Source: Desulfotomaculum sp. (GTDB lineage: Bacteria; Bacillota; Desulfotomaculia; Desulfotomaculales; Desulfallaceae). Taken from it: 49,018 bases of DNA. The position numbers were made by a program, and so were the translations under genes. The notes under the pieces are model-generated. The model was not told the DNA's origin, ran no database searches, and saw only the letters and a list, made by a program, of their open reading frames with translations. Shown in pieces: positions 1 through 49,018 of the stretch; position 1 is the stretch's first letter; every line of letters begins with the position of its first letter. The DNA is taken from the NCBI GenBank assembly GCA_016841675.1, contig JAENYQ010000017.1, positions 1 to 49,018 on the forward strand, given 5' to 3'.

Positions 1-1135
1 ATATTATGGGAACACACTAAAGCTAGCTACTTAATCATTAAGCAATTTCTATGCCGAAAGCAAAAGTTAATGTTCTTAATATTCTGTTAAAACTTCAAAA
101 GATGTTTTTTTAAAAGAGTTAAAAATCATCATGTTGTACTTAACCCTTAAGCCTTATATTTCCTATGAGTAAACCGTTTGCAAAATTTGAAAACTATTTA
201 TAAATTCTGAAAATTATTACCTCAACTAATCATTATCGTTGCATAAAAATCGTTGCACTAAAACTTTTTATAATTTTAAGTGTGGAGAGCTCATAATCAA
301 ATCCTAGTCTATAATATAACATGAATACAGGCATATGTTTTCCCCAACGCTTTAAAGGAAACTCTTTAAATCAAGAATTCATAAGCGTTGAATACTTTGC
401 ATTCCTATTTGAAGAACACCTCCATTACCTACCCACTTACGTTAGCAAAAGCCAAAGCCATGTTGGAATACTAGAGTGTTTACGGATTCCGGTTTGGGAG
501 AATAGAGTGGTAATTCGAACAAATCCCAAATTGTTTGAGGCCAGTGTCCCGCCCTGTAAATTTCCCTAGAAAAATACCGGTCACTTGACCGTCAGCATAT
601 CTTTTTCGAACTATCTTTGTTTACTCCAGCCTATTGGAGCACCTTCAAATGGGTTAGGCCGCCAATCACTTTGTTTTCCGGCAATCTTCTTCCTATATCA
701 ATTGCATTTGGTAAAGGAGTTCCGTTAGCCGTGAATTCGCCCCATATTCAAGTACCTGTGGGTCATGGCCGCGTGGAAACTTTCGATGAATTTACCCTAT
801 GTGTATATTAAATTGAGAAAGAAAAAGAATTTGCAAAAAGTGTAATTAATTTTAAAATTTAAAACATTAATTAATTCATTAACTTAGTGAATAATTGGAT
901 ATTCAGATGTGCCAACCATTTCATTTTTTGCAACTATCAATTGGTCAACTCTAACTAAGATCTGCGGTTTGAAATCAATCCGCTGAGGACGCACTTACAA
1001 AACAATAAGGATAATCCTTGTTCCCAGGATTAATTTCCCTCCGAGTCATGAGAGCTGGGTAGAGTGCATGTACTGGCATAGCAATTGCATTAATATTAAA
1101 CAGCTATAGCTTAAGGGCATCGCGGGGCTTCATAA
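1..1135. other. AT-rich stretch with no credible gene
   Basis: This stretch is clearly richer in A and T than the rest of the window. The short open frames in it (321-569 and 617-811) lack convincing ribosome binding sites and resemble no family I recognise. A small perfect palindrome, CGGTCA-ct-TGACCG, lies at 578-591 and could be an operator or chance. The last 100 bases must hold the promoter of the decarboxylase operon that follows, but I cannot point to a convincing -35/-10 pair. Confidence 0.6.
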
Positions 1136-1174
1136 ATGCAAAAGGTCAGAAATATCAGACATGGGGGGAAAAGA

Positions 1175-2602
1175 ATGAAAGGTTTGCGGGAGTTTATGGA
1201 TGAAATTGAGAAAAGCGGGGATTTAGTTCGAATTAACAAAGAGGTTGACTGGGACATTGAGGCAGGGGCGATTAGTCGCCGGGTATACGACCAATATGGT
1301 CCTTCCCTTTTCTTTGAGAAGATTAAGGATTACCCGCAAGGACACACCATCCTTAACGGCCCGGTGGGTACCTGGCGGAGGGTGGCAATTGCGATGGGAC
1401 TGGCGCCAGATACGCCGGTACGAGAGATTTATGCTGAATACGAGAAAAGGATAGACAATAGGGTTAAGCCTAACATTGTGGAGCGCCGAGATGCTCCTTG
1501 TAAGGAAAATATTTTCATAGGGGAAGATGCTGACATATACCGGTTACCGGCTCCATTGATTCACGAGGGAGATGGCGGTCGCTATATCGGCACCTGGGAC
1601 ATTGTTGTAACCGGGGATCCAGATACCGGCTGGACAAATTGGGGTATGTATCGCTTTATGGTACATAACAAGAATTTTCTTGCCGGCTGGCCACAAACAA
1701 CAAGCCAGTTCGCAATGATGTTAAACGAAAAGTACGTACCTAAAAACAAGCCCATGCCCGTAGCTTTAGTTATTGGGTCGCATCCCATCGATCACATGAT
1801 GGCTACCGCGCCTTTCAAGCCAGGCGTAAGCGAAGCCGAGGTGGCCGGAGCTGTGCGGGGGGAAGCCGTTGATCTTGTAAAATGCGAGACTTGCGACCTC
1901 ATGGTGCCAGCCAATGCAGAAATAGTGATTGAGGGAGAAATCCCTGTCGACGTCATAGTTCCAGATGGTCCCTTTGGTGAATACCCAGGCTATCGGAGTG
2001 GCACGATGGCTGAAGGTGTGGCTTTCCGCATTAAAGCAATCACACACCGGAACAATCCTATTTTGAGTATGACCGCCCTGGGCGCTCCGGTTGATGACAG
2101 TTCAATTGCCGCCTCACTAACTGCAGCAGTGGGGATGAAAAAGGGACTGCAGAGAAGGGGCATTGATGTAACCGATGTATATGTACCGCCCGAAGGAGTT
2201 ACCCACCTAGTTGTCGTTGGCGTAAAAACTGGCGGCATTGAAGTGACAAAGAAGGTTCTTGACTTTTTCGTCGCACGGCGAGTAATGGTATCCAAGTGTA
2301 TTGTGGTAGACCAGGATGTAGACGTATTTAACATGGGCCAGGTTATTCATGCCTTTGCTACCAAGTGTCACCCGGGACGAAGTATTGTCGTGGAACATTT
2401 CGTTGGAAAGTCCAATGCTCTTACCCCTTGTTATGATGCCGATGAACGGCGTATTCTCAAGGGAGCATTTGCGGCCTTTGATGCTACCTGGCCTTTGGAG
2501 TGGCCAAAGGAAAACATACCGCCAAGAGCAACCTTTGAAGATATATACTCTGAAAAAACTAAAGCAGAAGTAGTTGCCAAGTGGAATGAATACGGTCTTT
2601 AA
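1175..2602 (+). CDS. UbiD-family aromatic acid decarboxylase (copy 1)
   Basis: This 475-residue protein belongs to the UbiD family, cytoplasmic enzymes that use prenylated FMN to remove (or add) a carboxyl group on aromatic or unsaturated acids. The family hallmarks are present: Asn155 and Arg160 in NWGMYR, and Asp264 and Glu269 in DGPFGE, which correspond to the metal-binding Asn and the E(D)-R-E catalytic set. I chose the ATG at 1175 because GGGGGGAA stands just before it; an in-frame ATG at 1136 has only a weak site. It is the first gene of a plus-strand operon with a 96-aa unknown and a CoA ligase. By analogy with anaerobic isophthalate and phthalate degradation it could act on a free aryl acid or an aryl-CoA. 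The substrate cannot be read from the sequence. Confidence 0.9.
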   Translation: MKGLREFMDEIEKSGDLVRINKEVDWDIEAGAISRRVYDQYGPSLFFEKIKDYPQGHTILNGPVGTWRRVAIAMGLAPDTPVREIYAEYEKRIDNRVKPNIVERRDAPCKENIFIGEDADIYRLPAPLIHEGDGGRYIGTWDIVVTGDPDTGWTNWGMYRFMVHNKNFLAGWPQTTSQFAMMLNEKYVPKNKPMPVALVIGSHPIDHMMATAPFKPGVSEAEVAGAVRGEAVDLVKCETCDLMVPANAEIVIEGEIPVDVIVPDGPFGEYPGYRSGTMAEGVAFRIKAITHRNNPILSMTALGAPVDDSSIAASLTAAVGMKKGLQRRGIDVTDVYVPPEGVTHLVVVGVKTGGIEVTKKVLDFFVARRVMVSKCIVVDQDVDVFNMGQVIHAFATKCHPGRSIVVEHFVGKSNALTPCYDADERRILKGAFAAFDATWPLEWPKENIPPRATFEDIYSEKTKAEVVAKWNEYGL

Positions 2603-2640
2603 TTGTTTATTTTATAATCGAATTAAGGAGGCGAAGATAA

Positions 2641-2931
2641 ATGTCTAAAGAGTATCTTACCTATGTCCGCCAATATGCAGACCTTCGAGACGGTGTGCGC
2701 AACCTGTTTATCAAAGATCTGACACCTGGCCCACGAAAATATGATACAAAACAGGTACAGGCCATGATATCCAATTCGCCCGCAAATTTACCGGAATCAG
2801 ACGTTCTCTGGGTGCGTTCGGAAATGGGTGTGCTTGACCCGAACCCGTGGGCTATTAAAATTCTGGAAGACCTGCCCGATTACGTGGAGGGTCGTCCATA
2901 TACCGATATCTTTGTTGCCTTGAAATGGTGA
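2641..2931 (+). CDS. 96-aa protein of unknown function between UbiD and CoA ligase
   Basis: I do not recognise this family. The gene has a strong ribosome binding site (AAGGAGG, 9 bases before the ATG), starts 38 bases after the UbiD gene and ends 29 bases before the chosen start of the ligase, so it is surely translated as part of the operon. The protein has no cysteine, no signal peptide and no membrane segment. Several UbiD-type enzymes (phenylphosphate carboxylase, hydroxyarylic acid decarboxylases) have a small extra subunit, so an accessory subunit of the UbiD upstream is a reasonable guess from position only. Confidence 0.8.
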   Translation: MSKEYLTYVRQYADLRDGVRNLFIKDLTPGPRKYDTKQVQAMISNSPANLPESDVLWVRSEMGVLDPNPWAIKILEDLPDYVEGRPYTDIFVALKW

Positions 2932-2960
2932 TATCTTATCCCAAGAAAGGTGACAAGGAA

Positions 2961-4271
2961 ATGTTTTATGATGCCAAAACAGAAACGGCTTCCAGTGAGC
3001 AGCTTGAGAACCTTCAGTGGCAAAAAATGATAGGCATGTTGAAGAAGGTATATGAGAGTAATCTTTTTTACCGGCGCAAGTTTAATGAACATGGTGTAAC
3101 CCCTGATGACATAAACGATTTGGGTGACATTATAAAACTACCTTTTACGTCTAAACAGGATTTCCAAAGGGATCAGGATAACAACCCTGTTTTCGGAACA
3201 AATTTAACTGAGGCATTTGAAAATTATGTCCAATTTCACCAAACCACCGGTACTACAGGTAAGCCCCTGAGATGGCTAGACACTAAAGAAAGCTGGGCTT
3301 GGCGGGCACGTTGCCAAGCACATGCCCTGACAGCAGCAGGTATTACAAACAAGGATATATTGTTGCTACCATTTAACTTTGGTCCCTATACAGCTTTTTG
3401 GGGGATTTATGAAGCGGCCCAGCACTTGGATATATTGACAATCCCCACCGGAGGGTGGACTACCGAGCAGCGTATTCATTGTCTAATAGAAAATAAAGCC
3501 ACGTTGATTGCCGGTACCCCTACCTATATGTTGCGCATTGCTGAGGCAGCCCAGGAAATTGGTGTCGATCTTGCATCTTCTTACGTAAGGGCGCTTATTC
3601 TGGCCGGGGAACCAGGGGCAATGATCCCGGCAGTGAGGGAAAAACTCGAAAAAGCTTGGGGGGCCCGGGTATTTGAATACCCAGGCCTAACTGAAACTGG
3701 CACCTACGCTTTTATGTGTAGTCATAACAATCAGGCCCTGCATATTATCGAGAGCGAGTTTATCGTAGAAATACTAGATCCGCAGACCGGACGTGGGGTC
3801 CCGGACGGGGGGGTTGGTGAACTGGTGCTTACAAACCTTGGCCGCACTTGCAGCCCTGCCATCCGTTACCGTACCGGCGACTTGGTAAAGAGAGTTCGAA
3901 AGTCCTGCGGTTGTGGGCGAACCTTAAGCCAATTAGACGGTGGGGTATTGGGGCGGAAAGATGAAATGCTCATCGTCCGTGGAGTAAATATTTTTCCTAG
4001 AGCCGTGGGAAACATTGTAGAAGAGTTCCTTGAATTCGGCAATGAATACCAGATTATTGCTTATCGCCGGGATGGAACGGATGACTTGGAAGTACAAGTT
4101 GAAATTAATCCTTCGTCAGATAACATGGACCAAATTATTGCTGCCGAAATAAAAAGTCGTCTCAATTTAAGGATAAAAATAGATTCCGTGCCAAAAGGGA
4201 CGTTTGTACGTTCGCACTATAAAGGGAAAAGATTTATTGATAAAAGAAAGCAAGCTTGTAACACAGATTAG
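2961..4271 (+). CDS. PaaK-like aryl-CoA ligase (AMP-forming)
   Basis: The 436-residue protein matches the phenylacetate-CoA ligase group of adenylate-forming enzymes in length and motifs: the phosphate-binding TTGTTGKP at 95-102, YPGLTETG at about 240-247, YRTGDL at 303-308 and the C-terminal hinge GRKDEML at 331-337. A CGCG motif at 316-319 is also usual in this group. It should activate an aromatic carboxylic acid to its CoA thioester with ATP. The ATG at 2961 is preferred because AAAGGTG lies 8 bases before it and the resulting length fits the family; an upstream ATG at 2925 overlaps the previous stop codon and has no site. Pairing with a UbiD recalls isophthalate:CoA ligase plus isophthalyl-CoA decarboxylase. 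The substrate is an inference. Confidence 0.9.
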   Translation: MFYDAKTETASSEQLENLQWQKMIGMLKKVYESNLFYRRKFNEHGVTPDDINDLGDIIKLPFTSKQDFQRDQDNNPVFGTNLTEAFENYVQFHQTTGTTGKPLRWLDTKESWAWRARCQAHALTAAGITNKDILLLPFNFGPYTAFWGIYEAAQHLDILTIPTGGWTTEQRIHCLIENKATLIAGTPTYMLRIAEAAQEIGVDLASSYVRALILAGEPGAMIPAVREKLEKAWGARVFEYPGLTETGTYAFMCSHNNQALHIIESEFIVEILDPQTGRGVPDGGVGELVLTNLGRTCSPAIRYRTGDLVKRVRKSCGCGRTLSQLDGGVLGRKDEMLIVRGVNIFPRAVGNIVEEFLEFGNEYQIIAYRRDGTDDLEVQVEINPSSDNMDQIIAAEIKSRLNLRIKIDSVPKGTFVRSHYKGKRFIDKRKQACNTD

Positions 4272-4288
4272 TTAAACCAAATGATAAA

Positions 4289-4317
4289 GGGGGTGATCTG
4301 TTTGTTAAATCACCCCC
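4289..4317. terminator. Hairpin between convergent operons
   Basis: A perfect 9-bp stem, GGGGGTGAT against ATCACCCCC, with an 11-base loop lies between the ends of the ligase gene (plus) and ubiX (minus). The T-run on either side is poor, but the position suits a bidirectional terminator. Confidence 0.65.
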
Positions 4318-4369
4318 TCTTACTATCCTTTACCTACTATAGACGGTTTTTACTCCGACATTCATAGTA

Positions 4370-4957
4370 TCACAAATCTTTGTTGAACCGTCTTTTCTCC
4401 GGCACACTTTCCCAGCGTTGAAACATCTGATGTTCAATATCAAACTGATCCAGTATTTTACCGACGGTTTGATTGATTATATCATCAATGCTAGTGGGTC
4501 GGTGGTAAAAGGCGGGCATGGGCGGCAGAATAATCCCCCCGACCTCGGACAATGCAACCATCATCCTGAGATGGCCAAGGTGCAAGGGGGTTTCCCGTGC
4601 CATCAGCACTAGCTTTCTTTTTTCTTTAAGAGTCACGTCGGCGGCCCGCACCAGTAGATTATCGTTATATGAATTCGCTATCCCGGACAGGCTTTTAATT
4701 GAGCAAGGCGCTATGATCATTCCATCATGCTTAAATGAACCGCTGGCTACCGACGCCCCTACGTCTGCGTTATCATAAACGAAGTCTGCCAGTGACTCCA
4801 CCTCGGGCAGCTTGTAATTTGTTTCAAGATTAATTGTTTTTTGAGCGCTTTTGCTAATGACCAGGTGTGTTTCCACTTGGCATTGTCGCAGTGTTTCCAG
4901 GATCCTGATGCCATATACCGCGCCGCTTGCACCCGATATTCCGATGACCAGCTTCAT
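4370..4957 (-). CDS. ubiX: Flavin prenyltransferase UbiX
   Basis: The 195-residue protein makes prenylated FMN from FMN and dimethylallyl phosphate, the cofactor that UbiD decarboxylases need. It shows the UbiX flavodoxin-like features: GISGASGA at 6-13, the APCSIKSLSGIA segment at 83-94 and MARETPL at 119-125. A GGGGG sequence stands before the ATG. It is the only UbiX in the window and lies downstream of a UbiD gene and a small zinc-ribbon gene, the same three components found in BsdBCD/VdcBCD-type hydroxyarylic acid decarboxylases. It may serve all three UbiD proteins here. Confidence 0.93.
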   Translation of the reverse strand: MKLVIGISGASGAVYGIRILETLRQCQVETHLVISKSAQKTINLETNYKLPEVESLADFVYDNADVGASVASGSFKHDGMIIAPCSIKSLSGIANSYNDNLLVRAADVTLKEKRKLVLMARETPLHLGHLRMMVALSEVGGIILPPMPAFYHRPTSIDDIINQTVGKILDQFDIEHQMFQRWESVPEKRRFNKDL

Positions 4958-5141
4958 GACAAAACCCCCTAAAATTGTTATTATCTTTCGGGACAGCCGT
5001 AGTCAACTGCCTCCGGCAGATGGCGCGGAAGGTACAGGCTAGGCTGATTGCATTAGTCCCTAACCGTTTATCTTAACCAGTGCCATTTCCACGTTGACCG
5101 GGTGAAAAACAGTTTTGGAGTTAAACAGCTTCAGCTCTACT

Positions 5142-5297
5142 TTAGCCTACCCGGTCATCAATAAACGGGCTTTCTTCTACCCGGAAAGTGCGCTGACAAT
5201 ACGGGCACATTAACTCCAGGTTGGCATAGCGCAGTTCATAATCGCAATAATACCTGCCGTGACATTCCGGGCATTCCACCCAAAAAATTCTTTCCAT
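5142..5297 (-). CDS. 51-aa zinc-ribbon protein, possible small subunit of a UbiD decarboxylase
   Basis: This short gene encodes a 51-residue protein with two CPxC knuckles (CPEC at 9-12 and CPYC at 31-34), the pattern of a zinc ribbon. A strong GGAGGTG site lies 7 bases before the ATG. It begins 18 bases after the stop of the ubiD gene at 5316-6698 and is followed by ubiX. Small Cys-rich D proteins of 60-80 residues accompany BsdC/VdcC-type decarboxylases, so position, size and cysteines suggest the same role. That is analogy: I cannot confirm homology by eye. Confidence 0.8.
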   Translation of the reverse strand: MERIFWVECPECHGRYYCDYELRYANLELMCPYCQRTFRVEESPFIDDRVG

Positions 5298-5315
5298 GCA
5301 GTCAACACCTCCTAA

Positions 5316-6698
5316 TTAATCAAGCCATTGTTCTGGTTTTACGGAATTGAGCACCTGTTCCGGCACTTTAAACAGCGTCGGGAATGGCCTGTCCAAAGGC
5401 CTGGTAGCATCAATGACCACCTTATTGTGACCCATGGCGGTAGTGAACATGGTATACAAATTACGGATATAAGTAATATCACGATCAGGATTAACCATAG
5501 TTACCATTGCCCAAATGACTTCCTTTTCATTAAAGACGTCTATGTCATCATCCACTACAACGACAACCTGGTTTGTAGTTGATTCATTCAAAGCAATTAA
5601 CCCAGCCTGTTTGCCCTGCCCCTCCTTTGTTTTTTTAATTGAGATATAGCACAAAAGGCGGCCGACGCCGGAATGAGGATTGTGAACAGCAACTATGCCC
5701 CCTACCTTGGATTGAAGGGTATTATAAACACTACCTTCTTTGGGGATTGTCCCCAGGTTCCAATGGCCCTCATGACCGGAAAAAACATCCTGCATAATGG
5801 CATTTTGGCGACGCGTAATAGCTTTCACCTGCATGGCTTGGCGAATACATTGGGCCTGATAATGACGGGTAACCTCACCGAAGGGGTCCACTACCTCTCT
5901 AACACCGGGCAGAATCTCACCTTCAATAATTATCTCAGCGTCAGCCGGTACAAGAAAATCTTCACCCCACGTTACCGAAGGCGCTAAACGTAAAGGCTCA
6001 CCCAAAAAACCACCCACGGCTTCATAATCGTCCCGTTCAAAACTGGTTAATGCAAGCGCACCCAGAAAAAATGCCGGGTGATGCCCGATAATATTGATAA
6101 TTGGAGCAGGTTTATTCATCTCCTTATAACGGTTCACAATGCGCTCCAAGTGTGGGGAGTGAATGGAAACTCCCATATAATCGGGTTTTCCTTTATAAAA
6201 AGTTTTTATAAAGCTAATATCATAAACTCCGGTATCAGGGTCGCGCATACAACAGGTCATCGTGATTACCGGCCCCAGGTCCATTTCATAATGACGGACG
6301 ATAGGTAAAACCCCTACATCAACTTGTTTACCGGACACCACTACCTCTTGAACGGGCGCTGCACCGTCCATGCGCACTGGAGGGATGGATATATTTTCCC
6401 TGCGCGCATATTCAAGGCTTAACGGCATTTTGCACTCATCTTGCCTCATATCCAGGGCCAATGCACATCTTTCCCGGCGGCCAAAAACATTGCTGACCAG
6501 CTTAATACCGGCCGGATCGCCGTTAACGCTTTCGGGGTCTTTAAATAAAACCATAGGGAATTTACCTTGCCTGGTTAGGTTCTCCAACAAGGCGGTTGCT
6601 TCAAAATGAGCCGGCCTAACCCGCCTGGAAACATGAGCTATTTCATCAGGATATTCCTTCTCCAATAACGATATATAACTGGTTAGATCCTTGGACAT
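5316..6698 (-). CDS. UbiD-family protein with altered active site (copy 2)
   Basis: The 460-residue protein is UbiD-like along its length, including DPDTG at 153-157 and PFGE at 272-275. Three positions expected to be catalytic or metal-binding differ by eye: Asp160 stands where Asn is normal, Lys165 where the catalytic Arg is normal, and Val270 where the first acid of the (E/D)GPFGE motif is normal. Glu275 is kept. It may be a divergent decarboxylase, a carboxylase-type subunit or a partner of another UbiD. The ATG at 6698 is chosen because AAGGAGGA precedes it at a good distance, whereas the ATG two codons upstream touches that site. It is probably co-transcribed with the TRAP genes upstream and the zinc-ribbon and ubiX genes downstream. 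Confidence 0.88.
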   Translation of the reverse strand: MSKDLTSYISLLEKEYPDEIAHVSRRVRPAHFEATALLENLTRQGKFPMVLFKDPESVNGDPAGIKLVSNVFGRRERCALALDMRQDECKMPLSLEYARRENISIPPVRMDGAAPVQEVVVSGKQVDVGVLPIVRHYEMDLGPVITMTCCMRDPDTGVYDISFIKTFYKGKPDYMGVSIHSPHLERIVNRYKEMNKPAPIINIIGHHPAFFLGALALTSFERDDYEAVGGFLGEPLRLAPSVTWGEDFLVPADAEIIIEGEILPGVREVVDPFGEVTRHYQAQCIRQAMQVKAITRRQNAIMQDVFSGHEGHWNLGTIPKEGSVYNTLQSKVGGIVAVHNPHSGVGRLLCYISIKKTKEGQGKQAGLIALNESTTNQVVVVVDDDIDVFNEKEVIWAMVTMVNPDRDITYIRNLYTMFTTAMGHNKVVIDATRPLDRPFPTLFKVPEQVLNSVKPEQWLD

Positions 6699-6769
6699 TA
6701 ACATTCCTCCTTGTAAAATTGGCAACAACTCTAAACTGACAGACGCTACTAATGTGTCGAATTTTTAGT

Positions 6770-8695
6770 TTAGCTACTTATTTTAATATACTCTTTTTGC
6801 TTAATTGCAAAACCTCGAAAATGTAACCCCAAGAGCAATATTATCAACCCCAACCCTATAATCCGACTTGACCACCCGGGGACAAGTAAAATGATCCCGG
6901 CAATGATAAAGCCTACCCGCTCAAACCAACCTAAATCTCGTCGCAAATAGCCTTCCACACCGATAGCAATTACAGCAACACCCAAAACACCGTCAAATAG
7001 AGCTAATGCTATACTACTTGTGGACCCCATGAGAGCTAATCCAGGCTTGAAGATAAAGATAAAAGGTACTACATAAGCGGCGATACCCAATTTCATGGCC
7101 TGCCAGGCCGTAGGCATCATCGGTGAACGGGCAATTGAGGCCGCCGCATAGGCAGCAAGACATACCGGCGGGGTAAGGAATGAAAGAGTTCCATAGTAGA
7201 AAACAAACATGTGTGCCAATAAAGCGGGTACGCCCATCTGCACCATTGCGGGTGCCACCAAAACAGCAAGCAAAAGATAAGAAGCTGTCACCGGCATCCC
7301 CATACCTAGAATAATACTAGCAAAGGCAGTTAATAAAGCTAACAACAAAAGATTACCTCCACCTAAATCCGTAAGCACCCGGGATAAAGAAAGGCCCACA
7401 CCGGTGTAGGTTATTACCCCAACTACCAGTCCCGCCGCAGCACAAATAACCGTTACTTCCAACATACCCTGAGTGGTTTCCTCAAGAAGAGTTAATGTCT
7501 TTTTCAATTTATGTCTAACGTCTCTTCGACATAATACTACCAGAAACAAGGATGCTAACGAATACAAGGCAGCTACGGACTCTCGAAGAAACAATGCAAA
7601 GAGGCAAAAGACCAGCACCACCACAGGTATCACATAAATCCAACCTACTTTGAATGTTTTCTTCAAAGAAGGGATTTCTTCCTTTGGCATTCCTTGCAGA
7701 CCTATCTTCGCAGCTCTCAAGTCCACTTGTATAAATATGCTTAGATAATAAAGCAATGCTGGAACCAGCGCGGCAATGACAACCACGGCATAGGGAATCC
7801 CTAAAAACTGAGCCATAATGAAAGCAGCAGCACCCATAATTGGTGGCATGATGCAACCACCCGTTGAGGAAACAGCTTCCACTCCGGCGGCAAAGTGAGC
7901 AGGGTATCCTACACGCTTCATCATAGGAATAGTTAAAACTCCTACTGCCGCTACGTTACCCACTGCACTTCCGGATAGAGTACCCATCAAGGAACTAGCT
8001 ACAATGGCTATTTTAGCAGCACCACCCCGGTAGCGTCCCATTAGAGCCTGGGCAATATCGATCAAGAAAGACGCTCCTCCGGTGCCAAACAAAAAACGTC
8101 CAAATAGAATAAAGCTAAAAACAATCACAGCCGCTGTTTGCAGTGCAATGCCATAAAGGAATTCAGAACCCAGGTAAAGTTGGCTGATCAAACGTGGCCA
8201 GGAAATTTCTTTGCCTGCCAAAATGCCTGGCAAAAGATATCCAAAGCGCCCATACAAAATGAAAACGACGACGATGATTACCAGAGGCCAACCGGCAAGG
8301 CGTCGCGTAGCTTCCAGAATGGATAAAATCGCCACTGACCCCAAAATAACTTTTGCTGGGGAGTAAAAACCCAGTGTTGTTAATAATTGGGGATAGTATA
8401 ACAATACGTATAGCCCTACAATCATACTTGCACAAGCGCATAAAATATCGTACCAAGGGACACTATTTTTACTGGCCTTGTTGACTGCGGGAACGCTTAT
8501 GAAAACGTATGCCAATATCAAGCCCAGAAATAATCCTAGATATTGCTGTACAAAAAGGGATATTCCCGCCAGGTATAGCGGTAAATCAAGGATGAAAATT
8601 AGCGCGGCAAGCGGCACAATTAAACCCAGGACCAACTGTGTATATCGCGCAACCCCCGCTAATTGCCGAAACCGTCCCTGTGATTCCTTTTCCAA
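6770..8695 (-). CDS. TRAP transporter fused permease (4TM/12TM)
   Basis: A 641-residue, strongly hydrophobic protein with about 16 predicted membrane segments, as expected for the fused small and large membrane subunits of TAXI-type TRAP transporters. These use an ion gradient to import organic acids delivered by an extracytoplasmic binding protein. Long glycine- and alanine-rich segments such as GTLSGSAVGNVAAVG and STGGCIMPPIMGAAA are typical of the large subunit. The start is a TTG at 8693-8695 with GGGAGGTG 6 bases before it. The binding protein gene lies 54 bases upstream. Its place among decarboxylase genes suggests an aromatic or dicarboxylic acid as cargo, which is inference. Confidence 0.92.
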   Translation of the reverse strand: MEKESQGRFRQLAGVARYTQLVLGLIVPLAALIFILDLPLYLAGISLFVQQYLGLFLGLILAYVFISVPAVNKASKNSVPWYDILCACASMIVGLYVLLYYPQLLTTLGFYSPAKVILGSVAILSILEATRRLAGWPLVIIVVVFILYGRFGYLLPGILAGKEISWPRLISQLYLGSEFLYGIALQTAAVIVFSFILFGRFLFGTGGASFLIDIAQALMGRYRGGAAKIAIVASSLMGTLSGSAVGNVAAVGVLTIPMMKRVGYPAHFAAGVEAVSSTGGCIMPPIMGAAAFIMAQFLGIPYAVVVIAALVPALLYYLSIFIQVDLRAAKIGLQGMPKEEIPSLKKTFKVGWIYVIPVVVLVFCLFALFLRESVAALYSLASLFLVVLCRRDVRHKLKKTLTLLEETTQGMLEVTVICAAAGLVVGVITYTGVGLSLSRVLTDLGGGNLLLLALLTAFASIILGMGMPVTASYLLLAVLVAPAMVQMGVPALLAHMFVFYYGTLSFLTPPVCLAAYAAASIARSPMMPTAWQAMKLGIAAYVVPFIFIFKPGLALMGSTSSIALALFDGVLGVAVIAIGVEGYLRRDLGWFERVGFIIAGIILLVPGWSSRIIGLGLIILLLGLHFRGFAIKQKEYIKISS

Positions 8696-8749
8696 TTGTT
8701 ACACCTCCCATTTCCAAAGAAAAGACTTGGAGGATATCACCAACCTAAT

Positions 8750-9832
8750 CTATTGTTTCTCTGCAAGGAGCTCAACCTGGCGCTGGTCCATCTCTGGTGT
8801 CCAAACCCCTTTTTCCTTATAAAACTTGATCGCACCGGGATGATAAGGGATTGTATTCAAAGTAGAAACAAAACCCTCAGTAGCCCATTCTTCTAACTTA
8901 ATGTGTATGGTGCCTAGTTCCTGATTGTTGTCCCAAAGGATTTTCACAATATCATAAGCCATTTGTTCGGGTAAATCATCTCGCCCGGCAAGGTAAAAAC
9001 TATAACTCATCAGGTTAGTAGGCTCTTGAACACCAATGTTAGCCGGCCCGGGCTGTACCTCAACAACTTTAGCATAGTATTTTTCTTGCAAACGCTTGAC
9101 CGCATCGGGCGAGGAATCAAACGACAGGAATCTGGCCCCCTTTTTAGCGTCCAATTCCGAAATTACCCCCATGCCGATACTACCGGAACCGGCGGCATCA
9201 GCCCGACCTTCGGTAATGGCCTGAATGCCTGCATTTACGCTAGGCATGGATAAAACTTTAACATCGTTACGGGTCAATCCGAAATTAGCCAGGGCTGCTT
9301 CCGCCTGCGCGGTAATCCCAGGACTCCCAGTATAGTCAACTATGAATCTTTTTCCTTTTAAATCGTTCCCAGTTTTAATATTGGAATCACCGGATACCAC
9401 CACACCAGTTAATGACGGCGTACCGGCGGTCAACAACATACAGGGGAAGCCTTTACCCTGTGATATTTGTTCATAAACACTTTTACCCAATCGGCCCATT
9501 TGAGCATCCCAGTCGTTTAGTACCCCTAAATCCATTTCTTTTGTTTCCAGCATGGGCAACCATTCTGTGGGTCCGGTGGTTGCCACTACTTTAACTTCTG
9601 CGGACAGGTGCTTACTCAACACAGTCCCTATCCCGGATCCCATGGCATTAACTAGAGAGCCGGCACCATGTGTCCCCAGAGCTAAAGTTTTTAGCTCCTG
9701 CTCTTCTTGACCAGAAACATCTTGTTTTGAACTTTGTTGATCACCTTGAGTGGTATTATTGGAGCTACAGGCTGATGCCAAAAGGATAAATAATATAGCA
9801 GTTAATGTAAATAAGTAACTAAATTTTTTCAT
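8750..9832 (-). CDS. TAXI-family TRAP transporter solute-binding lipoprotein
   Basis: The 360-residue protein starts with a lipoprotein signal (MKKFSYLF then LLASAC, with the lipid-modified Cys near residue 22) and a low-complexity linker, followed by a TAXI-type binding domain beginning TLALGTHGAGS. It should be anchored outside the membrane and deliver substrate to the permease encoded next. The ATG at 9832 has GGAGGG 8 bases before it; an in-frame TTG at 9850 lies inside that site and is not a real start. TAXI proteins bind varied organic acids, so the ligand is unknown. Confidence 0.92.
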   Translation of the reverse strand: MKKFSYLFTLTAILFILLASACSSNNTTQGDQQSSKQDVSGQEEQELKTLALGTHGAGSLVNAMGSGIGTVLSKHLSAEVKVVATTGPTEWLPMLETKEMDLGVLNDWDAQMGRLGKSVYEQISQGKGFPCMLLTAGTPSLTGVVVSGDSNIKTGNDLKGKRFIVDYTGSPGITAQAEAALANFGLTRNDVKVLSMPSVNAGIQAITEGRADAAGSGSIGMGVISELDAKKGARFLSFDSSPDAVKRLQEKYYAKVVEVQPGPANIGVQEPTNLMSYSFYLAGRDDLPEQMAYDIVKILWDNNQELGTIHIKLEEWATEGFVSTLNTIPYHPGAIKFYKEKGVWTPEMDQRQVELLAEKQ

Positions 9833-10018
9833 TTGATTAACCCTCCTCAATAATTGTACGAAAAAGTGATTTATTCACCTGCAGAGAGTACACTTCACCA
9901 AATGGATAGACTACTTCTTTTCCCCCTATCGACACAGAGGTGCGAGGGCGCGAGGACGGTCCACGGGACGCACCGCCAATACCGCCCTTCCCCACATTCT
10001 ATACTTTACATGCCTAAC

Positions 10019-10024
10019 ATTATA
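10019..10024 (-). promoter_or_regulatory. Possible -10 element for the TAXI-TRAP-ubiD operon
   Basis: A perfect TATAAT reads on the minus strand about 190 bases before the TAXI gene, downstream of the terminator that ends the ubiD gene at 10133. No good -35 sits at 17 bases, so it would need an activator. The gap from 9833 to 10132 holds this element, the terminator and nothing else I can identify. Confidence 0.3.
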
Positions 10025-10108
10025 AAGCTGGGCGAATGTTAATTTTTCAGTTCAGACCAGGAGATAACTTTTGCTTTTTCTAATTATTCTGATTGTTTTT
10101 GAGACAAA

Positions 10109-10127
10109 GTCGCGGCCCACCCGCGAC
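10109..10127 (-). terminator. Hairpin after ubiD copy 3
   Basis: A GTCGCGG/CCGCGAC stem with a 5-base loop lies 6 bases beyond the stop codon of the ubiD gene on the minus strand and is followed by a short TTTGT run. It would separate this gene from the transporter operon, at least partly. Confidence 0.55.
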
Positions 10128-10132
10128 CAGGC

Positions 10133-11614
10133 TCAATCGATATTTTCGTTTTCAAAAGATTTAAGTAATGGCGGCTCACCATCCAACCCCAAATCTGACC
10201 ATCGCTGGCTTAGGCGGTCGTACATACTACGGGTAATCTGCGACCGGCGGGAAAAAACATTAAGATATTTATGCTCCCGGCAGGCGTTGATCAGCGCTTT
10301 GGAGCCGTACGGGCGCTCTTCAGGGGGATTTTGGGTCGGATCCAAGTACGTTGACCAGGTGTTACGCAGAATATCGATATCCTCGATTGGGTTACAGCGG
10401 GTAGACATGGCCCAGATAACTTCATCCATATTAGTCGGGTCAACATCCTCTTCGACGGTGATAATCCATTTAGTATAATAAGCGGCGGCCGGGCACTGGG
10501 CGGCCAGGGCCAGTACTTGCTGAGCATGGCCGGCGTACCGTTGTTCCATGGAGATTACTACCATGCCAAACCCGCCGGCGGCAGCTGGGTGAGAGTAAAC
10601 TCCCTTAATACCAGGGATTCCCAATCTATCTAAGTCATCCCAAATCTTGGCTGAACGAATAATGCTGAAAAAGAAGTTCTGTTCACAAGAAGGATAATCG
10701 GCCATTAAAGCACTCGTTAATATAGGCTGATGGCGATGGTGAACACATTTGACATCTATGACCGGGGTATCAGCTTCCGGTCGCCCGTAATACCCCTGGA
10801 ACTCGCCGAAAGGTCCTTCCAAACGATTGTTATTGGGGTAAGCTATGCCTTCAATAATTATTTCCGCGTGAGCCGGGATCGGCAATTCGGTGACTTCCCC
10901 TTTAATTACTTCAATGCCCTTACCTTTAATGCCACCGGCAAATTCATATTCAGAAATGTTTTTAGGAAAGCCTTGCGAGCCTACCAAAAAGAGCAGGGGA
11001 TCGACCCCATAAACGGCGGCTACTTCACAAGGTTTATCCATTTTCCACCAGGCTTCCCGGTGCAGTTTGGCGTCCTTGCCCGGGGATACATAAAACCCAA
11101 CCTCATTTTTCCCCTGTACCATCTGGCGGTAAGTACCGAGGTTGACACTGCCGGTTTCAGGATCCCTAGTTATGATAACATCGGCGGTGCCCAAATAACG
11201 GCCACCGTCCCGGGGCCACATTTTGGGCACCGGAAACTCCAGAACGTCGATATCATTACCAAAATGCAGGTTTTCATTGATCGGCGCGGATTTAGGATCA
11301 ACATATTCCGGGGGAATCCTTTTTTTCAGTTTTTCACGGGTGGCCTGGATCATCTCCGTTACGGTAAGCTCGGTTGGAAGTCCCAGCGCCAGGGCAATCC
11401 GTTTTTTCCCGGTCCCCAGCATGTTAAACAACACCCGGTAATCCCGTGAATAGCCTTTAATGTTTTCAAATAATAGCGCGGGTGAACCCATTTGCTTGCC
11501 GACCATATAGGTCAGGGCTCCCATCTCCAAATTCCAATCCACTTCAGCAGTTATATGTTTTAACTCTCCAATTTCCTCTACCTGAGCCAACCATTCTCTA
11601 AGACTGTTATACAT
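10133..11614 (-). CDS. UbiD-family aromatic acid decarboxylase (copy 3)
   Basis: A 493-residue UbiD protein with an intact set of key residues by eye: Asn158 and Arg163 in NLGTYR, and Glu266 and Glu271 in EGPFGE. It should decarboxylate (or carboxylate) an aromatic or aryl-CoA substrate with prenylated FMN. The ATG at 11614 is preceded by AAAGGAG. It is more like copy 1 than copy 2 in its N-terminal segment (SLREWL...EVDW). It lies between the regulator and transporter genes. A 34-bp palindromic repeat stands 50 bases before its start and may form part of the leader RNA. Confidence 0.92.
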   Translation of the reverse strand: MYNSLREWLAQVEEIGELKHITAEVDWNLEMGALTYMVGKQMGSPALLFENIKGYSRDYRVLFNMLGTGKKRIALALGLPTELTVTEMIQATREKLKKRIPPEYVDPKSAPINENLHFGNDIDVLEFPVPKMWPRDGGRYLGTADVIITRDPETGSVNLGTYRQMVQGKNEVGFYVSPGKDAKLHREAWWKMDKPCEVAAVYGVDPLLFLVGSQGFPKNISEYEFAGGIKGKGIEVIKGEVTELPIPAHAEIIIEGIAYPNNNRLEGPFGEFQGYYGRPEADTPVIDVKCVHHRHQPILTSALMADYPSCEQNFFFSIIRSAKIWDDLDRLGIPGIKGVYSHPAAAGGFGMVVISMEQRYAGHAQQVLALAAQCPAAAYYTKWIITVEEDVDPTNMDEVIWAMSTRCNPIEDIDILRNTWSTYLDPTQNPPEERPYGSKALINACREHKYLNVFSRRSQITRSMYDRLSQRWSDLGLDGEPPLLKSFENENID

Positions 11615-11660
11615 TGGTCATGCTCCTTTCAGTATTCCAATTAGACAAGTTATTTCCCTT

Positions 11661-11694
11661 AATTGGGGACATTCCTCCGCAGGAGGTGTGTCCC
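11661..11694. repeat. 34-bp palindromic repeat, second copy inside mfd
   Basis: The sequence can fold as GGGGACA-tt-CCTCC-gca-GGAGG-tg-TGTCCC. All 34 bases recur exactly at 40818-40851, within the mfd coding region. Here it lies in the leader of ubiD copy 3. Confidence 0.85.
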
Positions 11695-11795
11695 TTTCCT
11701 TATTTAACATGCCATAAGGCAGGCAATCTGTCTGTCAATCCTTAGACCACAATGGATGTGCCTTGGCGGGGTGTCCATAAGCGGTCTTTTATTTT

Positions 11796-12593
11796 TTATA
11801 CCCGACGCGTCGACCAGTCATCTTGTGTAGGTTCCCGATAACCTAGTTTAGCGCTAAGCTCCCTGGCCGCTTTCAGTAGGGGTTGAATTAAGTCACCAAG
11901 TCGCTGTGCATTCATCCTTACCGAGGGCCCGGCAATTGTTAAAGCAGCTAATATTTTACCATCGTAATCCCAAACCGGCGCCGCCAAAGCTTTGGTGTTT
12001 AAAGACCACTCCTCGCTATCAACTGCATAACCGTTGGCCCGTACTCTGGCCAATTCGGCCTCCAATTCTGTGAGGCTAATAATAGTATTAGGAGTAAAAG
12101 GATGTAATTCCAAAGGTAAAAACATTTTCTTCTTATCTTCCGGCAGGTAAGCTAAAATTACCTTCCCACTAGCGTTGCAATGCACCGGAGGACGGCTGCC
12201 AACTGGGGCCGAACTTTTTAGCAAATGGGGCGAATCAATCTTAAAAATATACATAATTTGATTGCCTCTAAGGACAGTCAAATTAACTGTTTCCTCCGTT
12301 TCATGAGACAACTGTTGCATCAAAGGATAGGCCTTTTCCCGGATGTTCAGATGCTGAATGACTTCATTACCCAGTTCAAATAATTTCAGGGTAGCCTGGT
12401 ATTTCCCCCGTTCATGTTCCTGCTCCACAAAACCGGCCCGCTCCAAGGTTGTAACCATTCGGCTGACGGTACTCCTCGTAAGGCCAACTTTCTGGCTTAG
12501 GTCTCGAACCCCACAATGTTTTTCTTTGCACATAATTTCCAACAGTTCCAAAGCTTTAAGTACAGATTTGACCAGATTACGGTCTTCGGGCAT
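11796..12593 (-). CDS. IclR-family transcriptional regulator
   Basis: The 265-residue protein has an N-terminal winged helix-turn-helix (about 8-65, with LSQKVGLTRSTVSRMV) and a C-terminal IclR effector domain (about 80-250, including CNASGKVILAYLP). IclR proteins commonly control aromatic acid catabolism and often repress their own gene. AAAGGAGGTG stands before the ATG. It is the first gene of the minus-strand series leading into ubiD, TRAP and ubiX, with 181 bases between it and ubiD copy 3. It is the obvious candidate to sense the substrate or a CoA intermediate. Direct repeats and a palindrome overlap its own promoter. Confidence 0.92.
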   Translation of the reverse strand: MPEDRNLVKSVLKALELLEIMCKEKHCGVRDLSQKVGLTRSTVSRMVTTLERAGFVEQEHERGKYQATLKLFELGNEVIQHLNIREKAYPLMQQLSHETEETVNLTVLRGNQIMYIFKIDSPHLLKSSAPVGSRPPVHCNASGKVILAYLPEDKKKMFLPLELHPFTPNTIISLTELEAELARVRANGYAVDSEEWSLNTKALAAPVWDYDGKILAALTIAGPSVRMNAQRLGDLIQPLLKAARELSAKLGYREPTQDDWSTRRV

Positions 12594-12623
12594 GCCTTTT
12601 CACCTCCTTTATTAATTTGTCCC

Positions 12624-12689
12624 GCATTGTGGTAATCATTACTGCATTGCGGATTACATTTATGTTATCATAATTTTCTAAATAGTCAA
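12624..12689 (-). promoter_or_regulatory. Promoter and candidate operator of the iclR-type gene
   Basis: On the minus strand TTGACT (12684-12689) is followed 16 bases later by TAACAT (12662-12667). Just downstream are a perfect palindrome GTAAT-c-ATTAC (12632-12642 on the plus strand) and two similar direct repeats beginning GCATTG (12624 and 12644). The layout suits autorepression by the IclR protein. Confidence 0.45.
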
Positions 12690-12706
12690 CCATAAACTTT
12701 AAAACA

Positions 12707-12742
12707 AAAGCCCTTCCTTGAAAATTTTTAGGAAGGGCTTTT
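12707..12742. terminator. Terminator after folK
   Basis: A perfect 12-bp stem, AAAAGCCCTTCC against GGAAGGGCTTTT, with a 12-base loop. On the minus strand, where folK ends, it is followed by TTTTGTTTT. Confidence 0.85.
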
Positions 12743-12796
12743 AATACTTAAAGAATCTGCCGTGATACAGTGGTATAGTTTTACTCTAAATATGAG

Positions 12797-13291
12797 TTAA
12801 TAGCCAGACATCAACCCCAGTTTAACTATCCCCTGTTCCCCGGCCAGGCGTTTGGCCGTGTCAGACACCCTTGCACCAAACAATTGAAGCTCCTTGTTCA
12901 AATCCGCCAGCGGCACCATCACAAAGGCCCGCTGGTGCATTCTGGGGTGCGGCACTTGAAGCTGGGGCAGGTTAATTGTCTCATTGCCGTAGAGCAACAG
13001 GTCCAGGTCAACCGTGCGCGGTCCCCAGCGTATCGTGCGTACCCGACCCAAGTCGATTTCTATTTGCTGCAATGTAGACAAAAGCGCATCGGGTGAAAGG
13101 GTAGTGTTTAGCTCTGCTACTGTGTTGATAAAATCATCCTGTTCCAAGTACCCCTGGGGCACAGTACGGTACATCGGCGCCACTCCGGTAATCTCAATAG
13201 CCTCGGAACCGTTTATCATTTCCAGAGCTTCAACTATGATGGCCCTACTATCCCCCTGGTTGGAACCCAGGCCGATATAACACCTGATCAC
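12797..13291 (-). CDS. folK: 2-amino-4-hydroxy-6-hydroxymethyldihydropteridine pyrophosphokinase
   Basis: The 164-residue protein transfers pyrophosphate from ATP to 6-hydroxymethyl-dihydropterin in folate synthesis. It starts YIGLGSNQGD and carries the family signature RWGPRTVDLDLLLYG near residues 88-102. The start is GTG at 13291, overlapping the stop of folB by four bases (GTGA), which points to coupled translation. It is the last gene of folP-folB-folK and is closed by the terminator at 12707-12742. Confidence 0.96.
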   Translation of the reverse strand: MIRCYIGLGSNQGDSRAIIVEALEMINGSEAIEITGVAPMYRTVPQGYLEQDDFINTVAELNTTLSPDALLSTLQQIEIDLGRVRTIRWGPRTVDLDLLLYGNETINLPQLQVPHPRMHQRAFVMVPLADLNKELQLFGARVSDTAKRLAGEQGIVKLGLMSGY

Positions 13292-13665
13292 AAGCCATCC
13301 CCCGCTTGCTCCGCATTCCGCCGGATCTCCACGCTCATGTGTTTGAAGTGGCCAGGTACCGGAGCGGCCGGCTTTTTCACTCGTACCAGCACCTCCTGCA
13401 TAGGGAATCCGTTTAGTAGCCGGGTGGCGATTGTTTCGGCCACTGCCTCAATCAGATTGTGCGGCCGCCCAGTCACCACCCGGCGCACTACCTCATATAC
13501 ATCCGCATAGCTTACCGTCATCTCCGGGTCGTCGCTTTCTCCAGCAGCCCGCAGATCCAGGTACAGTTCCACATCCACTTCAAAAACCTGCCCCAGATCC
13601 CGTTCTTGGGGCAATACCCCGTGGTAGCCGTAAAATGACATCCCGCACATAACAATCTTATCCAA
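13288..13665 (-). CDS. folB: Dihydroneopterin aldolase
   Basis: A 125-residue protein with the FolB pattern: FYGYHGVLPQERDLGQVFEV near the N terminus and a conserved Lys in VRVKKP. It cleaves dihydroneopterin to 6-hydroxymethyl-dihydropterin in folate synthesis. The start is a TTG at 13665 with AAAGGGGTG before it. It lies 26 bases after folP and overlaps folK by four bases. Confidence 0.95.
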   Translation of the reverse strand: MDKIVMCGMSFYGYHGVLPQERDLGQVFEVDVELYLDLRAAGESDDPEMTVSYADVYEVVRRVVTGRPHNLIEAVAETIATRLLNGFPMQEVLVRVKKPAAPVPGHFKHMSVEIRRNAEQAGDGL

Positions 13666-13691
13666 TTTTAAGCACCCCTTTAATTGGGTGG

Positions 13692-14876
13692 TCAGCTGCG
13701 CACCATGGCATCGGTCATCCTAACCACCCTAACCATTTCCCTCACATCATGAACGCGCACAATGTCCGCTCCGTTAACAATACCCAAGGCTACCGTGGCG
13801 CTTGTTCCTTCAACTCGTTGTTCTGCAGGTAGATCCAGAGTCTTGCCAATTAAGGACTTGCGGGAGGTGCCCAGCAGCACGGGCAGACCCAGGCAGTCCA
13901 GTTCGCGCATTCGGCGCATCACTTCAATATTCTGCTCCACTGTTTTGCCGAATCCGATACCCGGATCGATAATTATATTGTCCCGAGGAACGCCGGCAGT
14001 CACCGCGGCTTCAATGCTTTCTTCAAAATAACGCACCATATCGCCCATTACATCGCGGTATTTGGTACCCCGTTGGTTGTGCATCAGCACTAGGGGTACT
14101 GCGTATTCAGCACACAGGGGGGCCAATGCCGGGTCGGCCCGCAGAGCCCACTGATCGTTGATTATATGGGCGCCCTCTTCAAGGGCCCGGCGGGCCACTT
14201 CGGCCTTGGTGGTGTCAATACTGACAGGTACCTTTACCTCATGCACCAAAGCCCGCAGCACCGGCAGCACCCGATTCAGTTCTTCTGCCAAGCTTATTGG
14301 AGTGTAACCTGGGTGGGTGGACTCGCCACCCACGTCAATAATATCGACTCCCTCCGCCTCCATACGCCGGGCGTGGGCCAGTGCTGTTTCGGTATCACGA
14401 TATTTGCCCCCGTCCGAGAAAGAGTCGGGGGTAATGTTCAGGATACCCATTACCAGGGTCCTCTCGCCCAGAGTTATTTTTTTACCCCGGCATTCCAGGG
14501 TGCGTGGTTTACGGCCCCGCAGGTTATTTATAATTTCATCCAGCTGACCGGCCAGCCGGGCCAGGCCGAAAGGCTGCATGCGCAGCTTCTTTATTACTGC
14601 CCGATACTGTTTTTCTGTGCCCATCATCAGCACGTCCGTTTTATCCACCGAAGAGTCCACGGTTCCCCGGGTAACGGCGGTATCTCCGCCTTTGCCAAGC
14701 ATTTCCTGCTTGATGATGTTGGCCTGTTTAGGTGAGAGATCATATATCTTAATCAGCCGGTGCAGCGCCTTGGCTTCCATCAGGGCAGCACCGGCACTGT
14801 CAGCACCTATTTGGGCCAATTCTTCCCGCACGCCGGCCGGGTTGGCCGCCGACAGATTGTGCATATTGAAACGCAA
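13692..14876 (-). CDS. folP: Dihydropteroate synthase with N-terminal extension
   Basis: The C-terminal two thirds (from about residue 138) is a standard dihydropteroate synthase TIM barrel: LVMGILNITPDSFSDGG, DVGGESTHPG, PVSIDTTK and DPGIGFGK are all present. It joins p-aminobenzoate to the pterin pyrophosphate. About 130 residues precede the barrel, making 394 residues against roughly 270-280 for the enzyme alone; the extension resembles nothing I can name, though longer forms are known in related anaerobes. The start is a TTG at 14876 with GGAGGA before it. It heads the folP-folB-folK operon. Confidence 0.94.
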   Translation of the reverse strand: MRFNMHNLSAANPAGVREELAQIGADSAGAALMEAKALHRLIKIYDLSPKQANIIKQEMLGKGGDTAVTRGTVDSSVDKTDVLMMGTEKQYRAVIKKLRMQPFGLARLAGQLDEIINNLRGRKPRTLECRGKKITLGERTLVMGILNITPDSFSDGGKYRDTETALAHARRMEAEGVDIIDVGGESTHPGYTPISLAEELNRVLPVLRALVHEVKVPVSIDTTKAEVARRALEEGAHIINDQWALRADPALAPLCAEYAVPLVLMHNQRGTKYRDVMGDMVRYFEESIEAAVTAGVPRDNIIIDPGIGFGKTVEQNIEVMRRMRELDCLGLPVLLGTSRKSLIGKTLDLPAEQRVEGTSATVALGIVNGADIVRVHDVREMVRVVRMTDAMVRS

Positions 14877-15022
14877 CCGCTATTCCTCCTTGGTTAGTAG
14901 TTAGTTGGTTAGTGGTTAGTTGGTTAGGGACTAGTATTAGAATGCCCGAGTTTGCTTTCGGCAATTAATAACTGCTTGCCAAATAGGTTCAAAGTTATTT
15001 AATTAGGACAGGCCTGACCCCC

Positions 15023-15544
15023 TTAGTAAAGGAGGTGGCTGGCGGTGGCCATGCGGTGAATTTTGTGACATTCAGTTTGGGCAGCGCATTTGTTACATGG
15101 GCGGGAGAAGTCGTCCGCTTTGCATAGATACTGGCCCAGCAAACTGGCTTCCCGGCCTCCTGAGCGGTGTTCCCGGATAGCAGTAATGATAATCTCCTTT
15201 TCGGCAGCGTCAAAACCGGCTCGGTCCAACACCGGGCCAGCCATTAACGCTCCGGCAGCGGCGTGGTCTTCTCCGGTTTCGTATTCCTTCCATCTGGCCA
15301 TGTCATGCAGTAGTCCGGCGGCGTAAACCACTTCCTTGCCGGTTATCGTCTTTACCTCACCTTCGCCCGCTGCAGCAGCTTCCCCGTTTAAACCTTCCAG
15401 CATCAGCATATAGGCTATCCGGGCTACGTCCAGCATGTGCTGCAGGTCATGCCTACAGAACCGCCTTTCCTTTTCTAGGGCGGCGTTGTGTGCCAGACAT
15501 TTTTGATACCAGGAATCTTTTAAAACTCTGTCTACCCGGCACAA
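15023..15544 (-). CDS. HD-domain phosphohydrolase-like protein with C-terminal Cys cluster
   Basis: A 173-residue protein with HD-domain metal-binding motifs: CRHDLQH near residue 30, LLHDMARW near 80, and later His residues in EDHAAAGA and REHRSGG. Such proteins hydrolyse phosphate esters, often of nucleotides; the substrate here is unknown. The C terminus holds four cysteines (CKADD, then PCNKC and a later ECHK) that might bind a metal or Fe-S centre. The start is TTG at 15544 with GGAAGGA before it. It lies between folP and a DUF134 gene with its own surroundings. Confidence 0.8.
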   Translation of the reverse strand: MCRVDRVLKDSWYQKCLAHNAALEKERRFCRHDLQHMLDVARIAYMLMLEGLNGEAAAAGEGEVKTITGKEVVYAAGLLHDMARWKEYETGEDHAAAGALMAGPVLDRAGFDAAEKEIIITAIREHRSGGREASLLGQYLCKADDFSRPCNKCAAQTECHKIHRMATASHLLY

Positions 15545-15651
15545 AAAAATCCTTCCTTTCCAGTTGCCAAAAATTTAGCCGTTTAGCCATTTCCATGACA
15601 AAACCGCTAATCATTTTTTTAGGTACACTCATTTTATTCTTCGCTTAATAA

Positions 15652-15680
15652 AAATAAGGGGTGGTTTTAACCCCTTATTT
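15652..15680 (-). terminator. Terminator after the DUF134 gene
   Basis: A stem AAATAAGGGGT against ACCCCTTATTT with a short loop, followed on the minus strand by TTTTTATT. It sits just past the stop codon of the gene at 15693. Confidence 0.85.
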
Positions 15681-15692
15681 CGATTTATCTAT

Positions 15693-16163
15693 TTAGTTTT
15701 CCTTCTCGAAGCGCTTCTTTTGCCAACGACATCCCATTGGCCGACCGTCTTCGCTCAGCCGAAACACTTCACTGCCTTCACATTTGGGACAGTTAATATC
15801 CGAGCCCCGCGGTCCAACACCGCATGGCAACTGCCAGTCATTACCGCAGTCGTAACACTTGAATCGACGCATAATCACTTCGTAATTTCCGCCTTCTACC
15901 CGGATGGCCTTGCCTTCCACCAAGGCTTCAGCCACCTTGGAACGAGCCGCCGACAAGATACGGTGGTACGTGGGGCGGGATATACCCATTTTTTCTGCGC
16001 AGGCTTCCTGTTCCAGACCTAATAAGTCTTTCAGCCTTACAGCTTCTAATTCTTCCACCGACATTCTTACTTCTTCCAATTCGCTTACCGGTACACCAGC
16101 AGGTTTAAAGAATGTCTTTGCGGGCATAAATTCAACACGGCGGCACTTAGGCGGCCTAGACAT
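15693..16163 (-). CDS. DUF134 (UPF0251) family DNA-binding protein
   Basis: The 156-residue protein begins MSRPPKCRRV, the usual start of DUF134 proteins, then has a sigma-like helix-turn-helix around 45-80 (LEAVRLKDLLGLEQE, MGISRPTYHRIL). The C-terminal part holds four Cys in CYDCG and CPKCEG and resembles a zinc ribbon. The family is thought to regulate transcription, but its targets are not established. The ATG at 16163 is chosen because GGAGTG lies 8 bases before it; an in-frame TTG two codons upstream is too near. Confidence 0.88.
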   Translation of the reverse strand: MSRPPKCRRVEFMPAKTFFKPAGVPVSELEEVRMSVEELEAVRLKDLLGLEQEACAEKMGISRPTYHRILSAARSKVAEALVEGKAIRVEGGNYEVIMRRFKCYDCGNDWQLPCGVGPRGSDINCPKCEGSEVFRLSEDGRPMGCRWQKKRFEKEN

Positions 16164-16569
16164 ATACAATGCACTCCATTCAATTCTATTTTTAAGTTAA
16201 AACAATCATATCAAGTGAGTGTTCAAAAAAGAACACCATAGACACGAGAAGTTCAAGGCGGCAAAAATTTTTAGGAATAAACCGAGCCAACGCAGCAATA
16301 CCGAAGTGGACCTAGTGCGGACTTTTCGAACAGCCTCTTCACTGCAATAGGATTTAAAGAGGCTGTTTGAAAAAACCGCCTGATGAAGTTAATTTTTCAC
16401 TAACCACATTTCACTAGTCACAGTTTAACTATATATGTATTGCACTTCTATTGCAAACATTGTTTTTCCTGCCGGAGTTAATATAATCTTGCAAATAGTA
16501 TTTAAATCGCAATGAAAGGCCAAAAAGGGCTCCCGAAGGAGCCCCTTGATTATCCAGCGTTTACTTTTC
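16164..16569. repeat. Intergenic region with a hairpin repeat
   Basis: No gene is visible in these 400 bases. An 11-bp stem, AACAGCCTCTT (16329-16339) against AAGAGGCTGTT (16357-16367), ends a stretch starting near 16215 that looks like a dispersed intergenic element. The fhs terminator follows at 16527. Confidence 0.5.
16527..16544 (-). terminator. Terminator after fhs
   Basis: A compact GGGCTCC-cgaa-GGAGCCC hairpin followed by TTTTTGG on the minus strand, 25 bases past the stop codon. Confidence 0.88.
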
Positions 16570-18330
16570 TTAAAACAGTCCCAGCACTTTGCCTGTTTCG
16601 GTATCGACATCGATACGCCGGTAGGCGGGGTCGGAACTGGTACCGGGCATCAGGCTGATGGAGCCGGTCATGGGGCAAAGGAACTTGGCGCCGGCGAAGA
16701 TGAGAACGTCGCGCACCGGCAGCACCCAACCCTTGGGCACACCCTTCTTGACGGGGTCGGCTGACAGGCTGAGGTGGGTCTTCACCATCATGGTGGCGAA
16801 ATCTTTATACGCGGGGTTGGATTCAAACATCTTGGCCTTGGCTTCTGCTTCCGCTGTCCAGCTAACGCCGTCAGCACCGTATACTTCTTTGGCGATAATT
16901 TCAACCCGCTGCCGCAGTGGCAGGTCCAGCGGGTAAAGGAACTTGAAGTTAACTTCGTCTTTACAGGCATCAATAACAGCATCGGCCAATTCCAGGGCAC
17001 CGTCGCCGCCCTTGGCCCAGTGTTCGGACAGGGCGCAGCGGGCACCGGCGGCCTCGGCAGCCCGGCGAACTACAGCGATTTCGTCCTTGGTGTCGGTATG
17101 GAATGCGTTGATGCAGACCACCGGGTTGATGCCGGCTTTACGGATGGTGTTAATGTGGTGCACCATGTTCTCGCAGCCTTTTTCAACCAGCCCGACGTTT
17201 TCCTTAATGTATTCTTCCGGCAGGGGACGACCGGCCACAACGGCAGGGCCGCCACCGTGCATCTTGAGGGCCCGGATGGTGGAAGTGAGCACGGACACGT
17301 TCGGGGTCAATCCGCTGAAGCGGCACTTAACGTTCCAGAACTTCTCAAATCCGATATCAGCAGCGAATCCGCTCTCAGTGATGTTGTAATCGAACATCTT
17401 GAGGGCGATGCGGTCGGCGATGATGGAGGACTGGCCGATGGCGATATTGGCGAACGGACCAGCGTGTACCAGCACGGGCTGGTATTCGGCGGTGCTCATC
17501 AGGGTGGGGTTAATGGCATTACGCATGAAGGCGGTCATGGCGCCGGCCACTTCTAAATCTTCAGTGGTTACGGGGTTACCCTTCTTATCGTAAGCCACAA
17601 TGATCTTGCCGATACGTTCCCGCATATCTTTCAGGTCGGTGGCAACGGCCAGGATGGCCATGATTTCCGAACTTACGGCAATACTAAAGCGGGACTGCAT
17701 CATATAGCCGTCCATTTTACCGCCGATGCCGATGACAATATTACGCAGGGCCTGGGCGCAGAAGTCGATAATCCAGTTAAACTGTACATTGGTGGGGTCG
17801 ACATCCAGACGACGCAGATTACGCTTGGCCAGTTCGGCGTCGTCGTAATTACGCTCGTGCTGCATCCGGGCGGTGAGGGCCACCATGCCCAGGTTGTGTG
17901 AATTCATTATGTCGTTCAGGTCACCGGTAAGACCAAGGGAAAACTCGGTCATCGGAATAGCCAGCGCGTTGCCGCCGCCAGCAGCGGTGCCCTTAATATT
18001 CATAGTGGGGCCACCGGAAGGTTGGCGAATGGCTGCGCCTACGTTCATGCCGCGCTTGCCCATACCTTCGGCCAAACCCATGGTGGTGGTGGTTTTACCT
18101 TCACCCAGCGGGGTGGGGGTAATAGCCGTAACGTTAATGTATTTGCCGTCCGGCTTGTCCTTGAGACGATCGATAATCTTAATGAAATCCAGCTTGCAAA
18201 TTCTACCCATGGGAATAATTTCGTCTTTTTGCAGCCCTAACTTTTCTGCCCATTCATAGGGCAGCGGCATATTTTTTTCCGCCTGTTCGGCTATTTCAAA
18301 GTCCTTCATTTTAGTTGCATCGTATGACAT
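16570..18330 (-). CDS. fhs: Formate-tetrahydrofolate ligase
   Basis: The 586-residue enzyme joins formate to tetrahydrofolate with ATP to give 10-formyl-tetrahydrofolate, the second step of the methyl branch of the Wood-Ljungdahl pathway and a source of one-carbon units. The ATP site TPLGEGKTT is at 73-81 and the family segments [19 protein letters not shown] (95-115) and HAGPFANIA are clear. It is somewhat longer than the usual 555-560 residues and its last 40 residues ([14 protein letters not shown]) diverge from the common MPGLPK form. GAGGAGAGG precedes the ATG. It forms a single-gene unit with a terminator behind it. In this type of anaerobe it may run in either direction. Confidence 0.97.
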
Positions 18331-18493
18331 TTAAATATCCTCTCCTCTTGGTATACTCTTTTTAAATACTTTTTTCAAAAAACGCCCCGTTTATCCCCCC
18401 TCAAAAACCCCCTTTACTACTGTTAGTATTCGTGCTTTGCCAAAATATATATTCTCCTTTAAATGTGTTTTTTTCCTGCATGGTTAAGAAAAT

Positions 18494-18895
18494 TTACGAG
18501 TGTTTAGCTTTTTCTGCCACCCGCTGCAAAAATTTTGCTGTGGGTACAATAAACCGTTCATGGGTTCCTTTCCCCACCTGTTCACGGTCATCAAAGGCCT
18601 CTACTGTAAACACCAGGCGCCGCCCGTCGATTTCCCGCAATTGGGAGCGGGCCTCAACGGAACCGTCTACCGGTGTTGCGGCTATATGTTCAACGTCCAC
18701 CCTGATACCCACTGTAGTATAGCCTTCCGGTAACAGCTGGTTAACAGAGCTTACGGCTGCCTTTTCCATTAAACCAATCATGGCCGGCGTAGCAAAAACG
18801 CTTACAGAACCGCTGCCGTAAGCCGTGGCGGTATTGCTGTCGTCTACTTTAACTTTAGCCGAACCACGCAAACCTGTTTTTAGATTAGCGGTCAT
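18494..18895 (-). CDS. Hotdog-fold thioesterase (FlK-like)
   Basis: A 133-residue single hotdog domain of the kind related to fluoroacetyl-CoA thioesterase. The segment VFATPAMIGLMEKAA and the histidine in DVEHIAATP occupy the positions of the Thr/Glu and His catalytic residues of FlK. In anaerobes these are usually general acyl-CoA thioesterases of unknown substrate. The ATG at 18895 has TGGAGG at 6 bases; the longer in-frame reading to 18931 has no such site. It stands alone between fhs and ndk. Confidence 0.85.
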   Translation of the reverse strand: MTANLKTGLRGSAKVKVDDSNTATAYGSGSVSVFATPAMIGLMEKAAVSSVNQLLPEGYTTVGIRVDVEHIAATPVDGSVEARSQLREIDGRRLVFTVEAFDDREQVGKGTHERFIVPTAKFLQRVAEKAKHS

Positions 18896-19005
18896 GGCCA
18901 ACCTCCAATTAAAACAACTTAAAAAAAACATTAAAGTTCGTTTAAATTCAATTTCTACATGTTGAATATTTTTTCCTGCAAATGAAGATATTAAAATAAA
19001 TTTTA

Positions 19006-19085
19006 GGGGTCAGGCCCTGCACAACTGCATAACCCGGAAATCTAATTAGATTATCGGGTTATGCAGTTATGCAGGGCCTGACCCC
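19006..19085. repeat. 80-bp near-perfect palindrome
   Basis: Arms of 30 bases (19006-19035 and 19056-19085) match with a single mismatch, and the centre contains its own palindrome AATCTAATTAGATT (19039-19052). The arm GGCCTGACCCCCTT recurs at 15011-15024. It lies just past the ndk stop codon, so the RNA hairpin could end that transcript, although no clear U-run follows. Confidence 0.85.
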
Positions 19086-19093
19086 CTTGATTT

Positions 19094-19543
19094 TTACTCG
19101 TACAACCAGCTATCCACTTCTTTATTGTAATCAATAACTTCTTCCGGAGCAAAGAACAGGGCTATTTCCCTGGCCGCACTTTCCGGTGAGTCCGAACCAT
19201 GTACTACGTTGCGGCCAACGTCCATGCCATAACTGCCTCTAATGGTTCCGGGTGCTGCTTTTAGCGGGTTGGTGGCACCCATCATATCCCGCGCTGTGCT
19301 CACCACATCTTTGCCTTCCAATACCATGGCCACCACCGGCCCCGAAGTAATAAAATCTACCAGCGGCTCAAAAAAAGGTTTGCCCTTGTGTTCTCCATAG
19401 TGTTTTTCGGCCAATTCCCGGGATATGCGCAGCATTTTCAGGGCTGCAATTTTAATCCCTCTTTTTTCAAACCGGGCGATGATTTCCCCCACCAAGTTTC
19501 TCTGTACCCCATCGGGCTTGACCATTACATATGTCCTATCCAA
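19094..19543 (-). CDS. ndk: Nucleoside diphosphate kinase
   Basis: A 149-residue enzyme that equalises nucleoside tri- and diphosphates. The active-site motif NVVHGSDS contains His115, which takes the phosphate. The start is a TTG at 19543 with GGAGG about 9 bases before it. It begins 13 bases after the end of ftsH and is probably co-transcribed with it. Confidence 0.97.
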
Positions 19544-19556
19544 AAATGCATCCTCC

Positions 19557-21383
19557 TTACGATTTATCCAAGTTAATGCCTGAATCCCGCATCAGTTCGC
19601 CCAGTTCTTTGGCTTCAATGGTTTCCTTTTCCATCAGCTGGTGGGCTAACTTGTGCAGTACTTCCATGTGGTTGTTTAGCAGGTCCCACGCTCGTTTGTA
19701 GTTCTTCTCTACAATGTTCTTAACTTCCCGGTCAACGGAGCCTGCCACTTCCTCACCATAGTTGCGGTCCCGAGAAATATCCCGGCCCAAGAACACTTGT
19801 TCCTGCCTGTGACCCAGGGTCATGGGGCCAATTTCGTCGCTCATGCCGAACTCCATAATCATCTTGCGTACCAGTTCAGTGGACCGCTCCAGGTCGTTTT
19901 GAGCGCCGGTGCTGATTTCTTTTAACACCAGGGCCTCGGCTACCCGTCCGCCCAGCAGCATGGTCACCTGATCCAATAGCTGAGATCGGGTGGCAAAACG
20001 GCGGTCCTCCTTAGGCAGCAGCAATGTATAACCACCGGTCCGTCCGCGGGGAATAATAGACACCTTGTGTACCGGATCCGTATTGGGCAGCAGATATCCC
20101 ACCACCGCGTGACCGGCCTCGTGATACGAGACCAACTTTTTTTCCACTTCACTAATGACCCGGGATTTCTTCTCCGGTCCCGCAATCACTCGTTCTACGG
20201 AATCCTCCAGTTCAGCCTGACTAATCTCCTTCAAACTTCGTCTAGCGGCCAGCAGCGCCGCTTCATTAACCAGATTGGCCAGGTCGGCGCCGGTAAAACC
20301 GGGGGTACGGCGGGCCAACACATCCAAGTCAACGGCCTCCGCCAGAGGCTTGCCCCGGGAGTGGACCTTCAAAATTTCCTTACGGCCCAGGACATCGGGA
20401 ATGTCCACCACCACTTCCCGGTCGAACCGGCCCGGTCTTAGTAATGCCGGGTCCAGAATATCGGGTCGGTTGGTGGCGGCAATGATGATAATCCCTTCAT
20501 TGGATTCAAAACCGTCCATTTCCACCAGCAACTGGTTTAAGGTTTGTTCCCGTTCATCGTGTCCGCCGCCCAGCCCCGCTCCGCGCTGGCGCCCAACAGC
20601 GTCAATTTCGTCTACAAAGACTATGCAGGGTGCATTTTTCTTGGCCTGTTCAAAAAGATCCCGCACCCGGGAGGCTCCCACACCCACAAACATCTCCACG
20701 AAATCAGAGCCGCTGATACTGAAAAAAGGTACTCCCGCCTCCCCGGCCACAGCCCGGGCCAGCAGCGTTTTACCGGTACCAGGGGAACCGAATAACAGCA
20801 CCCCTTTGGGGATCCGGGCTCCTAATTCGGTAAACTTTTTAGGGCTTTTGAGAAACTCAACGATTTCCTCCAGTTCTTCCTTGACCTCATCGGCCCCGGC
20901 CACATCAGCAAAAGTAACTTTTTTCTTATCATCGGTATGTAGCCTGGCCCTGCTTTTACCAAAGGACATCACCCGGTTGCCCCCGCCCTGGGTCTGCTGC
21001 ATGAGGAAGAAAAACAGCAGTACTAATAGCAGGATTGGCAGCAAGGTGGTTAACAAACCGACCCACCAACCCGGCCGGGGTGGGTCTTCCACCTCGTAGG
21101 GCAAATTTTTGTCCAGAAGCTGGTTCTCCAACCGCTCAATGCTCGCAATTGTGCTGCGCAGCTGGAACTGGGTTCCATCCGGGCTCGTGCCGGTAATTAA
21201 AGTGGTAAATTCATTGGGCTGAAGTGTTACTTCCCGGATTTGACCCTGGTTTAAGGCTGTATAAAATCGATTAAACGACCATTCTTCGGGCTCCTGGGCC
21301 TTGGGGGAAGTGTACTTAATCAGGGCTATGGTAATAAGAACGATGAGCAGATAAATGCTCAGGTTCTTGACAACCTTGTTCAA
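19557..21383 (-). CDS. ftsH: ATP-dependent zinc metalloprotease FtsH
   Basis: A 608-residue membrane-bound AAA+ protease. Two N-terminal membrane segments (about 8-24 and 108-128) flank an outer domain; the Walker A motif GSPGTGKT is at 199-206, Walker B is IVFVDEIDA, and the zinc-binding HEAGH lies near residue 420. It degrades misfolded membrane proteins and unstable regulators. The start is TTG at 21383 with GAGGAG upstream. In most Firmicutes hpt comes between tilS and ftsH; here 303 bases of repeat-bearing DNA take its place. Confidence 0.97.
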
Positions 21384-21419
21384 ACAAAGCCAACTCCTCT
21401 CAAAATTGACGGTTTAAAT

Positions 21420-21648
21420 TTCAGTAATCAAAAAGTCAGTAGTCAGAATTCAGTAGCGGCAAACCGAAATTACGACGACAAACTACAACAACCAACAGGT
21501 GCTCCTTCTGAAATAACTATAAGTGTTCAAAGGAAAGGGGACACACCTCTGCTTCCGGGTCAGGCTTTGGGGTCAAGGAATATCCCCATTGTATGTTTTT
21601 GACGGTTCTCTCATTCTGACTCCTGACTCCTGACTCCTGAGTATTTAC
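21420..21648. repeat. Heptad-repeat element (copy A), ftsH-tilS gap
   Basis: The left end (21420-21457) carries GTCAGTAGTCAGAATTCAG; the right end (21605-21648) carries three tandem copies of CTGACTC-like heptads and then GAGTATTTAC. The ends are inverted with respect to each other, like loose terminal inverted repeats. Between them at 21533-21550 is half of the GGGGACACACC palindrome family. Related elements are at 32761, 36361, 41250, 46841 and 48826. No gene is visible in this gap. Confidence 0.75.
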
Positions 21649-21686
21649 GTTATTATAACAAAAAATTTACGATATCAATGCTCATT

Positions 21687-23132
21687 TTAAAACGGATTGT
21701 ATCTTTGTATTAGCTTATCACAAAAACTTTCCCCGTAATCGTAAATAAATAAGTGTAGACAGGTAGTTGTATCTTCGGTAACTTTAAATTTTTGGCCGGG
21801 ACGAATACTGGTTACCCAAACGATGTCAGCCCCGGAAACCACCAGCGGCAGACAATTCCGTAGGCGGCGGGGTACCTTGTGGTCTATGAAAAACTTCTTC
21901 AATTTCATGCTGCCTTCAAGGCCCAGCGGTGCGAATCGGTCACCCTGCATCCGGCTGCGCACCAAAAGAGGCATAGCCAGACAGTCATAATCCAATAGTG
22001 CCTCATCAGGACCAATGGCCGCAGGGTCACCTGCCTGGGCTGCCGGCAGGATACGTGTTCCAATGGACAGGCCGACTTCTTGAACAGTCGTTATCCCGGG
22101 CACCTTAAGGCAATGTTGGTAGAACGGAACTTCCTTTTCCTGTCCGCTCAGTGTAAATTCCAACAAGTCATAATTCTTTTTACAAATTACACCTCTTGGA
22201 AGATCAATTTGTTGATAACCTCCTCCACCCTTTATTATTTCCATAATCTGCTCAATATGACCAAATTCAAGATCATCGTTACTGCCGCATATTTCTAACC
22301 AAGCCCGGCGTAAAACCCGGCGTAGCAGAGCACCCGGCTGAACCATCAATTTATCCCGGTCCAAAGCGACGCGGCTGCCGGTTGTACCGGTTCTGACCTG
22401 ATCAAATACCGCATCGGACTGTTTTTGCAGGTACTCGTCTTCCTCGCGGCAGATCACACCTAACTTATTCAATGCATCAGTCAGATTAGGATTATATTTT
22501 TTTTCCAACATAGGAATTAGCTCCAGTCTAATCCGGTTGCGCAGATACTTAGCCTTAAGGTTGCTGGAGTCCTGCCTGGTGGAAAGGTTGTGGAGGCGGC
22601 AGTAGGCTTCAATTTCCCATCTTCTTATATTGAGCAGGGGGCGGATATAAAACCTGTCCCGGACCGGCTGCATACCAGCCAGGCCACCGGGTCCGGCGCC
22701 CCGCAGCAAATGAAGCAGTATTGTTTCGGCCTGGTCGTCGGCGTGATGACCCAAAGCTACCCGGGCAGCACCGGTTTTCAAGGCCACCTCACTCAAGAAA
22801 TTATACCTTATTTCACGAGCGGCCGCCTGTGCGGAAAGGCCCATCCGGGCACTATACTCAGGTACATTCTTAGTTTCAATATAAGACTCCAGGTTCAGGC
22901 GACTGGCCAATTCTTCAACAAACTTGGCGTCGGATTCTGCTTCGGCACCTCTAAACCCGTGATTCAGGTGCGCCACTACCAGCTGAAAGAAAAACTGTTC
23001 CCGCAGTCGGCTGAGTACATGCAATAGCGCCACCGAGTCCGGCCCACCGGAAACGCCAACTACCACTGTCTCACCATCGGTGACCATGGCATATCTTTTA
23101 ATCTGTTTAGCCACCCGTTTGGCCAAAGGCAT
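21687..23132 (-). CDS. tilS: tRNA(Ile)-lysidine synthase
   Basis: The 481-residue enzyme modifies C34 of the tRNA(Ile) CAU anticodon to lysidine, so that it reads AUA. The PP-loop SGGPDS is at 28-33, followed by HLNHGFRG and a C-terminal TilS domain. I start it at the ATG at 23132, which gives the usual family length; the open frame continues upstream to 23273 but that part has no family similarity and no clear ribosome site. The site before 23132 (GTGGGTGA) is weak. It follows spoIIE, as in B. subtilis. Confidence 0.93.
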   Translation of the reverse strand: MPLAKRVAKQIKRYAMVTDGETVVVGVSGGPDSVALLHVLSRLREQFFFQLVVAHLNHGFRGAEAESDAKFVEELASRLNLESYIETKNVPEYSARMGLSAQAAAREIRYNFLSEVALKTGAARVALGHHADDQAETILLHLLRGAGPGGLAGMQPVRDRFYIRPLLNIRRWEIEAYCRLHNLSTRQDSSNLKAKYLRNRIRLELIPMLEKKYNPNLTDALNKLGVICREEDEYLQKQSDAVFDQVRTGTTGSRVALDRDKLMVQPGALLRRVLRRAWLEICGSNDDLEFGHIEQIMEIIKGGGGYQQIDLPRGVICKKNYDLLEFTLSGQEKEVPFYQHCLKVPGITTVQEVGLSIGTRILPAAQAGDPAAIGPDEALLDYDCLAMPLLVRSRMQGDRFAPLGLEGSMKLKKFFIDHKVPRRLRNCLPLVVSGADIVWVTSIRPGQKFKVTEDTTTCLHLFIYDYGESFCDKLIQRYNPF

Positions 23133-23287
23133 GGTTTCACCCACATTATTCCTGTTTTTTTTTACTTCAACACGAGAAAGAAAATATCCTTCTATCATTA
23201 TGTAGCCAGACAAGGAAAAATGGCCGAGATGGCCATTTAGGTTTAATTTTATCCAATACCACCGTAGAGACACCCCTTTTGTCCCGG

Positions 23288-25780
23288 TTATCCATGCCCT
23301 GCAGTATTATTTCGGACACCCGCAGGGGGTGTCCCTACACGAACTGCCAAAACAGTCATATCGTCATACACCTGTCTATTACCGCCACTGCGGGCTAACT
23401 TAACCAAGAGTTCAGCCACTTCCCCGGGAGGTAGATCAATTATTTCGCCCAGTACACCGGCCACCCAATCTTCATCCTCATCAGCTTCCCGATGAGCATC
23501 AATTATCCCGTCAGTAACCATAACCAATAAATCACCAACAGCCAATTTTTCATGCCGGGAAAAAGTATTTATTTCATTCACAATCCCCACCGGTAACGAA
23601 TGGGACCGAATAATCTCCACCCTATCCCCACGGACCCAAAAACCTGGGGCAGCCCCGATTTTAATTAATTCAACCTGACCTAAATAAAGGTTAATTTCCA
23701 GCATATCCAGGGTGGCGAAACTATCCTCAGGCTCTCGCTGCATCATCACCGAATTAACGGTGCGGATAGCAGGTTCACCACCATATCCGGCCTGGAGCAG
23801 CTGCTTAAGCAATTTAAGGGTCGCACCGCTTTCGGCAGCCGCTGCCGACCCGGAGCCCATACCGTCGCTAAGCATGATTATCAAACGTCCACCCGAGAGC
23901 TGCACCACAGTGTGCGTGTCGCCCGAAACAGCATTATGGCCCGCTGCCAACCGAGACAAGCCCAAAGATAGGCTATGTTTCAAATCGGGATAAAGCCGAA
24001 AACGGCAAAAATTTTCTCCGCCGGGACATATACAGTCCGTAAAGGCCGGCGCTAGATTTTGACCAGTCAAACGACTTAAAAGCGGTGAAACGTCATAAAG
24101 ACATTTTTTTAAGCCCCTGCAGGCGAGCATGGTCACTTCCACTTCACACCCTCTGGGGCTGGGATATAAAATCAGTTCGGACACCGGCAGATCGGCCTGT
24201 TTCAGTTCTCTTTTCAAGTGTTCGGTCCGCTTAATCCAATTATCCTTTTGGGCTTCGGCTTCTAGAACCAACTGCCCCACTACACCATTCATCCCACGCA
24301 GGTGACCGGATACTAGTTCCCTGCTGTCCCGCAGACAGTTTTCCCAACATTGCCTCATCCTGTGCAATCGATGCAGGCTGTTTATGCTCACAATCATTTC
24401 CCCGGAACGGGAACAGCGTTCGGCAAAGCTCTGGTCCAAATCAGACAGCTTTACTTTTTCATTACGCTTAACGATCTGACTTAAATAATCCAGAGTATTT
24501 TTAGTAATATCGGACTCTTTACCCCAGCATGCCCGCTGCAGCGGGCAGCCGGTGCAGACCGTTTCTCTTAGCTCCGCCACCAGGTTGCGCCGAATAATTT
24601 GATGATCCTCTGTTTCCCGGACCCCGCCGACATAGTTGTAAGTGCGCGAAATTTCTTCAAACATCCTGGTCCAACGCTTTAACCGGCCTGACGGGTTTGT
24701 TTCTTTAACCGGTTCATCGTCACCACCGGCAAGGTCCCATGGTTGTATCGTTGGCAGGTAGTTACGCAGCCCGTTCAAGAATACTCCCGGCAGCAGGAAA
24801 AATGCCAGCACCGCCACCGCAGATTCACCCAACACCCCCAGGATATCACGACCGCTGCCCAGATAAACCGTGAGCAGAATGCTGCCCATTAAGAAACCGG
24901 CCACCACCCCCGTCCGGCCCAGGACCCGGCAAACTCCGCCCAATAAACCAGCAAAGGCGGCTGCCCCGGCGGCCGCCGGTGAAATGGTATATACCAACCC
25001 GGGAAGCACCCCCATGACCGCTCCGGCGGAAGCTCCCAGACCCCCCCCCCCAATATAACCGGCTACCAGCACCACCAGCCCGGCCAGTATTCCACCCGGA
25101 CTGATATAATTCCATTGCAACTGCCCCGCTGCTGCCACCAGGCAGGAGAGCATTAAAACCATGCAAAACATGTCACCGGCAGCCACTTGTTCACGCCGGG
25201 CCACCTGGCCCAAACCTATCAGAGCTTTAAAAAAAGCCACCGCCAAAAGAGCACCAAAAGTTGATTCAAATAAAACCCGAATATACTCGTAATTACTTGG
25301 GGCGGTGAGGGCTACGTACCCGGTGCCCATTACAACCAGCACCGCAAACACCGCTCCCCCCAGCAGCAAACGTAAACCAGTCGCCTTTAAAGGCAGATAA
25401 AGAGCGGCTAGACCTACAAATGCCAATGCGGTCACCCGCATCATCAGTTCCCAACCATCGCTTAACAGGCACAACCCCATGGCTGCTCCAAGAAAAACCG
25501 GCCAGGCCCCACCCCGATAAGCAACAATTGCAGCCGCCACAAATGCCGGCCCAAAGGGAAACAACTCGCCCAATAGTACAGCTCGCCCCAATAGAAAACC
25601 GGCTAACAACATCACTGCCGCCCCGGCTAGATCCTTAATGCCAAAACGCAAAACACCTCTATAATTTGGAGACATTTTACGGCTATCCCCATACCCGCCT
25701 GCTGGAGAACCAAATTTTACCCGTTGTTCACCGTTATTATTTTCTCTCCGGTACTGGTAGGTGTCTACCCCGTCAAACAA
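23288..25780 (-). CDS. spoIIE: Stage II sporulation protein E, SigF-activating phosphatase
   Basis: The 830-residue membrane phosphatase dephosphorylates SpoIIAA in the forespore and so releases SigF, and it also acts at the polar septum. The N-terminal third has about ten membrane segments (about 45-330), a linker with Cys pairs follows, and the C-terminal PP2C-like domain shows LSDGMGSG and VTDGIIDA. A TTG at 25780 with AAGGGGTG 6 bases before it is the most likely start; an earlier in-frame TTG at 25816 has no site. The last 15 or so residues are encoded by a palindromic repeat that occurs elsewhere in the window, so the C-terminal tail is recent or variable. Confidence 0.95.
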   Translation of the reverse strand: MFDGVDTYQYRRENNNGEQRVKFGSPAGGYGDSRKMSPNYRGVLRFGIKDLAGAAVMLLAGFLLGRAVLLGELFPFGPAFVAAAIVAYRGGAWPVFLGAAMGLCLLSDGWELMMRVTALAFVGLAALYLPLKATGLRLLLGGAVFAVLVVMGTGYVALTAPSNYEYIRVLFESTFGALLAVAFFKALIGLGQVARREQVAAGDMFCMVLMLSCLVAAAGQLQWNYISPGGILAGLVVLVAGYIGGGGLGASAGAVMGVLPGLVYTISPAAAGAAAFAGLLGGVCRVLGRTGVVAGFLMGSILLTVYLGSGRDILGVLGESAVAVLAFFLLPGVFLNGLRNYLPTIQPWDLAGGDDEPVKETNPSGRLKRWTRMFEEISRTYNYVGGVRETEDHQIIRRNLVAELRETVCTGCPLQRACWGKESDITKNTLDYLSQIVKRNEKVKLSDLDQSFAERCSRSGEMIVSINSLHRLHRMRQCWENCLRDSRELVSGHLRGMNGVVGQLVLEAEAQKDNWIKRTEHLKRELKQADLPVSELILYPSPRGCEVEVTMLACRGLKKCLYDVSPLLSRLTGQNLAPAFTDCICPGGENFCRFRLYPDLKHSLSLGLSRLAAGHNAVSGDTHTVVQLSGGRLIIMLSDGMGSGSAAAAESGATLKLLKQLLQAGYGGEPAIRTVNSVMMQREPEDSFATLDMLEINLYLGQVELIKIGAAPGFWVRGDRVEIIRSHSLPVGIVNEINTFSRHEKLAVGDLLVMVTDGIIDAHREADEDEDWVAGVLGEIIDLPPGEVAELLVKLARSGGNRQVYDDMTVLAVRVGTPPAGVRNNTAGHG
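23306..23338. repeat. Palindromic repeat forming the 3' end of spoIIE
   Basis: A 33-base element with a GGACACCC/GGGTGTCC stem. It matches 35106-35138 at 28 of 33 positions; two of the differences compensate each other in the stem. Related hairpins are at 29795-29823 and, degraded, near 26832. Confidence 0.8.
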
Positions 25781-25847
25781 AAATTCCACCCCTTTGTACT
25801 TAGTGCAGCTAAACAAATATTATCAGCTAATGCACTAGCTACCACAC

Positions 25848-25853
25848 ATTATA
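25848..25853 (-). promoter_or_regulatory. Possible -10 element of spoIIE
   Basis: TATAAT on the minus strand about 70 bases before the chosen spoIIE start. No consensus -35 lies 17 or 21 bases upstream and no clear Spo0A box is seen, so this is weak. Confidence 0.3.
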
Positions 25854-25905
25854 GTACAAAAAAATGGAATTGTATTAACTTATTTGGTATTTTATAACAA
25901 TTAAA

Positions 25906-26784
25906 TTACGACAACTTTCTCACCTCGGCGGCAAGCCCATATAATATATCCGCTTCGCTGACCATTATCGAATCTACGCAAAGGGCCTGCAGCACCCGGT
26001 TGAGTATCCGTGCGCCGGCAGGGATAATGTCGGCCCGCTCCGGCTGCAAACCGGGTAGGATTTTTCTTTCTTCCAGGGTTAATTGATGCAGTTGTTGATC
26101 AAGCCTTAACACTGTCTCCCGGGCAAGGCGAAAACCATGTACTCGCAGGGGATCATACATACGCAAGCCTATAGTCATAGCCGCCATGGTGGTTACCGTT
26201 CCGCCCACACCTACCACCTCACCATACCCATCTCGACGTACAGCCAGCATCGCTTCTTCAATCACCATCCTGATCTGGCCTTGACCATAACCGCATTCGG
26301 TCATCCGCACCGCGCCGGCGTTAACGCTGCTACAAACAATAAGCCCATCCCTGGTCCAGGTAAATTCGGTACTTCCGCCGCCTATATCAACCACCACGGC
26401 GTTTGGCACATCGTTTAATCCACCCCTAACACCTAGATAGCTTAACCTGGCTTCATCTTCGCCGGACAGCACCCTTAGTGATTGGCCCGTGGCAGTGCGC
26501 ACCGACTGGATAAATTCTTCACAGTTGGCGGCATCCCGTACTGCACTGGTGGCCGCCAAAATAATTTTTTGCGCTCCCAGCGCATCCGCCCGGTTTAGGT
26601 ACTGTTCTAAAACTGCCAGAGTTTTTTCTATGGCCCCGGGTAAAAGCCGGCCTTGTGTAAAACCGTGTCCCAATCTGGTGGTCTTTAATTCCGCATGCAG
26701 CGGGACAACCTTTCCCAAATCATCCACATCCGCTACCAGCAGTCGAACAGAATTGCTGCCCACGTCAACGGCGGCTACAATCAT
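25906..26784 (-). CDS. Ppx/GppA family exopolyphosphatase/guanosine pentaphosphatase-like protein
   Basis: The 292-residue protein has the actin-like ATPase fold of the Ppx/GppA family: DVGSNSVRLLVADV at the N terminus, ATSAVRDA, DIGGGSTEF near 137-145 and GVGGT near 195. It corresponds to the short (about 300 residues) form common in Firmicutes and may hydrolyse polyphosphate or pppGpp. The ATG at 26784 is spaced 7 bases from GAGAGGGG; an in-frame GTG two codons upstream is too near that site. It sits between spoIIE and the S1-domain gene. Confidence 0.9.
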   Translation of the reverse strand: MIVAAVDVGSNSVRLLVADVDDLGKVVPLHAELKTTRLGHGFTQGRLLPGAIEKTLAVLEQYLNRADALGAQKIILAATSAVRDAANCEEFIQSVRTATGQSLRVLSGEDEARLSYLGVRGGLNDVPNAVVVDIGGGSTEFTWTRDGLIVCSSVNAGAVRMTECGYGQGQIRMVIEEAMLAVRRDGYGEVVGVGGTVTTMAAMTIGLRMYDPLRVHGFRLARETVLRLDQQLHQLTLEERKILPGLQPERADIIPAGARILNRVLQALCVDSIMVSEADILYGLAAEVRKLS

Positions 26785-26969
26785 GCGCACACCCCTCTCT
26801 TAAGAGTCAAAAGTCAAAGGTCATCCTGCGTCGCAGGGGCATCCCTTGCGGGCCCAAATTAATGATGCGAGGGTATTGGGTGAACCGGGCTCAGGAACGA
26901 CCTGCCATGGTAACAATAGTGCTTAAAAATAAATTTTCATCTTGCTGATGGTACGCACAAAAAACAAAA

Positions 26970-26989
26970 AGCATTCCGGTAGGAATGCT
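26970..26989 (-). terminator. Terminator after the S1-domain gene
   Basis: AGCATTCC against GGAATGCT with a 4-base loop, followed on the minus strand by TTTTGTTTTTTG. Confidence 0.88.
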
Positions 26990-27010
26990 TAATAAGCTTT
27001 TTTTCTACAT

Positions 27011-27388
27011 CTAACTGCGTTTCCCGGCTCCCCGACCACCGCGCTTGGACTCGGTGTTCCGGCGTAGGCTGGTCAGCCGTTCGTCGCTGTCCTTCATAAA
27101 ACGGTTAATTTTTTCTTCAAATGAAATTTCCGGTTTTCTGCTACGACGAGGCTTTTCCAGGGCTTGTTTAATGGACAGCCCTATCTTTCCTCGGGGGTCA
27201 ACGGTAATGACTTTAACTTTAACCCGGTCACTGACTTTAAAAAAGTCATGAATATCTTTTACATATTCCTCAGCAATCTCAGAAATATGTACCAGCCCGG
27301 TTACCCCGCCCGGCAATTCAATGAATGCACCGAAATTTGTGATTCCGGTGACTTTACCTTCTAATATTTCCCCCGCTTGCACTGGCAT
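27011..27388 (-). CDS. yabR: S1 RNA-binding domain protein (YabR-like)
   Basis: A 125-residue protein made of one S1 domain (about 4-75, with EGKVTGITNFGAFIEL and GLVHISEIAEEYV) and a basic tail rich in Lys, Arg and Gly. It matches YabR, which in B. subtilis also follows divIC. It should bind RNA or the ribosome; the exact role is not established. AGGGGG lies 13 bases before the ATG, somewhat far. A strong terminator closes the unit. Confidence 0.92.
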   Translation of the reverse strand: MPVQAGEILEGKVTGITNFGAFIELPGGVTGLVHISEIAEEYVKDIHDFFKVSDRVKVKVITVDPRGKIGLSIKQALEKPRRSRKPEISFEEKINRFMKDSDERLTSLRRNTESKRGGRGAGKRS

Positions 27389-27470
27389 TCTACAAAATTT
27401 CCCCCTGCCGGACTAAAAGAACCTTGATTAATTATATCAAAGCCACGCCTTGTGTCAAGCGTGTCGTTTT

Positions 27471-27872
27471 TTAATCGCCAACTTCCGCATCAGATACTGC
27501 CGGCGCACCTGTAGCTCCATTAGCCATTGGCACTATCCGGGTCTCTCCGGGCTTGACCAGACCCAGTTTCTCCCTGGCTACTTGCTCTACGTATGCATCA
27601 GACCGTAACAATTCCAACTGTTTGCTTAAATCCTGGTTCACCACACGCAGTTCATCCACCTCGGTCTGGATGGCCTGTAGGTCCCTCTGCATCGTATAAA
27701 GTGAGTCAAATCGGCCACTTAAAGATATCGAGACATACAGCAGCAATAGTCCCACCACCAACAATGGCAGCCTACTGCGGGATAGCTGAAATATCCGGCG
27801 GCGCTTTTGCCTGGCTGCCGGGTGCTCCACTACATTATCGTTGACCTTGTTCTGCCATGTGCCGGTTGTCAC
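27471..27872 (-). CDS. divIC: Septum formation initiator family protein DivIC
   Basis: A bitopic division protein of 133 residues: a basic cytoplasmic N terminus, one membrane segment (LPLLVVGLLLLYVSI, about 35-50) and an outer coiled coil (about 57-95) followed by the FtsB/DivIC tail AREKLGLVKPGE. It belongs to the divisome with FtsL and DivIB. The GTG at 27872 is placed about 10 bases after GGAG; a GTG at 27881 overlaps the upstream stop (GTGA) but touches the ribosome site. It follows a small HTH gene and precedes yabR, as in the conserved yabP-yabQ-divIC-yabR order. Confidence 0.92.
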   Translation of the reverse strand: MTTGTWQNKVNDNVVEHPAARQKRRRIFQLSRSRLPLLVVGLLLLYVSISLSGRFDSLYTMQRDLQAIQTEVDELRVVNQDLSKQLELLRSDAYVEQVAREKLGLVKPGETRIVPMANGATGAPAVSDAEVGD

Positions 27873-27877
27873 GTCCT

Positions 27878-28105
27878 TCACTCTCCTTCATCATCCGGTC
27901 CAAATAACCCAAGACTATGCCCGGGGATAACAATAATCACTTGGTAACCTTTTGCCCTGGCTCTTCCAAATAACGTCGCCACGGTGCTGGTGCCAATCCC
28001 CAGCCGGGACGCCACTTGGTCGTTAGAAAAACCCATTTCCTTAAGGGTTACCACCTGGCGTTCCCGAAAACTGAGTTTTTCCGCACCCCTAATCTCAATT
28101 TGCAT
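27878..28105 (-). CDS. Small LuxR-type helix-turn-helix protein
   Basis: A 75-residue protein with one helix-turn-helix of the LuxR/sigma region 4 type (LSFRERQVVTLKE, GIGTSTVATLFGRAR, about 11-50) and a short hydrophobic tail. It has no effector domain, so it would act alone or with a partner. GGGGTGG precedes the ATG. It sits directly before divIC, overlapping its reading frame end, in a position empty in B. subtilis. Its targets are unknown. Confidence 0.82.
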   Translation of the reverse strand: MQIEIRGAEKLSFRERQVVTLKEMGFSNDQVASRLGIGTSTVATLFGRARAKGYQVIIVIPGHSLGLFGPDDEGE

Positions 28106-28255
28106 TCAGGCCACCCCACCCGCCCGGTTACAGCTGCTCAAAAACTATCTAGTTAGATAACAATATTATTACAATATGACTACAAAATTTCTACACTTGC
28201 AAGACATATCCTGCCAATCTGAAAATATTTTAAAAATTAACTGCATCAGCCTACC

Positions 28256-28301
28256 AGTCAATTGTAGGGGCGGACAAAATCGTCCGCCCCTACAATTGAC
28301 T
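28256..28301. repeat. 46-bp perfect palindrome
   Basis: Arms of 20 bases (28256-28275 and 28282-28301) are perfectly complementary around a 6-base loop. The inner part GTAGGGGCGGAC resembles the GTAGGGGCACCC family at 29795 and 35106. It lies between two minus-strand genes. Confidence 0.88.
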
Positions 28302-28315
28302 GATGGAAGAAAAAA

Positions 28316-28336
28316 AAGCCGGTTATTAACCGGCTT
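28316..28336 (-). terminator. Terminator overlapping the end of the winged-helix gene
   Basis: A 10-bp stem AAGCCGGTTA against TAACCGGCTT includes the last codons and the stop of the gene at 28326 and is followed by TTTTTTT on the minus strand. Confidence 0.85.
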
Positions 28337-28610
28337 TTTCTTCTTCCACCATAGCGAGGTATTCATCACCCAACTTGGTTAGGCTACAAATTTTGCTTTT
28401 GCCCTCGGTGGAAACGTCTACCAAACCCAGAGCGTAAAGCTGCATAATCACGTGGTCCAGCACTGCCCTTTTTACTCTTGACAGCAGGGAAAGGTCCTCT
28501 TTGTTCATGCTGCCCTCGGTTACTAGTGTTTCCAATACCCGCGTAGCCTCATCGGGTAATCGATCCCCTGCCTTGACCAAATAGTCCGCCAGCGGCGTTG
28601 TGCTTATCAT
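28326..28610 (-). CDS. Small winged-helix DNA-binding protein
   Basis: The 94-residue protein reads as a winged helix-turn-helix: a first helix region (EATRVLETLVTEGSMNKEDL), a recognition helix (SRVKRAVLDHVIMQLYALG) and a wing with GLVDVSTEGKSKICSLT. It resembles MarR/ArsR-sized regulators but has no recognisable sensor. GGAGGG lies 8 bases before the ATG. It is a single-gene unit with its own terminator. No target can be inferred. Confidence 0.8.
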   Translation of the reverse strand: MISTTPLADYLVKAGDRLPDEATRVLETLVTEGSMNKEDLSLLSRVKRAVLDHVIMQLYALGLVDVSTEGKSKICSLTKLGDEYLAMVEEEKAG

Positions 28611-28796
28611 ATGGGCATCCCTCCTATATCTATATTTTTACCTTTTTTTCCTAATTAATAAGCCACTAAATAAATTTTTTACATGTTTGTCAAAATAATT
28701 TTTGGAAACACTATTACTAATTAACTAAATGGCTGATTTTTTATGGTTTACCAATTGCGTTAGACGGTTTTGGCAATACTAGTTATGAGGTGTTAA

Positions 28797-29429
28797 ATGA
28801 TGAGCAGAAAAGCGGGATTAATAGTAATTCTTCTACTAATAGCTTGTACCGGGGTTTTTCACGCCTGGAAACAGTACGGTGTCCAACCCCCGGGACTAAT
28901 CCGCCTGCATGTGGTAGCTAACAGTAATACCTTTTACGACCAGGACTTAAAGTATCAGGTCAAGGACCGCATTGTTAAGGAAACGTCAGCATCGTTTAAA
29001 GGTGCTGCCAATGCGGATGAAGCCAGAGCTCTTTCCAGCGCAGCAAGCACGCAGATTGAAAATATAGCCCGAGACGAAATCCAGCGTCAGGGATATGATT
29101 ACCCGGTGCGGGTAGAACTGGGAACTTACTATTTTCCGGTTAAGACCTATACCTTGCAAAATAGTAATGGCATTTCCCACCTGACCCTGTCACCGGGCCG
29201 CTACGAGGCGGTAAGGGTAGTTATCGGCAACGGTCGGGGAGCTAACTGGTGGTGCGTACTTTACCCGCCGCTGTGCTTTGCTGATACCAACCGAGCCTTG
29301 CCCCCCATTGCGTTGCCTACGGCTTCAGCGATAGAAAAAAATGACACCCCTGGCGGAGAAAACATCAGGCAACCGCGGATAGAATATCGCTTTCGTGCCG
29401 TCGAGCTGTGGAATAAAATATTTCGTTAA
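28797..29429 (+). CDS. spoIIR: Stage II sporulation protein R
   Basis: The 210-residue protein has an N-terminal membrane or signal segment (about 6-22) and the SpoIIR core beginning GLIRLHVVANSNTFYDQDLKY. It is made in the forespore under SigF, exported to the intermembrane space, and signals SpoIIGA to activate SigE in the mother cell. GAGGTG stands before a pair of ATG codons at 28797 and 28800; either may be used. It is on the plus strand, opposite to its neighbours. A -10-like GGCAATACTA for SigF lies upstream but no matching -35 was found. Confidence 0.93.
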   Translation: MMSRKAGLIVILLLIACTGVFHAWKQYGVQPPGLIRLHVVANSNTFYDQDLKYQVKDRIVKETSASFKGAANADEARALSSAASTQIENIARDEIQRQGYDYPVRVELGTYYFPVKTYTLQNSNGISHLTLSPGRYEAVRVVIGNGRGANWWCVLYPPLCFADTNRALPPIALPTASAIEKNDTPGGENIRQPRIEYRFRAVELWNKIFR

Positions 29430-29454
29430 ACTGGTAAAAAATGTTGGAAATAAC

Positions 29455-29483
29455 TTGCATGTTTTCATAAACCAGTGTATCTT
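29455..29483 (+). promoter_or_regulatory. SigA-like promoter for the 84-aa gene
   Basis: TTGCAT (29455-29460) and TATCTT (29478-29483) are separated by 17 bases and stand 28 bases before the start codon. Confidence 0.4.
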
Positions 29484-29510
29484 GAAAAGAAAATATTGGA
29501 GGTATTAAAG

Positions 29511-29765
29511 ATGCAACACACTACTAACACCAGAGTCATTTTTGCTGACTCCGAAGAAGAGGCCCGTCAAAAATACCTTGCCGAAGATATTAAGACTGAG
29601 GATCCCCAAGCCGTTTTAGAATGTTATAAGGCGATTGAAGACGAAGAGTTTGATTTATCAGCAGATTTTAACTTTATCGGGGAGATATCTGTTTCGTTGT
29701 CGGTTATGGAAGTTATCCGCCAGGATCCTGAACGGGGTTATGTCTTGTATTACCTGGAAAACTAA
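29511..29765 (+). CDS. Acidic 84-aa protein of unknown function
   Basis: I do not recognise this family. The start at 29511 is clear: GGAGG lies 8 bases before the ATG. The protein is strongly acidic (many Glu and Asp, for example DSEEEARQ and AIEDEEFDL), has one Cys and no membrane segment or signal. It lies on the plus strand after spoIIR with its own likely promoter, and palindromic repeats follow it. Confidence 0.75.
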   Translation: MQHTTNTRVIFADSEEEARQKYLAEDIKTEDPQAVLECYKAIEDEEFDLSADFNFIGEISVSLSVMEVIRQDPERGYVLYYLEN

Positions 29766-29794
29766 TTCCGGTCTTTTATGTCCTTCATAACGAA

Positions 29795-29823
29795 GTAGGG
29801 GCACCCCTCGCGGGTGCCCCTAC
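29795..29823. repeat. 29-bp perfect palindrome
   Basis: GTAGGGGCACCC and its exact complement flank a 5-base loop. It belongs with the repeats at 23306 and 35106, and may also end transcription from the plus-strand gene before it. Confidence 0.88.
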
Positions 29824-29878
29824 GACATTATTTGGAAATATTGTTGGTATATATTACTACAGCGTAAACTAAAAGTTA

Positions 29879-29963
29879 GCGAAGCCATGGGGACGGTTCG
29901 AGCGCTTCCGAAGCGCAGCGAAGGACCGAAGGGAAAGCGATGGAACCGTCCCCGTGGCTTCGC
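29879..29963. repeat. 85-bp inverted-repeat element
   Basis: Arms of 21 bases (29879-29899 and 29943-29963) match with one mismatch and contain GGGGACGGTTC/GAACCGTCCCC; the centre has a further GCGCTTC/GAAGCGC hairpin. It looks like a REP-type element. Confidence 0.85.
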
Positions 29964-29983
29964 ATTTGGAACGGAGAAGGCCT

Positions 29984-30547
29984 TTATCTTTTGCGCTTTA
30001 GAACCGCCTTTATTTCTCGCCAGCGGACCGCCTGCTGCCGGTAAAATGCTTTCATGGGCGCAGGTACCATTCTCTTAACCACTACCCCTAAAAACCCGCC
30101 TGCTATGCTCAGGACCCTGCCTAATAATCGAAAGGGGAACATCAACACCAGGAACAACATTCGGAACGGGAAAAACAATACTACTAACAGCCATGTTAAC
30201 ACCCGCCAAATCCAGCGCAGCAGCCTAATTGCCTGTTCAAGGCCTAAAACAATTACTTTTCGCACCGTTTGGCGGCATAAGCGGTGGTATAACCAGGCAC
30301 CGATACCCAAACCCAAAAGTACGAAAAAACGAACCTCACCCTGATTATAATACCAGAGCAAGGCATATACCACCACGGTCGACACCAGCCAGAATAAGAT
30401 GTCACCCACGTGCACAGCTATTTTTCTTAGTCGCCAAACATAACCGATCCCGGCGTAGAAGTCATAGATTATTCCCACTAGCACCCCGGTTAATATAGTA
30501 TAAAAGAACAACATAAACTGGCTGGCTACCGGTTCCGCCACCACCAT
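29984..30547 (-). CDS. yabQ: Spore cortex biosynthesis protein YabQ
   Basis: A 187-residue hydrophobic protein with four or five membrane segments (for example LFFYTILTGVLVGIIYDFYA near the start and LLVVLFFPFRMLFLVLMFPF later) and a basic tail. YabQ is made in the mother cell under SigE and is required for cortex formation. The ATG at 30547 is my choice, but the start is uncertain: TTG at 30556 and nearby GTG codons are also possible and none has a well-placed site. It follows yabP by 28 bases, as in B. subtilis. Confidence 0.88.
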   Translation of the reverse strand: MVVAEPVASQFMLFFYTILTGVLVGIIYDFYAGIGYVWRLRKIAVHVGDILFWLVSTVVVYALLWYYNQGEVRFFVLLGLGIGAWLYHRLCRQTVRKVIVLGLEQAIRLLRWIWRVLTWLLVVLFFPFRMLFLVLMFPFRLLGRVLSIAGGFLGVVVKRMVPAPMKAFYRQQAVRWREIKAVLKRKR

Positions 30548-30575
30548 TACCCCCAAGGATTTGGTGTCATCACAC

Positions 30576-30860
30576 CTATTTAAAGATCCTGTCCATTAGC
30601 CCCTTGTTCCTGGCACCCCCGGTTGTTTTACCTTCACTGTAAATCATATGGTCCACTTTGCCCTCCACTACCAGGTTGCCTGCTTCCAGGTTTAACAGGG
30701 TGATATGCAGCCCTTCACCCCGGATAGTAAGTTGCCCCAGGTTTGTATCCAGGTTGATTTCCCTTTCATTAAATTTACCTACATGCTCCACTCCGTCGAC
30801 TACCAGGTGCTTACGGTCTGTAAGAAGAAGCCGGTTATTTAAAACTCGTTTTTGTTCCAT
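30576..30860 (-). CDS. yabP: Sporulation protein YabP
   Basis: The 94-residue protein matches YabP in size and pattern (NRLLLTDRKHLVVDGVEHV, then FNEREINLDTNLGQLTIRG). YabP is a small mother-cell protein made during sporulation under SigE, related to YqfC, and the locus is linked to spore cortex. The ATG at 30860 has GGGAGGTG upstream. It precedes yabQ in the same operon. Confidence 0.92.
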   Translation of the reverse strand: MEQKRVLNNRLLLTDRKHLVVDGVEHVGKFNEREINLDTNLGQLTIRGEGLHITLLNLEAGNLVVEGKVDHMIYSEGKTTGGARNKGLMDRIFK

Positions 30861-30997
30861 TACCCATTCACCTCCCGGGCCCGGGAACACGGGTTAACGG
30901 GTTAACCGGTTGACCGTCTAATACCAAACCCCACTGAAATTAGTTTTTCAGCGGGAACTGATTAGCGGCAACCCGGGGGATAAAACATTTCAGTCTA

Positions 30998-31025
30998 TAT
31001 CTATGCCCCAGACCCATAATTATGC
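30998..31025 (-). promoter_or_regulatory. SigE-like promoter upstream of yabP
   Basis: On the minus strand GCATAAT (31019-31025) and CATAGATA (30998-31005) are 13 bases apart, close to the SigE pattern kmATAtt-N14-CATACAnT. It is 138 bases from the yabP start. The gap 30861-31274 otherwise holds only short repeats. Confidence 0.35.
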
Positions 31026-31088
31026 AACATTAAAGGCGTGAATCAAACCCTTCGGGGCTAGTTACAAACAAGACAGGCAGTCACAAAA

Positions 31089-31147
31089 CAAAAAGGGGAC
31101 AGGCATCTTTTTTCAAAAACCAAAAAAAGCAGCCTGTCCCCTTTTTG
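31089..31147. repeat. 59-bp palindromic repeat (copy 1 of 2)
   Basis: Ends with 15-base perfect arms AAAAAGGGGACAGGC and GCCTGTCCCCTTTTT; an inner CTTTTTT/AAAAAAG pair extends the hairpin. A nearly identical copy is at 32699-32756, on the other side of spoIID. Confidence 0.9.
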
Positions 31148-31274
31148 GTATACTTTCCTAACCACAAGAAAAAAGACGGCCTTGCCAAGGGCCGCCTTAA
31201 ATAATACTGTACAGCCGCAGCCGGTTTCCGAAGCCGCGCCACGGCTGCAACCTGCCACTGAAAAAAATGTGGGT

Positions 31275-32222
31275 TCAATCCCATAATTTTTGGATATCTA
31301 CGTCCCGGTAATAAAACCTGATAATGTCTTGGGGTTCTTTACCATCCTGGGCCATCTTATTGGCTCCCCATTGGCATAAACCTACTCCGTGCCCGAACCC
31401 CTTACCTTCCAGTACCAGATTACTTCCCTCAACCGTTGCCCGGGAAATCAACATGGACCGCACTTCTTCACTGCCCAGTGCCAGTCTAAGTTGGGGACCG
31501 CTAACCGTAGCGGAACCGATTTGTATTTTAGTCGCCCTGCCGGAAGGCCCCCTTTCAGCTATATTTACTTCGCCAATACGGCCTGGATCGGTTCCGCTAA
31601 TCTCCTGTACCGCCGCTTTTACCCGTGTCAGTGGTATTTGGGCCCGCCAATGTTTGTTTTCCGGTACCGTGACTGCCAGGCAACCGTCCCGCGCCCCGGC
31701 CTTGATATAATTTGTGGGCTTTTTAAAATACGCCAGCCCCTCCTGAGCCGAAGCGGAAATGCCGCCGTCGCACGCCGAAAACCAACCCTTCACATAATCG
31801 CCGCGGTAGGTAATCACCTCTCCACGGGTAGATTCTACGGCCTTAAGTACATTATCATTTATTCTTGAAGGATCATATGCTTGGAATTCCTGTACATCCG
31901 TAGATGCGTCCGTTCCGTGCAATTCTTTAACCCGCCCGGTCTGTATGTTTTCCATGGTAAAGGTACGGGCCACTATTGCCTGTGCCGCCAGGGCATTATT
32001 GGGCCAGGTGGGCTCCATTTCCGCCGCCACCACCCCGGCCAGGTATTCTTCTAATTTGATGTCCTTTGTTATACCCTGTTCCTTTACAAACAGACTAATG
32101 GTGGGCTCCTTATCGGGCGCACCCGGAACGGGATCCACGGGTTTGCGCTGCGGTGCCCTGGTGCAACCCCAGACCAGCAACAGCACCATAAGCAAAATCA
32201 TAATTTTTTTTAAAATTCTCAA
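31275..32222 (-). CDS. spoIID: Stage II sporulation protein D (SpoIID/LytB lytic transglycosylase)
   Basis: The 315-residue protein has an N-terminal lipoprotein-like segment (MILLMVLLLVWGC) and the SpoIID domain: EEYLAGVVAAEM, LAAQAIVARTF and the C-terminal GFGHGVGLCQWGANKMA. SpoIID cuts peptidoglycan during engulfment, with SpoIIM and SpoIIP. The TTG at 32222 is chosen because GGGAGGG lies 6 bases before it; the GTG five codons upstream overlaps that site. A good SigE-type promoter stands immediately upstream, which fits mother-cell expression. Confidence 0.93.
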   Translation of the reverse strand: MRILKKIMILLMVLLLVWGCTRAPQRKPVDPVPGAPDKEPTISLFVKEQGITKDIKLEEYLAGVVAAEMEPTWPNNALAAQAIVARTFTMENIQTGRVKELHGTDASTDVQEFQAYDPSRINDNVLKAVESTRGEVITYRGDYVKGWFSACDGGISASAQEGLAYFKKPTNYIKAGARDGCLAVTVPENKHWRAQIPLTRVKAAVQEISGTDPGRIGEVNIAERGPSGRATKIQIGSATVSGPQLRLALGSEEVRSMLISRATVEGSNLVLEGKGFGHGVGLCQWGANKMAQDGKEPQDIIRFYYRDVDIQKLWD

Positions 32223-32247
32223 AGATAACCCTCCCACACTTTTTTTT

Positions 32248-32276
32248 ATTTTTTGTGCGGAAGGACTAAAATATGC
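32248..32276 (-). promoter_or_regulatory. SigE-type promoter of spoIID
   Basis: On the minus strand GCATATT (32270-32276) matches the SigE -35 fully, and CAAAAAAT (32248-32255) matches the -10 at six of eight positions after a 14-base spacer. It overlaps the end of the small upstream reading frame. Confidence 0.55.
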
Positions 32277-32559
32277 CGTCAGGCCCCCTGGTAAAGTAAT
32301 GAAGTACCCCGGTTAACCGCGCAGCACCGCAAGGACGTAAGCCCCCGGCAAAAGTAGTGGCACCCGGCCAGGTTTTTCCGACCGGACCGCCAACCAGTGC
32401 CACGCATCTGGATGAAATAACAGCATAAATCGCTTCCAGACAGCCGTTTTTGTCTATTAACCAGCCGGTAAGTTTCCTTTTCCCAGCCCGGGCCCAACGG
32501 AGAGGCACGGTGGTAGATATGCTGATTTGTTTTCCTCGCACCCATGGCATCCAGTGCAT
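32266..32559 (-). CDS. Possible 97-aa protein of unknown function
   Basis: I do not recognise this protein. The case for a gene is a well-placed GGAGG 7 bases before the ATG and codon use like that of its neighbours. The product has several Cys and Trp and a stretch LEAIYAVISSRCVALVGGPVG that could pack as a small fold; no signal or clear membrane segment is seen. Another frame (32279-32578) is open over the same bases but has no ribosome site. It lies upstream of spoIID on the same strand. Confidence 0.45.
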   Translation of the reverse strand: MHWMPWVRGKQISISTTVPLRWARAGKRKLTGWLIDKNGCLEAIYAVISSRCVALVGGPVGKTWPGATTFAGGLRPCGAARLTGVLHYFTRGPDGIF

Positions 32560-32698
32560 ATCGATACCTCCAATCCATTTATTGTAAATGTTACCATATC
32601 AGTGCAAATAGCGTATGAGGCGATAATAGCCTTCATATGTAATTTAGGTTTCTGCTGCGCACAAATGCTACCGTTTTTAACCAAATGGGTCACCAGAG

Positions 32699-32756
32699 CA
32701 AAAAGGGGACAGGCATCTTTTTTAAAAACCGAAAAAAGCAGCCTGTCCCCTTTTTG
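32699..32756. repeat. 58-bp palindromic repeat (copy 2 of 2)
   Basis: Same element as 31089-31147, differing by one missing base and one substitution in the loop region. Confidence 0.9.
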
Positions 32757-32760
32757 CTCA

Positions 32761-32826
32761 GCCCTTGTTCTCATTCTGAATTCTGACTTCTGACTTCTAA
32801 ATCCTTAATTTGACTCCTGACTCCTC
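32761..32826. repeat. Heptad-repeat element (copy B)
   Basis: Contains CTTGTTCTCATTCTGAATTCT, then CTGACTT heptads and TGACTCCTGACTCCT. It abuts the 58-bp palindrome. Confidence 0.7.
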
Positions 32827-32854
32827 AAAATAAAAAGGCCCCTCCCAGGGACCA

Positions 32855-33121
32855 CTAGTCATCAATTTCCACCCGGTTACTTTCAAGCAATTCATATAAT
32901 TCCGCCGCCTGCTTAGCCGGCACGGCTTCCCTTAACTCAGTTACTCTGATCTTTAATAACCGCTGCCCCAGTAATATTTCCAACACATCTCCAGGCTGGA
33001 CAACGGTTCCAGCCTTTGCAGTTCGGTCGTTAATCTTAATCTGTTGTCGGTCACAAACTTCCTTGGCCAGCGCACGCCTTTTGATAATTCGGGAAACCTT
33101 AAGAAATTTATCTAGTCTCAA
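32855..33121 (-). CDS. rqcP: S4-domain RNA-binding protein RqcP (YabO)
   Basis: An 88-residue protein consisting of one S4 domain (MRLDKFLKVSRIIKRR, VVQPGDVLEI). RqcP binds stalled 50S subunits with RqcH and helps add Ala tails to nascent chains in ribosome quality control. The start is a TTG at 33121 with a modest GAAGAGAG site. It lies between HU and spoIID in the position of yabO. Confidence 0.92.
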   Translation of the reverse strand: MRLDKFLKVSRIIKRRALAKEVCDRQQIKINDRTAKAGTVVQPGDVLEILLGQRLLKIRVTELREAVPAKQAAELYELLESNRVEIDD

Positions 33122-33148
33122 TATATCTATCTCTCTTCACAAGCCGGG

Positions 33149-33421
33149 CTAGGAAACCGCATCCCGCAGAGCCTTACCGGCTTTAAAAACGGGAACTTTA
33201 GCTGCGGCAATACTAATTTCTTCACCGGTTTGCGGATTGCGGCCCTTGCGGGCTGCCCTTTCCCGGATTTCAAAGGTTCCGAAACCAACCAATTGGACTT
33301 TGTCACCACTGGCGAGAGATTCCTCAACCGTTGTTAACAACGCCGCTACGGCTTTTTCCGCATCCTTCTTGGTTATTTCGGCTTTCTCAGCCACACTGGC
33401 AATAAGTTCTGCCTTATTCAT
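33149..33421 (-). CDS. hup: DNA-binding protein HU
   Basis: A 90-residue histone-like protein: [20 protein letters not shown] at the start, [20 protein letters not shown] forming the beta arm. It bends and packs DNA as a dimer. The ATG at 33421 has GAGGGGGG upstream; the longer open frame to 33496 adds residues foreign to the family. It lies between mazG and rqcP, an arrangement known in several Firmicutes. Confidence 0.95.
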
Positions 33422-33521
33422 AAGTACCCCCCTCAATAAATTTACAGGTAACATAGACTTTACTATTCGCTGTTTCTCTAGGAGTTCCTTCTTCAAAGGA
33501 AATTATTTCTGCATTTTTTCT

Positions 33522-34997
33522 TCATTTTTCTTCCTTTTTAGCCTGCTCCCAGAAAAAATCCATCTCATCCAGGGTCATGTCATTTAACTTCTGTCCCTTT
33601 TCAGCAGCTTTACCCTCAATATACCTGAATCGGCGGTGAAACTTGTTGTTAGTTGCAGTCAGGGCAAGTTCGGGATCAATTTCTAACTGCCTGGCCACGT
33701 TTACCGCAGCAAACAGGATATCCCCCGTTTCCTGTTTTAACTGGTCCCGGTTTCCATTCTCCAGCGCCTCTTTCCATTCACTTAGTTCCTCTTCAAGCTT
33801 CCCCAAGGCGCCTTTATAATTGGGCCAGTCGAAACCGGTGCGGGCGGCCCTGGCCTGTATTTTATAAGCGTGCAGCAAGGCCGGCAATCCATGGGGCACT
33901 CCGTCCAGTATGGACCGGTTTTGCCCGGCATCATCGCCTCTTTCGGTTTGTTTGATTTTTTCCCAGGTAACCCGAACCTCATCGCTGCTTTCCAATTGTA
34001 GGTCACCAAAAACGTGGGGGTGACGGCGTACCATCTTGCGACTTACCCCGTCAACCACATCGTTAATATCAAAATACCCACGCTCCCTGGCTATCTGGGC
34101 ATGGAACACGATTTGTAGTAATAAGTCTCCCAATTCTTCACATAATTTATACATATCTTCCTGCTGGATGGTTTCCAGCACCTCGTAAGTCTCTTCCACC
34201 AGGTAGCGGGTCAGGGTATGGTGGTCCTGTTCCCGGTCCCAGGGACACCCGTTCTCGCTCCGCAGCCTGACCAGGATATTGACCAGTTCGTCCATGGGAA
34301 ATCGGCATTCCTTACGTGCTCCGGCCACCGGGGGCAGGTACAGGCTGGTGAGGTGATCCACCCAATTAACCCGGTCAATGTTGTACAGGGGCATGGTCTC
34401 AATCCTTTCCTCGCCAGGCACGCCGGCACCCCTTACCAGGGTCACCTGATGCTCGGCCGGATACAATTCCAGCAAGGCAAGCTTGATATCCCCGGCCACC
34501 AACCGGCTGTAAACCTGAACTACTACTGCTCCCACCGCCGGGTCGGTTGGTTGTTCATCCAGACGCAATCCGTCAACTATTTGCATCCCCTTGACCGGGT
34601 CAATGCGCAGCACGGCATAGACAGCGTCCAAAAAACTCATCGCTGGTACAATTTCCACGGCGATACCCAACCTGTCGGCTTGCTGTAGAATTATCTCCAC
34701 GGCTGTTTCAGCCACCAGCGGATGACCCGGTACTGCATATACCACTGGCGCGATCGCTGCGGCCTCAAGTACTTGATTCGCCATCGCTTGATATATCTGG
34801 TTAAAGTCTGCACCGGATTCATAATACAAGTCAAAGGAGTCAAAATTTATTTGCTGCTGTTTAATCCATTCCACCACCGGATGGATGGTGGTGCGCAGGA
34901 ACAGTTTGTCCGCTCCCCGTAGAATGTCCAGGTTTACCGCTGGTAAGGAATCCCTCCCGCCCGGTCCCAATCCAACAATGGTTATCCCTGCCGTCAA
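33522..34997 (-). CDS. mazG: Nucleoside triphosphate pyrophosphohydrolase with tetrapyrrole methylase-like domain (YabN/MazG)
   Basis: A 491-residue fusion. Residues 1-215 or so resemble the tetrapyrrole (corrin/porphyrin) methylase fold (ITIVGLGPGGRDSL, YAVPGHPLVAE). The rest is a double MazG domain with CPWDREQ near 253 and EELGDLLLQIVFHA near 285, which binds Mg and hydrolyses non-canonical NTPs. The same fusion is YabN in B. subtilis. The start is TTG at 34997 with GGAGGGG. spoVB, usually between spoVT and this gene, is absent. Confidence 0.95.
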   Translation of the reverse strand: MTAGITIVGLGPGGRDSLPAVNLDILRGADKLFLRTTIHPVVEWIKQQQINFDSFDLYYESGADFNQIYQAMANQVLEAAAIAPVVYAVPGHPLVAETAVEIILQQADRLGIAVEIVPAMSFLDAVYAVLRIDPVKGMQIVDGLRLDEQPTDPAVGAVVVQVYSRLVAGDIKLALLELYPAEHQVTLVRGAGVPGEERIETMPLYNIDRVNWVDHLTSLYLPPVAGARKECRFPMDELVNILVRLRSENGCPWDREQDHHTLTRYLVEETYEVLETIQQEDMYKLCEELGDLLLQIVFHAQIARERGYFDINDVVDGVSRKMVRRHPHVFGDLQLESSDEVRVTWEKIKQTERGDDAGQNRSILDGVPHGLPALLHAYKIQARAARTGFDWPNYKGALGKLEEELSEWKEALENGNRDQLKQETGDILFAAVNVARQLEIDPELALTATNNKFHRRFRYIEGKAAEKGQKLNDMTLDEMDFFWEQAKKEEK

Positions 34998-35492
34998 AAA
35001 AACCCCTCCTGTGCAATTTGTAGCGATATAATGAACTGTTTATGTCCCCGCGCTCTACTTGATTCCATGCCCATGCATGCTTCCTGTAACCATACCCCCG
35101 GGGTTATTAATTTGGGCACCCGCAAGGGGTGCCCCTACACTGGTGCCGCGACTGCGGCTTGGGCGCACTTAATAATTTTTACCATTGTAGGGCTATTATA
35201 CAACAATAAAGCATTTCTTTCAGTAGGTTTGCAAAAGAACCCCTTGTAATACGTTAATATACTCCACGCCACGACATCCTTACAAAAAAGCGCACTGCAA
35301 CCTGTTCCTATTAGAAGGTATGCCCGCCGGCGGGCACAGGTAGTCAGTGCGTCTGCTATGGTTTGCCATCTTCTTTCTCTAAAACCGCTTAAATACTTAG
35401 ATTTCTTCTCGCTTCGCTTAGAATTACCACGCGTATCCGCACACGATAAATTAATACAACTTCCGTGCTGTATTCATGGTAATAGTTAAGTA

Positions 35493-35553
35493 TGTCATCC
35501 TGAGCGTAGCGAAGGATCTGATCTTTAGATTCTTCACTGCGTTCAGAATGACA
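35493..35553. repeat. Inverted repeat of the TCATCCTGAGCG type
   Basis: Two 27-base arms match at 22 positions around a 7-base centre. A further partial arm is near 35404-35426. Elements of this sequence are widespread in intergenic DNA of many bacteria. Confidence 0.75.
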
Positions 35554-35659
35554 GGATTCTTGTATTCATAGCAATGACAATCTTGGCTATTTGCCATATT
35601 AATTTACTTTTTCAGTGGCCTCGGAAAAGCTGAGGGTTTGATCTAAGCGGACAAAAAAA

Positions 35660-35681
35660 GCGGCCCATGATTATAGGCCGC
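35660..35681 (-). terminator. Terminator after spoVT
   Basis: GCGGCC against GGCCGC with a 10-base loop, directly after the TAG stop and followed by TTTTTTT on the minus strand. Confidence 0.9.
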
Positions 35682-36242
35682 CTATTGTTCCATCTGTTTT
35701 GCCAGGAAGCCCGCCGCTGTTTCGGCCAGCTTCAATTCGAGTTCGCCCATACGCACGTCCGGTTCTCTGGAGGCAAGCACTACTGCCCCGATAGGATCAC
35801 CTTCTGATATGATGGGCGCAATCACTTCGGACGAGTACCGACACTCATCTTCCTCGGCGGTCAGGCACTCTTTGCACAGCGGGTCAATACCAGGGTTAAT
35901 TATAACAACTGCTTTTTTTTCTTCCATAACCTTTTCTATGGCAACTCCAACAGGCTTATTTAAAAACTCTTTTTTGGATGCTCCGGAAACAGCGATGATA
36001 GTATCCCGGTCGGCGATACAGGCGATGTGGCCCAGGGCTTCGTGCAAGGAATCAGCATATTCCTTGGCAAAGTCGCCCAATTCGCCGATGGGGGAATACT
36101 TCTTTAAGATAACCTCGCCTTCGCGATCAACGAAAATCTCCAAGGGATCGCCTTCGCGAATCCTGAGCGTTCTTCTAATCTCCTTGGGAATCACCACTCT
36201 GCCGAGATCGTCTATACGACGCACTATACCAGTAGCTTTCAT
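35682..36242 (-). CDS. spoVT: Stage V sporulation protein T
   Basis: The 186-residue regulator has an AbrB-like swapped-hairpin DNA-binding domain (about 1-50, MKATGIVRRIDDLGRVVIPK) and a GAF-like C-terminal domain (about 57-180). It tunes SigG-dependent genes in the forespore. The extra CKECLTAEEDEC segment may bind a metal. GGGAAAGGGGCGG precedes the ATG. A SigG-like promoter stands upstream and a strong terminator follows. Confidence 0.96.
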   Translation of the reverse strand: MKATGIVRRIDDLGRVVIPKEIRRTLRIREGDPLEIFVDREGEVILKKYSPIGELGDFAKEYADSLHEALGHIACIADRDTIIAVSGASKKEFLNKPVGVAIEKVMEEKKAVVIINPGIDPLCKECLTAEEDECRYSSEVIAPIISEGDPIGAVVLASREPDVRMGELELKLAETAAGFLAKQMEQ

Positions 36243-36297
36243 GGGCCGCCCCTTTCCCTCCTTTGGAAGAAGATACTCGCGGTTAAACTTTCACTTT

Positions 36298-36328
36298 TAT
36301 TATATAACCGGGGGGATGGAATTATTCA
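36298..36328 (-). promoter_or_regulatory. SigG-type promoter of spoVT
   Basis: On the minus strand TGAATA (36323-36328) and TATAATA (36298-36304) are separated by 18 bases. The -35 is a full match to the SigG pattern, the -10 matches CATACTA at five of seven. spoVT is under SigG in B. subtilis. Confidence 0.5.
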
Positions 36329-36360
36329 TTTTTTTCCAGCCATTAGGCAAATAAATTCAG

Positions 36361-36434
36361 GCAGTCAAAATTCTTGACTACCTGAAAACGGTACACCGCT
36401 CTTTAATGTTGACTCCCGACTCCTAAGTAGTTAC
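36361..36434. repeat. Heptad-repeat element (copy F, short)
   Basis: Begins with an inverted repeat CAGTCAA/TTGACTACCTG (to 36384), then ACGGTACACCGCTCTTTAA and TTGACTCCCGACTCC, ending AGTAGTTAC like the copy at 41250. The first hairpin could end the prsA transcript. Confidence 0.6.
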
Positions 36435-36477
36435 TAAATAATTATAACAAACTCAAAAACCCGTACCCGGTTGATTT

Positions 36478-37500
36478 TTAGTTGGCAGACTGTTTTTCTT
36501 CGCTGTTTTCTTCGGCTTGCTCTGCCAGTTCGTTCACTATATCAGCCTTTTCACGGAGGTCTTCCATGTAAGAGTTCATTTTTTCCGTGACTGTTTTCTC
36601 TTTTAGGGTGGCTGATATATTGTCCTTAACGTCGGCAAGGCTCATTTGGACGGCGGGAATCAGGTCGTCCAGCCGCATGATGTGATAACCGAACTGGGTT
36701 CTAACAGGTTCTGTGGTTACATCGCCTTTACTTAAGTCAAAAGCGGCGTCTTCAAACTCGGTGACAAAACCGCTGCCCCGGCTGAATGGTGGGTACTGGC
36801 CGCCGTTCTCCTTGCTGCCCGGGTCATCGCTGTACTCTTTAGCCAGTTCGCCAAAGTCTGCGCCCGAATTCAGCTTGTCCACAACTTGAAGAGCCAGCAC
36901 CTTGGCGTCGGCCTCGGAGCGGTTCTTACCGTTTGAATTATCTGCGGTGCCAATTAGTATATGGCTTACCTGACGCTGTTCCGGTTGGCTGAATTGCTCC
37001 TTGTTGCTTTCATAATAGTCGTTAATTTCTTTTTCATTTGGTTCAGGTACTTCAGCGGTTACTTTTTCCTGTACTTTAACCCAGGCTTGCTGCTGTTTAA
37101 TCATATCCTTCAGCTTGGGCTCGTTTACCCCGTTGGCGGCCAGGAATTTTTTGTATTCGCCTTCAGAACCCAATTGTTCCTTAATGCCCGCCAGTTCAGC
37201 CTCAATCTCTTTGTCTGTGGGCATAAGCTTCAGATGTTCGGCCTCTTGCATTATCAGTTCCTGGTCAATCATCTGCTCCAGCACGTTCTGTTTAAGCGTT
37301 TTCTCAATCTCCTTACCCTGGTCACCTTCAAAGCTGAATCCCTGTTGTTCCAGGTTCATTTTAACGGCAGCCACTTCAACATCCAGCTGCTCGGCCGTAA
37401 TATTTGTTCCGTTCACCGAGGCCAGCATACCGGAACTGCAGCCCCAAAGTAAAGTTGAGCTTAATAAAAGCGCCAATAGTAGTATAATTTTTTTGCTCAT
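36478..37500 (-). CDS. prsA: Foldase lipoprotein, parvulin-type peptidyl-prolyl isomerase (PrsA-like)
   Basis: The 340-residue protein starts with a lipoprotein signal (MSKKIILLLALLLSSTLLWGC, Cys at 21), then a SurA/PrsA N-terminal region (about 30-185) and one parvulin domain (about 195-290: QVSHILIGTAD, FGELAKEYSDDPGSKENGG, FGYHIMRLDD). It helps exported proteins fold outside the membrane. The tail is rich in Glu and Lys. The ATG at 37500 has GGAGGAG; the longer frame to 37554 is not part of the gene. It lies between mfd and spoVT. Confidence 0.93.
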   Translation of the reverse strand: MSKKIILLLALLLSSTLLWGCSSGMLASVNGTNITAEQLDVEVAAVKMNLEQQGFSFEGDQGKEIEKTLKQNVLEQMIDQELIMQEAEHLKLMPTDKEIEAELAGIKEQLGSEGEYKKFLAANGVNEPKLKDMIKQQQAWVKVQEKVTAEVPEPNEKEINDYYESNKEQFSQPEQRQVSHILIGTADNSNGKNRSEADAKVLALQVVDKLNSGADFGELAKEYSDDPGSKENGGQYPPFSRGSGFVTEFEDAAFDLSKGDVTTEPVRTQFGYHIMRLDDLIPAVQMSLADVKDNISATLKEKTVTEKMNSYMEDLREKADIVNELAEQAEENSEEKQSAN

Positions 37501-37646
37501 GATATCTCCTCCCCAATAATAATGCCACCCCTTAGGCGGCACCAATTCACTCAATTATATAGCAAACAAGAGCCGGCGGCAACCGGTTTTATTAGGTTAG
37601 TGCTTCGTGTAAAGTCTTGGTGAGGGGTTTGGTATTATCGGAAGGT

Positions 37647-40600
37647 TTACTCCGCCAGGCTTTGTAGAAAACGTTCCAGTTCCCTGAGCTGCTCATCAGG
37701 GTTGCGACCGGCTTCCCGAAACTTGAGCCGAATTTCAAAATCGTTGTCCGAATGACTGAATTTAACACGGTGACGGTAGCGTTCACCAACCGCCACCAGC
37801 CTTTCCCCGGTAAGATTGTGACTACCCGCAAATAACAACCTGTAAAAACCGTTTTGCCTGCTGACAGTTTTAATTTTTAGGTGTCCGGCTCCAACCCTGA
37901 TCCGGGCCACCCGCAACAGGTTATGCACCGGGGCGGGAAGGTCGCCGAAACGGTCCACCAGTTCCTCTTCCAGCTCGGGTACTTCATCTTCACGCCGCAG
38001 GGAAGCAATGCGCCGGTAAAGCTCAACCTTCTGGTTGGAATCAGCAATATAGTCTACGGGAATGTAAGCTTCCACCGGTAATTCCACTACGGTGTCCACC
38101 GGCTGTTCAACATTCTGGCCCCGGGCTTCCTGCACTGCTTCTTCCAGCAGCCGACAGTACATATCAAAGCCGACAGCGGCAATATGGCCATGCTGCTCAG
38201 CACCTAGCAAATTGCCGGCACCCCTGATCTCCAAGTCCCGCATGGCAATTTTATAACCTGAACCAAATTCAGTAAACTCGCGTATGGCGGCCATTCTTTT
38301 TTCCGCCACCTCGTTGAGAACCCGATCCTTACGAAAAGTAAGGTAAGCGTATGCCAAGCGGTTGGCTCGACCCACCCGACCGCGCAGCTGGTAGAGCTGG
38401 GCCAGACCAAAGTTGTTAGCTTCCTTGACAATTAACGTATTAACGTTGGGAATATCCAGCCCACTTTCAATGATGGTGGTGCAAACCAGGATATCATAAG
38501 CACCATCAATAAAGTCCAACATGATTTGCTCCAGTTGCTCCTCCCGCATTTGCCCGTGAGCTGTGATTACGCGGGCTTCCGGCGCAAGGGACTTAATCCA
38601 ATTGGCTACGCGATCCAGGTCAATGACCCGGTTATGTACGAAGTATACCTGCCCGTCCCGGTTCATTTCCCGGCGGATGGCCTCCCTGATTAAGACCGGA
38701 TCCTCTTCCAGCACATAAGTCTGTACTGGAAAGCGGTTCTCCGGCGGGGTTTCCAAGATACTGGTATCCCGCACACCCACCAAGGACATGTGCAGGGTGC
38801 GGGGAATGGGCGTGGCAGTTAAAGTTAGTACATCTACTGTATTACGCATTTGCTTTAATTTTTCCTTATGTGATACGCCAAAACGTTGTTCTTCGTCCAC
38901 TACCACCAGGCCCAAGTCTTTAAAGGCGATATCGTCCTGCACCAGTCGGTGGGTACCGATAACAATGTCGACCCGGCCCTCTTTTAAATTGACTAGTATT
39001 TGGCGCTGTTCACGGTGGGTGCGGAACCGGCTGAGCATCTCCACCTGGACCGGGTAACGGGAAAAGCGTTCCCGAAAGGTATTATAATGCTGCTGAGCTA
39101 GAATGGTAGTGGGCACCAGTACGGCCACCTGTTTTCCTTCCATTACCGCTTTGAAGGCCGCTCTAAGGGCCACCTCGGTTTTGCCATAACCAACGTCTCC
39201 GCACAGCAGACGGTCCATTGTACGCCGGCTCTCCATGTCCCGTTTGACATCACTGATAGCTTTAGTTTGGTCAGCAGTTTCTTCGTAGGGGAAATTGTCT
39301 TCGAATTCCCGCTGCCAAACTGTGTCCGGGCCATAAGCGTATCCCTGGATGGTTTCACGGGCAGCGTACAGCTTCAATAAATCCTGGGCTATGTCCTTTA
39401 CCGCTTCCTTGACCCGGTTTTTTACCCTAGCCCACTCGGCACCGCCCAGTTTGGACAATTTGGGCGCATCTGCCTCGGCACCCAAGTACTTTTGCAGCAT
39501 CCCCACCTGGTCTGTGGGCACGTATAGCTTATCCTCACCCACATATTTAATCAGCAAGTATTCCTTGCGAATATCGCCGATATCCAGCGGCACGATCCCC
39601 TGGTAACGACCGATACCGTGGTTGACGTGTACAACATAATCTCCAATTTTTAAATCTGTAAATGGCTCAAGCCGGCTGCCGCTATCCCGCTGCTGTTCCC
39701 GCCGCTTGCGCTTGCGCTGGCCAAAGATCTCACCCTCGGTAATCACCACCAGCCGAGCGTTAACCAGCTCAAAACCACCGGCCAGCTGCCCGTGAGCGAT
39801 TACCACACTCCCCGCCTGCACCTCCCGATCCAGAGAAGATATGTAATATAGCTCTACCTTTTCTTCCCGCAGCGTGTCCAGCAAATGACTACCCCGGTCA
39901 CTGCCGGTTACCAGCAGCACCACCGCGTTGCCATTACGCCGCCAATTTTTGATTTCCCCAGCCAGCATATCAGTACGCCCCATAAAGCTGTGCATGGACT
40001 TGGCTGAAAAATTTATTATGTTTTGCGGCCGAATAAAAGGTGCCTGGCGGGGCATGAAAGAAAAGTACACCACCCGCCTAGAGTTTACCTCGTCAATGAA
40101 TTCTTCCCATTCCAGGTAGCCTTTCAACTGCCCCGGCAGCACCTTACCCCTGGTAAGGAGGTCGGAATAGGTTTCAGCTCGCTCCCTTTGGATACTATGG
40201 ACAACTTCGCGTATCTTACCGGGCTCGTACAGAAATAACGGCGCCGCAGTAGGCAGGTAATCCAACAGGCTGACCGTGCGGGGGTAAAAGTAAGGCAGAA
40301 ACAACTCCAGACCTCGGAAATAGATCCCGTCGTTCAACATATCAGTCAGCCGGCCGAAATGTTCTTCAAAATAACGCAGTGCTGCCGGATCACCGGCTCT
40401 AGAAAGTTTACGCTGCTGGATCCGGTATTCCGCCCGGACTGCTCCCCGCCCCAACGGCCACATTTCCTCGGCAACCACAAATTCCCGGGCCGGAAAGATA
40501 GCCAGCTGGTTCAGTTTATCACCTGAACGCTGGGAACCCACCTCAAAGTTACGGATCGAGTCTACTTCATCATCAAAAAACTCCATCCTTACAGGCGTAT

Positions 40601-41207
40601 TCCTAGTTGACGGGAATACATCAACAATACCGCCCCTGATGCTAAAGTGCCCGGGGCTTTCCACCAAATCCACCCGTTCAAAACCCATAGCCACCAAACG
40701 CCTGGCCAACTCACCAGGGTTAAACTGCTCCCCCACACTCAGCCTTATCTGCATGGCGGCAAAAACATCAGGTGGGCTAAGCCGACGCATCAACGCCTCC
40801 ACCGGCGCCACCACAACAATTGGGGACATTCCTCCGCAGGAGGTGTGTCCCCTATCCTCTGTTGAAGCTTCATTGCAAAAATTTTCAAGCACCCGTAAGC
40901 GGCCGGCTAGGACTTCTTTTCCGTGGGCCAGCACGTGGTAAGGCAAAAGCTCGTATACCGGAAACTGCTCAACCCGCACCCCGGGCAGTAACGACGCAAG
41001 GTCATCACAAACCTGGCCGGCTTCCGCCTCGCCGGCTGTGATTACCAGCGCTGTGGGACAGGTGTTTTCCGCCAGTGCGGCAATCAACAGGTTACGCTGG
41101 GACCCGGTTAGCCCAAAAACCTGCTGCTGGTGACATCCGGCATCAAAGGCCTTAACCAGACTGGAATATTCCGCTGTATTAATTATGTGAGTCAATAACC
41201 CCTTCAT
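37647..41207 (-). CDS. mfd: Transcription-repair coupling factor Mfd
   Basis: The 1186-residue translocase removes stalled RNA polymerase from damaged DNA and recruits UvrA. It has the UvrB-like N-terminal domains, an RNA polymerase-interacting domain (DLKIGDYVVHVNHGIGRYQG), a helicase core with GDVGYGKTEVALRAAF and DEEQRFGV, and the C-terminal TRCF domain. At about residues 116-129 (EDRGHTSCGGMSP) the protein carries residues encoded by a 34-bp palindrome found elsewhere in the window, between the conserved segments LAGRLRVLE and IVVVAPVEAL. The frame is intact. It follows fin and precedes prsA. Confidence 0.97.
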   Translation of the reverse strand: MKGLLTHIINTAEYSSLVKAFDAGCHQQQVFGLTGSQRNLLIAALAENTCPTALVITAGEAEAGQVCDDLASLLPGVRVEQFPVYELLPYHVLAHGKEVLAGRLRVLENFCNEASTEDRGHTSCGGMSPIVVVAPVEALMRRLSPPDVFAAMQIRLSVGEQFNPGELARRLVAMGFERVDLVESPGHFSIRGGIVDVFPSTRNTPVRMEFFDDEVDSIRNFEVGSQRSGDKLNQLAIFPAREFVVAEEMWPLGRGAVRAEYRIQQRKLSRAGDPAALRYFEEHFGRLTDMLNDGIYFRGLELFLPYFYPRTVSLLDYLPTAAPLFLYEPGKIREVVHSIQRERAETYSDLLTRGKVLPGQLKGYLEWEEFIDEVNSRRVVYFSFMPRQAPFIRPQNIINFSAKSMHSFMGRTDMLAGEIKNWRRNGNAVVLLVTGSDRGSHLLDTLREEKVELYYISSLDREVQAGSVVIAHGQLAGGFELVNARLVVITEGEIFGQRKRKRREQQRDSGSRLEPFTDLKIGDYVVHVNHGIGRYQGIVPLDIGDIRKEYLLIKYVGEDKLYVPTDQVGMLQKYLGAEADAPKLSKLGGAEWARVKNRVKEAVKDIAQDLLKLYAARETIQGYAYGPDTVWQREFEDNFPYEETADQTKAISDVKRDMESRRTMDRLLCGDVGYGKTEVALRAAFKAVMEGKQVAVLVPTTILAQQHYNTFRERFSRYPVQVEMLSRFRTHREQRQILVNLKEGRVDIVIGTHRLVQDDIAFKDLGLVVVDEEQRFGVSHKEKLKQMRNTVDVLTLTATPIPRTLHMSLVGVRDTSILETPPENRFPVQTYVLEEDPVLIREAIRREMNRDGQVYFVHNRVIDLDRVANWIKSLAPEARVITAHGQMREEQLEQIMLDFIDGAYDILVCTTIIESGLDIPNVNTLIVKEANNFGLAQLYQLRGRVGRANRLAYAYLTFRKDRVLNEVAEKRMAAIREFTEFGSGYKIAMRDLEIRGAGNLLGAEQHGHIAAVGFDMYCRLLEEAVQEARGQNVEQPVDTVVELPVEAYIPVDYIADSNQKVELYRRIASLRREDEVPELEEELVDRFGDLPAPVHNLLRVARIRVGAGHLKIKTVSRQNGFYRLLFAGSHNLTGERLVAVGERYRHRVKFSHSDNDFEIRLKFREAGRNPDEQLRELERFLQSLAE
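40818..40851. repeat. 34-bp palindromic repeat inside mfd
   Basis: Identical over all 34 bases to 11661-11694. It is read through in frame and adds roughly 11-13 residues to Mfd. Confidence 0.88.
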
Positions 41208-41249
41208 TTACCCTGCCGCCCCCAACATAAAAAGACGTTATTCTTGTTG

Positions 41250-41352
41250 TAATCAGAATTCAGTATTCAGAATTCAGAATATTTAAAGACAATAAACCGT
41301 TCTCTTATTTCTTGCCTTCTGTTTTCTGACTCCTGACTCCTGAGTAGTTACA
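41250..41352. repeat. Heptad-repeat element (copy C)
   Basis: Left end with AATCAGAATTCAGTATTCAG; core ATAAACCGTTCTCTTATT; right end CTGACTCCTGACTCCTGAG then TAGTTAC. Lies between mfd and fin. Confidence 0.75.
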
Positions 41353-41369
41353 AGAAGACATCACAAAAA

Positions 41370-41398
41370 GAGCTTTAGCTTATCACAGGCTAAAGCTC
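41370..41398 (-). terminator. Terminator after fin
   Basis: A perfect 10-bp stem GAGCTTTAGC against GCTAAAGCTC, followed by TTTTTG on the minus strand. Confidence 0.88.
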
Positions 41399-41415
41399 TG
41401 CTTTAAAAATTCTGT

Positions 41416-41640
41416 TTAATGTAACCTGTATGGCTGCACGATTTCTCCGACGGGACCATACATTTCATCCCGGCATTCATCACAGAGACCAGCAGCAAAA
41501 CTGTTTCCATTTTCAGGTTCATTATTTATTATATCTCCAGCCGCATTTTCCGTCAAGTCTGTGTACTCATTCCCGTAAGCAGTTGTTTCGGTAACTTTGT
41601 AGATAGTGTCGCAGCAATCACAAATATGGTAAATTTTCAA
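41416..41640 (-). CDS. fin: Anti-sigma-F factor Fin
   Basis: The 74-residue zinc-binding protein has two Cys pairs, CDCC near residue 8 and CDEC near 54, flanking an acidic loop. Fin binds SigF and helps the forespore switch to SigG. In B. subtilis it lies between pth and mfd, exactly as here. I start it at a TTG at 41640, which gives the usual length (L/M-K-I-Y-H-I-C) and follows GGCGGTGG; the open frame to 41703 adds a foreign N terminus. Confidence 0.85.
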   Translation of the reverse strand: MKIYHICDCCDTIYKVTETTAYGNEYTDLTENAAGDIINNEPENGNSFAAGLCDECRDEMYGPVGEIVQPYRLH

Positions 41641-41783
41641 CGGTTCAAAACCACCGCCTTTCAAAGACGGCTGCCGGTACGCTTTTTGACGGGAACTGTT
41701 CACATTGGGCCCGGGACAATTTAGAACGTGTTATTGCATACATTTCCATCACCCAGTAATATTATTGACGGCTGACGACAGTG

Positions 41784-42359
41784 TTATACCGGGTCTACGC
41801 CGTTATACCTGTTCATAGCGGACTCCGGACCTTTTTCAATAATCTCCCAGAGCACCTCGGGCACCAAGACCAGAGTCCGGTTTATAGCTTCCTCCTCACC
41901 GGGAGCTGGCCGAGACAACACCCAGTCCGCCACATCGGGGCCATTTACAGGCGGGCGGCCGATACCAAGGCGTATCCTGGCAAAATCACCTGTACCAAGA
42001 ATGCCCATAATTGATGCTAACCCCCGGTGCCCCCCGGTGCCCCCCCGGGCACGGATCCTAAACCGACCCGGCTCAAGATCCAAGTCATCATAAATTACCG
42101 TCAAGTTAACTGGCGCCAGCTTGTACCACCGCAACAGGCGAGAGACCGCTTCACCACTAAGGTTCATAAATGTCTGTGGCTTGGCCAGTAACAACTTGCG
42201 GCCCTGGTAGTTGCCCTGACCCACCAGGGCACGCTGAAACGAGCGGTCAACCCGCGTCTGCAGATGTTTAGCCACTAAATCAATGGCCCTAAAACCTACG
42301 TTATGCCTGGTGGCCGCATATTGCAGGCCGGGGTTGCCCAAACCCACCACCAGTTTCAT
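41784..42359 (-). CDS. pth: Peptidyl-tRNA hydrolase
   Basis: A 191-residue enzyme that releases peptides from dropped-off peptidyl-tRNA. Family motifs are clear: GLGNPGLQYAATRHNVGF with catalytic His19, KPQTFMNLSG, DDLDLEPG and GGTGGHRGL. The ATG at 42359 follows GGGGAA. It corresponds to spoVC of B. subtilis. Confidence 0.97.
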   Translation of the reverse strand: MKLVVGLGNPGLQYAATRHNVGFRAIDLVAKHLQTRVDRSFQRALVGQGNYQGRKLLLAKPQTFMNLSGEAVSRLLRWYKLAPVNLTVIYDDLDLEPGRFRIRARGGTGGHRGLASIMGILGTGDFARIRLGIGRPPVNGPDVADWVLSRPAPGEEEAINRTLVLVPEVLWEIIEKGPESAMNRYNGVDPV

Positions 42360-42441
42360 TTCCCCGGCATCCGCCTTTGGTGTCTTCCTCCAGAATAATA
42401 TGATTATTCACCTCTCCCTGTCAGCATAGAGAGTAACAGCC

Positions 42442-42467
42442 AACCCCCTCCTTTGATGGAGGGGGTT
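42442..42467. terminator. Hairpin between pth and the 94-aa gene
   Basis: AACCCCCTCC against GGAGGGGGTT with a 6-base loop. No good T-run follows on the minus strand, so it may end transcription only partly. Confidence 0.5.
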
Positions 42468-42486
42468 ACCGGTTAAAAAATGTCGG

Positions 42487-42771
42487 TTATGGATGATGCG
42501 GTGCACCAGACAAGGGAGCAACAACTGAACTGATATATTGCATGGGTATAAGCACAGCTTCCAGCATCCCCGCGGCTCCCGGGCGATGCACTTCCGCATA
42601 GTTAGCCCCTACGTTATGCAACATACCGGTGACTTCGGTAAATTCTTCCCCTACATATAAGGTAACGGTCTGCCCCTGATAACTACGCAGCCGCTCGCCT
42701 AGAGTGGCACCGTATCCGGGAGTCGGATATCCCGGGGGATAATCATACCCGGTTGTCTTGGTGTCAGACAT
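42487..42771 (-). CDS. Small protein with Pro/Gly/Tyr-rich N terminus, possible spore coat protein
   Basis: A 94-residue protein. The first 25 residues are rich in Pro, Gly and Tyr (YDYPPGYPTPGYG); the rest (GQTVTLYVGEEFTEVTGML, later LIPMQYISSVV) looks like a small beta barrel of the kind in DUF2642-like coat proteins. That similarity is by pattern only. GGAGGG lies 9 bases before the ATG. It sits between ctc and pth, where B. subtilis has no gene. Confidence 0.75.
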   Translation of the reverse strand: MSDTKTTGYDYPPGYPTPGYGATLGERLRSYQGQTVTLYVGEEFTEVTGMLHNVGANYAEVHRPGAAGMLEAVLIPMQYISSVVAPLSGAPHHP

Positions 42772-42847
42772 AAATAATAACCCTCCTCAACTGCATAATT
42801 TATAACCAAGTTATGCTAGTTAAGGAAATATTGTTACGCGTTTTACT

Positions 42848-43486
42848 TTATGCTTTTTCTCCTTCAGCCTGGTTGCCGGCCGGGGCTTCTGCGCCTTCTC
42901 CACCTGCTTCTTCATCAGCGCCCGGTTCAGCCGCCTCAGCCCGGTGTGCCACTACTGTCGCCACCATGGCGCCTGGTTCGTCCAATACGGTAATATTTTC
43001 AGGCATCGGTAGATCCTGTACTGTAATCGTGTCACCCACTGTCATCCCGTCCAGACTGGCAGTAACGCCCCTTGGGATATCTCCCGGCAGGCATGACACC
43101 TGCACTTCTCTCAAACCGTGCTGCAGTATGCCTGATTTCACCTGACCGGTAAGTTCGATGGGCACCCCAACCTGAATAGCATAGTCCAGGGAAATCTGGT
43201 GAAAATCGATATTCAAATAAACTCGCTTGATGGGATCAACTTGAACATCCTTAACCAACACTTTTAAGTTCTGGGTTTCTCCCTCACCGGGACCAAGGAC
43301 CGTCAAGTCAACAACAGAATTTTGACCTAGTATATTTCTTAGGGGTTTGTACTGCATTTCCACCGGTATGCTGCCTACGGATTTTCCGTACACCACTCCC
43401 GGCACCATTTCTCTGCTGGCTAATTCTTTACGATAGCTTTTACCTGTCTTGGCGCGATAATTAACTTGCAAATTGAATTCCGCCAT
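42848..43486 (-). CDS. ctc: 50S ribosomal protein L25/general stress protein Ctc
   Basis: The 212-residue protein has an N-terminal 5S rRNA-binding L25 domain (about 1-90, with GKSYRKELASREMVPGVVYG) and the C-terminal TL5 domain (about 95-185), ending in a low-complexity Glu/Ala/Gly tail. The ATG at 43486 has GGAGG 9 bases before it; a TTG three codons upstream is too near. It follows prs as in B. subtilis, apart from the inserted PRC-barrel gene. Confidence 0.95.
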   Translation of the reverse strand: MAEFNLQVNYRAKTGKSYRKELASREMVPGVVYGKSVGSIPVEMQYKPLRNILGQNSVVDLTVLGPGEGETQNLKVLVKDVQVDPIKRVYLNIDFHQISLDYAIQVGVPIELTGQVKSGILQHGLREVQVSCLPGDIPRGVTASLDGMTVGDTITVQDLPMPENITVLDEPGAMVATVVAHRAEAAEPGADEEAGGEGAEAPAGNQAEGEKA

Positions 43487-43712
43487 ATTTTTCAACCTCC
43501 TCTGGGATAATATTCCCTTTTCTTTATGCAGCGATACAAAATCACTTCTAAAACCATGTCCGGGCTTTGTATCATAACTGCACGCTTTTAATCACTGGTA
43601 CCTAAGTTAGGGACAAAAACCTGAAAATATTTACCATTTAAGGCACTAGTTATATCGAACCCAACCCCGGCATAACATTAATCAAATATATGGGCATAAG
43701 GGGGGAATGGCT

Positions 43713-44423
43713 GTGCGCAAGAGCAAACAATTTATTTCTATGCCCGTTGTTAGTTTAGAAGAGGGCCAACGAATGGGCAATGTCAAGGATCTGGTGGTAA
43801 ATACCACCGAAAAAAAAGTAGTCGCCTTGGCCGTAGAGCAAAAGGGCTTGTTCAAAGAACACAAATATATACCATACAGCAAGGTGCGCAGCGTCGGTGG
43901 TGACGCCGTAACGGTCAACCGGGGCGCCTCAGCGCAAAAAAGCGGCAATCTGCCGGAAATCATCACCCTGGTCAGGGAAAAAAACAACATCAACGGTGCC
44001 CGTATCGTCACCGAAAACGGCACCCTGATGGGCATAGTAGACGATTACTACGTTAACCTGGCCAGCGGCGAACTAGTGGGGATGGAATTCAGCGGTAATT
44101 ACCTAAATTCAGTATTTAACGGCACGGCTTTTTTAGACATTGACCATGTCCTGACCATCGGCAGGGACATGATCGTATGTTCCGACGAAGCACTGGGAAA
44201 AGCGGTCAAGCTCGACGGAGGGTTGCAGGAAAAACTGCGCGGCGTGAAAGAATCCACCGGGCATATTTGGGAATCAACAAAAAAAAGAACTAAAGAACTG
44301 GGCTCAACCGTTAATAAGCCTCTCGCCCGCATCAAACGCCCAAAGAAAGACGAGCCTGATCCGCCGGACGCAGAGAAACCTGGCCATACCCCGCCTCGAG
44401 AAAACCCGCCCAAAGAGGAATAA
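43713..44423 (+). CDS. PRC-barrel domain protein
   Basis: The 236-residue protein has two PRC-barrel units (about 1-75, SKQFISMPVVSLEEGQRMG, and about 85-165, GARIVTENGTLMGIVDDYYVN), then a charged, Pro-rich tail. Such proteins may bind RNA or other surfaces; the function of this type is unknown. I prefer the GTG at 43713, 7 bases after GGGGGG, over the ATG at 43707, which touches that site. It is on the plus strand, converging with prs. Confidence 0.88.
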   Translation: MRKSKQFISMPVVSLEEGQRMGNVKDLVVNTTEKKVVALAVEQKGLFKEHKYIPYSKVRSVGGDAVTVNRGASAQKSGNLPEIITLVREKNNINGARIVTENGTLMGIVDDYYVNLASGELVGMEFSGNYLNSVFNGTAFLDIDHVLTIGRDMIVCSDEALGKAVKLDGGLQEKLRGVKESTGHIWESTKKRTKELGSTVNKPLARIKRPKKDEPDPPDAEKPGHTPPRENPPKEE

Positions 44424-44455
44424 TAGTAAGTTGTACCCGGCATCAACAAAATAGT

Positions 44456-45400
44456 CTAATCAAAAAGCTTGCTTACCGAAAGGTCCTCGTGAATCCTTAT
44501 AATGGCCTCTCCCAACAGGGGTGCCACCGATAGTATTTTAATCTTGTCAATTATTTTATGTTTGGGCAATGGTATAGTGTTGGTTACCAACACTTCCTTA
44601 ATGGGCGCTTTAGCCAACCTTTCCACTGCCGGACCGCTTAAAACCGGGTGGGTGCAGCCTACATAAATATCCACGGCGCCCCACTTCTTCAGCGCTTCAG
44701 CGCCATTGGTAATGGTCCCGGCGGTATCGATAATATCGTCAATCATCAATACTCTTTTACCATGGATGTCGCCGATGATGTTCATTACCTCGGATACGTT
44801 GGGTTCCGGACGTCTTTTGTCTATAATGGCCAGAGGGGCGCCAATCCTTTCGGCTAGGTCCCGGGCCCGCTGAACGCTGCCCAAGTCCGGGCTCACCACC
44901 ACCACATCGCTGAGCTGCTGCTGCAAAAAATACTGGGCCAAAAGGGGTACCCCGGGGAGGTGGTCCACCGGGATGTCAAAGAAACCCTGAATCTGGCCGG
45001 CATGCAGATCCATGGTAACCACCCGCCTGGCTCCGCTGGCAAACAGCAGGTTGGACACCAGTTTGGCCGTAATCGGATCCCGGGCTCGAGTCTTGCGATC
45101 CTGCCGGGCGTACCCATAATAAGGGATTACGGCGGTTATCCGACGGGCCGAAGCCCGGCGTACCGCGTCTACCATAACCAGCAATTCCATCAAGTGTTCG
45201 TTTACCGGCTCACTGGTGGGCTGGATGATAAAAACATCGGCCCCGCGGACGCTTTCGTTTATCTTAACCTGAATCTCCCCGTCGCTAAAACGGGAAACCC
45301 GGGCCGCACCCACTGAAACGCCCAGATATTGGGCTATTTCTTCCGCCAGGGCTGGGTTCGCGTTACCGGTAAAAATCTTTAGCCGTTGTCGGGATGACAT
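44456..45400 (-). CDS. prs: Ribose-phosphate pyrophosphokinase
   Basis: A 314-residue enzyme that makes PRPP from ribose 5-phosphate and ATP. The motifs [39 protein letters not shown] and the PRPP loop [11 protein letters not shown] are all present. GGAGG is 10 bases before the ATG at 45400, with a TTG one codon earlier as an alternative. It follows glmU by 21 bases. Confidence 0.97.
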
Positions 45401-45421
45401 CAAAGGTGTACCTCCAAGAAA

Positions 45422-46810
45422 TTATTCGGATTTGTTTTGCGCGCAAGGCCGCTTTCTCCTGGTGCTCCAGTCAGGGATATTTTTTTGTTTATCCCGGGCC
45501 ACGCCTAACGCGCCTGGCGGCACATCCCTGGTTATAGTGGAACCGGCCCCGGTAACCGCCCCGGTGCCTACTTCCAAAGGGGCTACCAGGTTGGTATTAC
45601 TGCCGATGAAAGCACCGTCACCGATGCGGGTGACGGATTTTTTTTGCCCATCATAATTACAGGTGATGGTACCGGCACCTATATTTACTGCCTTGCCCAC
45701 ATCGGCGTCTCCCACATAACTGAGATGAGGCACCTTGGTACCGTCACCTAAAAAAGCCTTTTTCAATTCTACAAAATCGCCAACTTTAACTTCCCTGCCC
45801 AACACACAGCCGGGCCTGATATAAGCAAAGGGACCGATATTGCAGCCGTCACCTATAGAGCTGCCCACTACAACAGAATTTTGTACTGTAACACGGCAGC
45901 CCAAATCGGTGTCAACCAATCTGGATGCAGGTCCTATAATACAATTCTCGCCAATTTTCGATTTTCCTTCAACAAAAGTAAATGGATAAATTACCGTATC
46001 CATACCAATACTGGCGGTTGTGTCAATATAGGTATTGTCCGGGTCCAGCACCGTCACGCCGGATAACATCACCCGCTCCAGTACCCGGCGACGCAATATC
46101 TTTTCTGCCGCAGCAAGCTGGCACCGATCGTTGACACCCGCTACATCCGCGGGGTCATCCACTGCCACCGCCCCCACCGATGCCCCCCGGTCGGCGTAAT
46201 ACCCAATGATGTCTGTAAGGTAGTATTCCCCCTGGGCGTTATTTGGCTGCAGTGCGGCCAGGGCCTCGAACAACCCCGGCAACCTGAAACAATAAACTCC
46301 GGTATTGACCTCCTGTACCGCCAGTTCGTCAGGGGCGGCATCTTTTTGTTCCACAATTTTTTGCACCATACCATCAGTACTGCGAATAACGCGTCCGTAA
46401 CCTGCAGGGTCATTTAGAATTGCAGTGAGTACAGTGGCCGCGTTATTACCGGCCTTGTGCCGCCGGCAAAGCTCAGCAAGCGTTTGGGGACGTAACAGCG
46501 GGGTGTCACCGCAAACCACCAATACATCGTCTGCCAAACCTTCCAAAACAGGGCGGGTCTGCATTAAGGCATGAGCTGTGCCCAGCTGTTCATCCTGCCG
46601 GGCATATTCAACCCTGCTGCCAAGCAGTTCCATCACTTGTTCGCCTTGTTGACCGATAACCAGAACGGTTTTTTGCACCCCGGTTTCCTGAACCGCGGCA
46701 AGGACATGTTCAATCATGGCCCGCCCACAAACCTGGTGCAGTACTTTTACCGTAGCGGATTTCATCCGGGTGCCTTTACCCGCCGCCAGCACCACTGCTG
46801 CTAACTGCAT
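45422..46810 (-). CDS. glmU: Bifunctional UDP-N-acetylglucosamine pyrophosphorylase/glucosamine-1-phosphate N-acetyltransferase
   Basis: The 462-residue enzyme makes UDP-GlcNAc for the cell wall. The N-terminal uridylyltransferase (about 1-230) shows LAAGKGTRMKS, QLGTAHAL and VCGDTPLL; the C-terminal part is a left-handed beta-helix acetyltransferase with NIGAGTITCNYDG near residue 378. GGGAGG precedes the ATG. It is followed by prs in the conserved order. Confidence 0.97.
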   Translation of the reverse strand: MQLAAVVLAAGKGTRMKSATVKVLHQVCGRAMIEHVLAAVQETGVQKTVLVIGQQGEQVMELLGSRVEYARQDEQLGTAHALMQTRPVLEGLADDVLVVCGDTPLLRPQTLAELCRRHKAGNNAATVLTAILNDPAGYGRVIRSTDGMVQKIVEQKDAAPDELAVQEVNTGVYCFRLPGLFEALAALQPNNAQGEYYLTDIIGYYADRGASVGAVAVDDPADVAGVNDRCQLAAAEKILRRRVLERVMLSGVTVLDPDNTYIDTTASIGMDTVIYPFTFVEGKSKIGENCIIGPASRLVDTDLGCRVTVQNSVVVGSSIGDGCNIGPFAYIRPGCVLGREVKVGDFVELKKAFLGDGTKVPHLSYVGDADVGKAVNIGAGTITCNYDGQKKSVTRIGDGAFIGSNTNLVAPLEVGTGAVTGAGSTITRDVPPGALGVARDKQKNIPDWSTRRKRPCAQNKSE

Positions 46811-46840
46811 GTCGTTAACCTCCCGGGGCAGAAATATTTT

Positions 46841-46929
46841 CTGAATTCAGTAGTCAGTAGTCAGAATTCTGACTTCCTCGGAGACGATAAACTGTTCCCT
46901 TCTCCTGACCCCTGACTCCTGACTCCTTA
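46841..46929. repeat. Heptad-repeat element (copy D)
   Basis: Left end TCAGTAGTCAGTAGTCAG; core ACGATAAACTGTTCCCTT; right end CTGACCCCTGACTCCTGACT. Lies between spoVG and glmU; nothing else was seen in the rest of the 46811-47172 gap. Confidence 0.75.
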
Positions 46930-47172
46930 TGTATACCTATATATTTTATTCAATAAAAAAACAATATTACCTTTACCGGACAGTTTAATCTAAATGCAAA
47001 CCATTCGGCGTACCGTAAATGCAGTGTCTGCATTTAATAGGTGAAGGACAAGGACAAAAGGGGACTTCTCTGCATGGAAGGTTGCAAATTCCAACAGGTC
47101 AGTCCCCCTATTTATATCATATTTTGCATGACTGTAAAAATGATTTCTACGCACCGAAAGGATTGATCATGC

Positions 47173-47427
47173 TCACAATGCTTCGGTATAAGCATCAAGT
47201 ACCGCACTTTGTATTATTTCCCGGGCAGAGGAATTAATCGGGTGGGCTATATCCCTGAATTCACCGCTGGGTGTTTTTCGGCTGGGCATAGCCACAAAAA
47301 GTCCGTTCTGCCCCTCAACCACTTTAACATCGTGAATTACAAACATGTCATCCAGTGTTACCGAAACTATTGCTTTCATTTTGCCTTCCGCAAGTACTTT
47401 ACGTACCCTTACATCGGTAACGTTCAC
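47173..47427 (-). CDS. spoVG: Septation protein SpoVG
   Basis: The 84-residue protein matches SpoVG throughout ([45 protein letters not shown]). It is a small nucleic acid-binding regulator that affects asymmetric septation. The start is GTG at 47427 with AAGGTGG upstream. It precedes glmU as usual. A SigH-like promoter is visible upstream. Confidence 0.97.
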
Positions 47428-47479
47428 GCATTCACCACCTTCCGTAATTCATTTATGCCAGCATTAATTAAGTATAATT

Positions 47480-47505
47480 TTTCTCTGCAGAGGATAAATA
47501 TTCCT
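47480..47505 (-). promoter_or_regulatory. SigH-like promoter of spoVG
   Basis: On the minus strand AGGAATA (47499-47505) and AGAGAAA (47480-47486) lie 12 bases apart, close to the SigH pattern RnAGGAwWW-N11/12-RnnGAAT. spoVG is a classic SigH gene in B. subtilis. A SigA-like TATACT is also present nearby. Confidence 0.45.
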
Positions 47506-47543
47506 GCCCAATTTAATATAACGATCGAAATAATTATAAATTT

Positions 47544-48782
47544 TTAATTTTTCCACACTTCAAAGCCTTTTTTTACTAATTCAGTCACTATAAACATCAC
47601 ATGTTCCTTACTTCGGGTTTCCAGAAGTAATACCACCCGAGCCTTTTTTAGCGGCACTTGTGGATCCACCCGGTTATGGGAAACTGATATGATGTTCGAC
47701 TGCATAGAAGCAATAGTCTCCAGCATATTTTGCAGTACACCGGGCTGATCATCCAGCAAAGCCTGTAAATATACCCGGCGCCCGGAGCGGATTAAACCGC
47801 GTTCGATCAAGATGGAAACAGTGTTAATGTCAATGTTACCACCACTGAGCACCACCGCCACGTTGGAACCGGGTAATGCAAGCTGCCCCTGCATCAAAGC
47901 CGCCAACCCCGCAGCACCGGCCCCTTCCACTACCATCTTGGACCGCTCCAGCAGCATGGTTATGGCTCGGGCAATCTCCTCGTCATCTACAGTAACCATC
48001 TCGTCCACGTAACGGCTAATCAGTTCAAAAGTCAGCCTGCCCGGACGGCCAACTGCAATACCATCAGCCAGGGTGCAGACTGGTCCGGATTCCTGCCAGC
48101 AGTGCTGCCGGCAGCTCATGTACATAGCCGGCGCACCGGCAGCCTGCACACCGAAAACCTTTACTTCGGGACGGCGGGTTTTAACTGCCAGTGCAGTACC
48201 GGCTAAAAGCCCGCCGCCCCCGACAGGCACCACCACAGCTTCAAGCTGCGGCAGCTGTTCCAGCAGTTCTAAACCCACTGTGCCCTGTCCGGTAATAATA
48301 TCCGGGTCGTCAAACCCGTGTATAAAAGTGGCCCCGGTTTTATTTTGCAGTTCCCGGGCCCTGGCAAACGCCTCATCATAACCCCGACCAGCCAGCACCA
48401 CAGTGGCGCCGTATTCCCGGGTGGCTTCCACTTTGGAAATTGGTGCCGTTACCGGCATTACCACCGTGGCACCAATCCCGGCCCGAGTGGCGGCATAAGC
48501 CACTCCTTGGGCATGGTTGCCGGCCGAGGCAGTCACCACACCCCGTTCCCGCTGCTCACCGGTGAGTCGGGCAATCTTGTAGTAGGCACCCCTTATTTTA
48601 AACGAACCGGTTTTTTGCAGGTTCTCAGTTTTAAAAAATACTTTACTGCCAATCAGCTCACTGAATGTACGGGAATAATCCACCGGGGTCCGATGGATTA
48701 TTCCCCTCAGCGCCTCTGCCGCATCTTCAATTCCAGCTAAGGTAAGGGGCACGGGATACATCTCTCCATATTTGTTTACCAC
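47544..48782 (-). CDS. ilvA: Threonine ammonia-lyase
   Basis: A 412-residue PLP enzyme that turns threonine into 2-oxobutanoate. The PLP lysine is in KTGSFKIRGA (about residue 55), the phosphate loop VGGGGLLAG follows near 190, and an ACT domain (about 335-410) ends the protein. The short single-ACT form can be catabolic or biosynthetic. The GTG at 48782 follows GGTGGGGG; the frame runs on to 48815 without a better start. It is the first gene of the right-hand block seen here, with a repeat element and a hairpin-like sequence upstream. Confidence 0.94.
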   Translation of the reverse strand: MVNKYGEMYPVPLTLAGIEDAAEALRGIIHRTPVDYSRTFSELIGSKVFFKTENLQKTGSFKIRGAYYKIARLTGEQRERGVVTASAGNHAQGVAYAATRAGIGATVVMPVTAPISKVEATREYGATVVLAGRGYDEAFARARELQNKTGATFIHGFDDPDIITGQGTVGLELLEQLPQLEAVVVPVGGGGLLAGTALAVKTRRPEVKVFGVQAAGAPAMYMSCRQHCWQESGPVCTLADGIAVGRPGRLTFELISRYVDEMVTVDDEEIARAITMLLERSKMVVEGAGAAGLAALMQGQLALPGSNVAVVLSGGNIDINTVSILIERGLIRSGRRVYLQALLDDQPGVLQNMLETIASMQSNIISVSHNRVDPQVPLKKARVVLLLETRSKEHVMFIVTELVKKGFEVWKN

Positions 48783-48825
48783 TATTTTCCCCCACCTTTT
48801 CTTGCTAATATACATTTTTTAAAAG

Positions 48826-48966
48826 CAGGAGTCAGTATTCAGTAGTCAGGAGTCAGAATGCCCATAAAATATGCTGTAGTATTTATCTATCTCTTGCAAA
48901 GATACCACGGATCCAAGATTAAAAGACCCTGTTCTTTTATCCTGACTACTGACTACTAACTACTAA
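48826..48966. repeat. Heptad-repeat element (copy E)
   Basis: Left end CAGGAGTCAGTATTCAGTAG with CAGGAGTCAGAA; core ACCCTGTTCTTTTATC; right end CTGACTACTGACTACTAACT. It separates ilvA from a hairpin half at 48965-48993. Confidence 0.75.
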
Positions 48967-48993
48967 AAAACCGGGTGGTGGTACCTTCCGCTC
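48965..48993 (-). other. Possible 3' half of a T-box terminator at the window edge
   Basis: Read on the minus strand, GAGCGGAAGGTACCACCACCC then GG and TTTTTT looks like the distal half of a terminator whose other half would be a T-box sequence (GGGTGGTACC) just outside the window. The ilvA gene downstream would fit amino-acid control. Only half the structure can be seen. Confidence 0.25.
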
Positions 48994-49018
48994 ACTGACT
49001 CGGCCTTATTTATGTACG

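Follow-up and report, generated by a model that had tools for sequence, protein, structure and literature searches.

A conserved Bacillota lineage of UbiD-family proteins with two residues of the canonical Glu-Arg-Glu network replaced

The UbiD family has an E(D)-R-E network that is described as conserved across the family (PMC8988006) and as required for catalysis in Fdc1 (PMC5818171). The residues named as key to Fdc1 catalysis are E282, R173, E277 and L439, of which R173 and L439 are described as essential (PMC8379154); the R173K mutant showed no activity that could be detected, styrene H/D exchange included, and an acid was needed at position 277 (PMC5818171). Some members act with a partner, and the activity of VdcC requires VdcD, a zinc-ribbon protein of the CXXC/CXXC type that contacts the loops in which the E-R-E residues lie (PMC8379154). 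Several solved enzymes serve for comparison here. The 2,5-furandicarboxylate decarboxylase HmfF of Pelotomaculum thermopropionicum (6h6v, 6h6x) retains N147, R152, E254, E259 and the leucine of the LDP motif, and VdcC of the vanillic acid decarboxylase VdcCD (7ae4, 7ae5) retains both the E(D)-R-E motif and L425. The 3,4-dihydroxybenzoate decarboxylase AroY (5o3m, 5ny5) belongs to an active group with Asp in place of the Asn (position 160 below), but retains the Arg and the acids at the other positions.

The stretch of DNA analysed here (the window) is 49,018 nucleotides of a Desulfotomaculum sp. genome, and it encodes three UbiD proteins, copies 1 to 3 (Table 1). Copy 2 begins at an ATG at 6698 with an AAGGAGG ribosome-binding site ahead of it, and its stop is at 5316 on the minus strand. 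The three domain profiles PF20695, PF01977 and PF20696 (the UbiD N, middle or Rift-related, and C domains) all score above cut-off, identifying a full-length UbiD-family protein, and the AlphaFold model (pLDDT 82.5) confirms the UbiD fold, with an unreliable part at residues 272–282 in the VDPFGE loop region (pLDDT below 50). The top structural matches from Foldseek and VIA-align are UbiD enzymes. The best solved match by both sequence (185 bits) and fold is HmfF, whose fold aligns with a VIA-align Z of 44.6 and an rmsd of 2.3 at 34% identity over 399 residues, and which has a similar length and domain order and a basic residue after PFGE (GEYPR in HmfF, GEVTR in copy 2). Copy 2 nevertheless lies outside the canonical UbiD (de)carboxylase group. 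It scores 209.7 bits against the NCBIfam UbiD decarboxylase model TIGR00148, under the curated cut-off of 244.85 that copies 1 and 3 pass, 202 bits against the VdcC model NF041204 (cut-off 650), and 86 and 82 bits against the phenylphosphate carboxylase models TIGR02723 and TIGR02724 (cut-offs 565 and 469). PpcA and PpcB share the UbiD fold with copy 2, and it is copies 1 and 3 that score best against their models.

Table 1. Features of the window in and around the copy 2 gene row
Feature	Coordinates	Strand	Evidence or detail
UbiD copy 1 (PpcA-like), canonical N/R/D/E, divergent unit	1136..2602	+	TIGR02723, 403 bits, under cut-off
ubiX, flavin prenyltransferase, last gene of row	4370..4957	-	NF004685, 277 bits (cut-off 188)
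Zinc-ribbon protein, 51 aa (CPxC-x18-CPxC)	5142..5297	-	18 bases downstream of copy 2
UbiD copy 2, 460 aa, variant with D160, K165, V270, D271, E275, F418 (DKVE)	5316..6698	-	Three Pfam UbiD domains; orthologues
Codon F418, site of conserved Leu (Fdc1 L439, ShVdcC L425)	5445..5447	-
Codons V270-E275 (VDPFGE), where (E/D)GPFGE is expected	5874..5891	-	V270, 5891-5889; D271, 5888-5886; E275, 5876-5874
Codons D160-K165 (DISFIK), where NxxxxR is expected	6204..6221	-	D160, 6221-6219; K165, 6206-6204
TRAP transporter fused permease	6770..8695	-	TIGR02123, 644 bits
TAXI-family TRAP solute-binding protein	8750..9850	-	TIGR02122, 157 bits (cut-off 84)
UbiD copy 3 (PpcB-like), canonical N/R/E/E, possibly first gene of copy 2 row	10133..11614	-	TIGR02724, 307 bits, under cut-off

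The original prediction, made by eye, was that copy 2 has Asp at 160, Lys at 165 and Val at 270 while keeping Glu275, and that copies 1 and 3 have the usual residues. Alignment with HmfF (6h6x), in which N147, R152, E254 and E259 fall opposite D160, K165, V270 and E275, upholds all three substitutions, and the register is the same in profile alignments with phenazine-1-carboxylate decarboxylase, VdcC and E. coli UbiD; copies 1 and 3 have N, R, an acid and E. Two further changes emerge, with Asp replacing the glycine at 271 and Phe418 the leucine of the LDP motif (a register fixed by profile alignment with VdcC and HmfF and by a further alignment). One of the four key Fdc1 residues is therefore retained (Glu275), the equivalents of R173, E277 and L439 all being replaced. 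At the positions of the E277-R173-E282 network, copy 2 and all of its orthologues have V270, K165 and E275, and the conserved oligomerisation-domain leucine is F418 in copy 2. A realignment that restores Arg or Glu was considered and rejected, as the register is locked by the invariant PFGE and by the DPDTG ahead of position 160. The charged candidates near the VDPFGE motif are D271 and R/K278, and the latter was rejected as a relocated catalytic Arg since HmfF too has Arg at that position.

How unusual these residues are can be seen from 91 other UbiDs drawn from the same genomes and their relatives. Position 165 is Arg in all 91, and 270 is Glu or Asp in 90, the exception (L008) being misaligned by a local insertion. 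Position 418 is Phe in all seven members of the copy 2 clade with data, and Leu, Met or Ile in 87 of the 89 others with a residue there. Asp160 is also found in AroY-type decarboxylases (L020, L022, L023 and 5o3m), an active group; Lys165 is shared by none of the 91. Because Asp occurs at 160 in the AroY type and His in phthaloyl-CoA decarboxylase, D160 alone is not unusual, and the unusual changes are K165, V270/D271 and F418. Phthaloyl-CoA decarboxylase was itself rejected as an explanation, as it retains R and an E. We take the metal ligand positions of copy 2 to be D160, H183 and D224 (N, H and E in Fdc1), which are conservative changes; D224 replaces the Glu that we presume to be the Fdc1 metal ligand E233, and a canonical relative, L045, also has Asp at 224. 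Binding of the prFMN cofactor by copy 2 is plausible. No paper on UbiDs whose catalytic residues are not conserved turned up in a literature search, an absence that proves little.

Copy 2 orthologues were found in seven other Bacillota species at 61–71% identity after merging of duplicates. Three came from a phylum-wide sample of 398 genomes and four more from 98 genomes of the class of G168, a sample that includes two of the first three; the contigs were scanned by exact peptide words, such that members below about 60% identity can be missed. A genome-wide search gave six loci at 61–63% identity in other Bacillota-type genomes. One orthologue contig is labelled Desulfovibrio, and the same contig is present in a Bacillota genome of another collection. 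D160, K165, V270, D271 and E275 are common to all eight species. Sequencing error or decay of copy 2 was rejected as an explanation, since these residues recur in eight independent genomes, each with an open frame.

In a maximum likelihood tree of 51 proteins the eight DKVE proteins form one clade with support of 100/100, requiring one change of label. The clade is nested inside canonical UbiDs on a long branch of 0.55 changes per column, and the canonical L045/L075 are its probable sister (93/87, under the starred threshold). Values of dN/dS are 0.03–0.12 for those close pairs in which synonymous change is unsaturated; the protein, altered motif included, is under purifying selection. Sites that are invariant in the clade and differ from a conserved canonical state are 144, 160, 165, 180, 224, 248, 270, 271, 281, 282, 284, 333, 401 and 418, five of which lie in catalytic motifs (160, 165, 270, 271 and 418). 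The newly fixed charged or His residues include D160, D271, H180 and R/K278, and the unchanged invariant sites include H183, H206, H207, P272, G274 and E275. Invariance by itself is only moderate evidence, because 45% of sites are invariant within the clade and the probability that all five named sites would be so by chance is about 0.02; the stronger argument is that positions catalytic throughout the family are fixed to other residues. The clade has a UbiD fold with lineage-wide loss of the canonical network. A natural lineage of this kind, which lacks the network yet keeps its importer, its zinc ribbon and its selection, would allow direct tests of which network residues are needed for prFMN chemistry and of whether the UbiD scaffold has any activity beyond (de)carboxylation.

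The gene row containing copy 2 reads, on the minus strand from 11614 to 4370, UbiD copy 3, TAXI receptor, TRAP permease, copy 2, zinc ribbon and ubiX, with an IclR-type regulator upstream. The gene layout and profile match bear out the predicted linkage of copy 2 to the zinc-ribbon gene and ubiX. The zinc-ribbon gene directly adjoins copy 2 in all seven testable species, the window counted (the G545 contig ends within the UbiD gene and was left out), and its product is 54–63% identical in the other six. It is modelled as a beta-rich protein (pLDDT 86), and its cysteines C9-C12 and C31-C34 are invariant in six aligned sequences, forming two CXXC knuckles about 20 residues apart in a protein encoded beside a UbiD, as expected of the VdcD type. 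No match of the 51-residue protein to VdcD was found by profile, and no VdcD chain is among the structural matches listed; we use VdcD as a working analogy and not as a claim of homology. An HmfF-like gene in a relative (L014/L082), unlike copy 2, has no adjoining zinc-ribbon gene.

The transporter genes are present at six of the eight loci (the window, G317, G363, G168, G540 and G545), where they diverge along with the UbiD; those adjoining the five orthologues are 52–61% identical for the TRAP permease and 47–55% for the TAXI protein. G555 and G557 (L041 and L042) have fumarate-reductase-like genes instead, with genes for a flavoprotein and for iron-sulfur proteins following the zinc ribbon directly (L041, 1787–2885; L042, 1892–4254), and the L041 copy appears to be split into pieces. 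Local regulators vary among the loci and are of the IclR, LysR and sigma-54 types, as expected for a substrate-induced module. The window and G168 have an intact local ubiX. None lies in the stretches read of G540 and G317, and that of G363 (L073, 5285–6118) is a remnant matching only about the last 51 residues. Each of these genomes has at least one UbiX gene all the same.

Canonical UbiDs with the same gene set are also found in Bacillota (L077, L078 and L081), at 35–41% identity to copy 2 and within the same larger clade, but with an N/R/E/E active site; we found no description of their function in the literature. L077 and L078 are compact units of UbiD, zinc ribbon, TRAP and UbiX genes, and because they share this layout, copy 2 most likely descends from an importer-plus-decarboxylase module in which the module was kept and the active site changed. 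At L080 (1878–16501) and L081 (590–10917) a canonical UbiD, a zinc ribbon and TAXI-TRAP genes lie by genes for a molybdenum enzyme resembling xanthine dehydrogenase and for amidohydrolase-like and ferredoxin-like proteins, and these clusters may serve pyridine-carboxylate breakdown. L076 (7161–10469) has two different UbiDs in tandem with a zinc-ribbon gene for each.

Together the residues, their conservation and the gene partners make it likely that copy 2 still works as an enzyme, by an altered mechanism, and is not a dead copy. Our favoured explanation, held with a little more belief than doubt, is that it depends on prFMN and acts on an imported carboxylate through a rebuilt ionic network, in a small, strictly conserved subfamily whose active site was rebuilt a single time and then retained. 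The steps that we infer, from cofactor binding and complex formation to substrate contacts and catalysis, would be as follows. The neighbouring TAXI-TRAP importer would bring in the substrate, an organic acid, and its TRAP type makes a carboxylic acid probable; UbiX would supply prFMN. The zinc-ribbon protein would hold the active-site loops of copy 2, as VdcD does for VdcC. Lys165 with Asp160 and Asp271 near Glu275 would replace the Glu-Arg-Glu network, Phe418 would take the place of the gating Leu, and the substrate carboxylate would be held by Lys165 or by some other basic residue, Arg/Lys278 for example, with Glu275 remaining the proton donor or acceptor. The reaction would most likely be the reversible decarboxylation of an unusual substrate. 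The loss or breakage of the local ubiX at some orthologous loci counts against this explanation.

By the Fdc1 rule, under which R173K is inactive and an acid is needed at 277, copy 2 should not decarboxylate, and its lineage would therefore have either a different network (K165 with D160 and D271) or chemistry other than decarboxylation. The original prediction had raised different chemistry for copy 2; the loss of conserved residues behind it proves to be lineage-wide (eight species, one origin, dN/dS of 0.03–0.12 in computable close pairs), and the different chemistry itself is plausible and strengthened. We hold tentatively, at somewhat short of an even chance, that copy 2 is a conserved prFMN enzyme without the Glu-Arg-Glu network, possibly of non-decarboxylating chemistry, in which a VdcD-like zinc ribbon steadies a different ionic network. 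Copy 2 might bind prFMN and perform no decarboxylation at all but another reaction of the prFMN adduct, for instance hydration or isomerisation of an unsaturated acid or proton exchange on it. The equivalents of R173, E277 and L439 are lost together although each is needed for Fdc1 decarboxylation (PMC5818171, PMC8379154), the proton-transfer residue Glu275 is retained in all orthologues, and the importer and the zinc-ribbon partner have been kept, which speaks for a role in metabolism; no gene of the neighbourhood names such a reaction, however, and we consider this rather unlikely. To our knowledge no prFMN enzyme of the UbiD fold has other chemistry as its natural reaction, which also weighs against it.

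The original prediction also raised copy 2 as a non-catalytic partner of another UbiD, and this fares less well. In such a role it would form mixed hexamers with a catalytic UbiD, copy 3 or copy 1 for example, or regulate it. Phenylphosphate carboxylase, with its two UbiD-like subunits, provides a precedent, and copy 3 lies on the same strand three genes upstream of copy 2. In L041 the gene immediately before copy 2 is a copy-3-like UbiD, and L085 has UbiDs at a distance of about 6 kb. However, copy 3 orthologues (at least 55% identity) are present in only two of the seven other DKVE genomes, being missing from G363, G168, G555, G557 and G545, which disfavours an obligate partner. The stretches examined around copy 2 in G317, G363 and G168 contain no second UbiD, the canonical parents L077 and L078 stand alone with the same zinc-ribbon, TRAP and UbiX layout, and copy 2 is itself the copy carrying the zinc-ribbon gene. 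We therefore regard this arrangement as improbable, while a looser partnership is possible, as all of these genomes contain other UbiDs.

It is very doubtful that copy 2 is a UbiD-derived chaperone or maturase handing prFMN to the other UbiDs of its genome: there are many of these (8 in the window's genome) and dedicated prFMN helpers exist in LpdD (PMC10865409) and PhdC (PMC13040415), but the folds of both differ from UbiD and an importer beside copy 2 at most loci would be unexpected. There is also very little chance that copy 2 is an ordinary decarboxylase to which the Fdc1 mutant results do not transfer, with Lys fully replacing Arg and Asp271 or Glu275 serving as the first acid; the Lys is a conservative change, D271 puts an acid one position along and AroY enzymes have Asp at 160, but no other UbiD of the 91 has Lys at 165, Fdc1 R173K is inactive (PMC5818171), and the changes arose together on one long branch (0.55 changes per column).

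Two other sets of UbiD genes in this genome are of note. On the plus strand of the window (1136–4271), copy 1, a 96-residue protein weakly similar to phenylphosphate carboxylase gamma (TIGR02725, 25 bits) and a PaaK-like CoA ligase lie in a row, which looks like an operon for aromatic (de)carboxylation and CoA activation. Elsewhere in the genome, on contig C104, the UbiD at L008 (1204–2697) is closely related to phthaloyl-CoA decarboxylase (8oz5, 302 bits) and lies beside a gene for an amidohydrolase-like protein.
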